The notes under the pieces: generated by a model
Told to the model about the DNA's origin: nothing
Seen by the model: only the letters and a program-made list of their open reading frames with translations
Database searches by the model: none
From: Sulfurimonas lithotrophica
Lineage (GTDB): Bacteria > Campylobacterota > Campylobacteria > Campylobacterales > Sulfurimonadaceae
Reading direction: 5' to 3'
Length of the DNA stretch: 64,000 nucleotides
Assembly (NCBI RefSeq): GCF_009258225.1
Contig: NZ_CP043617.1
Location: 1,426,001-1,490,000 of the forward strand
Shown: one piece after another, positions 1 to 64,000 of the stretch
Layout: every line of letters begins with the position of its first letter
Position numbering within the stretch: the stretch's first letter is position 1
Translations under genes and position numbers: made by a program

Positions 1-110
1 GACGTTTGAGCACTTCCTCCATATTTTATTACAACTATTTCTTTGTTAAACTCTTTTATAAACGGCAGGGCATCAAGCAGCGTTTTTACTGTTTCAATCT
101 TTTTTTGCAC
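1..110 (-). CDS. argB: Acetylglutamate kinase, 5' part only
   Basis: Second enzyme of arginine synthesis, phosphorylating N-acetylglutamate. Only about 36 codons are in the window; the gene runs off the left edge. Read from a GTG at 110, the minus strand gives a helical stretch and then VVIKYGGSAQT (residues 26-36), the glycine-rich nucleotide-binding start of the amino-acid kinase fold. The GTG lies inside the last codons of lpxK, so the genes overlap by 17 bases and are probably co-transcribed. The GTG start is inferred because no ATG fits the family N-terminus. The family call rests on this short piece and is good but not certain. Confidence 0.8.
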   Translation of the reverse strand, partial: MQKKIETVKTLLDALPFIKEFNKEIVVIKYGGSAQT

Positions 111-1005
111 GATAATCCTCTATATATTTAAATACTTTTTCATCTACTTCCATCTCTAAATCCAATAAAGAAAGAGGCAGATTAAATTGTTCTAGTTTTA
201 CATAATCTTTGTACGTTACCAAAGCACTATCACTTTTATCTCTTTTTAATATATCTTCAATTTCATTTTTAGTAAAATTATAATGGTCTGCAAAATAATT
301 CTTGCTAACCACATCCGGAAGATATTTATCTAAACGGCTTGGACGCGCTATGGCTGTTATAAGCGACATTTTATCACATCTATCTTTAAGAGCTGTTTTT
401 CTCTTAAAATCAAATTCTTCCCTTAGTAAAACAACCTCTTTTGATTTCCATAATCTCTCACGATACGGTCCTGATGGAAGACAATAGTTGTTTATAAAAT
501 TTGATTCTATAAGGATATCTAGCTTTTTTATATCGTGTTTTGAATATGCATCATCTAAAAATACAATCTCTGCACCCATATCTTTAGCTTTGTCTATAGC
601 TTCTTTTCTGTCTTCACTTACTATGACTATTGCATTTGGCAGTTTATTGGCATATATCATAGCTTCATCACCGCTTACACTTACATCTTCAAGTATTTTT
701 TTCCCATCACTAACTACATGAAGTCCTAACGATTCTCTCCCAAATCCTCTAAGTATAACTGCAACATTTTCATATCTGGATGCAAGTGCGGTTACAAGGG
801 GTGTTTTTCCGCTACCTCCCACATTTAAGTTGCCTACACTTATTATATCTACATCAAAATCATGCGGTTTTTGAAGTTTGAAATTTAACCACATAAAAAA
901 GCAGTATAACCAACTAAGAGGCAATAAAAAAAATGACACTATTTTTTGAAAAAAATTTGGATTGTAAAAGTATCTCTCAACCCAAAATATAAAACTATTA
1001 TTCAT
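94..1005 (-). CDS. lpxK: Tetraacyldisaccharide 4'-kinase (lipid A synthesis)
   Basis: Inner-membrane kinase that phosphorylates the 4' position of the lipid A disaccharide. At 303 aa it is close to the family's usual 310-330. A hydrophobic segment at residues 22-42 anchors it, followed by the P-loop-like SVGNLNVGGSGKTP at 56-69 and then VILRGFGRES, the typical LpxK second motif. The start is firm by family N-terminus, yet there is no Shine-Dalgarno: a TATAAT on the minus strand (1017-1012) ends six bases before the ATG, suggesting a leaderless transcript. It lies 33 bases after the NosL-type gene and overlaps argB. Confidence 0.93.
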   Translation of the reverse strand: MNNSFIFWVERYFYNPNFFQKIVSFFLLPLSWLYCFFMWLNFKLQKPHDFDVDIISVGNLNVGGSGKTPLVTALASRYENVAVILRGFGRESLGLHVVSDGKKILEDVSVSGDEAMIYANKLPNAIVIVSEDRKEAIDKAKDMGAEIVFLDDAYSKHDIKKLDILIESNFINNYCLPSGPYRERLWKSKEVVLLREEFDFKRKTALKDRCDKMSLITAIARPSRLDKYLPDVVSKNYFADHYNFTKNEIEDILKRDKSDSALVTYKDYVKLEQFNLPLSLLDLEMEVDEKVFKYIEDYRAKKD

Positions 1006-1011
1006 GCCAAA

Positions 1012-1017
1012 ATTATA
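1012..1017 (-). promoter_or_regulatory. -10 box for a probable leaderless lpxK transcript
   Basis: On the minus strand the bases read TATAAT, then six bases, then the lpxK ATG. Transcription would start at or next to the A of the ATG. No purine-rich ribosome site is present in between. Inferred from spacing alone. Confidence 0.55.
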
Positions 1018-1038
1018 GCTAAATAGATGCTTAAATTA

Positions 1039-2166
1039 TTAATAATCTAACTCATATACCTCTTTTTCTTTTATGTCGCGAAACTGCACTATTTTTTTAC
1101 CTTTATGGTCCATACTAAACACTTCGGCATCTTCGAGTTTTTTAAAAGGTATCAACTCGTCTCCCATCGGTCCATATACGTCACTGCCGATAACATAGTA
1201 AGCTTCTTTTGCATCTATAGCTTTTTGAGAGTAGTAATCCGTCACAAGGATTTTTGAAATACTTTCTTTTGTGGATGTTTTGTAATCTCCCCATTTCATA
1301 GGGTCAAAATAAAACTTCATCATATCTTTTACACCGTCAAACGAGTAGTGATGCTCATGTCTGTCGTGTTTATAAAATATTTGGGCTGCCCACTTTGGAT
1401 ATTTATATGTAAACATACCGCAAACCGGACATTTTTCACCGTCTTTTAGTTCAATCTTTCCTGCTATAGAATCTAAGTCTCCAAACTTTTTTACATCCCA
1501 AAGATATAATGATAAAGAGTGAAGATATTTTTCTTTTATCGGTTTACAAAGTTTTTTATTTTTTATATCTGCTTTTAATTCGTTAATCTCTAAATAATTA
1601 CTTAAATCTATATCTTTTTTACATTTAGCTTCATAAATCTTTTTACCCATCGGGTATATCTTTTTTTCTTTTGTTTTCTTTTGTTTTAATAAATCTTTTT
1701 TAAGTGTCTCTTGAGTATTTTTTAATGCCGTATTAAGATCAACAATCTCACCTGAATATTTTTTTTGAAAGTTTTGGGCATCTGCTTTTGAAGCAAAAGC
1801 GAACTTTGAAATACTACTCATAGTCCCTTTAATATTTGAGTCTATTACATAAAAAGCTTTTTTGGCATCTATTAGTTTTTGAGTATGGGCATCTACAACT
1901 TTAATATAGTTTTTATCTATCCCATACTCTTGCATATCAACTGCCAAACAGTGCATAGAACAATATTGTCTATGCGTACCGTTATTGAGTTTTGAGGCGT
2001 GTGAAGTTTTGTAATACATCTTAATGTTCATACCGCATATAGGACACCAATGTTTTTGTTCGCCCTTTTGAGTTAAAACGGGTTTTACACTGGCTTGTTT
2101 AGAAAAACTTTGTGCACCAAATAGTAACTGTGAAAATATTAAGATTGATATTAACGTAAACTTCAT
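1039..2166 (-). CDS. Exported protein with two NosL-type domains
   Basis: A 375-aa protein with a signal peptide (about residues 1-20) and two copies of the NosL-type metal-binding fold. The first begins with CPICGM at 41-46 and carries MYYKTSHASKL and QYCSMHC downstream; the second begins with CPVCGM at 246-251 followed by a His-rich HDRHEHHYSFDG. NosL is a Cu(I)-binding accessory lipoprotein of nitrous oxide reductase, but this protein has no lipobox Cys, so it is probably a soluble periplasmic relative. The first half closely parallels the neighbouring 230-aa protein, suggesting tandem duplication followed by fusion. No nosZ is in the window, so metal trafficking is inferred, not shown. 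Confidence 0.75.
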   Translation of the reverse strand: MKFTLISILIFSQLLFGAQSFSKQASVKPVLTQKGEQKHWCPICGMNIKMYYKTSHASKLNNGTHRQYCSMHCLAVDMQEYGIDKNYIKVVDAHTQKLIDAKKAFYVIDSNIKGTMSSISKFAFASKADAQNFQKKYSGEIVDLNTALKNTQETLKKDLLKQKKTKEKKIYPMGKKIYEAKCKKDIDLSNYLEINELKADIKNKKLCKPIKEKYLHSLSLYLWDVKKFGDLDSIAGKIELKDGEKCPVCGMFTYKYPKWAAQIFYKHDRHEHHYSFDGVKDMMKFYFDPMKWGDYKTSTKESISKILVTDYYSQKAIDAKEAYYVIGSDVYGPMGDELIPFKKLEDAEVFSMDHKGKKIVQFRDIKEKEVYELDY

Positions 2167-2172
2167 ATAAAT

Positions 2173-2865
2173 TTATCTTCTCCCTAAGTAAAGACCTACG
2201 GCTTGAAGCTTTTTACCTTTCATTTCACCGCAAATATTGCTCGATTTTACAAATGCTTTGGCTTCAGCTACCGATGCAAATTTTTTATCTGTTTTTTTAC
2301 ACATTTTATTGTACATCATTTCACCTTTTTTTGCCATTTCAGCCTGCTTTTTACCTATCATTTTCATCTCTTTGTCAAGTGCCTTTGAAGCAACTGCATA
2401 TGTTGCATCGAAGTTCATAAGCTCTCCGCCGTTTTCTTTAGCAAAAGCTTTTGCATCTTGATTATTTAAAAAAGCATACTTACTCTTCATAGTCATAGTA
2501 CCTTTTTTAGAACTTCCGACTACATAAGTAGCTTTTGTAGCATCTATAAACTTTAAGCTCTTAGTATCTACGACTTTAATATCTTTTGCATCAAAACCGT
2601 TTTTGATTTTATCTTCTGCTAAACAGTGAAGTGAACAATACTGTTTAGTATGTCCATCATGTGTTGCAGCATGATTTGTTTTATAAAACATCGGAAGGGT
2701 CATACCACAGATTGAACAATACATTTTAGCTTTGCCATCTTGTAAAATAGTAGCCTTTTTCATCGGCACACTTTGAAACATTTCCATCTGTTTCTTACCC
2801 TTGTCCATATTGCTTGCATAAATCATTGAACTAAGTACAAGAAGTACGCTAATCACTCTTTTCAT
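2173..2865 (-). CDS. Exported NosL-type protein, single domain
   Basis: A 230-aa protein with a signal peptide ending near residue 18 and one NosL-type domain: CSICGM at 50-55, then MFYKTNHAATH and QYCSLHCLAED. A basic, Met- and Lys-rich C-terminal part contains MYNKMCKK and ends with LGRR exactly where the larger neighbour continues into its second domain. It lies six bases upstream of that neighbour on the same strand and has a good ribosome site (AAGGAG), so it probably leads the operon. Likely a periplasmic copper-handling protein by family analogy. Confidence 0.75.
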   Translation of the reverse strand: MKRVISVLLVLSSMIYASNMDKGKKQMEMFQSVPMKKATILQDGKAKMYCSICGMTLPMFYKTNHAATHDGHTKQYCSLHCLAEDKIKNGFDAKDIKVVDTKSLKFIDATKATYVVGSSKKGTMTMKSKYAFLNNQDAKAFAKENGGELMNFDATYAVASKALDKEMKMIGKKQAEMAKKGEMMYNKMCKKTDKKFASVAEAKAFVKSSNICGEMKGKKLQAVGLYLGRR

Positions 2866-2939
2866 ATTATCTCCTTAACTTATAATATAGATAATTTTAC
2901 AAAATATTTGTTAAGATAGTGTTAAATTGTAGGAAAAGA

Positions 2940-4067
2940 TTACACCCTTGTGGATGCAACCTCTTTTATAGTTTCAATTACAAATTTAACTTCCTCATCA
3001 CTCATCGATGCGTAGATAGGAAGGGAAAGTACCTGTTGGTAAGAGCGAAGTGCTACAGGAAAGGCATTTACTTTTAAAGCATATTTAGACTTATAGTACG
3101 ATATTAAATGTAGAGGTATAAAGTGTAGTCCGGTATGCACACCTTTGTCTTTTAACTCTCTGGCGAACGAGTCGCGATTTTTATCGACTTTAACTATATA
3201 AAGAGAATAAGGAGTCTCAACATTGTCTAAATCAGGAATCGTTATATGCTCAACCCCGGCAAGTTCTTTAGAATACATTGCAGCTATATCTTTTTGTCTC
3301 TCAATGACAGAATCTTGTTTTTTAATCATAGCACGAATATAAGCTGCATCTAACTGACTCATAGAATAATCATTTCCTATATCCACGACATCATAGATAT
3401 ATTCCAGTGCATCTTCTTCATCACTCTTAACGATAGCATGATTGTTTAAAAGTCTCGCACGCTTTAATATATCATCGTCATTTGTTACAAGCATTCCACC
3501 GTTACAAATATTTTCTCTCAAATGTGAAGAGAAATTAAAACAGGTTATGTCAGCTCCGGTTGAACCGATTTTATCACCGTTATAAGTAGCACCTAGTGCA
3601 TCACAAGCATCTTCTACAATCTTAACATTGTAAAGTTTACCCATATTATAAAGTCTTTCTAAATCAACCGTAATTCCTGCGATATGGGTAACTATAACCG
3701 CTTTTAGTTTTTTAGAAGTATTGTCTTGAAGGTACTCTTCTAATTTATTTAAGTTGATGTTATAGTAATCTTCTTCAATATCTATAAATACGGGTTCGGC
3801 ATCAAAATGACGTACGACCTCAGGTACATTTGGATGTGAGTTTACGGAACACACAACCTTATCACCACGTTTTAAATCAAGTGCCAGCATCGCAAGGTGC
3901 AAAGCAGAAGTGCCGTGCGAAGTTGCTACGCTGTGGGTAGCACCTATGTATGAACAAAACTCATCTTCAAGTTCTTCACGCTGACATAAATCATCACCGT
4001 CAAGTGCATCGCTTACGTTTGAGTGTTCCTCTACACCGTTTTCATATTTACTAAACAATACTTCCAT
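2940..4067 (-). CDS. DegT/DnrJ/StrS-family PLP enzyme with the catalytic Lys replaced
   Basis: The 375-aa length and overall pattern match sugar aminotransferases of the DegT/DnrJ/EryC1/StrS family: SHGTSALHLA at 50-59, the PLP-binding VEDACDALGATY at 151-162, and a C-terminal GVHTGLHFIPLHL and SLPIY. The position that normally holds the Schiff-base Lys reads FNFSSHLRENICNGGM (177-192), with His182 and no Lys. The EDxCDAL pattern and the His recall the 3-dehydratase branch (ColD, RfbH/E1) in which His replaces Lys. It is 11 bases downstream of nadE and co-directional. The substrate is unknown; it may be a dehydratase rather than a transaminase. Confidence 0.7.
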   Translation of the reverse strand: MEVLFSKYENGVEEHSNVSDALDGDDLCQREELEDEFCSYIGATHSVATSHGTSALHLAMLALDLKRGDKVVCSVNSHPNVPEVVRHFDAEPVFIDIEEDYYNINLNKLEEYLQDNTSKKLKAVIVTHIAGITVDLERLYNMGKLYNVKIVEDACDALGATYNGDKIGSTGADITCFNFSSHLRENICNGGMLVTNDDDILKRARLLNNHAIVKSDEEDALEYIYDVVDIGNDYSMSQLDAAYIRAMIKKQDSVIERQKDIAAMYSKELAGVEHITIPDLDNVETPYSLYIVKVDKNRDSFARELKDKGVHTGLHFIPLHLISYYKSKYALKVNAFPVALRSYQQVLSLPIYASMSDEEVKFVIETIKEVASTRV

Positions 4068-4078
4068 ATTTTTTCCTT

Positions 4079-4885
4079 TTAAAGTGTGATATCCCTAGGA
4101 TAATTAAAGTCGTGGTTGATTGTACGAGAGGTAAGTTTTGCGATAACCGGCATTTTTCTTTTAAAATGGTTTTTAAAAATTCTACCGATAATCATCTCTA
4201 ACATCTGTGCATCCACACCTTGATTTATAATCTCTTCTTTACTTAGTCTATCTTCAACATATAACTTCATAGCATGATCAAGACTGGCATATGAATACCC
4301 TAAATCTTCCTCATCGTTTTGCCCGTCCCATAAATCGGCTGAGGGCGGTTTTTTAATTATAGATTTACTTACACCTAGATACTCGGCAAGTTCATATACT
4401 TCACTTTTATATAAATCACCTATCGGATTGATGGCAGATGCCAAGTCACCGTAAAGCGTTCCATAACCAAGCATAAGCTCACTTTTGTTACTCGTACCCA
4501 AAACAAGTGCCGAGTTTTTAGCAGACATATCAAACAGAGTTACCATTCTAAGTCTTGCAGATAAATTTCCACGACGAAGATTATCCATATCCGGATTTAA
4601 ATCTTCATACGGCTTTAACATTGCGTCTATTGATACCTCTATAGCATTTATGCCAAAGTCCCTACATAATTCGTCTGCATCATCCAACGAACTTTGAGAC
4701 GAATAATGTGATGGCATCTTTACACATAAAAGGTTATCTTTAAAAACTTTCTGAGCAAGAACGGCAACAACGGCAGAATCTATGCCGCCGCTTAAACCGA
4801 CTACTACATTTTTCAGACCTGTTTTTTTTACTTCATTTTCTAAAAAACATTCTAAATATTCTGTAATTTGACTATACTTACTCAA
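4079..4885 (-). CDS. nadE: NAD+ synthetase, ammonia-dependent type
   Basis: Converts nicotinic acid adenine dinucleotide to NAD+ using ATP and ammonia. The 268-aa length fits the short enzyme without a glutaminase domain. The ATP-pyrophosphatase loop SGGIDS is at 32-37, and GTSNKSELMLGYGTLYGD and KKPPSADLWDGQNDEEDLG are typical of the family's substrate loops. The start is supported by a TATAAT on the minus strand at 4922-4917 and a GTTGAG/AAAGG-rich leader. First gene of a two-gene unit with the DegT-family enzyme. Confidence 0.94.
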   Translation of the reverse strand: MSKYSQITEYLECFLENEVKKTGLKNVVVGLSGGIDSAVVAVLAQKVFKDNLLCVKMPSHYSSQSSLDDADELCRDFGINAIEVSIDAMLKPYEDLNPDMDNLRRGNLSARLRMVTLFDMSAKNSALVLGTSNKSELMLGYGTLYGDLASAINPIGDLYKSEVYELAEYLGVSKSIIKKPPSADLWDGQNDEEDLGYSYASLDHAMKLYVEDRLSKEEIINQGVDAQMLEMIIGRIFKNHFKRKMPVIAKLTSRTINHDFNYPRDITL

Positions 4886-4916
4886 CTCTAACCTTTAATT
4901 TTCTTTAACGGTGTAG

Positions 4917-4922
4917 ATTATA
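4917..4922 (-). promoter_or_regulatory. -10 box for nadE
   Basis: Reads TATAAT on the minus strand, 31 bases before the nadE ATG, leaving a leader of about 25 bases that holds a ribosome site. No clear -35 box, as is common in this group. Confidence 0.5.
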
Positions 4923-5075
4923 TCTAATTTTTGTTACTAAGCAATATATAATCTTTTAACAAACATTTTTAATATCTAATATTTTCAATTTGCTACACAA
5001 AAAGTATTTATATAAAATTTTTAAATTTAAATTCTAACTTATAATTATATTAATTTAAAATTATAAATAATATAA

Positions 5076-5100
5076 CTAAAGGATAATTTTTATCCTTTAG
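5076..5100. promoter_or_regulatory. Perfect palindromic operator in the peroxiredoxin promoter
   Basis: Two perfect 11-base arms, CTAAAGGATAA (5076-5086) and TTATCCTTTAG (5090-5100), separated by TTT. The palindrome ends two bases before the TATAAT at 5103-5108, so it fills the -35 and spacer region where a bound dimer would block or recruit RNA polymerase. There is no gene end nearby that would need a terminator, which argues for an operator. The regulator is unknown. Confidence 0.65.
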
Positions 5101-5102
5101 AC

Positions 5103-5108
5103 TATAAT
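5103..5108 (+). promoter_or_regulatory. -10 box of the peroxiredoxin gene
   Basis: TATAAT directly after the palindrome; expected transcription start near 5115, with AGGA at 5127-5130 ahead of the ATG at 5137. Confidence 0.65.
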
Positions 5109-5136
5109 TCTACAACTTTTATAAAAAGGATATGAA

Positions 5137-5850
5137 ATGGCTTGTGACACAGGCACAAAACCTATAGAAGAGATTGAAACAGCGGTTTCTGAAAAAGAAC
5201 AAACTAATAATATAGAAAATAAAAAGGAAAATAAGATGGCTTCATCATTAGTATTAAGAAAATCACCGGAATTTAAAATGGATGCGTATAATGCACAAAC
5301 AGGACACTATGAAACTGTAAGTAGTGAAGATTACACAGGAAAATGGTCGGTTGTATGTTTTTACCCTGCAGACTTTACATTTGTATGTCCTACTGAAATA
5401 GCTGCAATGAATGCAAAATATGACGAGTTTAAAGAGATGGGAGTGGAGATTTTAGCAGTCTCTACAGATACAAAATTCTCACATAAAAGATTTGTTGAAA
5501 CAGAACCTTTATTAAAGGGATTAAAACTTACAATAGGTGCTGACCCTACAGGTACCGTAAGCCGTGCATTTGGTGTAATGATTGAAGAAGAAGGTGTTGC
5601 ACTTAGAGGTAGATTCCTAATCAATCCTGAAGGTACGGTAGTAGCTCAGGAAGTTCAAGCACCCTCAGTAGGTAGAAACGTACACGAGTTCTTAAGACAG
5701 GTAAAAGCTTGGCAACATGCTGAAAAAACCGGTGAGGTATGTCCTGCAGGTTGGACACCGGGCGGTAAAACACTTCCTGTAAATACTGACGTAGAACAAA
5801 TGACCGGACGTGTAGGTGACTATATAACCGTTGAAGAGATCATGTCATAA
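5137..5850 (+). CDS. 2-Cys peroxiredoxin (AhpC/TSA type)
   Basis: Thiol peroxidase reducing hydrogen peroxide and organic peroxides. Peroxidatic Cys84 lies in DFTFVCPTEI and resolving Cys202 in EVCPAGWTPG, both standard for the AhpC/TSA class. Two in-frame starts each have a good ribosome site: ATG 5137 (AGGA at 5127-5130) gives 237 aa, and ATG 5236 (AAGGA at 5224-5228) gives 204 aa starting MASSLVLRKSPEF, which is where family members normally begin. The extra 33 residues are charged and unlike any Prx domain. The palindrome upstream suggests oxidative or iron-linked control. The gene is monocistronic, with a terminator at its end. Confidence 0.92.
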   Translation: MACDTGTKPIEEIETAVSEKEQTNNIENKKENKMASSLVLRKSPEFKMDAYNAQTGHYETVSSEDYTGKWSVVCFYPADFTFVCPTEIAAMNAKYDEFKEMGVEILAVSTDTKFSHKRFVETEPLLKGLKLTIGADPTGTVSRAFGVMIEEEGVALRGRFLINPEGTVVAQEVQAPSVGRNVHEFLRQVKAWQHAEKTGEVCPAGWTPGGKTLPVNTDVEQMTGRVGDYITVEEIMS

Positions 5851-5878
5851 TTATAAAAGGGCTTAGGCTCTTTTATAA
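5851..5878. terminator. Bidirectional terminator hairpin
   Basis: Arms TTATAAAAG (5851-5859) and CTTTTATAA (5870-5878) form a 9-bp stem between two convergent genes. The A/T-rich arms supply a U-tract on either strand, so it can serve both. Confidence 0.7.
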
Positions 5879-5879
5879 G

Positions 5880-6695
5880 TTAACATACGTTTTTATGGGC
5901 AATATCTTTTAGTTCTCTACAAGAAAAACCCGCTTCTAACCTTGCATCTTTATTTATATCTCTAGCTCTGTCAAATCCCTGAGGATAATACTTATCTATG
6001 ATTTGAAAATATATATCTTTATCTTTTTTCTCTTTTTGACAAGCGTATTCAAACCATTTATCACCTTTTTTTACATGAGAAACTTCCTCTTCTAAAATAA
6101 CATTTAAAGAACTGACAAGCTCGTTTAATATCTCATCTTTTTGAAGCCTATCAAGTTTTTTTAGGATCAATGGTGTAGCATCCAAACCGTTTGCCTCAAG
6201 ATACCTCGGAACAACCGCCATACGTTCCAATAAGTTCTGTGTTTTTTGAGATGCTTCAAATAATGAGTTATGCACCTCTATATCACCGTAATTTGCGCCT
6301 ATCTTATGCAAAAGTTTTTCCAACATCTTAAAATGTCTTATCTCATCCTCTGCAACTTCAAGCCAGTCATCATAATACTCTTTTGGAAGATCTTGAAACC
6401 TATACGCGGCATCGAGTGCCAAATCTATAGCACTGTACTCTATATGTGCTATCGCGTGTAAAAGATTAACCTGCCCCTCTTTAGTTGTTAAATTACTCCT
6501 TTTTGGAACAACTTGCGGAGGGACAATTTTACATACAGATGCATAAGATGGTTCTTCAAAAAATTTTGGCTTAAAATATTTTTCTAATATACACTCGTTA
6601 TTTTGATATTTAGCATAAAAACTGTAAAATCTCACAAATTTATCATGTGGATTTTGCGTTTTAATTATTTCTTCTAATTCATTATAAAAATTCAT
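5880..6695 (-). CDS. Ferritin-like protein of the DUF455 family
   Basis: A 271-aa, mostly helical protein. Two helices carry a carboxylate/His diiron-type pattern: HAIAHIEYSAIDLALD (80-95), EVAEDEIRHF (113-122), and a later LEEEVSHVKKG. This matches the DUF455 ferritin-like family, which resembles the tRNA hydroxylase MiaE fold; no member function is asserted here. Its ATG is only 22 bases from that of the divergent hydrolase. A TATACT on the minus strand ends six bases before the ATG and there is no Shine-Dalgarno, so this mRNA may be leaderless. Confidence 0.75.
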   Translation of the reverse strand: MNFYNELEEIIKTQNPHDKFVRFYSFYAKYQNNECILEKYFKPKFFEEPSYASVCKIVPPQVVPKRSNLTTKEGQVNLLHAIAHIEYSAIDLALDAAYRFQDLPKEYYDDWLEVAEDEIRHFKMLEKLLHKIGANYGDIEVHNSLFEASQKTQNLLERMAVVPRYLEANGLDATPLILKKLDRLQKDEILNELVSSLNVILEEEVSHVKKGDKWFEYACQKEKKDKDIYFQIIDKYYPQGFDRARDINKDARLEAGFSCRELKDIAHKNVC

Positions 6696-6701
6696 ATTGA
6701 A

Positions 6702-6707
6702 AGTATA
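6702..6707 (-). promoter_or_regulatory. -10 box for a probable leaderless transcript
   Basis: TATACT on the minus strand, then TTTCAA/T-type sequence of six bases, then the ATG of the ferritin-like gene at 6695. Same spacing as at lpxK and fliK. Confidence 0.45.
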
Positions 6708-6717
6708 AAGGTATTTT

Positions 6718-7311
6718 ATGAATATAAAAAGTAAAGCTATGGGAATGTACCAAACTAACTGCTATATAGTCAGTATTGAGGGTAAAGATTTTATTATAGA
6801 CCCGGGTGTAGATGCAACACAGTGGGTAATGGAAAATGTGACAAATCCGGTAGCTATTTTAAACACACATGGACATTTTGATCATGTTTGGAGTAATGCA
6901 GAGTTACAAAAAAAACTAAATATTCCGCTTTATACTCCAAAAGATGATATTCCGATGCTAAGCTCAAACGATTGGGTACCTGATTTACCGCCTTCTAAGC
7001 CTGACTTTGAAGTTGACGGGGATGCCGAGCTGTTTTTTGATGATGTTAAAGTTAAATTTCGCCACTTTCCCGGTCACTGTCCGGGGTGTTCTACCATAGA
7101 GATAGGTGATGCTATGTTTAGCGGTGATTTTATATTTGAACGTTCAATCGGAAGATGCGATTTTCCATATTCATCAGTTGAAGATATGAAAGACTCTCTA
7201 AAAAGATTTAAAGAGTTGGATTACGACAAAAAGGTATATCCTGGACATGGCTCATCTACTACTATAAAAGCCGAACAAAAACATATAGACTACTGGATAC
7301 AAAGTTTATAA
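6718..7311 (+). CDS. Metallo-beta-lactamase-fold hydrolase (glyoxalase II-like)
   Basis: Cytoplasmic zinc hydrolase of 197 aa. Metal ligands are all visible: HGHFDH at 51-56, His120 in FPGHCPG, Asp137 in FSGDFIF, and His177 in YPGHGSST. The short form without the C-terminal helical domain of true glyoxalase II suggests a YcbL-like thioester or related hydrolase; the substrate cannot be read. AAAGG precedes the ATG. A methyltransferase follows after 10 bases, so they probably share a transcript. Confidence 0.85.
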   Translation: MNIKSKAMGMYQTNCYIVSIEGKDFIIDPGVDATQWVMENVTNPVAILNTHGHFDHVWSNAELQKKLNIPLYTPKDDIPMLSSNDWVPDLPPSKPDFEVDGDAELFFDDVKVKFRHFPGHCPGCSTIEIGDAMFSGDFIFERSIGRCDFPYSSVEDMKDSLKRFKELDYDKKVYPGHGSSTTIKAEQKHIDYWIQSL

Positions 7312-7321
7312 GGAGTGATAG

Positions 7322-7918
7322 ATGCAAGATAACTTTAAACATAAAGCAAAAGAGTGGGATTCTAAAAGTATCCGTGTACAAAATGCACTCACAATTGCAA
7401 AAGCAATAAAAGACAGAGTAAAACTTACACCAGATATGCATCTAATGGATTTTGGCGTCGGTACGGGACTTTTAGGTTTTGAAGTTTTAAAAGATGTTAA
7501 AAGTATGGTAGGCATAGATACTTCAAAAGGTATGCTTGAAAAACTAGAGGAAAAAAATTCTGATGATCTAAAGATAAAGCCTATTTGTCAAGATATAATC
7601 CAAAACCCTTTAGAAGATAAATTTGACGGGATTATCAGTTCTATGACACTTCATCATGTAAAAGATTTGAATAAATTTTTTACTACCGTTAAAAATAACC
7701 TGAATGAAAACGGTTTTATAGCTATAGCCGACTTAGAAAGTGAAGACGGTACTTTTCATTCTGACAATACAGGTGTATATCACTTTGGATTTGATAAAGA
7801 TGAGTTATGTAATATAGTAAAGAGTTGTGGTTTTAAAGATACTTTTTTTCAAAATATAAGCACAATTCAAAAACCCCATAGAGACTTCGGTATATTTTTA
7901 CTCGTTGCCAGAGTATAA
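7322..7918 (+). CDS. Class I SAM-dependent methyltransferase
   Basis: 198 aa with a Rossmann-type SAM site: LMDFGVGTGLLGFEV begins at residue 41, the acidic end of strand 2 is in MVGIDTSKGM, and DGIISSMTLHHVKD is the post-motif. The pattern is that of small-molecule methyltransferases; the substrate is unknown. Preceded by AAGGAG, 10 bases after the hydrolase gene, and followed at once by a strong terminator. The two genes form a small operon. Confidence 0.85.
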   Translation: MQDNFKHKAKEWDSKSIRVQNALTIAKAIKDRVKLTPDMHLMDFGVGTGLLGFEVLKDVKSMVGIDTSKGMLEKLEEKNSDDLKIKPICQDIIQNPLEDKFDGIISSMTLHHVKDLNKFFTTVKNNLNENGFIAIADLESEDGTFHSDNTGVYHFGFDKDELCNIVKSCGFKDTFFQNISTIQKPHRDFGIFLLVARV

Positions 7919-7943
7919 ACTCCTAGTTGCTAGGAGTTTTTTG
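7917..7943 (+). terminator. Intrinsic terminator after the methyltransferase gene
   Basis: Perfect 10-bp stem AAACTCCTAG (7917-7926) and CTAGGAGTTT (7930-7939) with loop TTG, followed by more T. It overlaps the stop codons of both convergent genes. Confidence 0.85.
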
Positions 7944-8429
7944 TTCTTCTTCTAAAAGTTTTAACTTTAAAACATGACGTTCAGTTACAACTGTTTTAAA
8001 AACACCTTCAAAAACTTTTATATCTAGCACAAAAGCTTCTACGTTTACATTTCTTTTTCTACCCTCTTTATGTCTAACGGTTGCTTTAATACTAACTTTA
8101 TCGCCAAGCTTTACGGGTGATAAAAATTGACAATCACTTGCAACAAGGACAACATTACGCTCATTGACCGCAGCCATGGCGGCATAATCCGCAGCTGAAA
8201 ATATGAAACCGCCGTGAACCAGCCCCATATCGTCGGCTAACATCTCTTTAATAGTTTCTAATTCAACTTCGACATAACCGTTTTCCATCTTTTGAATTTT
8301 TCCGCTAAAATCGCCATGAATTCTTTGGTGTGTTTTAAGAATTACTTCCTCTTCTTTTATAAGATACTCTTCTAATTCAGTATCTGCCCCTTTTAGGCTA
8401 ACATCTTCCTCTTGTACTTCTTCTGCCAT
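7923..8429 (-). CDS. Hotdog-fold thioesterase (PaaI-like)
   Basis: 168 aa. A charged N-terminal stretch of about 40 residues precedes a hotdog domain recognised by MGLVHGGFIFSAADYAAMAA, the typical active-site helix region with the GLVHGG turn, followed by LVASDCQFLSPVKLGDKV. It probably hydrolyses an acyl-CoA thioester; the substrate is not readable. The ribosome site AAGGAC is good. It converges on the methyltransferase gene, and their ends share a hairpin. Confidence 0.8.
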   Translation of the reverse strand: MAEEVQEEDVSLKGADTELEEYLIKEEEVILKTHQRIHGDFSGKIQKMENGYVEVELETIKEMLADDMGLVHGGFIFSAADYAAMAAVNERNVVLVASDCQFLSPVKLGDKVSIKATVRHKEGRKRNVNVEAFVLDIKVFEGVFKTVVTERHVLKLKLLEEEQKTPSN

Positions 8430-8485
8430 TACTTCGTCCTTAATTTTATGTTATAAAATGAAGGAAACCCTCCATTTATAATGAC

Positions 8486-8509
8486 GGTATCAGAAGTAAT
8501 TCTGATACC
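8486..8509. repeat. Perfect inverted repeat between thioesterase and cmoB genes
   Basis: Arms GGTATCAGAA (8486-8495) and TTCTGATACC (8500-8509), loop GTAA. It lies downstream of cmoB and upstream of the thioesterase gene, both on the minus strand. No U-run follows on either strand, so it could be a weak terminator for cmoB or a binding site. Confidence 0.6.
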
Positions 8510-8544
8510 TACGTTAACACTATGTTTAACTCAGCGTTAAGCTC

Positions 8545-8560
8545 ATCACGCTAGCGTGAT
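8545..8560. terminator. Palindrome spanning the cmoB stop codon
   Basis: ATCACGCTAGCGTGAT, a perfect 16-base palindrome that contains the TAG stop of cmoB. It may be a 3'-end hairpin; the lack of a following U-run makes terminator function uncertain. Confidence 0.4.
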
Positions 8561-9438
8561 TTAGTAAGCCTAACATATACCCGTTGTGGTGCGGGATACC
8601 CTTCAACCGTTTTCGTCTCATCTTCAGGATCTAAAAAATCCTCCAAAGACTGCCCCTCTATCCACTCGGTTTTTCTTTGTTCCTCTGCATCTGTACGTGA
8701 TGTCTCCAACACTTCAAAAGACTCAAATCCTGCACGCAGACACCAATGTTTAAGTGCTTTTATCGTCGGTACAAAATATATATTTGGTATCTTAGAGTAT
8801 GAGTCTTTTGGACACAGTGCATACTCTTCGTCACCGTCTATATAAAAAGTATCAAGAATAACTTCACCCTCCTTATCCAGCGAGCGAAAAAGCTGTTTTA
8901 GCATTGCTACGGGATCACTTCTATGATATAAAACACCCAAACAAAATATAGTATCAAACTTCTCTTCGTAAAACTCGGCATGTTCAACTCCGAGCATCTC
9001 ATAAACTATATCACTCTTTACAAAATGATTTATAAAGTCAAACTGTGTCCTATACAAAGGAGAAGGGTCAAACCCTACAAGTAATGAGGGTTTATCTTCC
9101 AACATACGAAACATATAATAACCGTTGTTACAACCTATATCGGCAACTCTTCTATCTTTTAAATTAAAATGCTTACGTAAAAGGTTATATTTTATATTAC
9201 TGCGCCATTCAGTATCTATATATGTTCCAAAAAGTTCAAAAGGACCTTTTCTCCACGGCATCATAAGTTTTGCGACATCCTTTATATCGCCTTTGTAATC
9301 CCCTTTTATCTTTATAACATCCCCAAGTTCTATATCATAAGAGGTATTTTTTAAATTATTAAGTGCATCTCTAAGTGGTTTTATATTTTTCCAAGTAAGC
9401 CATTTTTCTCTATCTTCTCGTATTTTCTCTAAATCCAT
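8551..9438 (-). CDS. cmoB: tRNA U34 carboxymethyltransferase
   Basis: Transfers the carboxymethyl group from carboxy-SAM to 5-hydroxyuridine at the tRNA wobble position, giving cmo5U. At 295 aa it is slightly shorter than the E. coli enzyme. The SAM site [16 protein letters not shown] begins near residue 97; [22 protein letters not shown] and [10 protein letters not shown] are distinctive CmoB segments. Its partner cmoA is not in the window. The upstream region shares a TATAATTATA core with the divergent transporter gene. Confidence 0.92.
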
Positions 9439-9461
9439 AATATTCTTTGTAGGTTATTTTT

Positions 9462-9473
9462 ATTATAATTATA
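9462..9473. promoter_or_regulatory. Overlapping divergent -10 boxes for cmoB and the cation transporter
   Basis: The stretch ATTATAATTATA contains TATAAT on the plus strand (9464-9469) and TATAAT twice on the minus strand (9467-9462 and 9473-9468). Two polymerases could not occupy it together, so the two genes may compete. Confidence 0.5.
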
Positions 9474-9489
9474 TCTAAAATTTAATATG

Positions 9490-9533
9490 TAAAATTTTCT
9501 CGCCGTTTGGCGTAGCTTTAGTGAAGGAGAAAT
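9490..9533 (+). repeat. Dispersed repeat, copy upstream of the cation transporter
   Basis: Contains TTTCTCGCC, four variable bases, then GGCGTAGCTTTAGTGA and an AGGAG ribosome site. The same sequence occurs on the minus strand before lpxC (24826-24877). The stem CGCC/GGCG is conserved while the loop changes (GTTT here, TATA there). One reading frame gives FSPFGVALV and ends at a TGA that overlaps the next ATG. Confidence 0.6.
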
Positions 9534-9537
9534 ATAA

Positions 9538-10431
9538 ATGAGACTAGAGAAAAAAGCGACGGTGGTATCCACATCCGTTGCAGGGTTATTAGTCATAATG
9601 AAAATGACTGTCGGAATTTTAAGCGGTTCAATCGCAGTTTTAGCTTCGGCAATAGATAGTTTTTTAGACCTTATAGTTTCATTATTTAATTTTTTCGCAT
9701 TAAACACTGCTGAAGCTGCACCCAATGAAGATTTTAATTTTGGAAAAGGCAAAATGGAGCCGCTTGCGGCTGTAATAGAGGGTACGGTTATCTCATTATC
9801 TGCTTTATTTATTTTATACGAAGCTCTTCAAAAAATTATAAATCCACAAGAGATGCTTTATATGAGCGAATCAATTGTAGTTATGTTTATATCCATCATA
9901 ATTACGCTTTTGCTTGTTATGTTTTTAAACTATGTTGCAAATAAAACTAATAATCTTGTAATTAAAGCTGATGCCCTTCATTATAAAACAGATATATTTT
10001 CAAACGCGGCCGTACTGGTTGCAATCGGTCTTGTAGCTTTAACAGACGAGCAGATTATAGATGCCGTTATCGGTTTAGGAATAGCAATCTATATGATATA
10101 TTCCGCTATACCTATTATAAAAGAAGGTCTTTTGATGCTTTTAGATGCAGCACTTCCCGAAGAAGATGTGGAAAAAATTCAAGCTGCAATCACCAAACAC
10201 AATGCAGTTACGGATTATCACTTTTTAACAACTAGAGAATCGGGTTCTCATATCTTCATATCTGTTCATGCCGTCTTTAACGTAACTATTTCACTTTATG
10301 ATGCCCATCTCGTAGCAGATAAAATTGAGAATGAATGGAGAAATTTATTTCCCGATAAAAAGGTCCACGCTTTAGTTCACATGGACCCGTATGACGATTC
10401 TGAAATTAACAAAGAAGAAGGTAAATATTAA
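9538..10431 (+). CDS. Cation diffusion facilitator family transporter (FieF/YiiP-like)
   Basis: Inner-membrane proton-coupled exporter of Zn2+, Fe2+ or similar ions, 297 aa. Six membrane segments lie between residues 12 and 205. The transport-site ligands have exactly the YiiP spacing: Asp40 and Asp44 (AIDSFLD), His148 and Asp152 (ALHYKTD). The C-terminal cytoplasmic domain (about 205-297) has HIFISVHAVFN and HALVHMDPYD, which hold dimer zinc sites in YiiP. The metal specificity is not determined. The gene is preceded by a repeated leader element, which may couple its translation. Confidence 0.9.
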   Translation: MRLEKKATVVSTSVAGLLVIMKMTVGILSGSIAVLASAIDSFLDLIVSLFNFFALNTAEAAPNEDFNFGKGKMEPLAAVIEGTVISLSALFILYEALQKIINPQEMLYMSESIVVMFISIIITLLLVMFLNYVANKTNNLVIKADALHYKTDIFSNAAVLVAIGLVALTDEQIIDAVIGLGIAIYMIYSAIPIIKEGLLMLLDAALPEEDVEKIQAAITKHNAVTDYHFLTTRESGSHIFISVHAVFNVTISLYDAHLVADKIENEWRNLFPDKKVHALVHMDPYDDSEINKEEGKY

Positions 10432-10433
10432 AA

Positions 10434-12002
10434 TTATTTAGCATAAACTATAGCCCTGCTTTCACGGATTACGTTTACTTTTATCTCACCCGGATACTGA
10501 ACTTTTTGTTCTATCTCTTCGGCTATCTCTTTGGCCATAAGTATTGATTCATCATCATTTATAAGAGTTGCATTTACTATAACCCTAACTTCACGACCTG
10601 CATTGATAGCATAAGCCTGTCTAACTCCGGTATGAGTAGATGCTATCTCTTCTATCTCAGTTACACGCTTTAGAAAGCTCTCTAAAACTTCACGACGAGC
10701 TCCCGGACGAGCGGCTGAGAGTGCATCGGCTGCACACACACAGGCACATTCGATTGTTTCCATCTCTTCATGTCCATGATGGGCATAAATGGCATTTATA
10801 ACAATATCGTCTTCATCGTAACGTTTACAAATCTCAGCACCCAAATCTACATGATTACCATCAACATCATGTGTCATTGATTTACCGATATCATGTAAAA
10901 GTCCTGCACGTTTTGCCAAACGTATATTTCCACCCATTTCTGCTGCCATAATACCTGCTAAATGAGCTACTTCCAAAGTATGAGCAAGTGCATTTTGTCC
11001 ATAAGAAGCACGATATCTCAGCTTACCTATTAACTTCATAAGTTCGGGATGCATAACTCCGATATCCATATCGGCTACCAACTCTTCACCTTCGTTTAAA
11101 ATAGCCTCTTCAAACTCATCGCTAACTTTTTCAAAAATCTCCTCTATACGAGCAGGTTGGATACGACCGTCCTCTATTAAAAGTTCAATAGTTTTTGTTG
11201 CTATTGCACGTCTGTAAAGGTTAAAACTGCTTACCTGTATAGCATTTGGAGTATCGTCAATTATGATATCCACACCAAGCAATGTTTCTAAAGACTTGAT
11301 ATTGCGACCCTCTTTACCTATGATTCGACCTTTAAGTTCGTCATTGTCAAGATGCACGATATTTGTTAGTCTTTCATTGGCAAACTCTCCTGCAAAGCGA
11401 CTTGTAGCCTGAGCTAAAATATAGTTTGCTTTTTTCTTGGCATCTTTTTTAGCTTCATTTTCATATTTTCTTACAATATGTGCAATCTTGCTACGTGAAC
11501 GGTCTTCTACTTTTTTAAGCAGAATATCCCTTGCCTCGTCTTGTGTCATACCGGCACTGTGTTCTATCGCATGCAGTGCTTTTTGTATATTGTCTTCATA
11601 TTTTTTCTTTAGTGAATCAAGAGATTTTTCATTTCTTTGTAAATCAATTTTTCTTTGCTTTAATACAGAAGATTCGTCTTGGAGTCTTCTTTGTTCATCT
11701 TTTTTGTATCTTTTAAAGTCTTGTTCTTTTTGTACAACTGCATCTTCTCTTTGTTGCAAATCAGCTCTGGCTCTATCTTTTGCGCTCTCAAACTGTTTTT
11801 TAGCTTCTAGTTCAATCTCTTTAGATTTAAGATGACTTTTTTCTAAAAGGTTTTGCGCTTCATTTTCAATAACATGAGCTTTTGCTTTTGCCTGTTGAAC
11901 ATAAACTTCAAAATTAGCACTATTAATTTTTTTTGAGATAAAAAATCCGATAACTCCACTAATGGTAGCCGTAGCACCACCTAGTAGCATCTCATTTAAC
12001 AT
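10434..12002 (-). CDS. rny: Ribonuclease Y
   Basis: Membrane-anchored endoribonuclease that starts mRNA decay, 522 aa as usual. An N-terminal anchor (residues 4-24) is followed by a long charged coiled coil (30-200), a KH domain with GRIIGKEGRNI at 225-235, and an HD domain with the metal pair HD at 370-371 in GLLHDIGKSMTHD. Family members use this HD site for catalysis. It is followed nine bases upstream by the folate gene on the same strand. It converges with the cation transporter two bases away. Confidence 0.95.
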   Translation of the reverse strand: MLNEMLLGGATATISGVIGFFISKKINSANFEVYVQQAKAKAHVIENEAQNLLEKSHLKSKEIELEAKKQFESAKDRARADLQQREDAVVQKEQDFKRYKKDEQRRLQDESSVLKQRKIDLQRNEKSLDSLKKKYEDNIQKALHAIEHSAGMTQDEARDILLKKVEDRSRSKIAHIVRKYENEAKKDAKKKANYILAQATSRFAGEFANERLTNIVHLDNDELKGRIIGKEGRNIKSLETLLGVDIIIDDTPNAIQVSSFNLYRRAIATKTIELLIEDGRIQPARIEEIFEKVSDEFEEAILNEGEELVADMDIGVMHPELMKLIGKLRYRASYGQNALAHTLEVAHLAGIMAAEMGGNIRLAKRAGLLHDIGKSMTHDVDGNHVDLGAEICKRYDEDDIVINAIYAHHGHEEMETIECACVCAADALSAARPGARREVLESFLKRVTEIEEIASTHTGVRQAYAINAGREVRVIVNATLINDDESILMAKEIAEEIEQKVQYPGEIKVNVIRESRAIVYAK

Positions 12003-12010
12003 TATTTATC

Positions 12011-12562
12011 CTATTTCTTGATAAGCCTTGCATCCGTACTTAGTAGCATATCACCCGTAACATCGTAATGGTCACATATATATTCTTTTGTAAAACAAAT
12101 TTTAGCTTGTGTAAAAATCGTATATGGTCTTTTTTTTAATTTGGAAAAGAAACGATCATACATCCCTCTGCCGAAACCTATTCTTTGCAAATTACCATCA
12201 ACTCCGACTACGGGCACGATGGCTATATCAATATTATTTATTTTTTTAAAACTGTTTCCCGCTTCATAAATACCAAATTTCTTTTTCTGTAGCGGTAACC
12301 TAAATGGTACTATCTTAAAACTTTCATTTTCCATAAAAGGGATAAAAAGATTGTTTTTTTTCCTAAGGTACAAAATAGTTTTTCTTATATCTGCCTCAAT
12401 TGGAAGCGGATAATATATAAGTATATTTTTTTTATTTAAACCTTTTAACTCTTTCATTAAAAGATTATTTATTATATTTTTATTGTAAATAGAGCTATTT
12501 TTAGGAATCTTTTTCATCTTTTTTAGACATATTTGTCTAAAACTGTTTTTTGTAAGAGTCAT
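12011..12562 (-). CDS. 5-formyltetrahydrofolate cyclo-ligase
   Basis: Converts 5-formyl-THF to 5,10-methenyl-THF using ATP. The 183-aa length is normal. YYPLPIEADIR (50-60) and VPVVGVDGNLQRIGFGRGMYDRFF (116-139) match the folate/ATP-binding motif of the family, with GFGRGMYDRF at 129-138. The N-terminal half is rich in Lys and Asn, and there is a weak ribosome site. It is co-directional with rny, eight bases upstream of it. Confidence 0.88.
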   Translation of the reverse strand: MTLTKNSFRQICLKKMKKIPKNSSIYNKNIINNLLMKELKGLNKKNILIYYPLPIEADIRKTILYLRKKNNLFIPFMENESFKIVPFRLPLQKKKFGIYEAGNSFKKINNIDIAIVPVVGVDGNLQRIGFGRGMYDRFFSKLKKRPYTIFTQAKICFTKEYICDHYDVTGDMLLSTDARLIKK

Positions 12563-12578
12563 ATTTAATCTTTGTGGC

Positions 12579-12584
12579 TATAAT
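12579..12584 (+). promoter_or_regulatory. -10 box for the TlpA-like gene and ftsY
   Basis: GGCTATAATTTC contains a consensus TATAAT; expected start near 12591, with AAAAAGG ahead of the ATG at 12618. Confidence 0.55.
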
Positions 12585-12617
12585 TTCTTCCAATTTTACT
12601 TAAAAAAGGCAGCATTT

Positions 12618-13193
12618 ATGCTTAATAAATCACTAGTTTATATCACCCTAATATTATCTTTAACATTTTTTACAGCTTGTAGTTCCGATAATGAAGCTAA
12701 TGATATGTTGGCTTCAAACGAATTTGTTTTAACGACTACCGATGCCAAACAGATTGTTGTAAAAAAGAATGATAAAGACGGTTTTAGCATTGATGGACAA
12801 AACGGAAAAGTTATAGTATTTGATATATTTGCAACATGGTGTCCGCCATGTCAAGCTTCAGCTTCACATCTTACATCTTTACAAGAAAAATACAAAGACA
12901 AAATACTTGTAATAGGCTCAACCGTAGAACGCCCAGAATTTACTAAAGAGGGTAATATCGTTAACGATAAACTTGAAGAGTTTAGATTAAAACATAACGC
13001 TAAATATACTATAGTTAATTCTGACCAAAATCTAAGACTTAACAATGCAATTACTTCAAGTTTAAAAATGGGAGAACGTTACCCTATTCCTACCGTTGTT
13101 TTGTATAAAGACGGAAAGTATATAAACCACTATGTCGGAAGCATACAAGAAGAGTTTATTGAGAGTGATATAAAAAGGGCTTTGGAAATATAG
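12618..13193 (+). CDS. TlpA/ResA-type thioredoxin-fold lipoprotein
   Basis: 191-aa exported lipoprotein. The N-terminal hydrophobic segment ends in a lipobox-like FFTAC with Cys21. The thioredoxin fold follows, with the redox motif WCPPC at 74-78. YPIPTVVLYKDGK near residue 155 holds the cis-proline typical of the fold. It is likely a periplasm-facing disulfide reductase for cytochrome maturation or a similar task; the partner is unknown. Its stop codon directly abuts the ftsY start, so the two are translated from one mRNA. Confidence 0.85.
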   Translation: MLNKSLVYITLILSLTFFTACSSDNEANDMLASNEFVLTTTDAKQIVVKKNDKDGFSIDGQNGKVIVFDIFATWCPPCQASASHLTSLQEKYKDKILVIGSTVERPEFTKEGNIVNDKLEEFRLKHNAKYTIVNSDQNLRLNNAITSSLKMGERYPIPTVVLYKDGKYINHYVGSIQEEFIESDIKRALEI

Positions 13194-14072
13194 ATGCTAG
13201 GATTTATAAAAAAATCCCTTAGCAAAACAGCTGAGGCTATAAAGACCGTAGCTCCAAAGAAAAAAATATCTTTTTCTAAAGAAGAAATAGAAGATATTTT
13301 ACTTGAAGCCGATGTCGAATATGAGTTAATAGAACTTATACTTGACCAAACCTATCAAGAAAAAATTACCCGTGATATTTTACGTTCAAAACTTTTAGCT
13401 ACACTTGCATATACTACATACAAAGAGCCTGAGTACAAAGCACCTTTTGTAGAGCTTATAGTCGGTGTAAACGGAGCAGGTAAGACTACTACTATTTCTA
13501 AACTGGCATATCGTTATAAAGATGAAGGTAAAAAAGTTATGCTCGGTGCAGGAGATACTTTCCGAGCAGCGGCAATAGAGCAACTTACTCAATGGGCTAA
13601 TAAGCTTGACATTCCTATAGTCGCTTCAAAACAAGGACATGATTCATCTGCCGTTGCATATGACACTATCGATTCTGCAAAAGCTAAAGAATATGACAAT
13701 GTTATCATAGATACCGCAGGTCGTCTTCACACCCAGACAAATTTGGCAAATGAACTTAAAAAAATAAATCGCATCTGTGACAAAGCCCATAGCGGAGCTC
13801 CACATAGAACGGTGCTTATAATAGACGGTACACAAGGTAACTCTGCAATAGCACAGGCAAAAGCATTTAACGAGATGATTGGAGTTGATGGCATCATAAT
13901 CACTAAACTAGACGGTACTGCAAAAGGCGGTTCGGTATTTTCTATAGCTTATGCCTTAGAGCTTCCTATCCTTTATGTAGGAACAGGAGAACAGCCTGAA
14001 AACTTAACACCTTTTGATAAGTACGAATTTGTTGATGGCTTATTAGATGCAATATTTCAAGAAGAAGACTAA
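13194..14072 (+). CDS. ftsY: Signal recognition particle receptor FtsY
   Basis: GTPase that docks SRP-bound ribosomes at the membrane. 292 aa with a short basic N-terminus instead of the long acidic A domain of E. coli. The NG domain shows [10 protein letters not shown] at 91-100, [12 protein letters not shown] near 121, DTAGR near 176, [10 protein letters not shown], and a C-terminal [12 protein letters not shown]. It begins at the base after the upstream stop. The end overlaps the convergent FlhB-C gene by four bases. Confidence 0.95.
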
Positions 14073-14323
14073 CTTTTTCTTGTAACTTTATATACAAAAC
14101 TAAAAAGTTCCGCTACGACTTTATATAAAGCTTCCGGAACCTCTTTATCAAGTTCTACTTTAGACAACAACTCTATTAAATCTTCATCTTTTTTAATCGG
14201 CAGGTTATGTAACTCTGCTACTTTTATAATATTATCGGCTACCTTGCCCTCGCCTTTTGCTATAACCCTAGGTGCATTTTCTTTTGCTTTGTCATATCTG
14301 AGTGCCGCAGCTTTTTGTTTCAT
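14069..14323 (-). CDS. FlhB C-terminal-domain paralogue (FhlB-like)
   Basis: An 84-aa protein that matches only the cytoplasmic C-terminal part of FlhB/Ysc[37 protein letters not shown] and [17 protein letters not shown]. It lacks the NPTH autocleavage site and all membrane segments. Similar small proteins in this phylum are thought to stand in for the cleaved FlhB C-terminal fragment in the export switch. It overlaps the end of fliK by four bases (ATGA), which fits a role in hook-length control. Confidence 0.82.
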
Positions 14324-15915
14324 GCTTTTACCTCAAATCCCGTAGCCAGATTATCACTGAATTCATTATATGCACTTGTAGCATTTGTATCTTTTGGCTC
14401 AAATATTCTTATCTCCCGAGGTGTTACGTTTGCATCTATAATAGCACTTCTGAGTTCAGGCAAATTTTCTTTTACTATAGCTTGAAACTCTTTACTTGTA
14501 GTATATACGTGAAGATTAAGTTGGTTTTTTTCATACAAAGTGAGTTTAAACTTCAACTCTCCGTAATCTTTTAGTTTTAAATCTATATCACAATAAAATC
14601 TGTCATCATCGCTTTTTTTCATCTCTATCTTACCCTCTTGCATAGCATCCCATGAAAAAGGCAAATAAAGCGAAGATGCATTTGATAGATGCGATACAAG
14701 CTGAAAATTATCTATTTGCAGAGCTAATTTGTCTATATGTTTTAAAAGTTCTGTTTTATTTGGATGATTTGATTTTGATATATCCTCATTAGCCTGCAAT
14801 AAAACAGATTTTAAATCGTTTGAAAGTAACTCTTTTACATTTTGCTGAGGATTTAACTTTGCAGGAGTCGATAATTGTTCTAACTTATCTATAATATTTA
14901 ATGTAGCTTTTGAAAAAATCGGGTCGTTTTTTAATAGTACTTCTTTTAGGTTTTGGGTTAGACTTTTTATATCTTTTGGTAAATCTTTAGCTATAAAATC
15001 ATCTAAAATCATTTTTGGATTTGAAGTGTTTTGTTCTATCGATTTTAAAGTTGAAAATATTTTTTGAAGTGCATCAAAGACACCCTTTGCATCCGTATCT
15101 ATACTCTTTGAAGTTATAGAAAAAAGCTGTTGCAGATTGTCTTTAATCCGCGTATATTTAAAATCTTGTGCATTTAAAAGTTTAGGCGAGCTTAGATGCT
15201 CCAAGCTTTTAACAATATTTTCAACTAACGGTTTTTGCAAAGGGTCGGCAAACTTTTGGGCTGATTTTAATTCACTTAAAATATTTTTTACTTTGCTTGC
15301 GACTACTTCCAATTCCTTAGCCGATATAAGCATTTTGTGTTGTGCTATATTTTTATCATTTGTTTGTGCGGGCAACTCTTTTGACATATGTCTATTTAGA
15401 AGTTCTTTTATATCGTTTAAAACAGTTTTACTTGATGAGTACTCACTCTTTTTAAGTACATTTTCCAAAGAGTTTAAAAGTGATTTTAATTCAACTTGAG
15501 GTGATTTTAAATCTTTTATACGTGATTCTAAAAATACTCCCGAATTTTCAAACTTTTGTTTTATGGGAGTATCTTTTAGGTCTTTTATATCTACTAAAAA
15601 TTCTTTTAACACTTTCTCGACAGGTAATGGATTTTTATCTGATTTAATGGTATTTAACAAATCTTTTATAGTTGTAGATACATCACCCAAATTTTTAAGG
15701 GTGGGATTATTTTTTACAAGGTTAAGCAATGCCTTATCGGATGAGTTATCAATAGAACTTTGTTTTAAAATAGAATCCATTACCGATTTTAAATCTTTGC
15801 CTTTAGAAATTGATTTCAGCTCATCAAGTGTAGCACCTTTTAGAACTTCTTTTAAGGCTTTATTGGTATTTGGCAGGATTAAATCAAGTTTTTTTGAGCT
15901 CACTATATTTATCAT
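14320..15915 (-). CDS. fliK: Flagellar hook-length control protein (FliK-like)
   Basis: Exported ruler protein that sets hook length and triggers the substrate switch through FlhB. 531 aa: a long low-complexity region rich in Lys, Leu, Ser and Asn (about 1-420) and a compact C-terminal domain (about 425-510) with LPFSWDAMQEGKIEMKK, YCDIDLKLKDYGELKFKLTLY and LNLHVYTTSKEF, the FliK C-terminal pattern. It overlaps the FlhB-C paralogue. TATAAT on the minus strand ends six bases from the ATG with no ribosome site, so it is another probable leaderless gene. Confidence 0.75.
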   Translation of the reverse strand: MINIVSSKKLDLILPNTNKALKEVLKGATLDELKSISKGKDLKSVMDSILKQSSIDNSSDKALLNLVKNNPTLKNLGDVSTTIKDLLNTIKSDKNPLPVEKVLKEFLVDIKDLKDTPIKQKFENSGVFLESRIKDLKSPQVELKSLLNSLENVLKKSEYSSSKTVLNDIKELLNRHMSKELPAQTNDKNIAQHKMLISAKELEVVASKVKNILSELKSAQKFADPLQKPLVENIVKSLEHLSSPKLLNAQDFKYTRIKDNLQQLFSITSKSIDTDAKGVFDALQKIFSTLKSIEQNTSNPKMILDDFIAKDLPKDIKSLTQNLKEVLLKNDPIFSKATLNIIDKLEQLSTPAKLNPQQNVKELLSNDLKSVLLQANEDISKSNHPNKTELLKHIDKLALQIDNFQLVSHLSNASSLYLPFSWDAMQEGKIEMKKSDDDRFYCDIDLKLKDYGELKFKLTLYEKNQLNLHVYTTSKEFQAIVKENLPELRSAIIDANVTPREIRIFEPKDTNATSAYNEFSDNLATGFEVKA

Positions 15916-15921
15916 CTAAAG

Positions 15922-15927
15922 ATTATA
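15922..15927 (-). promoter_or_regulatory. -10 box for a probable leaderless fliK transcript
   Basis: Minus strand reads TATAAT CTTTAG ATG. No Shine-Dalgarno is possible in the six bases. Spacing is identical to the box at lpxK. Confidence 0.55.
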
Positions 15928-16012
15928 CCAAAATAAAAGGTACTTAATTTGCTAGGTATATCTACAAGATGTAAAATATTATTTACATGGATGTATGCAA
16001 AAGGAAAGTGTT

Positions 16013-16993
16013 ATGAAAATAGAAGACTTTTGTATATCGATGCAATCAGAGCATTCTAAGTCAAAAAAAGTCTCACATATTTTTGAGCAGGAACTGATAT
16101 CTTTAGAAGCAAATAAAGATGTTCAAAGCAGTGATTCTTCAAAAGAAATTGACGTAACTGGTAATGAGTTGGCATTTGCACAAAGACTGGAGTATATGCT
16201 TGTTCAGGAGTTTATATATTCACTTCAAAATATAAACATCAGATCAAACAATCAAAACAACTTTAGATTTAGATCTCTTGATAATATGAATATTGAGCCA
16301 AGAAAACTAAGTGCCAGAGAAGTGACTTTATCTGAAGAGATAGTTTGCCATGAAAAACTAGATGTGTCAATGCAAGGTTGCATACAAACAGCAACTCAAA
16401 AGATTAAACTAGATATTGATGTATCTTTTTCATCAACTTATGTCGAGAGAAACCAACTTACAAAAAGTATGTTTTATGACCCGTTAGTTTTAAACTTTGA
16501 CGGGGAATTGCCAAGTTTAGACTCTCAAAAGTTCTCTTTTGATATTGATTGTGACGGGGAGAGTGACCAAATATCTGTACTCTCTGAGGGTTGTGGTTTT
16601 TTAGCACTTGATAAAAATAATAACAATAGCATTGATGACGGAACCGAGCTTTTCGGTACACAAAACGGAAACGGCTTTTACGATTTAGCACGTTATGATG
16701 ATGACAATAACGGTTGGATTGATGAAAACGATTCAATTTTAGATTCACTTCGCATCTGGAGAAAAACAGATACAGAAGATGAACTAATCGGTCTTGGTGA
16801 AATTGGTATAGGGGCTATATATCTTGGATATAACGAAGAGAGTTTTGATCTTAAAACTTCAAATAACGAAATATTGGGTCGCATTAAATCAAACGGTTTG
16901 TTTTTAAATGAAAACGGAAGTAGCGGGATTGTTAGTCAAATAGACTTTGCAAAAAAAGATTCTAAACTGAGTGAACTTATCCAGTCAGCTTAA
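16013..16993 (+). CDS. Calcium-binding-like acidic protein of unknown role
   Basis: 326 aa from the ATG at 16013, chosen because AAGGA at 16001-16005 fits it; an ATG at 15995 has no ribosome site. No signal peptide. The C-terminal half has three Asp/Asn-rich loops that resemble EF-hand or dockerin calcium sites: FDIDCDGESD (about 176-185), DKNNNNSIDDG (200-210) and DDDNNGWIDEND (229-240), followed by LRIWRKTDTEDELIGLGEIGIGAIYLG. This block recurs in VCBS-type and RTX-associated proteins. The N-terminal half is unrecognised. It sits divergently beside fliK. Confidence 0.6.
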   Translation: MKIEDFCISMQSEHSKSKKVSHIFEQELISLEANKDVQSSDSSKEIDVTGNELAFAQRLEYMLVQEFIYSLQNINIRSNNQNNFRFRSLDNMNIEPRKLSAREVTLSEEIVCHEKLDVSMQGCIQTATQKIKLDIDVSFSSTYVERNQLTKSMFYDPLVLNFDGELPSLDSQKFSFDIDCDGESDQISVLSEGCGFLALDKNNNNSIDDGTELFGTQNGNGFYDLARYDDDNNGWIDENDSILDSLRIWRKTDTEDELIGLGEIGIGAIYLGYNEESFDLKTSNNEILGRIKSNGLFLNENGSSGIVSQIDFAKKDSKLSELIQSA

Positions 16994-16999
16994 AATCAT

Positions 17000-17025
17000 A
17001 ATGAGTCTCAATAATGAGACTCATT
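17000..17025. terminator. Terminator hairpin between convergent genes
   Basis: Perfect 11-bp stem AATGAGTCTCA (17000-17010) and TGAGACTCATT (17015-17025), loop ATAA, between the acidic protein gene and ubiE. Flanking A- and T-runs allow action in both directions. Confidence 0.75.
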
Positions 17026-17032
17026 AAAAAAG

Positions 17033-17743
17033 TTATTTCTTTCTAGCTATTAAAAGTGTAGATATATCCATTGAAAAGCTTTTATTATAAAGCATCTCAA
17101 AACCTGCATCTTCGAGTTCTTTCATCATATTTGCTACGGTTGAGAAATCTTCTATAGAGTTAGGAAGATACTCATATGCTTCAAGATTTTTAGATATAAA
17201 ACCACCAACTTTCGGAAGTATTTTATTCATATAAAAATCTCTAATTCTACCAAGTAGCGACGGATTTTCATTTTTCATAAATTCCAATATAACTACAAGA
17301 CCGTCTTTTTTAAGTACACGATTAAACTCCTTAAGAGCTTCTTCTCTCTCAACAACATTTCTGATACCGTAAGTTATACTCAAAATATCTGCAGATTCAT
17401 CCTCTAAAGGAATCTCTGTAGCTTTAGCAATATGATAATTAAACTTAGGATATTTCTCACGTGCTACACCAACCATGCCTTTTGAAGGATCAACCCCTAT
17501 TATTTCTCCTACAGCAATACCGCTAACTTCAGCACGACTACGCCAGAACTCCATCATATCACCTGTTCCGCATGCTACATCGATTATCTTGTCAAGTGTG
17601 TCGTCACCTTTGAATTCATATGCTAAATCACATGCTTTTCTTCTCCAGCTTTTATCAACACCCATACTCATAACACGGTTTGCAGTATCATATGTAGGAG
17701 CTATATCATCAAACATAGAAACTATCTTTTGCTGTTTTTCCAT
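17033..17743 (-). CDS. ubiE: Demethylmenaquinone methyltransferase
   Basis: Last C-methylation step of menaquinone synthesis; in this phylum the quinone is a menaquinone. 236 aa. FDDIAPTYDTANRVMSMGVDKSWR (11-34) is the UbiE/MenG signature; the SAM site IDVACGTGDMMEF lies at 54-66 and ITYGIRNV is the second signature. A GAGGA ribosome site is present. It is 54 bases downstream of ribD's stop on the same strand and may be the last gene of the long operon or have its own promoter. Confidence 0.94.
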   Translation of the reverse strand: MEKQQKIVSMFDDIAPTYDTANRVMSMGVDKSWRRKACDLAYEFKGDDTLDKIIDVACGTGDMMEFWRSRAEVSGIAVGEIIGVDPSKGMVGVAREKYPKFNYHIAKATEIPLEDESADILSITYGIRNVVEREEALKEFNRVLKKDGLVVILEFMKNENPSLLGRIRDFYMNKILPKVGGFISKNLEAYEYLPNSIEDFSTVANMMKELEDAGFEMLYNKSFSMDISTLLIARKK

Positions 17744-17797
17744 ACGCTAACTTTCCTCTCTATTTCAGCCTTATCTATTCTTATTTCTGGCTATAAT

Positions 17798-18832
17798 TTA
17801 TCCTAAATTATGCTCATCAATAAGCTGTCGGCTACTTAACCACATAATTATATCTTTGTCATCTTGGAGTATATTTAAAATTTCAAATTCTTCTATATTT
17901 GTATTAAATACTTTACTTCCGCCTACTTTTGGAGCTATATAACAAAGGTATCTATCTACAATATCACGTGTAGCTTCAAACATATTAGCTCCACCTTCAA
18001 TCATAATATTTTTATATTTTTGTATAATATCTAAATTATCCGATATTATAACTTTCCTGCCCTCTACTTTAAAAAGCGGTATAGTTTTATCAAACTCACT
18101 TTTACGTGAATATATAAGTATATCCGGTGCTTTTCCATCTACTAATCTTGCATCCAAAGTCGGTCTGTCTATTCTTACACTCTCACCGCCGATTACAAGT
18201 AAGTCGCACTTATCTCTCATATCATGCACATTTTTACGCGATTCTTTTGAAGTAATTATACCGCCGTCGTAAGTACCGTTTAATCTTTGAGCCCATTTAA
18301 AAAATACAAATTTATCTTTAGACCATCTCTCAAAAGGATACAAAAGTTCCTTACACTTAGCTTCTAAAACACCGTTTTGTATTTCAATATCTGCATCCAA
18401 TAGTTTTTTGTTCCCACAGGCTGCTTCAGGATTTGTATCTAAAGCACCTACATATACTTTTTTTATACTAAGCAAACTTAACAAATCTGCACATGATGGT
18501 GTTTTGCCGATATGTGAACATGGTTCAAGCGTAGTATATACACTACAGTTTTTAAAAATACCATTATGATTTTGTATTAAATATTTGTGTATATCAGCTG
18601 AGTTTGTAAGTTTTAGTATAAATTCATCGTTCGTAAGTTTAAAATATGCGGATTTTAAAGCCTCAACTTCGGCATGCGGAAGTCCGGCTTTTTTATGAGC
18701 TTCAACACTTAATATTGCTCCACTCTCAGAAACTACACAGCATCCGACTGCCGGATTTGGATATGTAAGCCCTTGATATTTCCATGCTTCTTTTAAGGCG
18801 AGGTTCATAAAAAATTCAGAGTTTGCTACCAT
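17798..18832 (-). CDS. ribD: Bifunctional riboflavin deaminase/reductase
   Basis: Catalyses the deamination and side-chain reduction steps of riboflavin synthesis. The deaminase zinc site is His53 in LPHAEVEAL, Cys105 in LEPCSHIGKTP and Cys114. Between HAEVEAL and LEPC there is an insert of about 30 residues not seen in E. coli RibD. The reductase half (about 145-344) has KWAQRLNGTYD and IEGGANMFEATRD. 344 aa is within the usual range. Its start overlaps the end of rimP by seven bases. Confidence 0.93.
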   Translation of the reverse strand: MVANSEFFMNLALKEAWKYQGLTYPNPAVGCCVVSESGAILSVEAHKKAGLPHAEVEALKSAYFKLTNDEFILKLTNSADIHKYLIQNHNGIFKNCSVYTTLEPCSHIGKTPSCADLLSLLSIKKVYVGALDTNPEAACGNKKLLDADIEIQNGVLEAKCKELLYPFERWSKDKFVFFKWAQRLNGTYDGGIITSKESRKNVHDMRDKCDLLVIGGESVRIDRPTLDARLVDGKAPDILIYSRKSEFDKTIPLFKVEGRKVIISDNLDIIQKYKNIMIEGGANMFEATRDIVDRYLCYIAPKVGGSKVFNTNIEEFEILNILQDDKDIIMWLSSRQLIDEHNLG

Positions 18833-19275
18833 TCAAAGTATGTCTTACCTTTGGATATCTCACCAAAATCTACAACTTCTTCTTTGCCGTCTGCTAAAAC
18901 AGTAACTTTAGAGTCTTCAACTTTTAAAAGTTTGCCTTTTAACTTATCACGCGAAGCAAAACCTAACTGTACGTTTTCACCTATTGAGAGTTCATAATGG
19001 TGTAGGTTCTTTAGTTTTCTTTCGATTCCAGGACTTGACACTTCAAGTCTGTAATCTCCTGAAACAGGTGGTGTAACATCTAAAAGAGGAGAGATTAAAC
19101 GACTAAGTTCAGCACAACTGTCTAAACTTACAGGTTTTCTTTTTCCGTCTTCTATTTCGTTTGAGACTACAGAAATTCTATATATTGTCTCATCAAATTC
19201 ACTTACGGTTGATATATCATAAAGTTCCAAATCAAGAGACTTTACAAATGATTTTATATCGCTCTCAAGACTCAT
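18826..19275 (-). CDS. rimP: Ribosome maturation factor RimP
   Basis: Cytoplasmic factor for 30S subunit maturation, 149 aa from the ATG at 19275 (MSLESDIKSFVKSLDLELYD). An upstream ATG at 19314 would add 13 unlike residues inside rbfA; the internal start has AAGGAAAATAAAG ahead of it and fits the family. The core SVVSNEIEDGKRKPVSLDSCAELSR and YRLEVSSPGIERKL are RimP hallmarks. It overlaps the end of rbfA by 11 bases and ribD by seven, so the three are translationally linked. Confidence 0.93.
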   Translation of the reverse strand: MSLESDIKSFVKSLDLELYDISTVSEFDETIYRISVVSNEIEDGKRKPVSLDSCAELSRLISPLLDVTPPVSGDYRLEVSSPGIERKLKNLHHYELSIGENVQLGFASRDKLKGKLLKVEDSKVTVLADGKEEVVDFGEISKGKTYFEW

Positions 19276-19630
19276 CTTTATTTTCCTTAGATATTTTTTT
19301 AAACAGCTCATCAATAGTTTGAGCTTTTTTTAGATGCTCGTCAAATTCAAATTTTAACTTAGGTGAGCGAAACCAACCTTGGTCTTTCATACAGTAATCT
19401 TCTATAATAGGTCTAGCTTTTTTAAGCTGTTTTAACAGTATAGATTTTTCTTCTTCTGAAAAATAGCTAGGGTCTATATAAACCTTTGCATCGTCACGCC
19501 CTTTGGAACATCTAACCTCTATAACATCAAGTTCATGGAGTCTGTTGTCGTTTAACTGACTAAGAGCTTCTGGAATAAGCTCTTGTAAAATAGAGTCAGT
19601 TCTTTTTAGTTTTATTTGTGCGTCAGTCAC
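19265..19630 (-). CDS. rbfA: Ribosome-binding factor A
   Basis: Small KH-like protein (121 aa) needed for 16S 5'-end processing and cold adaptation. KRTDSILQELIPEALSQLND and LHELDVIEVRCSKGRDDAKVYIDPSYF follow the RbfA pattern; the end is Lys/Glu-rich. It lies ten bases after infB, the standard infB-rbfA-rimP order. Confidence 0.92.
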   Translation of the reverse strand: MTDAQIKLKRTDSILQELIPEALSQLNDNRLHELDVIEVRCSKGRDDAKVYIDPSYFSEEEKSILLKQLKKARPIIEDYCMKDQGWFRSPKLKFEFDEHLKKAQTIDELFKKISKENKDES

Positions 19631-19640
19631 TTAATAATCT

Positions 19641-22289
19641 TTATAGTTCAACTTTTTGTTCAACTTTTTTAAATGTTTCGATTACATCGCCTACTTGTAC
19701 ATCATCGTAACCTTTGATGCCAACACCACATTCGTAACCGTTTCCAACTTCTTCAACATCATCTTTGAAACGTTTAAGTGAAGTAAGTTCACCCTCAAAT
19801 ATAACAACACCCTCACGAATAACACGCACAAGTCCACCACGGATAAGTTTACCATCAACTACAGTACAACCTGCAATCATACCCTTAGGAGTTTTGAAAG
19901 TATCTTTAACATCAGCCTGACCGGTATTCTCTTCAGTAAATTTAAGATCCATCATACCTGTTAGCATATTAGTTACATCATCTAGCAACTGATAGATTAC
20001 AGAGTAATTTCTAATCTCGATTCCACGTTGTTTTGCTAAAGCTTTTACAGAACCTGTCGGGCGGATATTAAACCCTAGGAGTACACAGTTATCACTTGCA
20101 CTAGCAAGCTCAACGTCATTCTCTGTAATTCCACCTACACCCGTAGAGATAACTTCAACTTTTACCTCTTCGTTTCTTAAATCTGTAAGTGAAGATTTAA
20201 GAGCTTCAAGTGAACCGTGAACATCTGCTTTAAGTACGACTTTAAGCGTTTTAAGCCTACCTTCCGCAATCATAGCCGTCATGTCTTCTAACGTTGACTT
20301 AGTAGATTTACTTAACTCTTTATGTCTATCATACTCGTAACGTTTGTGAGCATATTCTTTTGCCTCTTTATCACTGCTAACTGCCATTAAAACTTCACCT
20401 GAAGGAGGAACAGTGTCAAGTCCGGCTACCTGAGCCGTGTGTGATGGACCTATAGATTTTATCTGTTTGCCGTTCTCATCTATAAGAGCTTTAACACGTC
20501 CGTATGAGCTACCACAAACGATGTTGTCACCAACTTTTAAAGTACCGTTTTGAACGATTACCGTAGCAACAGGTCCACGACCTTTTTCAAGTGATGCCTC
20601 AACAACTGCAGATTTTGCTGGTACTTTAGGATTTGCTTTAAGATCAAGTACCTCTGCCGTAATTAATATATTTTCCAGTAAGTCATCAAGTCCCATTCCT
20701 GTTTTTGCAGATAACGGAATAAACTCAACATCTCCACCCCAGTCAACCGAAGTCATACCGTGTTCAGCCATCTGACCTTTTACTAAATCGGGATTAGCAG
20801 TCTCTTTATCCATTTTGTTAAGTGCTACGATAACAGGTGCTCCTGAATCTTTAGCAATTTTGATAACCTCTTCTGTTTGAGGTTTTACACCATCATCTGC
20901 AGCAACAACTATAATAATAATATCCGTAACATCCGTACCGCGTTGACGCATAGCACCAAATGCCGCGTGACCCGGAGTATCTATAAACGTGATTGGCTCA
21001 CCGTGTTGTTCTACGGTATAAGCACCGATATGTTGTGTAATACCACCCGCTTCACCTTCAGTTACTTTAGCACTTCTAATAGCATCTAAAAGTGATGTCT
21101 TACCATGATCTACGTGACCCATTATCGTAATAACAGGCGGACGTTTAACTGCATTTGGATCTTCTTCAACATCGTGTGCCAAATCTTCTTCGTAATTGAA
21201 TTCGTCTTTTGGATCGATTATAGTTACTTCAACACCGAACTCATCAGATAATACTTCAATTTCATCACTTCCCAAGAAATCGTTTTTTGTCATCATCATA
21301 CCAAGGTCAAACAATACTTTGATAACATCTGACATTGGACGTTTTAATTTCTCGGCAAATTCATATACACGTATATCTTCGGGAATCTCAACATGAGTTA
21401 CAACCTCTTCAACTTGTTTTTCTTTTGTATATTTTTTACGTTTGTCACGAGATACTTTTCTTCCGCGACCTGCATTTTTACCTTTGTTGGAATTTCTACC
21501 TATCGGCTTTGGTTGCTTTGGTTTTCTTGGTTGTTCCGGCTCAAGAGGTGCACGCTCTGTTGCATTTAAATCAAGTAGTGTTACTTGATCATCCATATCC
21601 ATAGATACTTCAGCCATTGAACCACCGAATATATCTATTTTTGTACCTGTATCTTTTTTTGATACCGGTGTTTCTTTTTTAGTTTTTTTCTTAGATGCCA
21701 GTTCTTCTAAAACTTCTGCACTCATTTTTCCGTATGAAGATACTTTTGGTTGTTTTTGAGGAACATCAAAGTCATCGTTTGAACTGCTTGTAGAAGCTAC
21801 AGTTTTTTTCTTTTTAACAATTTTAAGACCGCCGATTTTTTTCTTTGGAACTTGCACAGTTTTAATTTTAGGTTCATCTTGATTTGATGATTCCTCTTTT
21901 TTTGAAGTTTTTGTTTCTTTAACTTCCGTATCTTTTTTTACTTCTTTTTCACTTTTAGTTTTTTCTTCTTTAGTGTTTTGTTCTTTTTTTGGTTCGTCTT
22001 TAGACTTCTCTTGTACCTTTGTTTCTTTTTTAGCTTCTTCTTTTGTTTCTTCTATCTCTTGTATTTTTTCTTCGGCTTTTTTAGCCTTAGCAGGTTTTTT
22101 TGCATCTTTTTTTGGTTCAGGAGTATCACCGTTCATTATATAATTCATGATTTTTTCAGCATCTTCCATACTAACTGTACTTTGAGCTGATTTTACAACA
22201 AGACCCATCTCGGTAGCTTTATTTATAACATCTTTTGAAGCTATACCCATCTCTGTCGCAACTTCGTGTACTCTAACTTTATCTATCAT
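19641..22289 (-). CDS. infB: Translation initiation factor IF-2
   Basis: GTPase that places fMet-tRNA on the 30S subunit. 882 aa. An IF2N module lies at 1-52, then a long Lys/Glu-rich linker (55-300), a second IF2N module (about 303-355), and the G domain with GHVDHGKT at 391-398, DTPGHAAF and NKMDKE. The C-terminal beta-barrel and tRNA-binding domains end at 882. ATG start with its ribosome site inside the ylxR-like gene, which it overlaps by 11 bases. Confidence 0.96.
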
Positions 22290-22536
22290 CAGTGATGATC
22301 TCCTTTAGTTTATTCATTAATTTTTCTTTATCGCCACTTTTGCATTGACGCATTAGCGAACGCAACAACTTTTTTTCATCTTTTAAACAGTCATTGCACA
22401 AATAAAACGTTCTACCAGAGCCATTAAAAATCTCTATATTTCCATCTATACATCTTAGTCTGAGCATATTTTGTTGGAAGTCCCTCTCCCTACAAGATAT
22501 ACACATTCTGCTTGCTTGGTAAAAATTTTTCGCCAT
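22279..22536 (-). CDS. YlxR-family RNA-binding protein
   Basis: An 85-aa basic protein with [19 protein letters not shown] at 11-29, the YlxR/DUF448 signature, and [20 protein letters not shown]. YlxR proteins are encoded just before infB in many bacteria; their exact role is not settled, and tRNA or RNase P binding has been suggested. It overlaps infB by 11 bases. Confidence 0.87.
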
Positions 22537-22565
22537 TATATCTAAATCTTACTTTTTTTAATAGC

Positions 22566-23447
22566 TTATCGCTCTATAATTAGACCATTATTATCAAAAT
22601 CTAGTGTTTTGACGCTAAATTCAGGAAATTTCTGCTTTAATTTATTAGAAATCATAGCTGCATCTTCATCATATACCATATTAAAAAACGTAGATCCGCT
22701 TCCGCTTAAGGTACTCATAAGAGCTCCACTCTCATATGCAACTTTCTGAACTGCAAAAAGTTCAGGTAGCATCTTCATTCTGGCTTTTTGATGAAATCTG
22801 TCATGAGATGCAAGACGAAGCATCTCCCAGTCTTCATTAAAAAACGAAGCAACACTTAGTGCCGTATGAGACAAGTTATAAACAGCATTGTCCTTTGAGT
22901 ATGATTTTGGCAAAACCGTACGTGAACGTGAAGTGTTCATCTGTTTATTTGGAATAATCACTACGGCTTTTATATAATCGGGAAGATGTTTTTTTTGAGA
23001 GAAAACTTTATTTTTCTCTACCGTAGCGGCATTAAACCCACCCATAACCGCAGGCGTGATGTTATCCGGATGATTCTCATACACAAGTGCATGGTTTAAG
23101 ATGCGTCTTTTACTTACTCTGATGCCTGCCGCTTCATGTGCAGATGCTACAGCGGAAACTATAACCGCAGATGAACTTCCAAGACCCCTTGACATAGGTA
23201 TTTGATTGTAAAATGTAAATTTAAAATTTTGTTTTTTCTTTGTTAGACGAGTGTAATGCTCGTTAAATATACCGATAAAAAGGTTGTTTCCTTTTAGCCT
23301 TGGGTTATTTTCACCCTCGCCTTTTATAGATACGCTAAAAAATTTCGACGGATGAAATTCAACTTTATTTCTTAAATCGACTGCTAGTCCCAGTGAGTCA
23401 AAACCCGGTCCTAGATTTGCACTTGTAGCCGGTACGCTAATTTCCAA
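22566..23447 (-). CDS. thrB: Homoserine kinase
   Basis: GHMP-family kinase phosphorylating homoserine for threonine synthesis. 293 aa. [17 protein letters not shown] (7-23) is the N-terminal motif, [14 protein letters not shown] (84-97) the ATP loop, and [14 protein letters not shown] the C-terminal motif. Eight bases after tsaB and 29 bases before ylxR. Confidence 0.94.
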
Positions 23448-23455
23448 TTTGTTTC

Positions 23456-23917
23456 CTAACCAACTGCTCCTATTGCATATAAGGGCGTTGTGTTTTCATC
23501 GAACTCATCATACTCAAGCACATCTTTTAGCTCAAATTTGCTCACGGGTGCTTTTTCTAGCTTATGAGTTTCTATTTTAGTAGAGATTTTAACAAAAAAT
23601 AGCTTTCCTATCGCTTTTATAGGTTGATTTTTATTAAAATAAAACGCATCTGTTGCAAAAAGTGGGATATTTTTTAAAATCGAGAGTGATTTTAAAAATA
23701 TATAGGTAATTTTAATAGCCATAAAGCTTCCCGGACCTTTGGCATAAAACAGTTTTTTTACATCATATTTTTTTAAAATATCTTCAAAAATTTTTGGTAA
23801 AACCTCTGATGATTTCTCGCCCGTCGATATAGTCTCTATAAGTTTTTTATCCTCATAAATCCCGATTAAAATCGGAGATGAGAGAGTCACACAAACTACA
23901 TCTACACTTTTAAGCAT
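23456..23917 (-). CDS. tsaB: TsaB-like protein (tRNA t6A synthesis)
   Basis: Partner of TsaD in making threonylcarbamoyladenosine at position 37 of ANN-decoding tRNAs. Only 153 aa, against about 230 in E. coli, so the second half of the ASKHA fold is reduced. The diagnostic part is [22 protein letters not shown] (59-80), matching the GPGSFTGLRIG-type motif with Met-Ala in place of Thr-Gly. The start overlaps the end of lpxC by eight bases. Small TsaB proteins appear normal for this phylum, but the degree of reduction lowers certainty. Confidence 0.75.
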
Positions 23918-24794
23918 ATGCTTTTTCTAACTCTTTTGTTTTCTCGCCCACAAGCTCTATAACTTCGTAGTTCTCTTCAGACTTTAATAGTTCAACCGTT
24001 AGTTTATGGTTTAAGTCATGGCTTCCTGCCATAGCTTCATAATTGCCTATGAAGTTCATCCCAATAAGGCTCATATCACCTATAGCATCTAGTATTTTAT
24101 GTCTTACAAACTCATCTGAATATCTTAAACCCTCAGGGTTTAAAACTTTTTTATCATCAAGAACTACTGCATTTTCAAGCGAGCCGCCTAGTGCTAAACC
24201 TTTTGAGCGGAGATATTGAACCTCTTGAACAAAACCGAAAGTTCTAGCACGTGAAATCTCATCTTTATAGGCCTGTTTCGTAAACTTTAAAGAATAATCT
24301 TGTTGTTTTATTATCGGATGCGGGAACTTGATGGTAAAGTCATAGTTCAAATCAGGTGAGGGAGAAAGTTTGACATACTTTTCACCCTCTTGAACGACTA
24401 CTTCTTTTTTAATACGCATTACCTTTTTAGGCTCGCTTAATTCGTGTCTTCCAGCTTCATCCAAAAGCATACAAAAACTTGCACTGCTTCCATCCATTAC
24501 AGGTACTTCATCTGCATCCACTATAACTTTTAAATTATCTATTCCGTAAGCATATACGGCAGATAATAGATGCTCAATCGTAGAGATAACATTACCGTCT
24601 TTTCCTATAACCGTCGCCATTTTTGTATCGACGACATTTTCTGGAGTAAGCGGTATAGCTACATCCACATCATTTCGGTAAAAAACGATACCGCTGTTAG
24701 CTTCAAGAGGTTCAAGTTTTAACTTAACAGGTGAGCCTTTATGAAGTCCTATACCGACTAGTTCAACACTTTTTTTTATTGTGCTTTGATACAT
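23910..24794 (-). CDS. lpxC: UDP-3-O-acyl-N-acetylglucosamine deacetylase
   Basis: Committed zinc-dependent step of lipid A synthesis. 294 aa. Zinc ligands by family position are His75 in STIEHLLSA, His232 and Asp236 in RHKILDAIGD; SRARTFGF and the late NHKLTVELL complete the pattern. Its ATG overlaps the TAA of a 27-codon open frame (TAATG), which in turn carries the lpxC ribosome site AAAGGAG. It is part of the long minus-strand run with the M23 peptidase and tsaB. Confidence 0.95.
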   Translation of the reverse strand: MYQSTIKKSVELVGIGLHKGSPVKLKLEPLEANSGIVFYRNDVDVAIPLTPENVVDTKMATVIGKDGNVISTIEHLLSAVYAYGIDNLKVIVDADEVPVMDGSSASFCMLLDEAGRHELSEPKKVMRIKKEVVVQEGEKYVKLSPSPDLNYDFTIKFPHPIIKQQDYSLKFTKQAYKDEISRARTFGFVQEVQYLRSKGLALGGSLENAVVLDDKKVLNPEGLRYSDEFVRHKILDAIGDMSLIGMNFIGNYEAMAGSHDLNHKLTVELLKSEENYEVIELVGEKTKELEKAYA

Positions 24795-24877
24795 TATTTA
24801 TCTCCTTTTACAAAGAAGTGAATTCTTTGCAAAATTCCTATCACTAAAGCTACGCCTATAGGCGAGAAATTTTTCAT
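24794..24877 (-). CDS. Possible 27-aa leader peptide coupled to lpxC
   Basis: An ATG at 24877, nine bases after the M23 peptidase stop, opens a 27-codon frame beginning MKNFSPIGVALVIG and ending in TAA that overlaps the lpxC ATG. The peptide is hydrophobic in the middle. The same FSPxGVALV frame precedes the cation transporter gene at about 9500, where it also ends across the next start codon. It may be translated for coupling, or be a non-coding repeat that happens to be open. Confidence 0.4.
   Translation of the reverse strand: MKNFSPIGVALVIGILQRIHFFVKGDK
24826..24877 (-). repeat. Dispersed repeat, copy upstream of lpxC
   Basis: Minus-strand TTTCTCGCCTATAGGCG followed by TAGCTTTAGTGA, about 90% identical over the shared 30 bases to the element at 9490-9533 and likewise just ahead of a start codon. 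The CGCC/GGCG stem is conserved and the four loop bases differ. Confidence 0.6.
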
Positions 24878-24886
24878 ATTATAACC

Positions 24887-26257
24887 TTACTTTCCATCAA
24901 TAATATTTTTAGCATTGTTTATAACATCCGTAATATTTAGTTTTATCCAAGCAGTATCCATCCACTCTGCAGGACGAACTTCTATACCTTGAACAAGTAC
25001 TCCAAAATGCAAGTGGTCACCCATAGCATAACCACTTTTACCGGTTCTGGATATAGAATCATCGGAATTTACAAAATCTCCACTATTTACATTCACGCTT
25101 GAACAGTGACCATATAAAGTATATAAACCTAAACCGTGGTGTATTATAGGCATATTACCATATAATCCGTTAAAATCAGAATATACTACGTCTCCGCTAT
25201 TTTGCGGTTTAATCTCTGCCATTGCATTTGAAGCAAGGTCTAATCCTAAATGGTAAGATTCACTAATGTAATTTCCATTATAAAGATACTTTCTATGATC
25301 TCCGAATGTTGCTACGACTTGTGCATTTTTAAGCGGGTACATTTTTTTAATATTAAACTGTGTGATTTTTTCTTTTGAAACTTTTGAAGTTATATTATGA
25401 ATCAGTTCTTCATTTTTGGCACGTATATCTTCATTTATAACTTTAAATTGTTCAAGTGGATTGTCTATTCCCTGAGTTTCTAAAAACTCATCTGCAAGTT
25501 CAGCAATTTTTCCATGCAAAAATTTATCGCTTATTCTTATTCGCGATATTCTATAGTTTTTATTTTTTAGATAAAGTGGTATATAACTCTTAGCACTGTT
25601 TCCTGCATAATCTTTTGCAACTATAGTAGCTTTAAAATTTGATTTTGTTACGGGCCATGCCAATAAAGAAATGTAGTATCCCTCTTTATAAAAAGGTTGT
25701 GCTATAAATTTTTTATCAAAACTGGTTTGAATGTACATATCTTTTAAGTTTTCATCTTCTGCTTTAAAGATAACGATAGCCGAACCACCTTTTGTTATTT
25801 TATAAGAGTGTGCGACAGTAACAACAGAAGGTCTTTTTTTATCTATTTTTAAATCAAATTCTTTAACAATCGTATTTCCGTTTAAAAAATTCCATTTACT
25901 GCTATCACTGGCTTCAATAATTAGAGTAACGCTTTTATCTTTCATAGCATATGCACTACGAGGAGGTTCGACTTTTATATCTATTTTACTTTGAAGTGAA
26001 AGAGGTTGTTCTGAATAAAGAATTTTTTTTGAAGAAGAAGTTTTTAAAACAACTTTATATGATTTTATACCGCTCGAATCCTCAATATTTAACTCCAGCG
26101 GTTTTTTTAAATTCCAATATCCGTTTGTATTTAGAGTAATATTTGGCATATCTCTCTCAAACATTTTTGAGTTATACAGATATACACCTCCACCTATAAT
26201 CAATGCAAATAAAATAAGTACGCCTATAGATGAACCGTTGTTATTTCTTCTTCTCAA
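24887..26257 (-). CDS. Membrane-anchored M23 metallopeptidase
   Basis: Periplasmic peptidoglycan endopeptidase, 456 aa. A basic N-terminus is followed by one membrane segment (11-28), beta-rich periplasmic domains (35-235), and a helical linker. The catalytic LytM/M23 domain (about 310-435) shows His336 and Asp340 in YHLGLDLAS, His384 in YGHCSSV, and DHLHFG at 414-418. All zinc ligands are present, so it should be active. Relatives in this phylum shape the cell by trimming crosslinks. It is three bases after the preceding gene's stop. Confidence 0.88.
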   Translation of the reverse strand: MRRRNNNGSSIGVLILFALIIGGGVYLYNSKMFERDMPNITLNTNGYWNLKKPLELNIEDSSGIKSYKVVLKTSSSKKILYSEQPLSLQSKIDIKVEPPRSAYAMKDKSVTLIIEASDSSKWNFLNGNTIVKEFDLKIDKKRPSVVTVAHSYKITKGGSAIVIFKAEDENLKDMYIQTSFDKKFIAQPFYKEGYYISLLAWPVTKSNFKATIVAKDYAGNSAKSYIPLYLKNKNYRISRIRISDKFLHGKIAELADEFLETQGIDNPLEQFKVINEDIRAKNEELIHNITSKVSKEKITQFNIKKMYPLKNAQVVATFGDHRKYLYNGNYISESYHLGLDLASNAMAEIKPQNSGDVVYSDFNGLYGNMPIIHHGLGLYTLYGHCSSVNVNSGDFVNSDDSISRTGKSGYAMGDHLHFGVLVQGIEVRPAEWMDTAWIKLNITDVINNAKNIIDGK

Positions 26258-26259
26258 AT

Positions 26260-26925
26260 TTATTCTCCTTCTCTTATTATCTCTTTATTTTCGTACTTTA
26301 CTATGACTGTTTTAACACTTGGTAAAGATAGAGCATCTTTTAGTATAAATTTTGCATCTTTTATAGATGCTCCGCTACTCTTTAAGTCTTCATCATCTAA
26401 ATTAAACAAAGCTGTTTTTGCTTCATCTATCAGTAGCATTTTACTAAATAATGTAGCTTTTAACCTCAAAGCCGCCAAAGAGATGTGGTTTAGTATGTTT
26501 TCATTACAGCTATCAACTTCTGCTCCTGCTTCAAGAAACTTTTTTGCATTCTCAAATACGCCTGCATCCACGTCTTTTAAAAAGCCTTGTGTTTTGGAAA
26601 TAAGTGCTGCGTACAAAGATGTAGCCGTTTTAGAGTTTAACTTAATGTTATTTTTGTTAAAAAAGACAAATATATCTTCACATTTTTTGACTTTTATTTC
26701 TAAGTCTGCCGAAGAGGGATAAGAGTTTTTTAACTTATCCATCCACGGTAAAAAATATAAATTTTTTCCAAAATCAACATGAGTAGAGTATAAAGATACT
26801 TTTTTATGAAGCGTTAAAATGAATGAGTACAATGCATTTGCCGATGCGACTTGACTATCGGTCGCATCGCTTGGCAAAGTTATGACAATATGCTTGGCAC
26901 CATTAATATCATCTATATTTAACAA
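26260..26925 (-). CDS. Degenerate DHH-family phosphoesterase-like protein
   Basis: 221 aa, not catalytic by appearance. The start, AKHIVITLPSDATDSQVASANALYSFILTLHKKVSLYS, lines up with the first strand and helix of NrnA-type DHH proteins, where DPDGDALGS-like metal ligands are expected but absent. The middle, including the DHH motif, is missing. The second half, SLYAALISKTQGF (about 106-118) then AKKFLEAGAEVDSC and LRLKATLF, follows the NrnA order LYAGLISDTGRF and so on. It lies between flhB and the M23 gene in an operon-like run. Role unknown. Confidence 0.5.
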   Translation of the reverse strand: MLNIDDINGAKHIVITLPSDATDSQVASANALYSFILTLHKKVSLYSTHVDFGKNLYFLPWMDKLKNSYPSSADLEIKVKKCEDIFVFFNKNNIKLNSKTATSLYAALISKTQGFLKDVDAGVFENAKKFLEAGAEVDSCNENILNHISLAALRLKATLFSKMLLIDEAKTALFNLDDEDLKSSGASIKDAKFILKDALSLPSVKTVIVKYENKEIIREGE

Positions 26926-26957
26926 AAAAACTCTTCTCTAATATTTTTGCAATTATA

Positions 26958-28016
26958 CTAGTTTTTCTTTTTATTCGCCTTATATACATATGCTAATACT
27001 TCGGCTACAGCTGCAAAAAGTGCTTCAGGTATCGGTTTGTCAACTTCTACTTCTTTGTAAAGTGCACGTGCTAGAGGTGGGTCTTGCATAACATGTACAC
27101 CAGCTTCACGTGCTATTTTTTTAATCTGAAGTGCTACATTGTCTTTACCTTTGGCAACGACTATAGGGGCATGGCTTCTTTGTTCATCATATTTTAGGGC
27201 TACTGCAAAGTGTGTAGGATTTGTTACGACTACATCTGCATTTGGCACTTCCGCCATCATCCTTTTTCTGCTTGCCTGCATCTGGATTTGACGAATTTTA
27301 GATTTAACTAAAGGATCCCCTTCCATATTTTTCATCTCATCTTTTACTTCTTGTTTACTCATCTTTAAGCCGTCAAAGTATTGTTTTCTCACTATTATTA
27401 TGTCTATTACGGCAAAAACGAATATTATCAAAAGCATAACAAGAGCTATGATTAAGGCTTTGTCTTTTAACCAGTCTATCTGGTCTCCAAGGCCAAAGAG
27501 TGCTACTGTGGGCAACTCTTTTATAAAAAACAGGAAAAAGATAAAACCAACGCCTAAAGTGGTAAAAGACTTAAAGGTTACCTTGATGCCCTCTATAAGT
27601 TTTTTCATAGAAAAAAGGTTTTTTGTACCCTTTATAGGGTCTATTTTTTTTATGTCAGGTACGATTGCTTTTGTGGTAAACAAAAACCCAAACTGTGCAA
27701 GTGCAGCTATAATACCTGCGATGGCAACGGCAATAGCCAAGGGCATAATTATGATTAAAAATTCTCTAATGGTTACTACGGCTATATCTACCATGATTCT
27801 TGAATCCAGAGGTGTTCCCTGCATAGAAAAATAGTACTGAAAAAGTTTAATAATATGACTTCCCATAAAAGGAAAGAGTAATAAAAAAGCGAGAATTGCT
27901 ACAAAAAGAGTACCGACACCCGAGGCATCTTGGCTTTTAGGGACATTTCCCTCTTTTCTGGCGTCTTCAATTTTCTTGGAGGTGGGTTCTTCTGTTTTCT
28001 CAGCATCATCAGCCAT
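26958..28016 (-). CDS. flhB: Flagellar export switch protein FlhB
   Basis: Inner-membrane component of the flagellar type III export gate that switches from hook to filament substrates. 352 aa. EEPTSKKIEDARKEGNVPKSQD at 9-30 is the FlhB N-terminal signature; four membrane segments lie at about 35-52, 86-112, 152-170 and 186-208. The autocleavage motif NPTH is at 266-269, followed by the cytoplasmic domain. It heads the minus-strand gene run, and a GAGAGGA ribosome site precedes the ATG. Confidence 0.95.
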   Translation of the reverse strand: MADDAEKTEEPTSKKIEDARKEGNVPKSQDASGVGTLFVAILAFLLLFPFMGSHIIKLFQYYFSMQGTPLDSRIMVDIAVVTIREFLIIIMPLAIAVAIAGIIAALAQFGFLFTTKAIVPDIKKIDPIKGTKNLFSMKKLIEGIKVTFKSFTTLGVGFIFFLFFIKELPTVALFGLGDQIDWLKDKALIIALVMLLIIFVFAVIDIIIVRKQYFDGLKMSKQEVKDEMKNMEGDPLVKSKIRQIQMQASRKRMMAEVPNADVVVTNPTHFAVALKYDEQRSHAPIVVAKGKDNVALQIKKIAREAGVHVMQDPPLARALYKEVEVDKPIPEALFAAVAEVLAYVYKANKKKN

Positions 28017-28059
28017 ATAAACGCCATCCTCTCAATTTTTCTGAAATTGTAGCATATTC

Positions 28060-28088
28060 TTGACAATCGTATCTTTGTTTATTAGAAT
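28060..28088 (+). promoter_or_regulatory. Sigma70-type promoter for the ADP-ribosylglycohydrolase-like gene
   Basis: TTGACA (28060-28065), 17 bases, TAGAAT (28083-28088). Expected start near 28095, ribosome site AAGGA at about 28101 and ATG at 28111. Unusually complete -35 box for this window. Confidence 0.65.
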
Positions 28089-28110
28089 AGTAGAAGTATA
28101 AGGATTTATT

Positions 28111-29184
28111 ATGAAAAATGTTTTAGTTAAAGATAGAGCCAAAGGAGCACTTGTCGGTGCATTTATAGGGGATGCGCTTGGTCTTGGTCCTCACTGGTAC
28201 TACGACTTACAAGAACAGTATAAAGACTACGGGGAGTGGATAGACGATTACACCACTCCAAAAGAGGGACGTTACCACGCAGGACTAAAAGCGGGTGATA
28301 ATTCACAGGCAGGGTTTATACTTGAACTTCTTACAAAATCTCTCATTGAAAACGGGGGTTATAATAATGATGATTTTACCAACAAACTAGATGAAGATCT
28401 ATTTACTAAAATAGACGGCACTCCAAACTCGGGTCCGGGAGGATATACCTCGCAATCCATCAGAGAGTCTTACAAACAAAGAGTAAAAGGAAAACACTCT
28501 TGGGATGAGATAGGCACCTTAGCCGATACGACAGAGGCTATTGAGAGGGTTTTGGCTATTGCCATATACTATGCAAAATACCCAAAAGAGATGGCAAGAT
28601 ACGTTTGGCAAAATACTAATGTCACACAGGTAGATGCAACTGTTGCATCCATCACCGTTGCTTTTTCTGCTGTTCTTTCTCAGCTTATCATGGGTGAGGC
28701 TTTTGACTCTAAGCTATCAGCTAAACTCATGGATATGGTAAAAGAGAAAAAACTACCTTTTCATGCAGTTACATCAGATAACTTCAATCCTCCAAAAGTC
28801 GGTGTAAAAGAACCAAGTAGAGAAGGTGTTTTCTCTTCACCCGATGCACTGCTGACTCCGATGTTCATCACCCAAGCAGTGGAAGATGAAAGCATAAAAA
28901 TAGAACCTGCATGGAAAGCATCACTGGTGTACGGGATGCCTTGTGCAATCTACCACATAGTCCCGTCAGTTTACTTTTTAACGGCTAGCTATAAAGACGA
29001 CTTTGAAAGTGCCGTGTTACACGCACTAAACGGTGGCGGACAAAATATGGCAAGAGCTATGCTAACTGGAGCTTTAGTCGGTGCACAAGTTGGAATCCAA
29101 GGTATCCCGCAAAGGTTTATAGACGGGCTTACTCGTAAAGATGAGATTTTAGAGTTAGCAGAGAAGTTGACTATACATCTTTAA
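28111..29184 (+). CDS. ADP-ribosylglycohydrolase-family protein with altered metal sites
   Basis: 357 aa. The family fold is clear from KGALVGAFIGDALGLGPHW near the N-terminus, ADTTEAIERVLAIA in the middle and a glycine-rich GALVGAQVG at the end. Canonical members bind two Mg ions through a TDDT-type motif and a GGDTDT-type motif. Here the matching segments read GDNSQ (about 67-71) and GGGQNM (about 309-314), so most carboxylate ligands are gone. It may bind a ligand without hydrolysis or act on a different substrate. Own promoter, monocistronic, divergent from flhB. Confidence 0.75.
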   Translation: MKNVLVKDRAKGALVGAFIGDALGLGPHWYYDLQEQYKDYGEWIDDYTTPKEGRYHAGLKAGDNSQAGFILELLTKSLIENGGYNNDDFTNKLDEDLFTKIDGTPNSGPGGYTSQSIRESYKQRVKGKHSWDEIGTLADTTEAIERVLAIAIYYAKYPKEMARYVWQNTNVTQVDATVASITVAFSAVLSQLIMGEAFDSKLSAKLMDMVKEKKLPFHAVTSDNFNPPKVGVKEPSREGVFSSPDALLTPMFITQAVEDESIKIEPAWKASLVYGMPCAIYHIVPSVYFLTASYKDDFESAVLHALNGGGQNMARAMLTGALVGAQVGIQGIPQRFIDGLTRKDEILELAEKLTIHL

Positions 29185-29210
29185 AACGGAGATTCAAACT
29201 CATGGGTGTA
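29183..29210. repeat. Junction motif, copy 1
   Basis: AAAACGGAGATTCAAACTCA followed by TGGGTGT, directly after the ADP-ribosylglycohydrolase-like gene. One of three same-orientation copies (also 29848-29876 and 32535-32564), with an inverted 20-base copy at 32431-32450. Confidence 0.5.
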
Positions 29211-29265
29211 TTTTTTGTAATTTTAGGATAAACTATGTCATAATAACACAATTAAGGAGGTTTCA

Positions 29266-29820
29266 ATGGATAACTCTTTTTCAACAAATCATATTAAGTG
29301 TATAAAAGCTGTAAATGATGTTTTAAATAACACAAGTGATTTTAAAAATGCTATGCAGGATATTGTAGAAATTTTATTTGCAATATATGAATGTGATAGG
29401 GCTTATTTATTTTACCCTTGTGCTCCGGATGCTTTACAATGGAGAGCGATTGAATGTACTGCAGACGAGTGGTTTAGTGCAAATGATGTCGGTCAAGATC
29501 TTATGATGGATGAATCTGTAGCATCTGTTTGTAAAACATTGCATGAGAAAAAAGATGTAGTAACATTTGGAGCTAAAGGGGACGTTCCAATTCCTGAAAT
29601 GCTTATGGAAACTTTTAAAATAAACGCTCAGATTTCTATGCCTATCTATTCTCCAAAGGGAGATGTCCTAGCTCTTGGTTTGCATCAGTGCTCATATGAA
29701 CGGGTTTGGAGTGATGAAGATAAAAAGCTTTTTAAAGAGATAGGCTTACTTATTACAAAATATATCTCAGAATCATATGATAATTTTAAACATTACTACG
29801 ACCAAGTGGGTGTTTCTTGA
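29266..29820 (+). CDS. GAF-domain protein
   Basis: 184-aa soluble protein made of one GAF sensor domain (about 20-175): DIVEILFAIYECDRAYLFYPCAPD, WRAIECTADEW, VCKTLHEKKDVVTFGAKG, ISMPIYSPKGDVLALGLHQCSYERVWSDEDKKLFKEIG. No output domain is attached, so it may be a partner for another signalling protein. A strong ribosome site AAGGAGG precedes the ATG. The last 19 codons and the following 50 bases recur at 32451-32564, on the far side of the toxin island. Confidence 0.78.
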   Translation: MDNSFSTNHIKCIKAVNDVLNNTSDFKNAMQDIVEILFAIYECDRAYLFYPCAPDALQWRAIECTADEWFSANDVGQDLMMDESVASVCKTLHEKKDVVTFGAKGDVPIPEMLMETFKINAQISMPIYSPKGDVLALGLHQCSYERVWSDEDKKLFKEIGLLITKYISESYDNFKHYYDQVGVS

Positions 29821-29876
29821 CAGATTGAAATATTTTCAATTTACTACTAAAAGTGGAGATTCAACTGCAGGGGTGT
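29763..29876 (+). repeat. Left copy of the imperfect direct repeat flanking the toxin island
   Basis: About 112 bases covering the end of the GAF gene and downstream sequence; 13 differences from the right copy at 32451-32564 counted by eye (about 88% identity). Confidence 0.75.
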
Positions 29877-29993
29877 GGTTTCGTAGTTTCTGCTGCTAAC
29901 TGCTCCTCCTCCTACTCCCATAGATGCGCCTATGCTAACACTCTTTGACTTCTCTGTATCTTTAGTAATATCAAAACTTATGGAATGGTTCAT
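29847..29993 (-). CDS. Possible 48-aa fragment of a hemagglutinin-like protein
   Basis: A short minus-strand frame beginning MNHSISFDITKDTEKSKSVS and continuing IGASMGVGGGAVSSRNYE, which has the Ser/Gly/Lys pattern of the repeat region of filamentous-hemagglutinin-type adhesins. It ends TTPLQLNLHF at the island edge, where the coding sequence is formed by the junction motif. It overlaps the end of the 67-aa membrane protein gene. It is probably a relic of a larger cdiA- or fhaB-like gene; expression is doubtful. Confidence 0.35.
   Translation of the reverse strand: MNHSISFDITKDTEKSKSVSIGASMGVGGGAVSSRNYETTPLQLNLHF
29848..29876. repeat. Junction motif, copy 2 (left island edge)
   Basis: AAAAGTGGAGATTCAACTGC followed by AGGGGTGT. 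It lies inside the left direct repeat, and its core is found inverted at the other island edge (32431-32450, 17 of 20 bases). Confidence 0.6.
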
Positions 29994-30174
29994 TAAACTT
30001 CTTCAAGCACCTTATATATGGAATAATATAAAGGAGTGTTAATAAAAAGAAAATAACCATTAAAATTAAAATCAATGATGTATCAAAATAATCTTTAGCA
30101 AACCGTAACAAAAACATTATTATTAAAAATATAAATCCAAAAAATGCTTTCTTTTTTTCTTTTTCACATTTCAT
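29971..30174 (-). CDS. Small membrane protein, possible immunity protein
   Basis: 67 aa with two membrane segments (about 11-27 and 32-52), a basic N-terminus MKCEKEKKK and a basic C-terminus. Not recognised. Its start overlaps the stop of the 343-aa toxin-like gene by one base, the usual toxin then immunity layout of contact-dependent inhibition modules. A membrane immunity protein would suit a toxin that acts at the membrane. Inference from position only. Confidence 0.5.
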   Translation of the reverse strand: MKCEKEKKKAFFGFIFLIIMFLLRFAKDYFDTSLILILMVIFFLLTLLYIIPYIRCLKKFNEPFHKF

Positions 30175-31205
30175 TATTTCTTCTCTTCTTTCTTGCTATC
30201 TTTTTTTTCAAGGTAGTTAACTGTTTCTTTTAAAATAGTTCCAGCAACTTCACCTTTCCATCCTGGTGGTTTTATAGTATCTACAATACTATCTCTTACC
30301 ACACTTTCAGTTGATTTTTTATCTAATACTAGTAATGCACCATCAGTAAAAACTCCTACCGTTCCAAAAAAAGCTGCTCCAAATTCGTTTCCAACTACTG
30401 CATTACCTACAGCTAATGGATAAGAAGCCTTATTAACATTTTCTACACCAGTAACTACACCATCTTTTATATCTTGTGCCATTTTATCTTTTTCTTGTTG
30501 TGTCATTGGTGTACCACTTGAAGCAAGTTCTGCTGCCACTTCTGGAGGCACAGCAACATAACCACCCATAGATGTTTTATCTTTTGTAATTGTTAAACTT
30601 ACTCCAAATTCATTTGCTTCTCTTTGTGCTTGTTGGGCTTCTTGATATGTTAAATTATCCCCCTCCTGCTTATCAACATTTTTAAATTCTTGGTTGTTTT
30701 GTTGTAGTTGTAGGTATGCTTCTAGTGACTTTGATTGTGTGTGGTTGTTTGTATCTGCCATACTTGTAGAGTGAGTATAATCTAGTGCCGCACCTGTATA
30801 AAAGCTTAGGTCTGAACCAAAATTATTTGCGTAAGTGTTTTGGTCTGCATCTCCTGCTTTGAATGTACCTTCTTGTTTATCCATCGCGTGGGTTATTTCA
30901 TGTCCTGTTGTTGCTACTAGGTCATTTGTAGAGTTATTATTTTTATCGTTTATGTAGTTGGTATTTGTACCTTCGTTATAGTGACCTTTTACTGACTCAC
31001 CATCTCTTCCCGCTTCATCTGTAGAGACTACTTTAGTTTCGTTTGGTGTATAACCTAACTCTTTCATTACTGTAACTGCTACTGCATTTAGCATCTCTTG
31101 TTTTTCTGATTCATCTAGGTTAGGGTCTGCTAGTTTATCTGCCAATTCTTTGTTTGTTGCCAATTGTTCTATTGCATCTACATCTATTTGTAATTTACAC
31201 ATCAT
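30174..31205 (-). CDS. Orphan toxin-like protein with HExxH motif
   Basis: 343 aa without a signal peptide. The middle has LVATTGHEITHAMDKQEGTF (HEITH near residues 102-106), a zinc-protease-type motif that occurs in the pre-toxin part of hemagglutinin and CdiA-like proteins, followed by Asn/Gln-rich sequence. The C-terminal third (SYPLAVGNAVVG, AAFFGTVGVFTDGALLVL) is hydrophobic and ends in a charged tail KKDSKKEEKK. It begins without secretion or repeat domains, so it looks like a detached C-terminal module. It overlaps the 119-aa gene by 11 bases and is followed by the 67-aa membrane protein. Toxicity is not shown. Confidence 0.55.
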   Translation of the reverse strand: MMCKLQIDVDAIEQLATNKELADKLADPNLDESEKQEMLNAVAVTVMKELGYTPNETKVVSTDEAGRDGESVKGHYNEGTNTNYINDKNNNSTNDLVATTGHEITHAMDKQEGTFKAGDADQNTYANNFGSDLSFYTGAALDYTHSTSMADTNNHTQSKSLEAYLQLQQNNQEFKNVDKQEGDNLTYQEAQQAQREANEFGVSLTITKDKTSMGGYVAVPPEVAAELASSGTPMTQQEKDKMAQDIKDGVVTGVENVNKASYPLAVGNAVVGNEFGAAFFGTVGVFTDGALLVLDKKSTESVVRDSIVDTIKPPGWKGEVAGTILKETVNYLEKKDSKKEEKK

Positions 31206-31554
31206 TCAATTCTTCAGGATACTTTTTAAAGTACTCTTCCATCTCTATTGTTTTAACATTACATGTTGGACACATACCGTCTTTTAGCTCTGAATAGTTA
31301 TAACTTTTTTTACACTTTGGGCATTTGGAATATTCAATCAAAGTTTCATTATTAACAGAAATCTTTTCATTTCTATTAATAGTTTTATATACAACTAAGA
31401 AACCTAAAAGTGCAAAAACTGATGTAACTAAATACTTAAAAACTCCCAATTCTATTTCATAATACCCATCTGGGGAAAACCTACCACTTATATAAACATC
31501 ATAAGCTGAATATAGCAAATATAACCCAAAAAATAATCCTAAAACTTTTTTCAT
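31195..31554 (-). CDS. Two-segment membrane protein with zinc ribbon, possible immunity protein
   Basis: 119 aa: membrane segments at about 4-22 and 40-60, then a cytoplasmic zinc ribbon CPKCKKSYNYSELKDGMCPTC (about 78-98; two CxxC knuckles 17 residues apart). Function not recognised. It starts three bases after the 274-aa toxin-like gene, where an immunity gene would be expected in a toxin module. Zinc ribbons are not typical of immunity proteins, so an accessory role is possible. Confidence 0.5.
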   Translation of the reverse strand: MKKVLGLFFGLYLLYSAYDVYISGRFSPDGYYEIELGVFKYLVTSVFALLGFLVVYKTINRNEKISVNNETLIEYSKCPKCKKSYNYSELKDGMCPTCNVKTIEMEEYFKKYPEELNDV

Positions 31555-31557
31555 GCT

Positions 31558-32382
31558 TTACTCTGCTACCTTTGTCACAATTTTTTTTGTTATATATCCT
31601 GCTGTATGCGAATTAATATATGGGTACTTAACATCTGGTTTTGGATATTGAGCATTGAATCCATTTAAAAAATCAACAGTATTTTGACTTGCATTTTCAT
31701 GTATATTATTTTTTAAATAATTATCCACCTTTATCCCAGTATTTAATATTACATCATCTACTTTTTTAGCACCTTGATTTGCTATTGTTGCTACACCTTT
31801 CACAGTTGTAGTTCCAACTTTAGTTGCTGGAACTAAACCTAAAGATTGGTCTTGTAATCCCATAGAGTTGTCAAGATCATAATCTGGATTATTTGCTTGT
31901 TTTTGTGTGGCTGTAAACATATCTTGTGTATGCATATTACCTTCATCATATACATCAAAAATTTGTTTTCCATTTGAAGTATTTCTTAATAAAGCTATAT
32001 CTTCATTTATTTCTTCTAGTGTTTCATTAGTAGCAGATATAAAACCTTTTTCTTGTTGTTCTTTTGTAATAGGAGCATTATCTTTTCTACTATCTGAATC
32101 TACTGCGTACATTGCTCTATCGTAAAGTTTATTATATGCTTCATCTTCACTTATACCTTTTTGTTTTGCATAGTCTTTTGAGACTGTTTGTATGTGTTTT
32201 ATCTCATCTTTTGCAAGCTGTTTATACTCAACCCCACCATTCTGTATAATAAGATTATTGACAGTTGTTGTTCCTGATTTTACATAATCATTACTTGAAG
32301 TTGTATAAGTTGTACTGTTAAGTGCATTATCTGTTGCTTGGTTTAGTCTGTTGGTTAGTGAATTTCCTAGTGCATCATTCAT
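31558..32382 (-). CDS. Orphan toxin-like module, truncated at its 5' end
   Basis: 274 aa from an ATG at 32382 that has only a weak ribosome site. Coding-like sequence (KDSYDTKEA) continues about 30 bases upstream in frame to a TAA near 32420, so the gene seems cut by the island edge. DEIKHIQTVSKDYAKQKGISEDEAYNKLYDRAMYAVD and the SMGLQDQSLGLVPATKVG linker resemble pre-toxin regions of CdiA or polymorphic toxins. The last 60 residues (KYPYINSHTAGYITKKIVTKVAE) would be the toxin domain. Not recognised to family. Followed by the zinc-ribbon membrane protein gene. Confidence 0.5.
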   Translation of the reverse strand: MNDALGNSLTNRLNQATDNALNSTTYTTSSNDYVKSGTTTVNNLIIQNGGVEYKQLAKDEIKHIQTVSKDYAKQKGISEDEAYNKLYDRAMYAVDSDSRKDNAPITKEQQEKGFISATNETLEEINEDIALLRNTSNGKQIFDVYDEGNMHTQDMFTATQKQANNPDYDLDNSMGLQDQSLGLVPATKVGTTTVKGVATIANQGAKKVDDVILNTGIKVDNYLKNNIHENASQNTVDFLNGFNAQYPKPDVKYPYINSHTAGYITKKIVTKVAE

Positions 32383-32430
32383 AGCTTCTTTTGTGTCATA
32401 ACTGTCTTTAAATATAAAAAATTATAAATT

Positions 32431-32450
32431 ACACCCCTGTAAATGAATCT
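32431..32450. repeat. Junction motif, inverted copy (right island edge)
   Basis: ACACCCCTGTAAATGAATCT, the reverse complement of the left-edge motif core with three mismatches. It directly abuts the right copy of the GAF-gene repeat at 32451. Confidence 0.6.
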
Positions 32451-32509
32451 TATCTCAGAATCATATAATGATTTTAAATACTATTACGACCAAGTGGGTG
32501 TTTCTTGAC
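32451..32509 (+). pseudogene. 3' remnant of a second GAF-protein gene
   Basis: The plus strand encodes ISESYNDFKYYYDQVGVS and a stop, matching the last 18 residues of the GAF protein encoded at 29266-29820 with a few substitutions. No upstream coding part remains; it begins exactly at the island edge. Either a tandem paralogue lost its 5' part to the island, or the gene end was duplicated during insertion. Confidence 0.75.
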
Positions 32510-32564
32510 AAATTAAAATATTTTCAATTTACTATTAAAAGTGAAGATTCAACCTCAGGGGAAG
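32451..32564 (+). repeat. Right copy of the imperfect direct repeat flanking the toxin island
   Basis: Matches 29763-29876; includes the GAF remnant and a third copy of the junction motif (32535-32564: AAAAGTGAAGATTCAACCTC then AGGGG). Confidence 0.75.
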
Positions 32565-32587
32565 GGATAATTAAAGGGTAAAAAGGT

Positions 32588-33019
32588 TTAGTCCTCTTCA
32601 TCTTTAATTTCTTTTCCTAAAATAACTTTGTTAGTAGTCATATCCTTCACCCAGAAAGAAATACTTGAACTATTAGCTACATAATCTAGAAAATACTCAT
32701 GTCCCTTTTCATAATGTGCAGTACCTAAAGTAAAGTCAGTTTTTTTATATCTAAGTCTAAAGTTATGTGGACCTTCTTTAATTTTTACAGAGTCATCACC
32801 GTTTCCAAACATTAGTCTTGCAGCACTAACTATTCTTTTACCATCTACAGACCATATACCAACTCCATTTGCAAGTTTTAAATAAGCCAATTCACTTTCA
32901 GGTATCTTATCAACATAAGTTGGTTTATATCTAGCCTTAGGTTCTCCTAATACTTTTGAACTACATCCAGACAATAATAATGTTATAGCAATAACAATTA
33001 CAGCAGTTAATTTTTTCAT
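32588..33019 (-). CDS. Lipoprotein of unknown function
   Basis: 143 aa from the ATG at 33019, which has AAGGA six bases upstream; a TTG two codons earlier is less likely. Signal peptide with lipobox LLSGC (Cys about 19). The mature part has ELAYLKLANGVGIWSVDGKRI and GPHNFRLRYKKT, a pattern seen in small Gram-negative lipoproteins whose beta domain ends FWVKDMTTNKVILG. Not recognised further. It stands just outside the toxin island and is probably monocistronic. Confidence 0.7.
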   Translation of the reverse strand: MKKLTAVIVIAITLLLSGCSSKVLGEPKARYKPTYVDKIPESELAYLKLANGVGIWSVDGKRIVSAARLMFGNGDDSVKIKEGPHNFRLRYKKTDFTLGTAHYEKGHEYFLDYVANSSSISFWVKDMTTNKVILGKEIKDEED

Positions 33020-33162
33020 AAACAATCCTTAGTTTTTTTTGTTACATGGTATTATATATACCAAATATTATTTCTACATTAAAAACAACATAAATTCATT
33101 GTTTTATTTTTAAAAGTCAAATAGTATATATAATTATTGATATTTACTTTTATATAACAATA

Positions 33163-34353
33163 TTAATTCTCTTTATAAATAGACATAGAAGGGAAAGCAA
33201 ATTCTAAGTTATTTTTTTCAAAGATTTCCATTATTTTGTGCATAACGTCTTCTTTGACTTCAAGCCATTCAGCCCAGTTAACGGTTTTTGAGAAACAATA
33301 TACAAGTATGTTTATACTAGAAGCACCAAACTCATCCAGGTAAACTAAAAGTGTCTGTTTGATACCGTGTGCATCTTCATACGATATCATCTTTGCTTCT
33401 TTTTTTGTACTTCTGTTTATTTCGGTGTTTTGCGAAGCTATTTGCGGATGATTTATTAGCATCTCCCTTATATCTTCGATAGCGTTTTTAATATCTTCTC
33501 TTTTTGAATCATACTTAACACCAAGACTCATTTTGATGCGACGACCAAGTTCGCGTCTGTTCCAGTTTTTGATATCTGCATTTGCAAGGTTTGCATTTGG
33601 AACGGATATAAGTGCATTATCAAACGTACGGATTATGGTTACTCTCAGACCTATCTCAACAACCGTACCTTCAACTCCATCAGCCACTATCCAATCACCT
33701 TGTCTGAATGTATCGCTTAAAAGGATTGAGAGTGTTCCAAAAAAGTTAGCAAGAGAATCTTTAGCAGCCAGAGCTACGGCAAAACCACCGATACCAAGAC
33801 CAGATAGTACGGCTGTTAAGTTTACGCCTGCCGAGTGAAGTATTACAAGTAAACCAGTTATTAAAATAACGAAGTTAACTATTTTCATACCTACGTTTAT
33901 AACCGATGCTTTTATTTTTGATTTTGAGCTGTCTATAGTATTTATTTTTATAGCTGCTATCTTATTTACTACTTTATAAACTGCAAGTGTCAGCATTATG
34001 ATATAAATTATATTAAAAAACATACTGACAAACTCTATGGATTTAAAACCATTATAGATATATATAATAATTTCAAGATTTACAAATATCAGTAAATATT
34101 CAAACACACTCTTTAGAGATAATAATATTTCATGTGACTTTTTTTTAGTGTAGTTAAGCTTTACAAATATTTTCTCTACAAAAGAATAAAAATATTTTCT
34201 AAGTATAAATAAAAATAGAGATATAAAAAGTATAAGAATTATTTTTACTACACTCAGACCAAAACTATTTAGAACAACATTTATATCTTGAATAAGTTGA
34301 TAATCATTTATTCCCCTTATTTTTGAGAGTAACTCACTAAAAAAAGGATTCAC
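33163..34353 (-). CDS. MscS-family mechanosensitive channel
   Basis: 396 aa, starting at a GTG (34353) two bases after gdhA's stop, with GAAGG ahead. Five membrane segments between residues 35 and 195 are followed by the MscS core: a glycine/alanine-rich pore helix VLSGLGIGGFAVALAAKDSLANFFGTLSILL (about 183-213) and the beta domain DTFRQGDWIVADGVEGTVVEIGLRVTIIRTFDNALISVPNANL. The C-terminal cytoplasmic domain follows. It probably releases osmolytes under hypo-osmotic shock; it may be co-transcribed with gdhA. Confidence 0.9.
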   Translation of the reverse strand: MNPFFSELLSKIRGINDYQLIQDINVVLNSFGLSVVKIILILFISLFLFILRKYFYSFVEKIFVKLNYTKKKSHEILLSLKSVFEYLLIFVNLEIIIYIYNGFKSIEFVSMFFNIIYIIMLTLAVYKVVNKIAAIKINTIDSSKSKIKASVINVGMKIVNFVILITGLLVILHSAGVNLTAVLSGLGIGGFAVALAAKDSLANFFGTLSILLSDTFRQGDWIVADGVEGTVVEIGLRVTIIRTFDNALISVPNANLANADIKNWNRRELGRRIKMSLGVKYDSKREDIKNAIEDIREMLINHPQIASQNTEINRSTKKEAKMISYEDAHGIKQTLLVYLDEFGASSINILVYCFSKTVNWAEWLEVKEDVMHKIMEIFEKNNLEFAFPSMSIYKEN

Positions 34354-34355
34354 GT

Positions 34356-35708
34356 CTATATACCTTCAGCTATCATAGCATCTGCTACTCTTTTAAAACC
34401 TGCTATATTTGCACCATCTACGTAATTTCCATCAACTCCGTAATCCTGAGCCGTTAAAACTACGCGTTTTGCGATCTGCTGCATAGTGGTTTTAAGTCTC
34501 TCATCAACTTTTTCAAAACTCCATTTACCCATAGCCGCATTTTGCGCCATCTCAAATTCACTAACGGCAACACCGCCTGCATTTGCAGCTTTTGCAGGAG
34601 CGAAACATATTTTATGAGATAAAAAGTCGTTTATCGCTTTTGGAGTCGATGGCATATTTGCACCCTCTGCCACAACTTCAACACCGTTTGCTATAAGGTT
34701 TTGTGCATCCATACCTGTCAGTTCATTTTGAGTAGCACACGGAAATGCAGCATAACATGGTATATCCCATACTGCATGAGCTTCCTCGGGGTAATCTTCT
34801 TTAGGTATATACTTTGCATCCGGATGAGTATCTACATAATCTTCCAAAGATACGCGTCTAACAAATTTCATCTCTTTTAAAAGTTCTAAATCAACCCCTT
34901 TTGGATCATGAATAGTACCTCTGGAATCTGAACACGAAACAGGTATAGCACCTAAGTGGTAAAGCTTTTCTATAGCATGAAGTGCTACGTTTCCGCTACC
35001 GCTTACCGTACATATTTTTCCTGCAAGTGGTTCTTTTTCTTCAAGTTCCAACATAGTTTGAGTAAAATATATAAGCCCGTATCCTGTAGCTTCAGGACGC
35101 ATTAAAGAACCGCCAAACATAAAAGGTTTACCGGTTAGGATTCCATCATATGAAGATGTGATTTTTTTATACTCTCCAAAAAGATAACCTATCTCGCGTG
35201 CACCTACGCCGATATCTCCCGCAGGTACGTCTATACGAGCACCTATATACTTATGAAGTTCGGTCATAAATGCAGAACAGAACTTCATAACTTCAAAGTC
35301 GCTTTTCCCTTTAGGATCAAAATCGCTTCCCCCTTTACCGCCACCTATTGGAAGCCCTGTTAAAGAGTTTTTAAATATCTGCTCAAACGCCAAAAACTTC
35401 AAAACACCCTCGTTCACGGTAGGATGAAAACGAAGTCCGCCTTTGTACGGTCCTAAAGCGTTGTTAAACTGAACACGGTAACCAGTATTTACTTGGATAT
35501 TTTGATTGTCGTCCATCCAAACAACTTTAAACTTTATGACTCTATCGGGTACTACCAAACGCTCGATTATAGAGTTTTGCCTATACCTTTCATCTGATTC
35601 CAACAAAGGTGCTATTGAGTAAATAACCTCTTCCATAGCTTGATAAAAAACTTTATTCTCATTACAGTCCGCACTCTCAAATCTTTTTATTAACTCTTCA
35701 CCGCTCAT
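34356..35708 (-). CDS. gdhA: Glutamate dehydrogenase, NADP type
   Basis: Reductive amination of 2-oxoglutarate for ammonia assimilation. 450 aa, the length of the hexameric bacterial enzyme. GPYKGGLRFHPTVNEGVLKFLAFEQIFKN (about 89-117) and LPIGGGKGGSDFDPKG hold the substrate-binding and catalytic lysines; VPAGDIGVGAREIG follows. The Rossmann part has VSGSGNVALHAIEKL and CSDSRGTI. 31 bases downstream of frdB on the same strand. Confidence 0.95.
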   Translation of the reverse strand: MSGEELIKRFESADCNENKVFYQAMEEVIYSIAPLLESDERYRQNSIIERLVVPDRVIKFKVVWMDDNQNIQVNTGYRVQFNNALGPYKGGLRFHPTVNEGVLKFLAFEQIFKNSLTGLPIGGGKGGSDFDPKGKSDFEVMKFCSAFMTELHKYIGARIDVPAGDIGVGAREIGYLFGEYKKITSSYDGILTGKPFMFGGSLMRPEATGYGLIYFTQTMLELEEKEPLAGKICTVSGSGNVALHAIEKLYHLGAIPVSCSDSRGTIHDPKGVDLELLKEMKFVRRVSLEDYVDTHPDAKYIPKEDYPEEAHAVWDIPCYAAFPCATQNELTGMDAQNLIANGVEVVAEGANMPSTPKAINDFLSHKICFAPAKAANAGGVAVSEFEMAQNAAMGKWSFEKVDERLKTTMQQIAKRVVLTAQDYGVDGNYVDGANIAGFKRVADAMIAEGI

Positions 35709-35739
35709 TAATTTTTACCCTTTATCTATATATATTTAT

Positions 35740-36483
35740 TTAATTTTTAACTGCCGTTTTTAACATCATACGTCTTAAGTATGCTATTTTACTTTGCAAC
35801 GGTAAATTTTTAGGGCATACGTCTTCACATCCTAAAAGCGTCATACAACCAAAAACACCGTCTTCATTTCCAATCAACTCGTAATAGTCCTCGTCACTTC
35901 TTTTATCTCTTGGATCTAAATGGTAACGTGCTATTTTATTAAGTCCTACTGCCCCTTTAAAAAATGGTCGCATCTGTATTGTACCACAACCTGCCACACA
36001 ACAGCCACATTCTACACATCTATCCAACTCATAAATCTCATCTGCTAATTCAGGTTCCATCTTTTCTTCTAGTTTATCTACATTTAGTTCATTTTCTTTA
36101 TCGTGTATCCAAGTCTCTAATTTTTCATTTAATCCACGCATCCACTTACCCGTAAATACGGACAGATCACCTATAAGCTCAAAAAGCGGAAGCGGTGCTA
36201 ATGTTATGTGCTCATCTAGCTTTGAAGTGAGTGTACGGCACGCTAAAGTAGGACGACCGTTTACAAGCATCGAACAACTTCCGCAAATACCTGCACGACA
36301 TACAAAGTCATACTTTAGAGAGTTATCGTGATGTTCACGTATATCGTTTAAAACGACAAAAAGTGTCATTCCATCGGCTTCTTCAACTTCAAAACGCTCC
36401 ATTTTTGGAAAGTCTTCCGGATCATGCGGATCAAATCTAAGTATGTCTATTTTTAAAATTCTCGGTTTTTCTTCGCTACTCAT
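35740..36483 (-). CDS. frdB: Fumarate reductase iron-sulfur subunit
   Basis: Carries electrons from the quinone site to FrdA through three clusters. 247 aa. The plant-type [2Fe-2S] site is in [24 protein letters not shown] (about 60-83). [11 protein letters not shown] and [16 protein letters not shown] bind the [4Fe-4S] and [3Fe-4S] clusters. The start overlaps the end of frdA by eight bases. Last gene of frdCAB, followed by gdhA. Confidence 0.95.
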
Positions 36484-38473
36484 TTTCCAACCTTTCGTTT
36501 AATCTCTCATTTCTGCCTTGATACTTTTTCGGAAGCTTATCTTTAAAGGGCATCAGGACTTCTTGAATCTCAAACCTGTTCTTGCCTTCGGCTTCCATTT
36601 TAGCCCTTATGGAATCAACTCTCTCTTGAGCATCTTTGGTTAACTCGTTATGTATAGTCATATCCTTACCGTATCCTCTAAATCCTGGAGGCATCTCCAT
36701 CTCTGATATATCTATATCCTCATATGTCACTGTCGGTAGTGTTTGTTCAGGATCCGGCCATGAAGTGATAGTACGTTTTAGCCATTTTTCATCGTTTCTC
36801 TCAGGAAAGTCTTCACGCGAATGTGCCCCTCGGCTCTCCTCTCTCAAATACGCTCCCATAGCAACCGTAAGTGCTACCCTAATCATCTTTTGTGTACGAT
36901 ATGCATTTACCAAGGCAGGATTTGCAGCACGGCTTTTTGAGCGGAAAACATCTATATTTTTACTTCTGATTAAAAGCTCTTCAAGTTCATCTACAGCTTC
37001 TTTTAAATCCTTGCCGTTTCTAAAGATGCCCACTTTCTCCATCATGATTTTCTCCATACGGCGACGGAGTACATATGCATCTTCCCCGCCGTGATTGGAT
37101 AAAAGTTTGTCCAATTTGTCTTGTTCTTGTTTTAAAAATTCTGAAACTTTTTTCGTATGGATTGTAATATCGCTATCAGGCGTATCTAAAAAGTCCGATA
37201 TATATTCGGCTACGAGCATTCCGGATACTACAGTCTCACTTACCGAATTCCCGCCTAAGCGATTAAAACCGTGCATATCCCAACAAGCTGCTTCACCGCA
37301 AGAGTATAGACCTTTTAGTGTTTGAGATTCACCGGTATATTTTGTACGAATACCACCCATAGAGTAGTGCTGTGTCGGGCGAACCGGAATCCACTCTTCT
37401 GCGGGATCTATCCCCAAAAAGTTCTCACATATCTCTTTAACTTCACGAAGATTTTTCTCAATATGCTCACGTCCTAAAATGGTTATATCAAGCCATAAAT
37501 GATCTCCGTAACGGCTTTTTACACCTTTACCTTTTCTCATATGCTCGGTCATACGACGACTTACGACATCACGGCTTGCCAGCTCTTTTTTATCAGGCTC
37601 ATAATCAGGCATAAATCTATAACCGTCTTTATCTAAAAGAAGTCCGCCGTCACCACGACAACCCTCAGTTGTCAAGATTCCAACAGGTACTATGGCTGTG
37701 GGGTGAAACTGTATAGCTTCCATATTTCCCAAAGTTGCCACCCCACTCTCTAAAGCCAGTGCTTGACCCGTACCCTGACAGATAATCGCATTTGTAGAGA
37801 CTTCATAGATGCGTCCGTATCCACCAGTTGCAACGGTAGTAGCTTTAGATACATAAGCAACAAGTTCACCGCTCATAAGGTTTCTTGCAACTGCACCGTA
37901 GCATCTGCCGTTCTCATGAATAAGCGCCATAGCTTCAAGGCGTTCGTGAATCTCTACTTTATCTTCATGTGCCTTATTATCCATGGCATAAAGCATCGAG
38001 TGACCTGTACCGTCTGACGTGTAGCAGGTACGCCATTTTTTTGTCCCGCCAAAGTCACGTGCAGTTATAAGTCCATGTGCTTCGTCTTTTTCCGTAATAG
38101 TCACTTTTTGTGCATTTATGATTGATTGTCTGTCACCTCTTTTTACCCTAGTCCAAGGCACACCCCAGTGAGCAAGTTCACGGATAGCTTTTGGAGCACA
38201 ATGTGTAAACATACGTGCAACTACTTGATCGGCTCCCCAGTCACTCCCCTTTATGGTATCTTCAAAGTGCACGTCTTCATTATCGCCCTCACCCATCTTT
38301 GAGTTTGCTAAAGATGCCTGCATACCGCCTTGTGCAGCTGCAGAGTGTGAACGTTTAGGCGGAACGAGTGATAAAACAACGGCATCGTGTCCACGCTCTT
38401 TTACACCTGTAGCGACTCTAAGACCTGCTAAACCACCACCGATTATTAAAACATCCGTATAAATTACTTTCAT
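36476..38473 (-). CDS. frdA: Fumarate reductase flavoprotein subunit
   Basis: Cytoplasm-facing catalytic subunit with covalent FAD. 665 aa, close to the Wolinella protein. FAD motif [14 protein letters not shown] begins at residue 10. The flavinylation site is His43 in [40 protein letters not shown] and [10 protein letters not shown] hold active-site residues. ATG start overlaps frdC's stop by one base. The direction in vivo (fumarate reduction or succinate oxidation) cannot be told from FrdA alone. Confidence 0.95.
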
Positions 38474-39204
38474 TAGTGGTTCTCCATTTTTATTGTCTTG
38501 CTTTTATACTTAACACCGTCGCTAAAATCATGTTCAAGTCCGATGCTTATATATTTTGCCAAAGAAGCCATACCAAGTAAAATATAAACAACTATAAAAA
38601 TTCTCATTAAAACCTTATACCTTGCACGTGAAACTTTTGTGTTTTTGCCTTCCATAAAGCCCCATTTTAAAGCAAGTCTGTAAAGACCTATAAAAGCATG
38701 GGTTATAACTGAAAATAAAAGCAGTATATATAAAGGAGCAAGCATCTCATGTACTACACGGTGTGAAGATGCATACGGACCTATATCTGATGGTTCACTC
38801 ATCATCATATATAGATGCACACTTCCTATAAAAAACATTATAAAACCTGTTGAGAGTTGGATAAGCCATAAAGATGTGTCTTCATGCTTCATACCAAGTG
38901 CATGTTTTTTCATAGTCTTATGTTGACGGTAGTTATCAGGAAATTTTCTAAGAGCAATTGCAGCATGAACAATAAATATAACAAATATCGCTCCGGCTAA
39001 GAAAGATACTATTCCGGGATATGTCTCTCCAAAAAAGTAATAACCCTCAAACATAATGGTTACTTTATACATCATCTCTTTACTTATAAGGATAGATGCT
39101 TCAAACAGTATATGCCCCATTATAAATATTGCAAGTATTAAACCTGTTATACTTTGAGTAAAATCAAGTCTGGCGGGTGTCTTATCTAGCTTCTCTTGCT
39201 TCAT
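38473..39204 (-). CDS. frdC: Dihaem cytochrome b membrane anchor of fumarate reductase
   Basis: Five-helix membrane anchor, 243 aa, that binds two haems b and the quinone. Axial His31, His80, His130 and His169 match the Wolinella ligands His44, 93, 143 and 182 at a constant offset of 13. Glu53 ([10 protein letters not shown]) corresponds to Glu66 of the quinol site. At the position of Wolinella Glu180, the essential E-pathway residue, this protein has Ile167 ([14 protein letters not shown]). It leads the operon frdCAB, with a GGAGG ribosome site. Confidence 0.93.
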
Positions 39205-39352
39205 AAAAAAACCTCCGGTAAGATATTTTGTAATTCTACAATAATAATCTTAGAAAAAAAACAAAATTAAATCTTTTTAAACTTTAAGCCCTCTATAACA
39301 AAAGATATACCACAATATGCTAAGATACATTCAAAAAGGTTATTTAATACAA

Positions 39353-39712
39353 ATGCAAAGCAATCTTGTTTTATCTTCTTTAATGGTAGCTGTCTTGGTA
39401 ATTTTACTTCCACTTTTGTTTCATCTTACCAAATACTTGGGGACTCATAGTGACAATAAACGTAAAAACGAGCCTTTTGAAGGTGGAATAAGAGCTACCC
39501 ATAAAGATGCAAATGATAGATTTAACGTAAAATTCTTTTTAGTAGGAATTATCTTTTTAATATTTGATGTTGAAGTATTGTTTATGTTTCCATGGGCATT
39601 AAACCTAAGAGAGCTTGGAATGTTTGGAGTTATAGAGATGTTTGTCTTTATAGGTCTGCTAATAGGCGGGCTCGTGTATGTTTATAAATCTAAGGTGCTC
39701 AAATGGATTTAA
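39353..39712 (+). CDS. nuoA: NADH dehydrogenase I subunit A
   Basis: Three-helix membrane subunit of complex I, about 119 aa if the ATG at 39353 is used ([14 protein letters not shown]); the ATG at 39317 would add 12 polar residues with no ribosome site. NEPFEGGI and [27 protein letters not shown] are diagnostic. First gene of the 13-gene nuo operon; it overlaps nuoB by 10 bases. Divergent from frdC with a short AT-rich promoter region. Confidence 0.93.
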
Positions 39713-40221
39713 GTAATACTCATCTACTCGATGATGCAATAGTTACTACAAAGATAGATGCTGTAGTTAACTGGGGACGTGAAGCTTCTTTATGGCCTTT
39801 TGTGTTTGGAACTGCCTGTTGTGCCATAGAGTTTATGGCAACGGCTGCAAGCCGTTACGATATAAGCCGTTTTGGGGCTGAAGTTCTGCGTTTTTCTCCA
39901 CGTCATGCTGACCTGCTTGTGGTAGCGGGTACGGTTAGCCATAAACAAGCACCCATACTAAAACAAATATATGATCAGATGCCCGAACCAAAATGGGTAG
40001 TAGCCATGGGTGCTTGTGCATCTACGGGCGGATTTTACGACAACTACACCACCCTTCAAGGTATAGATGAGATAGTACCTGTGGATGTATATATAGCAGG
40101 CTGCCCTCCACGTCCCGAAGCTCTTATAGATGCAGTACTTGACATACAAAGAAAACTAAAACGTGAAGAGAGTTTTAGTGTAAAACATACTGATTACAAA
40201 GGTAAACTAGATGACGTTTGA
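39703..40221 (+). CDS. nuoB: NADH dehydrogenase I subunit B
   Basis: Binds terminal cluster N2 next to the quinone site. 172 aa. [26 protein letters not shown] and [16 protein letters not shown] carry the four Cys ligands. ATG start inside the end of nuoA; overlaps nuoCD by 11 bases. Confidence 0.96.
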
Positions 40222-41836
40222 GATAGTAGAAGCAGATAATCTATACAATACTATCTTAGATGCCAGAGATAACAAGGGTTTTACTCTTTTACTAGACATT
40301 ACTGCAGTTGATAATCTCACAAGAAAATCAAAAGCACCCACAAGATTTGAGCTGATATATATACTAAGACACTCTGAGTTTAAAGACGTTAAATATTTTA
40401 AAGTTTATGTAAAAGATGAAACAATCGGTGTTAAAAGTATAAGTGATTTATTTAAGTCGGCTTCATGGGCTGAGCGTGAAGTGTATGACCAATACGGCAT
40501 AAACTTCTCTACTCATCCACTACTAAAACGTATTCTAAACCATGAAGAGTTTGTAGGGCATCCGCTAAGAAAAGATTACGACATAAGAGATGCCCACTAC
40601 TGCACAAAAGCACAAGACTTGATGGACGAGTTAAAACCCGTACTGGATGCAAAAAACCTTGATATGGATGAGGATGATTTGATGGTGGTAAATATCGGAC
40701 CATCACACCCTGCAACTCACGGGACTATAAGAAGTTTGGCGGCACTTGACGGAGAGAAAATAGTAGCAGGTGTAAGTGAGATAGGATATTTGCACCGCGG
40801 TTTTGAGAAAAGTTGCGAGAACCATACATATAACCAAATCATCCCTTACACGGACAGACTAAACTACTGTTCAGCCCTTATGAACAACATAGCTTTTTCA
40901 AAAACGGTCGAGGATATGTTAGGCGTAACTCTGCCTGAGCGTGGAGTATTTATACGTGTAATACTCTCAGAACTCTCACGTGCAATAGATCATCTTGTAT
41001 GTTTGGCAGCGGGTCTTTTAGATATGGGCGGACAAACTAACTACTGGTACTTTTTTAATCCTCGTAACGATGCATATGACTTTTTATCCAAGCTGACAGG
41101 TGCGAGACTTACCAACTCCTTTATGCGCATCGGCGGTATGACACATGATTTGTATGATGGCTGGCAGGATGATCTCGAAGATGTACTTAAAAAGATTGAC
41201 TACGGCATAAGCGAGTCAAGAAAGATGATAGAGCATAACCGCATCTTTAACGACAGACTGCAAGATATCTCACCCGTAAGTGCACAAGATGCAATAAGCT
41301 ACGGATGGAGCGGACCAAATTTACGAGCTAGCGGAGTAGCTTATGATCTGCGTTTTGCAAAACCTTATGATTTTTACGACAGTTTTGATTTTGATATGGT
41401 AGTGGGAAGTGTCGGAGACACATATGATAGGATGATGGTGCGTATAGAGGAGATAAACCAGTCTATGCGCATAATCCGCCAAGCCGTTAAAGAGCTTCCT
41501 GAGGGTGATATATGTGTAAACGACAGAAGTATAATTCTTCCGCCAAAGAGTTGTGTATATGGCTCGATTGAGGGGATGATGAATCAGTTTATGCTCACAA
41601 TTGAGGGTGTAAAAGTGCCTGCGGGTGAGTATTATGGAGCTTATGAAGCTGCAAACGGCGAACTTGGTTTTTATGTAGTGAGTGATGGCAGCGGAACGCC
41701 CTATAAAGTAAAAGTAAGACCGCCTAGCTTTTATCATATGGCATCATACCCTGAGATTATCCAAGATTATCAGGTTGCAGATGCCATACTCACACTTGGT
41801 AGTTTAAATATTATAGCGGGAGAAATGGATAGATGA
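40211..41836 (+). CDS. nuoC/nuoD: NADH dehydrogenase I fused subunit C/D
   Basis: 541 aa. The C part (about 1-140) has [19 protein letters not shown] and LRKDYD. A short acidic linker (about 143-160) leads to the D part (160-541) with [50 protein letters not shown] and the C-terminal [11 protein letters not shown]. NuoD forms the quinone cavity with NuoB. Fusion of C and D also occurs in E. coli and other bacteria. Confidence 0.95.
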
Positions 41837-42270
41837 GTTTTACCTTTAGCGATGAAAATTTAAAACAAATAGAAGAATTAAAAAAACGCTATCCTTCTGT
41901 CGAAGCACTTAATCTTCCCCTGCTTTGGATGGCACAATATCAAGATGGGTTTATATCACTAGATGCTATAGATGAAATATCAAAAATAACTACGATTCCA
42001 CCTATGGAAGTTTACAGGGTTGCAACATTTTATACAATGTTTAAACTTGAAAAACCAAAGAAACTTTTAGTATCTGTTTGTAAAACCTTATCTTGCAAAC
42101 TTTGTGGAAGTGATGAGATTTTAGAGCATCTAAAAACCAAAGATGTAGAGATAGAACACGTAGAGTGTCTTGGTTCTTGCGGTACATCTCCAGTGATGCA
42201 AATAGAAGATATATACTACGAAGAACTGACACCGACAAAAGTCGATGAGATTTTAAAGGAGTTATCATGA
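41833..42270 (+). CDS. nuoE: NADH dehydrogenase I subunit E (24 kDa, [2Fe-2S])
   Basis: 145-aa thioredoxin-like subunit of the NADH module. Cluster N1a ligands are in [11 protein letters not shown] (first two) and [14 protein letters not shown] (last two). Many Campylobacterota lack NuoE and NuoF and use other proteins, so its presence is informative. The ATGA overlap with nuoCD and with nuoF shows tight coupling. Confidence 0.93.
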
Positions 42271-43514
42271 GAGATGCAAGACTTGTTTCTAAGCGTTTTG
42301 ATATAAAAGACTCTTTTAAAATAGAGGTTGCAAAAGCAAACGGCATCTATACAGATGCACTAAAACGTGCTTATAAGTTAGAGCCTTTGGAGATAATAGA
42401 TATTATAAAACAAAGCGGACTCAGAGGAAAAGGCGGAGGCGGTGCACCTGCGGGTGACAAATGGCTTTTGATGCCACAAGATAGCGACAAGCCTAGCTTT
42501 TTAGCTATTAATTGTGATGAGAGTGAACCCGGAACTTTTAAAGACAGACAAATAATCTCAAAAGACCCGCATCTGTTGATAGAGGGCATCTTAATAACCT
42601 GTAGAGCCATAAAAGCAAAACATGCCTACATCTATATTCGCGGAGAGTACAAGCAGTTTCAAGATATACTCCAAGCTGCTATTGATGAAGCATATGAAGA
42701 CGGACTTTTAAAAGAGTGTGACATTACTATCCACAGGGGTGCTGGTGCATATATATGCGGTGAAAAGTCTGCACTTTTGGAATCTATGGAAGGTAAACGA
42801 GGACATCCTAGACTAAAACCAAAGCAAAAAGAGTGTGAGTGGTATTTTGGCAACCCTACCCTTGTAAACAATGTAGAAACCATTGCATCCGTGCCGTATA
42901 TAATAGAACACGGTGCAGAAGCATATCGCAAATTTGGAACCCAAAAGTCTCCGGGTACTATGCTTTTTGCAATGAGCGGTCATGTAAAAAACCGCGGAGT
43001 GTATGAGGCTGAGTTTGGAATCTCTATGTGGGATTATATACAACATTTCGGCGGCGGTATAAAAAATGACAAAAAACTAAAAGCGGTAATTCCAGGAGGT
43101 GCATCAACCGATGTATTAACCGCGGGTGAGGTTTTAAATGCAAAACTTGATTATGAATCGATGCGTGAGATGGGAAGTTCATTAGGTACGGGCGGAATGA
43201 TTGTTATGGATGAAGATACAAATATGGTTGAAGCCCTTAAAAATCTTTTGGAGTTTTACCATGAAGAATCTTGCGGACAATGCACACCTTGTCGTGAAGG
43301 TACGGGCTGGAGTGAAAAGCTCGTAGCAAAAATATTAGATGGAAAGGCAAATAGCGAAGATATCGATAAGCTTCTTGAGATTTCAGATACGATGAACGGC
43401 AAGACCATATGTGTATTTGCTCCTGCTGTAAGTTGTGTGATAAATTCATTTATAAAAAAGTTTCGAAATGAGTTTGAAGCTTATAACAATAATTCAACCG
43501 AGGATATAAAATGA
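42267..43514 (+). CDS. nuoF: NADH dehydrogenase I subunit F (NADH- and FMN-binding)
   Basis: 415 aa; oxidises NADH through FMN. GLRGKGGGGAPAGDKW (about 51-66) is the NADH-binding glycine loop, NCDESEPGTFKDR binds FMN, and SCGQCTPCREGTGW plus a later Cys (PAVSC) bind cluster N3. All ligands are present, so NADH oxidation should be intact. Overlaps nuoE and nuoG by four bases each. Confidence 0.95.
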   Translation: MRDARLVSKRFDIKDSFKIEVAKANGIYTDALKRAYKLEPLEIIDIIKQSGLRGKGGGGAPAGDKWLLMPQDSDKPSFLAINCDESEPGTFKDRQIISKDPHLLIEGILITCRAIKAKHAYIYIRGEYKQFQDILQAAIDEAYEDGLLKECDITIHRGAGAYICGEKSALLESMEGKRGHPRLKPKQKECEWYFGNPTLVNNVETIASVPYIIEHGAEAYRKFGTQKSPGTMLFAMSGHVKNRGVYEAEFGISMWDYIQHFGGGIKNDKKLKAVIPGGASTDVLTAGEVLNAKLDYESMREMGSSLGTGGMIVMDEDTNMVEALKNLLEFYHEESCGQCTPCREGTGWSEKLVAKILDGKANSEDIDKLLEISDTMNGKTICVFAPAVSCVINSFIKKFRNEFEAYNNNSTEDIK

Positions 43515-44872
43515 GCCAAGTAAAAATCACGGTTGATAATAAAACATATGAAGTACAAGAAGGCTCGCTTCTTATAGATTTGCTTATAAAAGAGGAGATA
43601 AAAGTCCCCTATTTTTGTTACCATGAATCACTTGGGGCTGATGGGAACTGTCGTATGTGTATGGTTGAGATAGAGGGGCAAAAAAGACCTCAAATTGCCT
43701 GCGATACACCTGTAAAAGATGGAATGGTAGTTCACTCTCAGGGTGAAAAACTGCCGATTCAAAAGATTCGTAAAGATATACTAGAGCTTGAACTTATAAA
43801 CCACCCTGTTGACTGCCCTGTTTGTGATCAGGCGGGTGAGTGTTCTTTACAAGAGTTTTATATGGACTATGGACTTCACGAATCACATATGCACGGACTT
43901 GAAAAGGTACTTTTACGCAAACATATTGATTTAGGTTCAAACGTAATGCTTGATCAAGAGCGTTGTGTACTTTGTGCAAGATGTACCCGTTTTACCGCTC
44001 AAGTTACACACACCCACGAACTCGGTATCGTTGGACGCGGAGACCAAGCTCATATAACAACAATGCCTGGACGAAAACTGGATAATCCATATGCCATGAA
44101 TGTAGTTGATTTGTGTCCAGTCGGAGCACTTACAAATAAAGACTTTAGATTTAAACAGCGTGTTTGGTTTTTACAGTCAAGCGAGTCTGTTTGTACCAAT
44201 TGTGCCAAAAACTGCAGCATCTACCTAGACCATAACAAACTAAAATATGAAGATGAGCAGATATACCGTTTTCGACCTAGAAGAAATGAAGAGGTAAACG
44301 GCTTTTTTATGTGTGATGAGGGTAGATTATCATACAAAGATCTGCTTCAAAACAGAGAAAAATTTTCAGCTTACAAAGATGAAAAAGAGATTATAAACGA
44401 TGCACTAAAAAATGCTGAAAATATAGCGATTTTAGTTGGGGCTTCGCTTTTTAACGAAGAGATAGAACTTATTCAAGAATTTGCTCAAAGAGTTGATGCA
44501 AATCTTTACTCTCCGCAGGATATCTACATAAATGAAGATTTTGAAGATGATATGCTTCGCTCAAAATACAAGACGGCAAATATAAAAACTATACAAAACC
44601 TAAATATAAAAGATGAGATGCCAAAAGATGTTGACTTACTTATAAACTTTAACCACCCATCTGTTATAGATGCAGATGCAAAAAAAATTATAAGTTTTCA
44701 AACCCATACAAATGAGCTTGATGCATTACTGACTATCCCGATAGCTTTATATGTTGAAAACAGCGGAAGTTTTACAAATATAGACGGTGTAACACAATAT
44801 ATAGCAAAAGCCCTCTCTCCGAATAATCCTGCCCCTACACTAAAAGAGTGGTTTAGGAGCTTAGAGTTATGA
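43511..44872 (+). CDS. nuoG: NADH dehydrogenase I subunit G, short form
   Basis: 453 aa, about half of E. coli NuoG; most of the molybdopterin-like C-terminal domain is missing. The N-terminal part is complete: [2Fe-2S] ligands in YFCYHESLGADGNCRMC and IACDTP, HPVDCPVCDQAGECSLQ for N5, CVLCARCTRF with DLCPVGAL for N4, and CTNCAKNCS plus FMCDEG for the extra cluster N7. The short C-terminal part (about 270-453) keeps DVDLLINFN. Overlaps nuoF by four bases. Confidence 0.93.
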   Translation: MSQVKITVDNKTYEVQEGSLLIDLLIKEEIKVPYFCYHESLGADGNCRMCMVEIEGQKRPQIACDTPVKDGMVVHSQGEKLPIQKIRKDILELELINHPVDCPVCDQAGECSLQEFYMDYGLHESHMHGLEKVLLRKHIDLGSNVMLDQERCVLCARCTRFTAQVTHTHELGIVGRGDQAHITTMPGRKLDNPYAMNVVDLCPVGALTNKDFRFKQRVWFLQSSESVCTNCAKNCSIYLDHNKLKYEDEQIYRFRPRRNEEVNGFFMCDEGRLSYKDLLQNREKFSAYKDEKEIINDALKNAENIAILVGASLFNEEIELIQEFAQRVDANLYSPQDIYINEDFEDDMLRSKYKTANIKTIQNLNIKDEMPKDVDLLINFNHPSVIDADAKKIISFQTHTNELDALLTIPIALYVENSGSFTNIDGVTQYIAKALSPNNPAPTLKEWFRSLEL

Positions 44873-46161
44873 GTATGGCATCTATAATTGTAGCTATTAT
44901 AGCTTTTGTTCTCGGTGCGCTTTTGGCACTTTTAACCATCCCTGTTTTAGTTTGGTTAGAACGAAGGACTGCAGGTCTTGTGCAAGATAGACTCGGACCA
45001 AACCGCACAAATATATTTGGTTTTCGTTTAGGCGGTGTAATTCAGAGTTTTGCGGATGTTGTAAAACTGCTGATTAAAGAGGAGTATTATCCAAGTCATA
45101 TAAAGATGGGAAAATGGCTTTTTATGTTAGCACCTATCATAACTTTCAGTGCTGCACTACTCGCTTTTATGGTTATACCTTTTGCTGACACCCTTGTTAT
45201 AGACGGTGAGGCTTTAAGGATGCAGCCGATTCCGGTTGAGTTTGGGGTATTTTGGTATTTGGCTATCGGTGCAGTTGGGGTTATAGGTGTAATATTTGGC
45301 GGCTGGCTATCACACAATAAGTATTCACTCTTAGGAGCTATGCGTGCTGCATCTATGGTAGTAAGTTATGAGCTTCCGCTTGGACTTGCGATAATCTCTT
45401 TTATAATCACTTATAACAGTGTTGATTTTAATGCTATGGTCGAGTTTCAAAGCGATACTTTTTTTATCTTTTTACCTGCATGGGGGATTTTGATTCAGCC
45501 TTTGGCATCTGTCATACTTATAGTAGCCCTTTTTGCAGAGACCAACCGTAACCCTTTTACTGTAGCTGAGGGTGAGAGTGAGATAGTAGCAGGATTTATG
45601 ACCGAATATTCGGCTATGAAATTTGCAATGTATTTTATGGGTGAGTATGTAGCTATGAACACGGCAAGTGCCGTAATTATAACTATGGTGTTCGGCGGTT
45701 ACCAACTTCCATATGTATCAACACAGATGCTGCTTGAAAATTTTAACTATTTTGCATATACACTTATGATAGTTGTACCTGTTTTTGTTTGGTGGATGAT
45801 AAGGTTTATGAGAAGAAACAACCGTGTAAGACCAAGTGTAAGTACCGATAGCGGAAGAGCTTACGAAACTAAAGTTATAAGTATATTTTTAGTAGCAATG
45901 GCTGTTATAGTAGATGTTATACTGCTTTATTTGGCACTTTCTCCAAATGCTTTAGCTACACAGATAGCAGTTACCCTGCTTCAAATTATGGTATTTGTAA
46001 TTAAGCTTATGGCATTTAATATGTTTTTTATCCTTATCCGTTGGACACTTCCTAGATTTAGATACGATCAGGTTCAAACACTCGGATGGTATTATCTTTT
46101 ACCGCTTTCACTGTTTAACCTTTTTATCACGGCTATAGTAGTTGTAGGAGTTAACTCATGA
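44869..46161 (+). CDS. nuoH: NADH dehydrogenase I subunit H, extended form
   Basis: Membrane subunit at the quinone entry, 430 aa, against about 330 in most bacteria. Family segments: LERRTAGLVQDRLGPNRTN, FAETNRNPFTVAEGESEIVAGF and WTLPRFRYDQVQTLGW. About 70 extra residues lie between GEYVAMNTASAVIITMVFGG and VIKLMAFNMFFILIR; they include two additional hydrophobic segments and a basic loop FMRRNNRVRPSVSTDSGRAY. The loop charge puts it on the cytoplasmic side. ATG overlaps nuoG's stop. Confidence 0.93.
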   Translation: MSMASIIVAIIAFVLGALLALLTIPVLVWLERRTAGLVQDRLGPNRTNIFGFRLGGVIQSFADVVKLLIKEEYYPSHIKMGKWLFMLAPIITFSAALLAFMVIPFADTLVIDGEALRMQPIPVEFGVFWYLAIGAVGVIGVIFGGWLSHNKYSLLGAMRAASMVVSYELPLGLAIISFIITYNSVDFNAMVEFQSDTFFIFLPAWGILIQPLASVILIVALFAETNRNPFTVAEGESEIVAGFMTEYSAMKFAMYFMGEYVAMNTASAVIITMVFGGYQLPYVSTQMLLENFNYFAYTLMIVVPVFVWWMIRFMRRNNRVRPSVSTDSGRAYETKVISIFLVAMAVIVDVILLYLALSPNALATQIAVTLLQIMVFVIKLMAFNMFFILIRWTLPRFRYDQVQTLGWYYLLPLSLFNLFITAIVVVGVNS

Positions 46162-46682
46162 GTAAAAATATTATAACTACTCCAAGATACGGCAAGAGCT
46201 TTAAAGACAAACTATATCTTCCTGCGATTTATGAAGGATGTAAAGTTACCTTTAAACACTTCTTTACAAACTTAAATGATTCAAATGCAGTTGATACTTT
46301 GGAATACCCAGAGGAACAGCCTCGCGATATAACAGAGCGATACCGAGGCTTACATCGCCTGACCCATCGTTCAGACGACACCATAGCATGTGTAGCTTGT
46401 TTTATGTGTGCTACGGCTTGTCCGGCTGATTGTATATTTATAGAAGCTACAGAGCGTGAGGACGGTAAGGATGAAAAGATGCCTAAAAAGTTTTCAATAG
46501 ATACATTAGAGTGCATCTTCTGTGGTTATTGTGTCGAGGCCTGTCCTTGCGATGCTATACGTATGGATACGGGAATCTTTTCTTTAACAGGTGTAAAAAG
46601 AGAAGATTTTGTACTGGATAAAGAGCGACTTTTGAGTCACAAAGGTGCATTTGGAGAGGAGAAGAGTTGTGCTAGAAATTAG
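46158..46682 (+). CDS. nuoI: NADH dehydrogenase I subunit I (2 x [4Fe-4S])
   Basis: 174-aa ferredoxin-like subunit binding N6a and N6b through CVACFMCATACPADCI and CIFCGYCVEACPCDAI. The second motif has CPCDAI where CPTDAI is more common. ATG overlaps nuoH by four bases; the end overlaps nuoJ by 14 bases. Confidence 0.95.
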   Translation: MSKNIITTPRYGKSFKDKLYLPAIYEGCKVTFKHFFTNLNDSNAVDTLEYPEEQPRDITERYRGLHRLTHRSDDTIACVACFMCATACPADCIFIEATEREDGKDEKMPKKFSIDTLECIFCGYCVEACPCDAIRMDTGIFSLTGVKREDFVLDKERLLSHKGAFGEEKSCARN

Positions 46683-47160
46683 TTTATTTTCAATTCTAAG
46701 CCTTTTTATGTTGGGCGGTTCTATTGCCATTATTACAAATAAACAAAGTGTATTTAGCATTTTTGGATTTTTGATAGTTATGATTGGTTTTGGAGGAATG
46801 TTTGCACTACTTGACAATAGATTTTTGGCACTGGCACAAATCATGGTCTCTGTAGGTGCGGTTGTCGTTTTAAGTATGTTAAGTGTTTTAACAATTAATG
46901 CAAAAAACAAAAACCTTCCAAACGAGCCCGATAAATACAAGTGGATAACTCTAAGTTCGATTATAGTTTTGCCCTTTACATACTTAATATACAAAACACT
47001 ATCAAGCATAGCAAAAGATTTTACGCAGAACTCTTTTAACTCAAAAGATATAGGACAAGAGCTTTTTAACTCATGGGTACTTCCTTTTGAAGTTGTATCT
47101 ATACTGCTTTTAACCGCAATGATAGGTGCTATAGTGATTGCAAAAAAGGAGAACTCATGA
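46669..47160 (+). CDS. nuoJ: NADH dehydrogenase I subunit J
   Basis: Membrane subunit, about 163 aa with five hydrophobic segments. A GTG at 46669 with GAGAGGAG upstream is chosen; earlier GTG codons lack spacing. VFSIFGFLIVMIGFGGMFALLDNRFLALAQIMVSVGAVVVL is characteristic. Overlaps nuoK by four bases. Confidence 0.9.
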   Translation: MLEISLFSILSLFMLGGSIAIITNKQSVFSIFGFLIVMIGFGGMFALLDNRFLALAQIMVSVGAVVVLSMLSVLTINAKNKNLPNEPDKYKWITLSSIIVLPFTYLIYKTLSSIAKDFTQNSFNSKDIGQELFNSWVLPFEVVSILLLTAMIGAIVIAKKENS

Positions 47161-47468
47161 ATCCCAATATGTTTTTCCTTTTAGCATCCGTGCTGTTTTC
47201 TATTGGTCTGGTGGGTATTGTAAGCAGAAGAAATCTTTTTGTAGTATATCTCTCAATTGAGCTGATGCTAAGCTCCATTAATCTTATACTCGCTACACTC
47301 TCAAAACTCTCGAACGACCCAAGCGGGAGTGTTATGGCACTTATTATGATAGCTGTTATTGCAGCTGAAGCTGCTCTGTTTTTAGCTATCATAATCCACC
47401 TCAACAGACTAAGACGCTCGGTTGACAGCGATGACTTTAAAGATCTCGCTCAAAGAGGAGTTAAATAA
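47157..47468 (+). CDS. nuoK: NADH dehydrogenase I subunit K
   Basis: 103-aa MrpC-like membrane subunit. NLFVVYLSIELMLSSINLILATLS carries the conserved membrane glutamate. Its last base starts nuoL. Confidence 0.95.
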   Translation: MNPNMFFLLASVLFSIGLVGIVSRRNLFVVYLSIELMLSSINLILATLSKLSNDPSGSVMALIMIAVIAAEAALFLAIIIHLNRLRRSVDSDDFKDLAQRGVK

Positions 47469-49312
47469 TGCTAAGTTTTATTGTTATTATTCCTTTTTTA
47501 TCGGCATTTATTTTAGCTTTAATATATCTATCTAAGCCTTCAAAACAAAGAGAGATGCTGTATAGTTTTATCGGTGTGGGTTCAATCTTTGTTGTAAGTG
47601 TGCTTTCATTGCTAAGTTTATATCGGGTAATCTCTAGCGGTGAGAGTATAAATACCACGCTGTTTAACTGGATAAGTATAGATGGGTTTATCATCCCTTT
47701 AGCTTTTAGCGCAGATGCACTATCTGCGATTATGATTGGTTTTATAAGTTCTATAGGACTTTTAATCCATATATATGCAAGCGGATATATGCGTGGCGAT
47801 GCAGGCTTTGGAAAGTTCTTTGCATACTTTAACCTTTTTATGGGAAGTATGCTTTTACTTGTACTTGCAAACACTCCTATAATCATGTTTATAGGTTGGG
47901 AGTTAGTCGGGCTTAGTTCATATCTGCTTATTGGATACTACCACACAGATGGTGCAAATATAAAAGCTGCAAACAAAGCTTTTATACTAAACCGTGTAGG
48001 TGATTTTGGCTTTATTATGGGTATCCTTTTACTGTTTTTAGCAGCTGGAACAAACGGGTTTACATTTTTAGATATAAAATCTAATATTTCAATGGTAGAT
48101 TATAATTTACTGGCAATTATCGGTGTCTTGTTATTTGTCGGGGCTATGGGTAAATCTGCACAGATTCCTCTATATGTCTGGCTACCGGATGCTATGGCAG
48201 GCCCTACTCCCGTTTCAGCTTTAATACATGCCGCTACAATGGTAACTGCGGGTGTATATATGGTGGCAAGGTTTAGTTTTATATATGAGCTTATCCCTAA
48301 TATCGGTGAGTTTATAGCATCTATCGGAGTGGTTTCAGCACTTTTTGCAGCTATCATAGCTTCATATCAAAGCGATATAAAAAAGATACTTGCTTACTCG
48401 ACTATGAGTCAGCTTGGGTATATGTTTATAGCAGTAGGGCTTGGGTTTTACGATGAAGGTATTTTTCACGTATTTACACACGCATTTTTTAAAGCTCTTT
48501 TGTTTATGGGTGCAGGAGCTGTTATAATTGCTATGCATCATGAACAAAATATCTTTAAAATGGGCGGACTGAAAAAGGATTTAAAACTTGTATATATTAC
48601 TATGTTTATAGCGACTTTAGCTATAAGCGGTATTCCGCCTTTTGCAGGTTTTTTCTCTAAAGATGCGATATTAGTCTCGGCTTTCGCATCAGGATATACG
48701 GGCATCTGGATTTTGGCATCTTTGACTGCCGCGTTAACGTCGTACTATATGTTCAGGCTTTTATTTGTCGTGTTTCATTCAAAAGAAAATACCACTACTT
48801 TAAAACCTCTAAGTTCTTCAATGACTATACCTTTAGTTATTTTAGCACTTGGAGCTACATTTGCGGGCTTTATACAAAACAGCTTCTCCGAGTTTTTAAA
48901 TATTACAAATATCACTACAGACTTGGAACACTCTCATGAGATAATGTTGGAACTTTTAAATGTCGTACTAGCCATTGTTGGTATGGCCGCAGCTTACAAA
49001 CTCTACGCTCTAGATGCAAAAGAGACTAAAGCAAACACTATGCTTAAAAAGTTAGTTATAAACAAGTTTTACATAGATGAAATTTATGAATTTTTTATTT
49101 TAAAATCTATACTAAAACTAAGCAAAATCAGCACAAACATACTAGAGCCAAAGGGATTTGACGGTTTTATCAGATTAAACGTATGGCTTTACCGATCAAG
49201 CGGATTTATATTTTCTAAACTACAAAACGGATTGGTCAGATACTATGCCCTTTATATGCTTCTGGGTATATCTGCGATTTGTCTATATCTTATTATAAAG
49301 CTGGGGGTGTAA
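47468..49312 (+). CDS. nuoL: NADH dehydrogenase I subunit L
   Basis: Distal antiporter-like proton-pumping subunit, 614 aa, with about 16 membrane segments and the C-terminal lateral helix. FIGWELVGLSSYLLIGYY holds the key Glu, KSAQIPLYVWLPDAMAGPTPVSALIHAATMVTAGVYM is the family core, and Lys/His residues follow in KILAYSTMSQLGYMF. Usual length. Confidence 0.96.
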   Translation: MLSFIVIIPFLSAFILALIYLSKPSKQREMLYSFIGVGSIFVVSVLSLLSLYRVISSGESINTTLFNWISIDGFIIPLAFSADALSAIMIGFISSIGLLIHIYASGYMRGDAGFGKFFAYFNLFMGSMLLLVLANTPIIMFIGWELVGLSSYLLIGYYHTDGANIKAANKAFILNRVGDFGFIMGILLLFLAAGTNGFTFLDIKSNISMVDYNLLAIIGVLLFVGAMGKSAQIPLYVWLPDAMAGPTPVSALIHAATMVTAGVYMVARFSFIYELIPNIGEFIASIGVVSALFAAIIASYQSDIKKILAYSTMSQLGYMFIAVGLGFYDEGIFHVFTHAFFKALLFMGAGAVIIAMHHEQNIFKMGGLKKDLKLVYITMFIATLAISGIPPFAGFFSKDAILVSAFASGYTGIWILASLTAALTSYYMFRLLFVVFHSKENTTTLKPLSSSMTIPLVILALGATFAGFIQNSFSEFLNITNITTDLEHSHEIMLELLNVVLAIVGMAAAYKLYALDAKETKANTMLKKLVINKFYIDEIYEFFILKSILKLSKISTNILEPKGFDGFIRLNVWLYRSSGFIFSKLQNGLVRYYALYMLLGISAICLYLIIKLGV

Positions 49313-49313
49313 T

Positions 49314-50798
49314 ATGGAAAATATACTTACATATATAATTTTTACACCTGTAATTGCAGCTATAATTCTCGGTGCTATCAGAGCCGATATCAGAAGTCTA
49401 AAAATCGGAGCTATACTCTCATCCGTAATCGTGTTTTTTTTAACACTATATCTATCTATTAATTTTAATCCAAATGAGATGATGCAATTTAGCAGGACAC
49501 TACCTTGGATCAGTTCAGCAGGTTTTTCATACCATGTAGGTTTAGATGCACTGAGTTTTGTACTTCTTTCAATAGTAACACTTCTGATGCCGCCTTTGTA
49601 TATATACATGCACACAGAATCAAGAAAAGGTTACTGGTACAACATGATGCTACTCCAAACAGGTGTCAGCGGTGCTATTTTATCACTCGATCTGATTTTG
49701 TTTTATCTATTTTGGGAGACCATGCTTTTACCAATATTTATTATGATTGGAAAGTACGGAAACAGTATGCATCAGTATAATGCAATGAAAATACTGCTTA
49801 TGACGATTTTAGGCTCGATGAGTATGCTTTTTTCCATTCTTTATCTAGGTCATATATATTTTGAAACTTTCGGTGTTTGGAGTTTTAACCTAAACGACTT
49901 ATCTGAACTTTCTCTAAGTGTCACTACTACCTCTTGGCTGGCTGCGGGTTTTTTACTCGCTTTTGCTATAAAAATACCACTGCTTGGCTTTCATACCTGG
50001 ATGGCTCCTGCATATGCATCAAGCCCTACGCCTGCCGTTATAATACTATCAGCCATTATGGCAAAACTTGGAGCTTACGGTATTTGGCGTTTTGGCTATT
50101 CGCTTTTTGAAGAGGTACTTATATATTACAAACCTTATATAATCTTCATTGCAATTATCGGTATGATATATTATGCTATAAAGGCAGTCACCGAAGACAA
50201 TCTAAGAAGAATGTTTGCATATGCATCTGGGAGTCACTTATCACTTATAGCACTTGGGGTAATACTCTCAAACTCTTATGCATGGAGCGGTAGTTTATAT
50301 TTTATTGCTACACACGCACTTGCATCTGCAGGTATATTTTTAATGATTGGACTTACTTACAAAAGGTTTAAAACCATAAACATCTCAGACCTTGGAGGTA
50401 TAGCCCAGAGACTTCCAAGATTTACCTTTTTCTTTGCATTTTTTGCCCTTAGCATTGCGGGACTTCCGGGTACGGGCGGATTTGTAGCGGAACTGCTTAT
50501 AATACTCGGGGCATTTAAACATCATTTCACAATAGGCATCTTAAGTGCAACAAGTGTACTGCTTGCAATGCTTTATATCTTTTGGATGCTACAACGCACA
50601 CTCTTTGGCAGTGTAAATATTTATATAAAAGATACGGCTGCAGATGATTTAAACTCTAAAGAGTTGTTGATGCTGACTCCGCTTGTAATAATGTTACTGC
50701 TAACGGGTATAGCACCTTCACTTTTTACGCCGTATATCGAGCCGTATATTTTACAATCTTTAGACGGTATAACTCCACTACTAACGGGGATAAAATAA
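49314..50798 (+). CDS. nuoM: NADH dehydrogenase I subunit M
   Basis: Antiporter-like proton-pumping subunit, 494 aa, fourteen segments. FYLFWETMLLPIFIMIG contains the conserved Glu, and KIPLLGFHTWMAPAYASSPTPAVIILSAIMAKLGAYG the family core. One base after nuoL; its last base is the first of nuoN. Confidence 0.96.
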   Translation: MENILTYIIFTPVIAAIILGAIRADIRSLKIGAILSSVIVFFLTLYLSINFNPNEMMQFSRTLPWISSAGFSYHVGLDALSFVLLSIVTLLMPPLYIYMHTESRKGYWYNMMLLQTGVSGAILSLDLILFYLFWETMLLPIFIMIGKYGNSMHQYNAMKILLMTILGSMSMLFSILYLGHIYFETFGVWSFNLNDLSELSLSVTTTSWLAAGFLLAFAIKIPLLGFHTWMAPAYASSPTPAVIILSAIMAKLGAYGIWRFGYSLFEEVLIYYKPYIIFIAIIGMIYYAIKAVTEDNLRRMFAYASGSHLSLIALGVILSNSYAWSGSLYFIATHALASAGIFLMIGLTYKRFKTINISDLGGIAQRLPRFTFFFAFFALSIAGLPGTGGFVAELLIILGAFKHHFTIGILSATSVLLAMLYIFWMLQRTLFGSVNIYIKDTAADDLNSKELLMLTPLVIMLLLTGIAPSLFTPYIEPYILQSLDGITPLLTGIK

Positions 50799-52285
50799 TG
50801 AGAGATTTACTTTACGCATCACCTATGGCAGTAATGATTATAGGGGCATTTGTACTTATGATTATAAGTAGGGATAATCTATCATTAAACAGATACAACA
50901 TAATAAGTGTAGCCTTTTTATCTCTATCGCTAATTTTACAGATTTATACTTTTGATAAAGGAAATTCTACATATCTGTTTGAGTCTGCCTTTGGAAAGAC
51001 TTTTATTATAGATAAGTTTGCAAAACTTTTTGATTTGATGTTTACTATAGGTTCTATTTTAACCCTTTTAATAAATACAGATTACTTTAAAAGACAAAAC
51101 TACTTTAACGGAGAATATTTTGCAATAATCCTCTTTAGCGTATTTGGAATGATGATGCTCTCTCACTCAAATGAACTTGTAAGCTCTTTTATAGCTTTAG
51201 AGATTGCTACACTTAGCATCTATACACTTGTTGGATATCATAAATTTAAAAAAGCATCTTCTGAAGCTATGATGAAGTATATTATACTAGGCTCACTTGC
51301 AGGTGCACTCTTTATGTTGGGTGTAGCTCTGATATACGGGGCTGTAGGTTCAACTTTGTTTAGCGATATAACTATCTATATTAAAAACACAAATATTGAT
51401 GAGATGAACTTGCTTCTAGTCGGTGCTACACTTATGATGATAACTATAATGTTTAAAATAGGTGCTGTACCTTTTAACTCATGGGTTATAGATGTTTATC
51501 AAGGTGCACCCTCGCCTATTACGATGTTTATGGCATCTACGTTTAAGATTTCCGTTTTTGCTTTGGCATTAAGACTCTACTTGGTAAGCTTTTCACCAAT
51601 CAACGAATTTTGGATAGAGATACTTCAAGCAGTAACTATAGCTACACTTATAGGCGGTTCACTCCTTGCCATAAGCCAACAACGCATTAAAAGGATGCTC
51701 GCAGCTTCATCCATAGTACATACGGGATATATGCTTATAGCCCTCTCATCCATAGGTCTAGGTGCCCAGATGGCGGCATCATCTTTAATGTTTTATCTGA
51801 TAGCTTATTTCATCAGTTCGGTGGGTGCATTTGGTATTATCAGTTTTTTATCCTCTCAGGAGCAATTTGATTTGACATACAATGATTTTAAAGGTTTTGC
51901 AGAAAGACGTCCTTATATGGCTCTTTTAATGAGTATATTTATGCTCTCGCTTGCAGGATTTCCTTCAACCATAGGATTTTTAGGCAAGTTTAACATTTTT
52001 ACAAGTTCTATAGAATCAGGACAGATTTTCATAACCGCACTTGGTATAACTACGGCTTTTATCTCGGTATATTATTATTTTAAACTAATTGCCGTAATGT
52101 ATTTTTACTCAACCGATCCAAGACAAAATAAACTCCCTATAGATGTAAGTACCGTTTTGATTTTTCTAATGGCAGGTTTTGTAATCTGGGGTGGCATCGG
52201 TACTAATCTTATATTAAATATTCCCGGAGCCGATAGTTTTATAAACATAGCTCAAGATGCAATTAGCTCATTAAAGAATAAGTAA
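50798..52285 (+). CDS. nuoN: NADH dehydrogenase I subunit N
   Basis: Third antiporter-like subunit, 495 aa. IALEIATLSIYTLVGYHKF and KIGAVPFNSWVIDVYQGAPSPITMFMASTFKISVFA are diagnostic. Last gene of the operon. Its stop codon lies inside the left arm of the large inverted-repeat structure that follows, which could act as the operon's 3' end. Confidence 0.95.
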   Translation: MRDLLYASPMAVMIIGAFVLMIISRDNLSLNRYNIISVAFLSLSLILQIYTFDKGNSTYLFESAFGKTFIIDKFAKLFDLMFTIGSILTLLINTDYFKRQNYFNGEYFAIILFSVFGMMMLSHSNELVSSFIALEIATLSIYTLVGYHKFKKASSEAMMKYIILGSLAGALFMLGVALIYGAVGSTLFSDITIYIKNTNIDEMNLLLVGATLMMITIMFKIGAVPFNSWVIDVYQGAPSPITMFMASTFKISVFALALRLYLVSFSPINEFWIEILQAVTIATLIGGSLLAISQQRIKRMLAASSIVHTGYMLIALSSIGLGAQMAASSLMFYLIAYFISSVGAFGIISFLSSQEQFDLTYNDFKGFAERRPYMALLMSIFMLSLAGFPSTIGFLGKFNIFTSSIESGQIFITALGITTAFISVYYYFKLIAVMYFYSTDPRQNKLPIDVSTVLIFLMAGFVIWGGIGTNLILNIPGADSFINIAQDAISSLKNK

Positions 52286-52545
52286 GAGAGTATAAATAGT
52301 TTCATAACTAATGAAAATAGAAAGTATGAGATATGAGGCAAAAATCCAAAGGAGCTACTGGTAGCTTCAAGGGTTTTTAACGAAATAGATTATATATTAT
52401 ATTTTCACCCTAAGGGCAACATTTAAAATATTCATTTTCTTCGTTGAACTTCACTTAACGATACTAGTATCGCAAAGCAAAGTTCGCCTTAAATCTAAAC
52501 TTTTTAAATGTTGTTAGATATGAAGTTATTTATGCTCTCTTACTT
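52280..52545. repeat. Nested inverted-repeat element after nuoN
   Basis: Outer arms of 29 bases at 52280-52308 and 52517-52545 match at 25 positions, and three of the four mismatches would be G:U pairs in the plus-strand RNA. Inside are a 12-bp perfect pair (GCAACATTTAAAA type; arms 52417-52428 and 52502-52513), a 6-bp pair GAACTT/AAGTTC (52446-52451, 52480-52485), and a 14-base palindrome CGATACTAGTATCG (52459-52472). No open frame is seen. This accounts for most of the 364-base gap between nuoN and the chemoreceptor gene. It may be a structured RNA, a large terminator, or a MITE-like insertion. Confidence 0.7.
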
Positions 52546-52547
52546 AA

Positions 52548-52581
52548 GTAACAAATGTGAGAAATTTATCACATTTGTTAC
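52548..52581. promoter_or_regulatory. Perfect palindrome upstream of the chemoreceptor promoter
   Basis: Arms GTAACAAATGTGA (52548-52560) and TCACATTTGTTAC (52569-52581), 8-base spacer. The inner TGTGA/TCACA recall Crp-family sites, though those have a 6-base spacer. The centre is about 61 bases before the expected transcription start. Confidence 0.6.
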
Positions 52582-52591
52582 ATTATTTGCC

Positions 52592-52619
52592 TTGAAAATA
52601 TAAGTATATATGATATACT
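52592..52619 (+). promoter_or_regulatory. Sigma70-type promoter of the chemoreceptor gene
   Basis: TTGAAA (52592-52597), 16 bases, TATACT (52614-52619). Expected start near 52626; AGGA at 52639-52642 precedes the ATG at 52650. Confidence 0.55.
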
Positions 52620-52649
52620 CGTATAACAACTTTGCTTCAGGATAAAAAA

Positions 52650-54560
52650 ATGGGAAAAAATATGAGTATAAAATCTAAGATGAATTACTTTATCATCTCC
52701 ATAACAGCGGCAATCTTATTATCTACCGCTTTTGTTTTTTGGTCGATGAGTTTGATAAATTCACAATACACATACCTACATAAAAACGCAATGCTAGGTG
52801 CACTAAATACTCTGAGCATAGAAAAAAATCTAAACTATATAAGTAGGACTTCAAGAGACATCCTTTTAGGCGGGGACTATGAGAAAGATATTGAAAAACT
52901 TACAAAAACGGTTGCATCTATAGAAAACAGTTTTAACGAACTTGAAAATATAATGAAAAACGATACCTCATTAACCATGATACAAGAAGCAAAGAACTCG
53001 ACAATGTTGTTTTTAAACCAATCTATGAAAATGATGAAGTCATTAAATCAAGATGATATTAAAAACAATAAAGATATGCTTTACCACAAATACAAAACAG
53101 AGCTTACACCATATGCAAATAAATCAAGAACTTCATTTAAAAAACTTGTAAAATACAAGCAAGAAGAGTTGGCAAAACATTCAAACAACTTAGCAAAAGA
53201 GTTAAGTTGGTTTAAATTCTCAACACTGATTTTCGGCTTAATTTTTGCGGTTATAATATTATTTACGGCAACCGTAATAAGAAACTATGTCGTTAAAGGT
53301 ATTGAAAATTTTTCACAACTAATCTCGCGCGCTGCGGATGGAAATATATCTTTTAAAATCAACAACGTAAATAAAGATGACAAAACAGAGCTTGGTCGTA
53401 TGGGATATGCACTTAAAACTCTAATGGAGCAAATATCTACAACTATACATGAGATAAACGACTCTATAGTAAAAGCTTCAAAAGGAGATTTTTCAACTAA
53501 AATATCTTCAAACGGTTTACGCGGAGAGTTCATACATGCCATAGATAACGTATCTAAAAGTATAGACTTTATGCAAAACCAACACAACAAAAGCAGACGT
53601 GACGAGTTCAACTCTAAACTTAGTCAAAGTTCAACTCAAGTTTCGGAATCTCTAACCGTTATCCAAAAAGATTTAGCAACAAATATTGATGATTTAAAAA
53701 CCGTTACGGTGGCTACTAAATCAGCTTCAAAACTTGCCGATGATTCAAGAACAAACATTGAAGTGATTGTTGAAGAACTTAATACATTAAATGAGCAGGT
53801 AAGTACAAACAACCACTCTATTTCCGAACTTGCTACTCAAACTCAAAATATTACCTCTGTTATAGAGCTTATTACCGATATTGCAGACCAGACGAACCTG
53901 CTTGCATTAAATGCAGCTATAGAGGCTGCCCGTGCAGGTGAGCACGGACGCGGCTTTGCCGTAGTTGCAGATGAAGTAAGAAAACTGGCTGAACGTACAC
54001 ATAAAGCTACGGGTGAGATATCTATAAGTATAAAATCACTTCAACAAGGTATGAGTGAGATTCAAGTAAGTTCAGAATCTATGCGTGATACCGTTGAGGG
54101 TTCAACTCAAAAAATAGGTGAATTTGAAAATACCCTTGTAGAACTTAGTGAAAACTCTTCTACAATAGTTGATAATTCTTACCAGATGGAAAACTCAATT
54201 TTCGTGGTACTTGCTAAGATTGAACATATTTTATATAAATACCGTGCATACAGCTCAATTATGAACTTAAAACAAGTCCTTCCATCTTCTAGTACAGATG
54301 AATGTGAACTCGGTAAATGGTATAACAATGAAGGTAAAAGAAGATTTGAAAAAACATCTTCATACCCGAAAATGTCTTCTCCACACGCTACCGTTCACAA
54401 AAATGCAAACAATAATCTTAAGTTTATTGATGATAATGCAAATGAAACTACACTTAAAAATGCAGATGAGATTATTTCTAATTTTGAGAGTATGGAAATT
54501 GCAAGTGAGGAACTGTTTAAACTTCTAGATCAGATACTAATAGAAGCAAAGGGTAACTAA
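52650..54560 (+). CDS. Methyl-accepting chemotaxis protein with C-terminal CZB domain
   Basis: 636 aa from the ATG at 52650 (AGGA seven bases upstream); a TTG at 52632 is unlikely. Membrane segments at about 8-28 and 190-212 enclose a helical sensing domain of about 160 residues. HAMP-like sequence follows, then the signalling hairpin with [43 protein letters not shown] (about 410-452). The C-terminus has the zinc-binding CZB pattern: His in [11 protein letters not shown], Cys in DECELGKWY, and two His in [11 protein letters not shown] domains can sense zinc or hypochlorite. It should signal to CheA; the ligand is unknown. Confidence 0.9.
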
Positions 54561-54564
54561 GAGA

Positions 54565-54933
54565 CTATTCCCAGTCACTAAACTTACTCTTTTGATGTTT
54601 GTCTTTTTTATAACGTCTAGCATTTTTGCTTTTGTCAAGAAGATTGGAGCTGTGTAAAATTTCATCTTTTATATTTTCTATATCTTCTTCACTCTCTTTA
54701 TAAGTTATCATTTTTTTAACCAGTTTTTGTAAGTCCTGAAGCTCACCCTTGTAGATATCTACTTCTTCTACTCTGTTTAAGAGTTTTAAGGCGTTATCTA
54801 TCTTTTTTATATAACTTTCTTTACTTAAATTAGGGGTATTTGAAAAATAAGAAACGATACTTTTATGAAATCTCTCAAGTGCTCTTATATATCTTAATCT
54901 ATTAGCATTTTCTATTGCTTTTTTTGAAGCCAT
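54565..54933 (-). CDS. Helical protein of unknown function
   Basis: 122 aa, no signal peptide. Mostly charged helices (MASKKAIENANRLRYIRALERFHKSIVSYF, then IKKIDNALKLLNRVEEVDIYKGELQDLQKLVKKMI) and a basic tail RRYKKDKHQKSKFSDWE. Not recognised. ATG with AAGGA upstream. Convergent with the chemoreceptor gene four bases away, divergent from the rhodanese gene. Confidence 0.65.
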   Translation of the reverse strand: MASKKAIENANRLRYIRALERFHKSIVSYFSNTPNLSKESYIKKIDNALKLLNRVEEVDIYKGELQDLQKLVKKMITYKESEEDIENIKDEILHSSNLLDKSKNARRYKKDKHQKSKFSDWE

Positions 54934-54996
54934 TTATTATTTTATTCCTTAAAAATATTCTGATACAATTATACAAAAAAAATAAGGAAAACGATT

Positions 54997-55392
54997 TTGA
55001 AAAAGATTATAACTCTTTTATTTGTACTAAGCATATCTATTTTTGCAGAACTAAAAAATGAATATCCTACACAAAAACTTATAGATTCCAAAATCCCGAT
55101 AATAGATATAAGGACACCACCTGAGTGGGTTGAAACAGGGCTAGTTAAAGGTGCTATACCTATTATGTTTTTTGATGAAAGAGCAAGATATGATATACCT
55201 AAATTTTTAAATACTCTAAATAAAAAGATAGATACGACAAAACCTTTTGCTTTGATTTGCAGAACCGGAAGCAGAACAAAAATATTATCAGAGTTTTTAT
55301 CGTCTGAACTAAACTATAAGGTAATAAACCTGCTTGGCGGTATGGTATATATTAAGGCTAAAGGTTTACCTATAGAGGCATATAAAAAATGA
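54997..55392 (+). CDS. Exported rhodanese-like protein
   Basis: 131 aa, TTG start supported by AAGGA at 54984-54988. Signal peptide (MKKIITLLFVLSISIFAE) and a single rhodanese domain: PIIDIRTPPEWVETGLVKGAI, catalytic Cys88 in FALICRTGSRT, and NLLGGMVYIKAKGLPIE. The active-site loop is complete, so periplasmic sulfur transfer is plausible, fitting a sulfur-metabolising lifestyle. A small membrane protein gene overlaps its stop codon. Confidence 0.85.
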   Translation: MKKIITLLFVLSISIFAELKNEYPTQKLIDSKIPIIDIRTPPEWVETGLVKGAIPIMFFDERARYDIPKFLNTLNKKIDTTKPFALICRTGSRTKILSEFLSSELNYKVINLLGGMVYIKAKGLPIEAYKK

Positions 55393-55520
55393 CATTTTTA
55401 AAATTTTCTTTTCATCTACTCGTAAGGATAGCACTGGTTTTTAGTGCTATAGGTCTTAGCGTATTTTTGTTATGGGGATTTTTATACGTACTGTTTTATA
55501 AAGTCTTAGGATTAGAGTAA
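55389..55520 (+). CDS. 43-aa membrane protein
   Basis: A short frame whose ATG overlaps the rhodanese gene's TGA (ATGA), with one long hydrophobic segment: MTFLKFSFHLLVRIALVFSA, then IGLSVFLLWGFLYVLFYKVLGLE. Its 3' end overlaps the convergent gene by nine bases. The start-stop overlap and membrane character support it as a real gene; no family is recognised. Confidence 0.55.
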   Translation: MTFLKFSFHLLVRIALVFSAIGLSVFLLWGFLYVLFYKVLGLE

Positions 55521-55919
55521 AGACTTTATAACATTACTTACACCCTGATGCAAATTATAGTTTGCTATAGGAAAATCAAGATTTTCGTTTTCAAGGTTTA
55601 CATTATATCTATGTAAATATTCTGCCAAAATATTTAAATCAACACCCTCTACTTTGAAAAAAAGTGATTTTAAACTTACAAAATCACTCCATGATAAAAA
55701 CAGTTCGGGAGTAAGTTCATCAACATCTTTACCCTCAGGCGTAAAAAGTCTGTCCTCATCACGAAGAACTACGAGTACACTTAAAACCGCTCTTGAAAAC
55801 GGAACGACTTTATCAACCCAAAACGGAGACTCATTTCTTGTTTTTAGTTCTGCATCTATAGCGTTTAATATCTCATCCATAGATGCAGACTTAAATAGTT
55901 CATAGCTTGTCTGTTTCAT
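55512..55919 (-). CDS. Protein of unknown function
   Basis: 135 aa, soluble, helical. Segments FWVDKVVPFSRAVLSVLVVLRDEDRLFTPEGKDVDELTPELFLSWSDFVSLKSLFFK and a C-terminal LHQGVSNVIKSLL. No family identified. Good ribosome site (AAAGGAAG). Divergent from the DUF445 gene. Confidence 0.65.
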   Translation of the reverse strand: MKQTSYELFKSASMDEILNAIDAELKTRNESPFWVDKVVPFSRAVLSVLVVLRDEDRLFTPEGKDVDELTPELFLSWSDFVSLKSLFFKVEGVDLNILAEYLHRYNVNLENENLDFPIANYNLHQGVSNVIKSLL

Positions 55920-55956
55920 TTGTATATCTTCCTTTTGCGTATGGTATCTTTTTTTG

Positions 55957-55962
55957 TATAAT
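55957..55962 (+). promoter_or_regulatory. -10 box of the DUF445 gene
   Basis: TTGTATAATTC; start expected near 55969, then AGGAG and the TTG start codon at 55988. Confidence 0.5.
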
Positions 55963-55987
55963 TCTGCTTTTAAATTAGGAGATATTT

Positions 55988-56689
55988 TTGAAAAGTTTTA
56001 TAACAAATTTTATAGCAGCCTTATTCGTAGCCATATCTTTACTTATAGATGCAGATATAGCAAAGTATTTTTTATATGCAGGTCTTTTTGCTCTCTCGGG
56101 TGCTCTTACAAATCAGCTGGCTATACATATGCTTTTTGAAAAAGTGCCTATGCTTTACGGTTCAGGTGTAATACCAAACAGATTTGAATCTTTTAAAGCA
56201 TCTATAAAAACACTTATGATGAATCAATTTTTTACAAAAGAACAACTACAAAACTTCTTTGCAAAAGAGGAAAAAAAGATTGACTTAACTCCGATAATAG
56301 AAAAAACAGACTTTTCTCCTGCATACGATGCCCTTACGAAAACGGTTATGGAATCATCATTTGGCGGTATGCTCGGTATGTTCGGAGGTGAAAAAGCACT
56401 CGAAGGATTAAAAGAACCCTTTACCGAGAAATTAAAAAGTGCAGTGCTTAAAATAACTTCATCCGAGAGTTTCGATAAGACTTTGCAAGAGCATCTAAAA
56501 GACTCATCGTTAAGTGATGATCTAATTACTTCTGTAGAGGGAATTATAGATGAGAGATTAAATGAGCTGACACCGCAGATTGTAAAAGAGATTGTACAAG
56601 ACTTAATCAAAAAACATCTTGACTGGCTTGTAGTATGGGGTGGTGTTTTTGGTGGAGTGATTGGATTAGCGAGTTCTCTGATTTTGTAA
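55988..56689 (+). CDS. DUF445-family membrane protein
   Basis: 233 aa, TTG start with AGGAG about six bases before. Membrane segments at both ends (about 5-42 and 211-231) enclose a helical domain. ALSGALTNQLAIHMLFEKVPMLYGSGVIPNRFESFK is the DUF445/YheB signature. Function of the family is not established. Upstream of a cysteine-rich protein gene, but 88 bases apart. Confidence 0.78.
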   Translation: MKSFITNFIAALFVAISLLIDADIAKYFLYAGLFALSGALTNQLAIHMLFEKVPMLYGSGVIPNRFESFKASIKTLMMNQFFTKEQLQNFFAKEEKKIDLTPIIEKTDFSPAYDALTKTVMESSFGGMLGMFGGEKALEGLKEPFTEKLKSAVLKITSSESFDKTLQEHLKDSSLSDDLITSVEGIIDERLNELTPQIVKEIVQDLIKKHLDWLVVWGGVFGGVIGLASSLIL

Positions 56690-56777
56690 AAAACATTTGC
56701 ACAGGTCAAGATTTTTGTTATTTTTTTTAGATACACTTTGGTTATGAATGAAAATTTTAAAGTAAAAGTGTACTAAA

Positions 56778-57143
56778 ATGACAGAAGAAAAATTTATACA
56801 TGATTCACAAACTGTTCTTAAATTTATTCAATGTTATTGTGATAATGAACATTTTAAGACTGAGAAAAATACTAGTTTCATAAGACTTAATTACAAGTCA
56901 CGCGACCTTAAAGAGGAAATACATTACGAGTTATGTCCAAAATGTGAAGAGACGTTAAAATACTCGTACCTTAAACTTCAAGAGTGCCCGCACGATGAAA
57001 AACCAAGCTGTAGAAAGTGCCCTCAACCTTGTTATGATAAACCACAATGGAAACTGTTGGCAAAAATCATGAGATACAGCGGAATGAGATTTGGAGTTTT
57101 AAGAATAAGAAAATTTTTCAGTGGATTTAAAAAAAGCGCCTAA
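56778..57143 (+). CDS. Nitrous oxide-stimulated promoter family protein
   Basis: 121 aa, cysteine-rich: IQCYCDNEHF, YELCPKCEETLKYSYLKLQECPHDEKPSCRKCPQPCYDKPQWK, then MRYSGMRFGVL. This matches the small family named for a promoter that responds to nitrous oxide; the protein's own role is unknown. The Cys pattern (six in about 45 residues) suggests zinc binding. It shares its last base position with the convergent S4 gene. Interesting alongside the NosL-type genes near 2 kb, though distant. Confidence 0.7.
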   Translation: MTEEKFIHDSQTVLKFIQCYCDNEHFKTEKNTSFIRLNYKSRDLKEEIHYELCPKCEETLKYSYLKLQECPHDEKPSCRKCPQPCYDKPQWKLLAKIMRYSGMRFGVLRIRKFFSGFKKSA

Positions 57144-57350
57144 TTATATAACTTCTATAATTACATCTGCTATTTGCAATGTGTCGCCACTCTCTATTTT
57201 GGCTCTTTTTCTTGTTTCAACCTCACCGTTTCTTATAACATTCCCTTCGGATATAATCAATTTTGCCTGCCCACCGCTGTCAACCAAATCTAAAATTTTT
57301 ATCAATTTATAAAGTTCTATATACTCTTCTTTTAATTCATAAGTAATCAT
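57144..57350 (-). CDS. S4-domain RNA-binding protein
   Basis: 68 aa, made of a single S4 fold: IELYKLIKILDLVDSGGQAKLIISEGNVIRNGEVETRKRAKIESGDTLQIAD. Resembles YaaA/YbcJ-type single-S4 proteins. Probably binds structured RNA; target unknown. Convergent with the preceding gene with no space between. Confidence 0.85.
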   Translation of the reverse strand: MITYELKEEYIELYKLIKILDLVDSGGQAKLIISEGNVIRNGEVETRKRAKIESGDTLQIADVIIEVI

Positions 57351-57434
57351 AAATAAATTCCTAAATTATTAATTTTGAAATAATAGCAAAAATATTAAAA
57401 ATATTCTTAAAGTTACATTTAAAATACTCAGATG

Positions 57435-57440
57435 TATAAT
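57435..57440 (+). promoter_or_regulatory. -10 box for a probable leaderless transcript
   Basis: TATAAT, seven bases (ATTTATT), then the ATG of the metalloprotease-like gene at 57448. No Shine-Dalgarno in between. Confidence 0.5.
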
Positions 57441-57447
57441 ATTTATT

Positions 57448-57975
57448 ATGCAAATATCTCAAGGTACGTTCGATTATTCGACATATGATTATTACCAAAA
57501 TCAAAAAGAGCAAAATACAGAAGATAAATCTAGTGATTCAAAAAAAGCTCAAAATGAAAACGAATTAAGTGCCGATGAGAAACAAGTTGTTTACGAACTT
57601 CAAGCAAGAGATACAGAAGTAAGAGCTCACGAAGCGGCACATCAGGCTGCAGGCGGTGGTATGACAGGCGGAGCAAGCTATTCATATCAACGTGGACCCG
57701 ATGGAAAAATGTATGCCATAGGCGGAGAAGTATCTATTTCAATGCCAGGTGGTTCAACACCACAAGAAGTTATAGCAAATGCCCAACAAGTTATAGCCGC
57801 AGCACTTGCACCTGCAAACCCAAGTGCACAAGATATGTCTGTGGCATCCGGAGCAAGGGCTATGATGGTTGAAGCCCAACAGGAAAAAGCAAAAGAAACT
57901 TACGAAGAACAAACTCAGACAAATGAAGATAAAGAGGAAAAAGATTCTTCTATAAAGTTAGATATTTCTGCTTAA
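57448..57975 (+). CDS. SprA-related putative metalloprotease
   Basis: 175 aa, no signal peptide. Polar N-terminus (1-40), then LSADEKQVVYELQARDTEVRAHEAAHQAAGG with HEAAH at 61-65, followed by YSYQRGPDGKMYAIGGEVSISMPGGSTPQEVIANAQQVIAAALAPANPSAQD. This is the pattern of the SprA-related family, whose members carry an HExxH zinc motif but have little known function. The leader is unusual: TATAAT sits seven bases from the ATG. It overlaps a convergent gene by four bases. Confidence 0.8.
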   Translation: MQISQGTFDYSTYDYYQNQKEQNTEDKSSDSKKAQNENELSADEKQVVYELQARDTEVRAHEAAHQAAGGGMTGGASYSYQRGPDGKMYAIGGEVSISMPGGSTPQEVIANAQQVIAAALAPANPSAQDMSVASGARAMMVEAQQEKAKETYEEQTQTNEDKEEKDSSIKLDISA

Positions 57976-58520
57976 ACACTCTCATCTATTATCGAAAAAC
58001 CTAAATCTGTCATAGCTTTATCAACCATTTCCGTAGCAGCTTTCATAGTTTTTTGAGAAATTTCAGGTAACTCACCGCCCCACATTTGCTCAGCTTGTTT
58101 AAAACCTTCAAGCATACCCTCACGTCCTGCACGTAAAAGTTTTTCATCTCCGTTAGCACCGTTAATAACAAAGTTTGCTATACGTTCAGATGTCTGTTTA
58201 ATCCCAAAAAAACCGTCTTCACTTACAAGTTCGGCTGCCTCATCCTGAGATAGTTCGGCTATTGGTTTTCCACTATAGCCTATCTCACTCAAAAAGTTTT
58301 GAAACTCTTCATAATCTGATAAAAAATCGTCTTTTGTTTGAAAAATAACGACTTGTATATTTGTAGAGTTAAAAGTAAAAGCATTAGAATTTTGAACAAT
58401 CTGTTCTTTTATCTCTTTGACCTCATCTTTTGTAAGTTTTTGTGTATAAAGCGGTTTTATTGGATTTGATTTTTTAGTATTTGCTAACGAGTTAGCATTT
58501 AAATTAGATGAAATATTCAT
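57972..58520 (-). CDS. Conserved protein of unknown function (HyfG-like in name only)
   Basis: 182 aa, no signal peptide; Asn-rich start, then SEIGYSGKPIAELSQDEAAELVSEDGFFGIKQTSERIANFVINGANGDEKLLRAGREGMLEGFKQAEQMWGGELPEISQKTM. Similar proteins in this phylum are often called hydrogenase-4 component G, but no hydrogenase gene is near and no metal site is visible, so I do not adopt that role. Strong ribosome site AAGGAGG. It converges on the SprA-related gene. Confidence 0.6.
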   Translation of the reverse strand: MNISSNLNANSLANTKKSNPIKPLYTQKLTKDEVKEIKEQIVQNSNAFTFNSTNIQVVIFQTKDDFLSDYEEFQNFLSEIGYSGKPIAELSQDEAAELVSEDGFFGIKQTSERIANFVINGANGDEKLLRAGREGMLEGFKQAEQMWGGELPEISQKTMKAATEMVDKAMTDLGFSIIDESV

Positions 58521-58634
58521 TACTCAATCCTCCTTGATGTGTAGAAACTCCTCTACTTTAAATACAATATCGTCATTTTTCACAAATTTATATAAAATTT
58601 TTAATTTAATTGTTAAATTTCTTAAAAGTTTAGC

Positions 58635-58640
58635 TATACT
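58635..58640 (+). promoter_or_regulatory. -10 box of the cold-shock gene
   Basis: TATACT preceded by a loose TTGTTA 19 bases upstream. The leader of about 70 bases before the ATG at 58717 is long enough for the temperature-responsive folding known for csp mRNAs. Confidence 0.4.
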
Positions 58641-58716
58641 TTCCTACAAGATGATAGATAGAAATAGAGTTAGTCTATTTTTTAGATTGATTCGTATTTT
58701 TATTTAAGGGTAATTA

Positions 58717-58935
58717 ATGGCAGAGCTATTAGATGGAACGGTAAAGTGGTTCAATGATGAAAAAGGTTATGGTTTTATAGAACAAAAAGACGGTGGAAAA
58801 GATGTATTTGTACATTTTCGTCAAGTAAATAACCCAAACGGTGGACGTGTTACACTAAAAGACGGTCAAGCCGTGACTTTTGAACTAGGCGAAGGACAAA
58901 AAGGTCCTCAAGCTGAAAACGTAACAGCAGTATAA
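58717..58935 (+). CDS. Cold-shock domain protein
   Basis: 72-aa single-stranded nucleic-acid-binding protein. [28 protein letters not shown] holds RNP1 (KGYGFI) and RNP2 (VFVHF). Acts as an RNA chaperone. Monocistronic, with a strong hairpin after it. Confidence 0.96.
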
Positions 58936-58941
58936 CTTCAT

Positions 58942-58975
58942 TAATACCTTGTATCTTTTTGCATACAAGGTATTA
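58942..58975 (+). terminator. Hairpin after the cold-shock gene
   Basis: Perfect 13-bp stem TAATACCTTGTAT (58942-58954) and ATACAAGGTATTA (58963-58975) with loop CTTTTTGC. No clear U-run follows, but position and stability suggest a terminator. Confidence 0.65.
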
Positions 58976-59043
58976 AACCTCAATTTCAACTTCAATTTTT
59001 TTCTTTATTAAAATATTTTAAAATATCAATTAAATCTTCTTTG

Positions 59044-59086
59044 ATGAACTTAATGAATTAAGTTCATAAAATTGAATTAAGTTCAT
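59044..59086. promoter_or_regulatory. Palindromic operator of the efflux operon
   Basis: A perfect palindrome ATGAACTTAAT (59044-59054) and ATTAAGTTCAT (59057-59067) with GA between, followed by a third half-site ATTAAGTTCAT at 59076-59086, 19 bases on. It lies 48-90 bases ahead of a tetR-family gene, the usual place for autoregulation. Confidence 0.7.
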
Positions 59087-59133
59087 TTTTATATTTAAAG
59101 TATTACAATTTCATATAATTAATAGGAGAATTT

Positions 59134-59718
59134 ATGTCTCAAATGAATGATAAAATAAAAAATATGAAACGTAAAATGATTTTAGACGAAGCACTTATTA
59201 TGTTTGAGGAGTGTGGATATGAAGAGCTAAAGATTTCAGATTTAGCAAAAAAAATCGGTATTAGCGTAGGTACGATTTACTCATATTTTAAGTCAAAAGA
59301 AGAGCTTTACAGTGCATGTGTATTATCTGAAATGGAAAAAGCATATGAAGCTCATAAAATACTTTTTGCACAGGATATTTCAAATGAAGATAAGATAAAA
59401 AGTGCTATTAAAATCAAGCTTGATATTATATCCAGAAAAAGAACTTCATTAACAAGCGGCATATTAAACAACCCTTTCTTTTTTGAGTCTCATCAAATTT
59501 TGCATAAAGATATGCTTTATAAAATATATGAATTTTATATTAAGCCTATAGATGAGCTTAAAAAGATTGATATAGACTCTTATCAACTTGTATATATCTT
59601 AAATTCTCTTAGCAATGCTTATTTAATTAGATGGGCGGAAGATGATTTAGAATCACTTGAAGGTAAAGATGAGGAAGTTTTTTGTGCATTTATGAGCATA
59701 CTAAAGGGGTGCAAGTGA
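59134..59718 (+). CDS. TetR/AcrR-family transcriptional regulator
   Basis: 194 aa. N-terminal helix-turn-helix (about 12-58): ILDEALIMFEECGYEELKISDLAKKIGISVGTIYSYFKSKEELYSACV. The C-terminal ligand domain is unlike any I can name. It is the first gene of an efflux operon and overlaps the TolC-like gene's start. The palindrome upstream is its probable operator, so it likely represses its own operon and responds to a pump substrate. Confidence 0.92.
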   Translation: MSQMNDKIKNMKRKMILDEALIMFEECGYEELKISDLAKKIGISVGTIYSYFKSKEELYSACVLSEMEKAYEAHKILFAQDISNEDKIKSAIKIKLDIISRKRTSLTSGILNNPFFFESHQILHKDMLYKIYEFYIKPIDELKKIDIDSYQLVYILNSLSNAYLIRWAEDDLESLEGKDEEVFCAFMSILKGCK

Positions 59719-60956
59719 TTAAATTACTATTTTTATTAATATTTAGCACTCAAATCTTTGCATCAAGCCTGCTTGAGTTGATAGAACAAGCTCAAAAAAA
59801 CGACCTTGTAGAAGTTTATAAATATAAATTAGACTCGACAGGCAAAGCTTACGAAGCTACAAAATCTTCTTATCTTCCAAGAGTTGACATCGGTGCAATC
59901 GAACAGTTTACATCACCTGCAGACTCATTGGGTGCGGGGCAGATATACAGTGCATATGCCGAAGTCACTGCCGTTTTAATAGATGGTTTTAAACGTGAAA
60001 ATCTTTTAGAGGAAAAAGAAAAGTTAAATATAGCAAGCAAACATGATTTACAACAGATAAAAAAAGATATCTCTTTAGAAGTAGCATCAATATATTTTAA
60101 TATGCAGATTATCAAAGCTGACATAACTTCACTAAAACACTCAAAAATACAACTCCAAGAACAGCTGCATCAACAACAAAGATTTTTTAAAGCGAAACTG
60201 ACAACCGAAGATAATGTAGCAAGAATTGAAGCAGCCATAGCAAATACCGACTATCAGATTGAGCTTAAAAAATATGCATATGACGAGTATGCATCCAAAC
60301 TTCATACTCTAACAAATACAGAAATTAGAGAACTAAAACAACAAAACATTATAGAGCCAAAAGATGTTGAAGCAAAAGAGTTAGACTCCATAAAATCGAT
60401 GCAGGCACAAGTGGAATCTATAGGCTATAAAGCTGAGCAACTTGAGAGTACAAACTACCCTACTTTGATTTTAAGTGATAAATATTCTTATTACAAATAC
60501 GGAGATGACGGACTCAAAAAACTTGGAATTCCAAATGTTGAAAGGATTGAATCTCAAAATGTAGTTACATTAAATCTTTCAATGCGACTTTTTGACTTCG
60601 GTACTGCCTCAAAACAAAAAGAGCTTGTATTATCTGAGCAAAATGCACTTTTTTCTGAACTTATCTATAAGAAAAAAGAAGTAAAAGAAAACATAAAGTT
60701 AGCACTTCGTGCAATAGAGAAAGCAAAAAAGCTTCTCTATGCATCCGAGTTGTCACAAGATGCTTCAAACAGGACTTATAAGATTGTACATAAGAAGTAT
60801 AAAGCCCGTGTAGTTGACTATGTAAACTACCTAGATGCACTAAGCAACAAGATAGAAGCTGAGGCTCAATACAACCGTGCACTCGGTGCACTGCAAATTT
60901 CATATGCAAAGTATTACTACAATGCAGGATTTGATATTAAGGATTATATAAAATGA
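59715..60956 (+). CDS. TolC-family outer membrane efflux protein
   Basis: 413 aa from a GTG at 59715 that overlaps the regulator's TGA (GTGA) and has AAGGGG six bases ahead. A start further upstream would add residues inside the tetR gene and break the signal peptide (VIKLLFLLIFSTQIFAS). Long helical repeats typical of outer membrane factors: DISLEVASIYFNMQIIKADI, LNLSMRLFDFGTASKQKEL. Outer-membrane duct of a tripartite pump. Overlaps the adaptor gene by four bases. Confidence 0.88.
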   Translation: MIKLLFLLIFSTQIFASSLLELIEQAQKNDLVEVYKYKLDSTGKAYEATKSSYLPRVDIGAIEQFTSPADSLGAGQIYSAYAEVTAVLIDGFKRENLLEEKEKLNIASKHDLQQIKKDISLEVASIYFNMQIIKADITSLKHSKIQLQEQLHQQQRFFKAKLTTEDNVARIEAAIANTDYQIELKKYAYDEYASKLHTLTNTEIRELKQQNIIEPKDVEAKELDSIKSMQAQVESIGYKAEQLESTNYPTLILSDKYSYYKYGDDGLKKLGIPNVERIESQNVVTLNLSMRLFDFGTASKQKELVLSEQNALFSELIYKKKEVKENIKLALRAIEKAKKLLYASELSQDASNRTYKIVHKKYKARVVDYVNYLDALSNKIEAEAQYNRALGALQISYAKYYYNAGFDIKDYIK

Positions 60957-61696
60957 TAAAAATACTAATAACGACATTGATTTTAACTTCGTCTATATTT
61001 GCGGAGGATATCTATGCTACTTTTAATGTCCAAGCTGATAAAGAATCTAAACTCACATTATCATCAAGCGGTATAGTAAAAAAGATACTGGTGGATGTAG
61101 GTGATTATGTAAAAAAAGACCAACTTCTTTTAGAGTTGGATAATGAGGATTTAAAAACATCTATATTGCTTGAGAAGAAAAAAATAGAACTGGCAACACT
61201 AAACTTGAAGTACGCAAAAAAAGCATATGAGAGATTTGAGCAGATAAAAGATGTTATAGATGAAGAACAATTTGATAACTATATTTCAAAATATGAACGT
61301 TCACAAATAGAATTGGCCGAAGCTAAAGCTAATCTGGCATACAAAACAGCAATACTTGAAAAAACATATTTAAGAGCTCCATATGACGGTGTTATCAGCT
61401 CAAAAGAGATAGAACTCGGTGCAGGTGTAAGTTCGGCTAAAATGGAGACATTGTTTACACTTATCACTCCAAAAAAACAACTTCTAAAAATATCGGTTGA
61501 TGAAAAATATCTCAATAAAATTAAAATCGGTCAGACCTTTAAATACACTTTAGATAACTCAGATGCTAAAAAAGAGGCAAAGATATCAAAAATATATCCA
61601 TCTATAAATCCGCAAAAACGCTCAATTACTTTAGAAGCTACAGCGAGTGATTTAAAAGTCGGTATGTTTGGTCACGGTTATTTAAAGGTTGATTAA
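60953..61696 (+). CDS. RND efflux periplasmic adaptor (HlyD/MFP family)
   Basis: 247 aa with signal peptide (1-17). Half-barrels LSSSGIVKKILVDVGDYVKKDQLLLELDN and TYLRAPYDGVISSKEIELGAGVSS form the lipoyl-like domain, with a coiled-coil hairpin between (about 65-130) and a beta-barrel after. Shorter than E. coli AcrA (397 aa), as it lacks much of the membrane-proximal domain. ATGA overlap with the preceding gene and a TAATG join to the transporter. Confidence 0.88.
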   Translation: MIKILITTLILTSSIFAEDIYATFNVQADKESKLTLSSSGIVKKILVDVGDYVKKDQLLLELDNEDLKTSILLEKKKIELATLNLKYAKKAYERFEQIKDVIDEEQFDNYISKYERSQIELAEAKANLAYKTAILEKTYLRAPYDGVISSKEIELGAGVSSAKMETLFTLITPKKQLLKISVDEKYLNKIKIGQTFKYTLDNSDAKKEAKISKIYPSINPQKRSITLEATASDLKVGMFGHGYLKVD

Positions 61697-64000
61697 TGTA
61701 TAAGTTTGCAATTGAGCGTCCAATAACAACACTGATGCTTTTTCTCTCTTTAATCTTTTTTGGTTTTATGAGTTTTAGTAAGATGAATACGGTGCTGTTT
61801 CCAAAAGTTGATTTTCCAATCATTACGGTACAAACAAACTACTATGGAGCAGATCCTGCCACTATAGAGTCTAAAGTAACAGAAAAAATAGAAGAGGCAG
61901 TTTCATCTATTTCGGGGCTTGATAAGATGAGTTCCGTAAGTAGTGAAGATGTATCCGTAGTTACTTTGATTTTTGATATTGAAGTTGATATTACAGAAGC
62001 TGCAAATGATGTAAGGGATAAAATATCGGCTCTTAGCTTGGATTCTGCCATAGAAAAACCGATAGTGAGCAAACTTGATATCGGTGCAGCACCTGTTCTT
62101 TCGCTTTTTATTGCATCTTCTAGTGTTAAGCCAAGTCAACTTATGATAGATGTAGATGAAAAAATAAAGCCGATGATAGAGCGTTTAAAAGGTGTCGGTA
62201 ATATAAAAACCATAGGTTATCAAGATAGAGAGATTCGCATCTATCCGGACCCTTTTGCACTAAGAAAGTATGGCATCACTACACTTGATTTGGAAAAACT
62301 TATCCAAGCTTCAAACGTAAAGATAAGCGGCGGAAAACTTGTAGCTGAAAAAGAGCAGACTATAGTAAACATACGTGCAAATGCCATGAGTATAGAATCT
62401 TTAGAAAACTTTGAAATTCTTCAAGGTGTTAAACTAAAAGATATTGCAAAAATAAAAGACGGAATCGAAGATGCAAAAAGCATATCTACACTAAACGGTG
62501 AAAGAGGTGTTATTTTACAAATCCAAAAACTCTCAGATGCAAATACCCTAAACGTTATTAACAGAATCAAAGGTGTAATTCCGGATATTGAGAAAAGAAT
62601 AGGCAGTGATTATAAACTGCAATATTTTAACGATACATCGAACTTTATAAACAGTTCACTTGAACATGTTTTATTTGACCTTATATACGGCGGTATATTG
62701 GCTATTATAATCGTGTTTTTCTTTTTAAGAAACTTTACGGCTACTTTAGTATCTGCCGTGGCAATACCGACTTCAATCATAGGTACTTTTTTTCTTATGG
62801 ATCTGTTTGGATACGACTTAAACAAGGTAAGTATGCTCGGTCTGACACTTGCTATCGGTATATTTATAGATGATGCGATAGTTGTAATTGAAAATATTTA
62901 TAAAAAGATGGAAAAAGGATTAAATAAAGTAGAGGCTTCAATTGAAGGCACACGTGAGATTGCTTTTTCAATCCTTGCAATCTCTGCTATGCTTTTATCC
63001 GTTTTTATCCCCGTAAGTATGATGAGCTCCATTGTAGGGCAGTTTTTCAACGCCTTTGCATTTACCGTAGCTATCGGTATTTTTATATCTTACTTTGTTG
63101 CCGTAATGCTTATACCGACTCTTAGTGCAAGGGTTTTAAAAAAAGGTGAATCAAAATTTTATCATATGACCGAGCCTATTTTCGTAGCTATAGACAAGAG
63201 TTATGTAAAGATTGTAGGACTTACTATCAAGTATGCAAAAACTACTATTTTACTCGCTTTTTTAACTCTTATAGGAAGTTTTTCTATGGTTGGAATGATA
63301 GGTATGGACTTTGTTCCAAAAGAAGACAAAAGTGAAATAGAAGTAACGCTTAAAGCTCCTATAGGCGTGAGTTTGGAAGAGATGGGTCGTCGTAGTGAAG
63401 CTATCGCACAAAAGATAAAAGAAAACCCCTATGTAGAATATACGGCATTAACCGTAGCATATAACAACACTCAAGATGCACATAAAGCACAAATATATGT
63501 AAAGCTTATGGATGTATCAAAAAGAACAACTACTCAAGAACAAATTATTCAAACACTAAGGGAATCACTAAAAGACTTTAAAGGTTTTGAGAGAATTGCA
63601 GTTGCAGATATACCTAACATCAAAGGTGCAGGAGCAAATGCACCTTTTGTTATGGTCTTACAAGGGAGTGATTTAGACGAACTTCAAGTAGTTGCTAAAA
63701 AGATTCAAGAGAGAATGGGTAAAAATAAAGGTATAGTTGAAATAGCAGACAACTATGAGACCGGAAAACCTGAACTCTCTGTTGAGATAAAGCGTGAAGA
63801 TGCTGCGAACTTAGGTGTTTCGGTTCAAGAGATAAGTTCAATAATATCTACTATACTATCAAGTGAACGTGCAGTAAGCCAGTTTGAAGAAAACGGAAAA
63901 CAGTATGACATCACTATGCGTTTTTCGGATGAGTATAGAAAAAGTGTTGAAGATTTAAAACGTCTTGAAGTAAAAACCGCAAACGGTGACTTTGTAGCAC
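61696..64000 (+). CDS. RND efflux transporter, partial (3' end outside window)
   Basis: 768 codons are visible and the frame is open to the right edge; a full protein would be about 1000 aa. MYKFAIERPITTLMLFLSLIFFGFM is the first membrane helix. The periplasmic porter domain is followed by membrane helices from about 330 and the proton-relay motif GIFIDDAIVVIENIY (about 389-403) with both Asp. GMIGMDFVPKEDKSEIEV starts the second half. HAE-type, drug- or metal-unspecified pump. Starts at the ATG of TAATG after the adaptor. Confidence 0.93.
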   Translation, partial: MYKFAIERPITTLMLFLSLIFFGFMSFSKMNTVLFPKVDFPIITVQTNYYGADPATIESKVTEKIEEAVSSISGLDKMSSVSSEDVSVVTLIFDIEVDITEAANDVRDKISALSLDSAIEKPIVSKLDIGAAPVLSLFIASSSVKPSQLMIDVDEKIKPMIERLKGVGNIKTIGYQDREIRIYPDPFALRKYGITTLDLEKLIQASNVKISGGKLVAEKEQTIVNIRANAMSIESLENFEILQGVKLKDIAKIKDGIEDAKSISTLNGERGVILQIQKLSDANTLNVINRIKGVIPDIEKRIGSDYKLQYFNDTSNFINSSLEHVLFDLIYGGILAIIIVFFFLRNFTATLVSAVAIPTSIIGTFFLMDLFGYDLNKVSMLGLTLAIGIFIDDAIVVIENIYKKMEKGLNKVEASIEGTREIAFSILAISAMLLSVFIPVSMMSSIVGQFFNAFAFTVAIGIFISYFVAVMLIPTLSARVLKKGESKFYHMTEPIFVAIDKSYVKIVGLTIKYAKTTILLAFLTLIGSFSMVGMIGMDFVPKEDKSEIEVTLKAPIGVSLEEMGRRSEAIAQKIKENPYVEYTALTVAYNNTQDAHKAQIYVKLMDVSKRTTTQEQIIQTLRESLKDFKGFERIAVADIPNIKGAGANAPFVMVLQGSDLDELQVVAKKIQERMGKNKGIVEIADNYETGKPELSVEIKREDAANLGVSVQEISSIISTILSSERAVSQFEENGKQYDITMRFSDEYRKSVEDLKRLEVKTANGDFVA

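Follow-up and report, generated by a model that had tools for sequence, protein, structure and literature searches.

The FrdC anchor of Sulfurimonas lithotrophica lacks the E-pathway glutamate of helix V and carries a glutamate in helix I: an apparent second anchor design in Campylobacterota

The frdCAB operon and its anchor gene

The DNA analysed here (the window) is a 64,000-nucleotide stretch of the Sulfurimonas lithotrophica genome. Its minus strand carries frdC, frdA and frdB, in this order, as an operon (Table 1). The frdC reading frame contained no internal stops, and its product scored 305 bits against NF010072 (fumarate reductase cytochrome b subunit, Campylobacterota type), above the curated cut-off of 187. 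Four haem-ligand histidines, the equivalent of Glu66, and FrdA and FrdB encoded in the same operon are all found, as expected for a type-B dihaem quinol:fumarate reductase, and FrdC is the membrane anchor of a type-B FrdABC complex with one membrane subunit and two haems. The closest named records were metagenome-assembled Sulfurimonadaceae and Sulfurimonas. The AlphaFold2 model of the protein had a mean pLDDT of 84.7 and placed helix I at residues 9-39 and helix V at residues 156-181. Divergent from frdC lies a nuo cluster (window 39317-43514, plus strand) with a fused NuoCD and proteins matching NuoE and NuoF; in the epsilon-type nuo cluster nuoEF is replaced, according to an excerpt of a review (PMC6682613).

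Table 1 Features of the frdCAB operon, positions of its anchor subunit aligned with Wolinella FrdC, and the second complex encoded in the same genome
Feature	Position	Strand	Details and basis
frdC, dihaem cytochrome b anchor, Glu180-less/Glu48 type	38473..39204	-	243 aa; NF010072, PDB alignment, model
frdA, flavoprotein	36476..38473	-	665 aa; NF006383, 1149 bits vs cut-off 663
frdB, iron-sulfur subunit	35740..36483	-	247 aa; NF010071, 398 bits vs cut-off 264
His31 = Wolinella His44	39112..39114	-	phmmer alignment
Glu35, codon GAA = Wolinella Val48	39100..39102	-	helix I, His44+4; alignments, codon reading
Glu53 = Wolinella Glu66	39046..39048	-	phmmer alignment
His80 = Wolinella His93	38965..38967	-	phmmer alignment
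His130 = Wolinella His143	38815..38817	-	phmmer alignment
Ile167, codon ATA = Wolinella Glu180	38704..38706	-	alignment and codon reading
His169 = Wolinella His182	38698..38700	-	phmmer alignment
Second complex, own genome	L240 4334-7935		SdhA 570 aa, SdhB 326 aa, SdhE 293 aa (CCG domain)

Isoleucine at the position of Wolinella Glu180

The window FrdC was aligned to Wolinella FrdC by phmmer against PDB chains (residues 4-236 on 17-248), and the offset was constant at 13 across the haem region. The preliminary description had matched the four histidines and Glu53 to Wolinella residues at this offset and had read isoleucine at the place of Glu180; the phmmer alignment bore out both claims, the second together with the codon reading. 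We take His31 and His130 to be the distal haem ligands, as in the Wolinella structure, and His80 and His169 are presumably the proximal ones. Glu66 is the proton acceptor at the menaquinol site (excerpt of PMC10739449). Position 180 is Glu in 1qlb, 2bs2 and 1e7p, Gln in 2bs3 and Ile in 2bs4, so the earlier numbering was correct. An error in the reference numbering was ruled out by the PDB alignment, which has the offset of 13 and is gapless around the site; a sequence error in a single genome was ruled out too, since the nearest relatives also lack Glu at position 180 (Ile in L003 and L032, with about 90% FrdC identity, and Val in L004, with 86%).

The top-scoring PDB match was 2bs4, the Wolinella E180I variant, and Foldseek with the AlphaFold2 model also ranked 2bs4 first (TM 0.86 and 0.82). 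With Ile167 rather than Glu at position 180 in helix V, the window FrdC departs from the Wolinella-type E-pathway quinol:fumarate reductase (QFR), which supports the earlier view that the Wolinella E-pathway is unable to work as such here; the absence of an acid at this position is a feature expected of a membrane-potential-driven dihaem succinate:menaquinone reductase.

Distribution of the residue-180 state across the phylum

An FrdC match was found in 301 of 397 genomes drawn across the phylum. FrdC was read in 233 genomes, 52 from the window's genus and 181 others; reading began with the matches of highest score and went on to selected lower ones, so the sample was not random. Within the genus (g1), FrdC was present in 52 of 135 genomes, or 36 of the 79 that were at least 90% complete, and position 180 was Val or Ile in 38 of the 52 and Glu in 14. 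The other 83 genomes (43 of the 79) had no FrdC match, and all 135 had a match to the MFR-family flavoprotein. Outside the genus, 111 genomes had Glu180 only, 69 were without it and one (G294) had both types. The alignment across Campylobacterota that had been proposed earlier therefore showed a widespread Glu180-less state, found in 99 of 234 distinct stretches, which are distinct aligned translations with near-duplicates counted.

An acid or threonine at position 48 accompanies the loss of Glu180

An alignment of 178 sequences first showed that position 48 was split, with Val in all Glu180 rows and Glu, Asp or Thr in the others. In the full set of 234 stretches this pairing had no exception: Glu180 always came with Val48 (135/135), and the 99 stretches with Val, Ile or Thr at position 180 had either Glu or Asp (50) or Thr (49) at position 48. 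The combinations (180/48) were E/V 135, V/E 40, I/E 9, V/D 1, V/T 47, I/T 1 and T/T 1, and all 38 Glu180-less genomes of the genus had Glu48, as does the window, where this residue is Glu35. Column 48 was the sole column that fully predicted column 180 (0.947 bits, with 0.773 for the next best). The 178-row alignment has 113 rows with Glu180, in which 31 columns never vary; of these, only 48 and 180 differed in every non-Glu row, followed by column 41 with 91%. The equivalents of the four haem histidines and of Glu66 were kept in 233 of 234 genome-level FrdC readings; the one other reading, from one of the 233 genomes, had Asn at the Glu66 position and four intact haem histidines. Neither the 48/180 pairing nor position 48 itself was mentioned in the literature that we surveyed, which consisted mostly of papers open without subscription and of excerpts.

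A compensating carboxylate in helix V, as considered in the preliminary description, was not found; the exchanged acid sits in helix I. When set helix ranges were scanned for acids, the Glu/Asp48 class yielded column 48, and the Thr48 anchors had no new acid in common. By the AlphaFold2 helix limits, residue 35 lies four residues from the end of helix I that leads to Glu53, and residue 167 lies in mid-helix, which at 1.5 angstrom per residue would put Glu35 roughly 10 angstrom nearer the periplasm than residue 167. From these model positions Glu35 seems to lie beside the distal haem and the quinol side rather than in the mid-membrane place of Glu180, and so seems not simply to fill that place. 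The observation named earlier as one that would refute the claim, another glutamate in the same spatial position, was thus not borne out as worded: another glutamate is present, but its predicted place along the helix is a different one. As judged from these residues, FrdC belongs to a natural second anchor design, with Val or Ile at position 180 and an acid (Thr in other lineages) at position 48, in the distal-haem helix and towards the periplasm.

The new acid could mean that the proton route was rewired and still compensated, with Glu48 (or Thr48), water and a haem propionate replacing the Glu180 relay in an enzyme that remains electroneutral. In the Glu/Asp48 class one carboxylate is exactly exchanged for another, an excerpt on the Prevotella QFR holds that this enzyme without Glu180 builds no proton gradient (PMC10739449), and a path over other glutamates was proposed for the D. 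gigas enzyme (excerpt of PMC6175931). However, with residue 48 predicted close to where helix I ends on the periplasmic side and residue 180 in mid-helix, the centre of the membrane would still have no carboxylate, and the Thr48 anchors have no common new acid in the helix ranges scanned. We therefore regard a rewired relay as unlikely, though it deserves some weight.

G294 is by its sequence Wolinella succinogenes or a very near strain, as the PDB stretch 17-248 recurs unchanged in its FrdC. It has a second frdC-like gene (L244 8871-9629, minus strand; 252 aa; 220 bits to NF010072) with Thr180 and Thr48, directly behind frdB, so both anchor types stand beside one frdAB; anchor exchange may have drawn on this gene or left it behind. 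Another genome, G483, has two FrdC copies about 5 kb apart with equal score and identity (C1:379800-386100; L163, L164) and a third elsewhere, and all three have Glu180.

Trees and exchange of frdC

Trees of a quick kind were built from 56 of 60 operons; L033 was left out as the same record region as L241, and L258, L043 and L051 were left out with FrdB cut or missing. When the state of residue 180 was mapped on the phylogeny, as had been proposed, it followed the FrdC tree and not the FrdA tree. The FrdC tree needed 3 changes of state with column 180 masked and 4 with column 48 masked too (the latter mask was not applied to two rows, L273 and L274), but the FrdA tree of the same operons needed 12, at least 10 of them forced by starred branches. 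FrdA data rejected a single group of the six Glu-type rows that have a window-like FrdA (p-AU 0.000165), and FrdC data rejected the FrdA sister pairs L251/L050 (p-AU 3e-6), L253/L264 (1e-47), L254/L263 (7e-7) and L252/L244 (0.0096), with groups that were chosen after the trees were seen. The pairs L254/L263 and L253/L264 each fall within one genus.

The strongest case was the pair G155 and G152, which were 98.3% identical in FrdA and 97.9% in FrdB, but only 43.9% in FrdC (frdC replacement at L253 6126-6824 and L280 7335-8066). On one side their DNA agreed at 95.9% over 6.2 kb, with the match ending inside the start of frdC; on the other it was 95.3% identical over 7.2 kb beyond frdC, starting 12 bases after the stop, and no match of more than 100 bases was listed between these flanks. 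The first 19 FrdC residues were identical, which places the junction within the 5' end of the gene. A tree artefact as the cause of the FrdA/FrdC mismatch is excluded for G152/G155 by this direct comparison, and the one-clade tests support the mismatch elsewhere. Within the window's genus, frdCAB occurred in the same place behind a block of sdhABE-like genes and xth in G014 and G004 (Glu) and in G065 (Val). From these comparisons, frdC appears to have been exchanged over frdAB.

Columns 48 and 180 both changed in 4 independent row pairs and no pair changed in only one (sign test p 0.125), so the event-level statistics are modest, although the residue exchange is chemically specific. A single clade of all Glu180-less FrdC was not rejected at 0.05 (p-AU 0.054). 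The event that stands apart most clearly was G443 (V180/D48) against its sister G191 (E180/V48), with FrdC 76% identical. The two are sisters in both the FrdA and the FrdC trees, which indicates substitution and not exchange, and among the 31 invariant columns G443 changed only 48 and 180.

These few independent events (3-4 changes on the tree, 4 pairs), and a single Glu180-less clade that the data tolerate, would suit the idea that the replacement has no functional consequence, with Glu180 dispensable in the lineage and the residue pair drifting along with the subunit. But Val48 and Glu180 occur together in 135/135 stretches of one class and both are changed in 99/99 of the other, G443 kept the other 29 invariant columns, and the subunit was exchanged repeatedly. 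We give this idea little credence.

The SdhABE-type complex in the same genome

The genome also encodes a separate SdhABE-type complex (Table 1), which resembles the methylmenaquinol:fumarate reductase (MFR) family with scores below the family cut-offs. SdhA matched its profile only from position 47, so that an export signal such as the Wolinella enzyme has would not fit, and the complex is probably cytoplasmic as far as its sequence tells. In all 135 genus genomes the MFR flavoprotein family matched with E <0.001, in none of them above the family cut-off; the match was only weak in a few incomplete genomes, and within the genus an MFR-family flavoprotein accompanies anchors of either type. 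An ATP citrate lyase citrate-binding domain encoded in the window's genome is consistent with a reductive citric acid cycle. An aquifer relative is described with two such enzymes, and Sievert 2008 is cited there for the cytoplasmic one serving the reductive cycle (excerpt of PMC4674564).

SdhE was counted as present at E <1e-30, a threshold that we chose ourselves, the genus g1, for which the list of genomes was incomplete, was left out of the SdhE tables, and a match in two pieces (f4/g10) was counted as present. In the first 113 genomes outside the genus, which were picked largely by score, SdhE was found in 22 of 25 Glu180-less genomes against 5 of 87 with Glu180, plus Wolinella with both types. 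Because of this choice by score, 68 more genomes were read, and the link became weaker (41/69 against 16/111, plus Wolinella). All 11 genomes with Glu48 or Asp48 read outside the genus had an SdhE match, and 10 of them belong to the family f4; among the Thr48 genomes the match was present in 30 of 58, with 0/13 in g8 and 1/9 in g21. When relatedness was controlled on the FrdA tree, 4-5 pairs spoke for the link, none against, and 5-6 were ties (p 0.06-0.125).

The remaining 28 of the 69 Glu180-less genomes, all of them Thr48, had no SdhE match above the threshold, so that the reduction of fumarate may fall to FrdABC in them. This would fit an uncompensated fumarate reductase that conserves energy, in which fumarate respiration driven by methylmenaquinol itself builds the membrane potential. 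The E-pathway would be equally missing, low-potential methylmenaquinone occurs in some phylum members and methylmenaquinol has a potential of -124 mV (excerpt of PMC6682613), and C. concisus grew better with fumarate when H2 was given (excerpt of PMC7059363). On the other side, the driving force is small and the window's own genome holds a second candidate fumarate reductase, and we rate this kind of energy conservation as quite unlikely for the window enzyme.

Discussion

The explanation that we tentatively favour, at a chance only just short of even, is that the window FrdABC has an uncompensated (electrogenic) anchor and runs mainly as a membrane-potential-driven succinate:menaquinone reductase; the function of the anchor is a motivated prediction. 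Since no carboxylate is seen in mid-membrane, protons would be unable to follow the Wolinella E-pathway. The passage of electrons between succinate on the inner and menaquinone on the outer side would then be uncompensated, and the enzyme would work against or with the membrane potential. Near Glu66, Glu48 may take care of the quinone protons at the periplasmic face. Since the reductive citric acid cycle could rely on the SdhABE-type complex, FrdABC would mainly oxidize succinate, driven by the membrane potential.

Menaquinol protons released to the periplasm, with Glu66 as acceptor, would build a gradient unless they are returned via Glu180 of the E-pathway (excerpt of PMC10739449), and so an uncompensated reaction is the simplest expectation for an enzyme without Glu180. 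The dihaem Sdh2 of M. smegmatis has no acid at the Glu180 position and no canonical E-pathway (excerpt of PMC7447783), and the B. licheniformis enzyme does not use an E-pathway and has an H+/e- of 1.0 (excerpt of PMC10308238). The Prevotella bryantii QFR, which has no protonatable residue there and is held by its authors not to build a proton gradient (excerpt of PMC10739449), counts against the uncompensated reading, and so does the rise of Frd proteins of C. concisus, which may or may not belong to a Thr48 group, with fumarate (excerpt of PMC7059363). The preliminary description had offered another proton route, electrogenic operation or a succinate dehydrogenase role; the sequence data leave these undecided, precedent would favour the last two, and the SdhABE-type complex points more weakly towards the same two. 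The direction of turnover is the weakest step of the uncompensated reading.

The Wolinella E180Q and E180I variants (Lancaster 2005) reportedly lose menaquinol-driven fumarate reduction, which also counts against an uncompensated anchor, since loss of Glu180 alone would then give an inactive and not an electrogenic enzyme. The natural enzyme may owe its ability to work to Glu48, and we know of no assay of a Glu180-less/Glu48-type enzyme. Position 48 might explain why the bare E180I enzyme is poor and natural Ile180 enzymes persist.

The missing Glu180 is real and belongs to a larger natural pattern, in which the anchor comes in two designs that differ in the place of the acid and appear to be exchanged over catalytic subunits that are related. 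For Campylobacterota as a whole, we consider it plausible, although somewhat below an even chance, that two interchangeable anchors on one FrdAB core, a compensated one with Glu180/Val48 and an uncompensated one with Val180 and Glu48 or Thr48, are swapped by recombination of frdC. If this is true, the exchange of one gene would switch complex II between electroneutral and membrane-potential-coupled operation, and the swapping of anchors suggests that the enzyme's coupling to membrane energy may be switched in nature. To our knowledge, electroneutral and potential-driven dihaem complex II have so far been judged from a few enzymes of distant phyla and from site-directed variants of low activity. 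Close natural pairs now combine either anchor with FrdA and FrdB that are similar, among them the two genomes whose DNA around the operon is about 95% identical, and the E-pathway idea becomes directly testable with one gene or two residues to exchange.

Comparison with known systems

The window enzyme shares with the Wolinella succinogenes QFR FrdCAB (1qlb, 2bs2) the CAB order, the single dihaem anchor, the four haem histidines and Glu66, and its FrdC is 48% identical to 1qlb as aligned by Foldseek, but it differs in having Ile for Glu180 and Glu for Val48. The Wolinella E180I variant (2bs4), its best match in both sequence and structure, has the same Ile at position 180 but retains Val48 and is said to be inactive with menaquinol. 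Sdh2 of M. smegmatis, a dihaem succinate:menaquinone reductase, likewise lacks the acid at position 180 and keeps the Glu66 equivalent (excerpt of PMC7447783), but it has other membrane subunits and is a trimer. The P. bryantii QFR also has no protonatable residue at this position (Trp170; excerpt of PMC10739449) but belongs to another phylum. The D. gigas QFR (5xmj) shares the single dihaem anchor (TM 0.73 and 0.83, 27% identity by Foldseek), whereas its proposed proton path runs over His38-Glu164-Glu193 (excerpt of PMC6175931).
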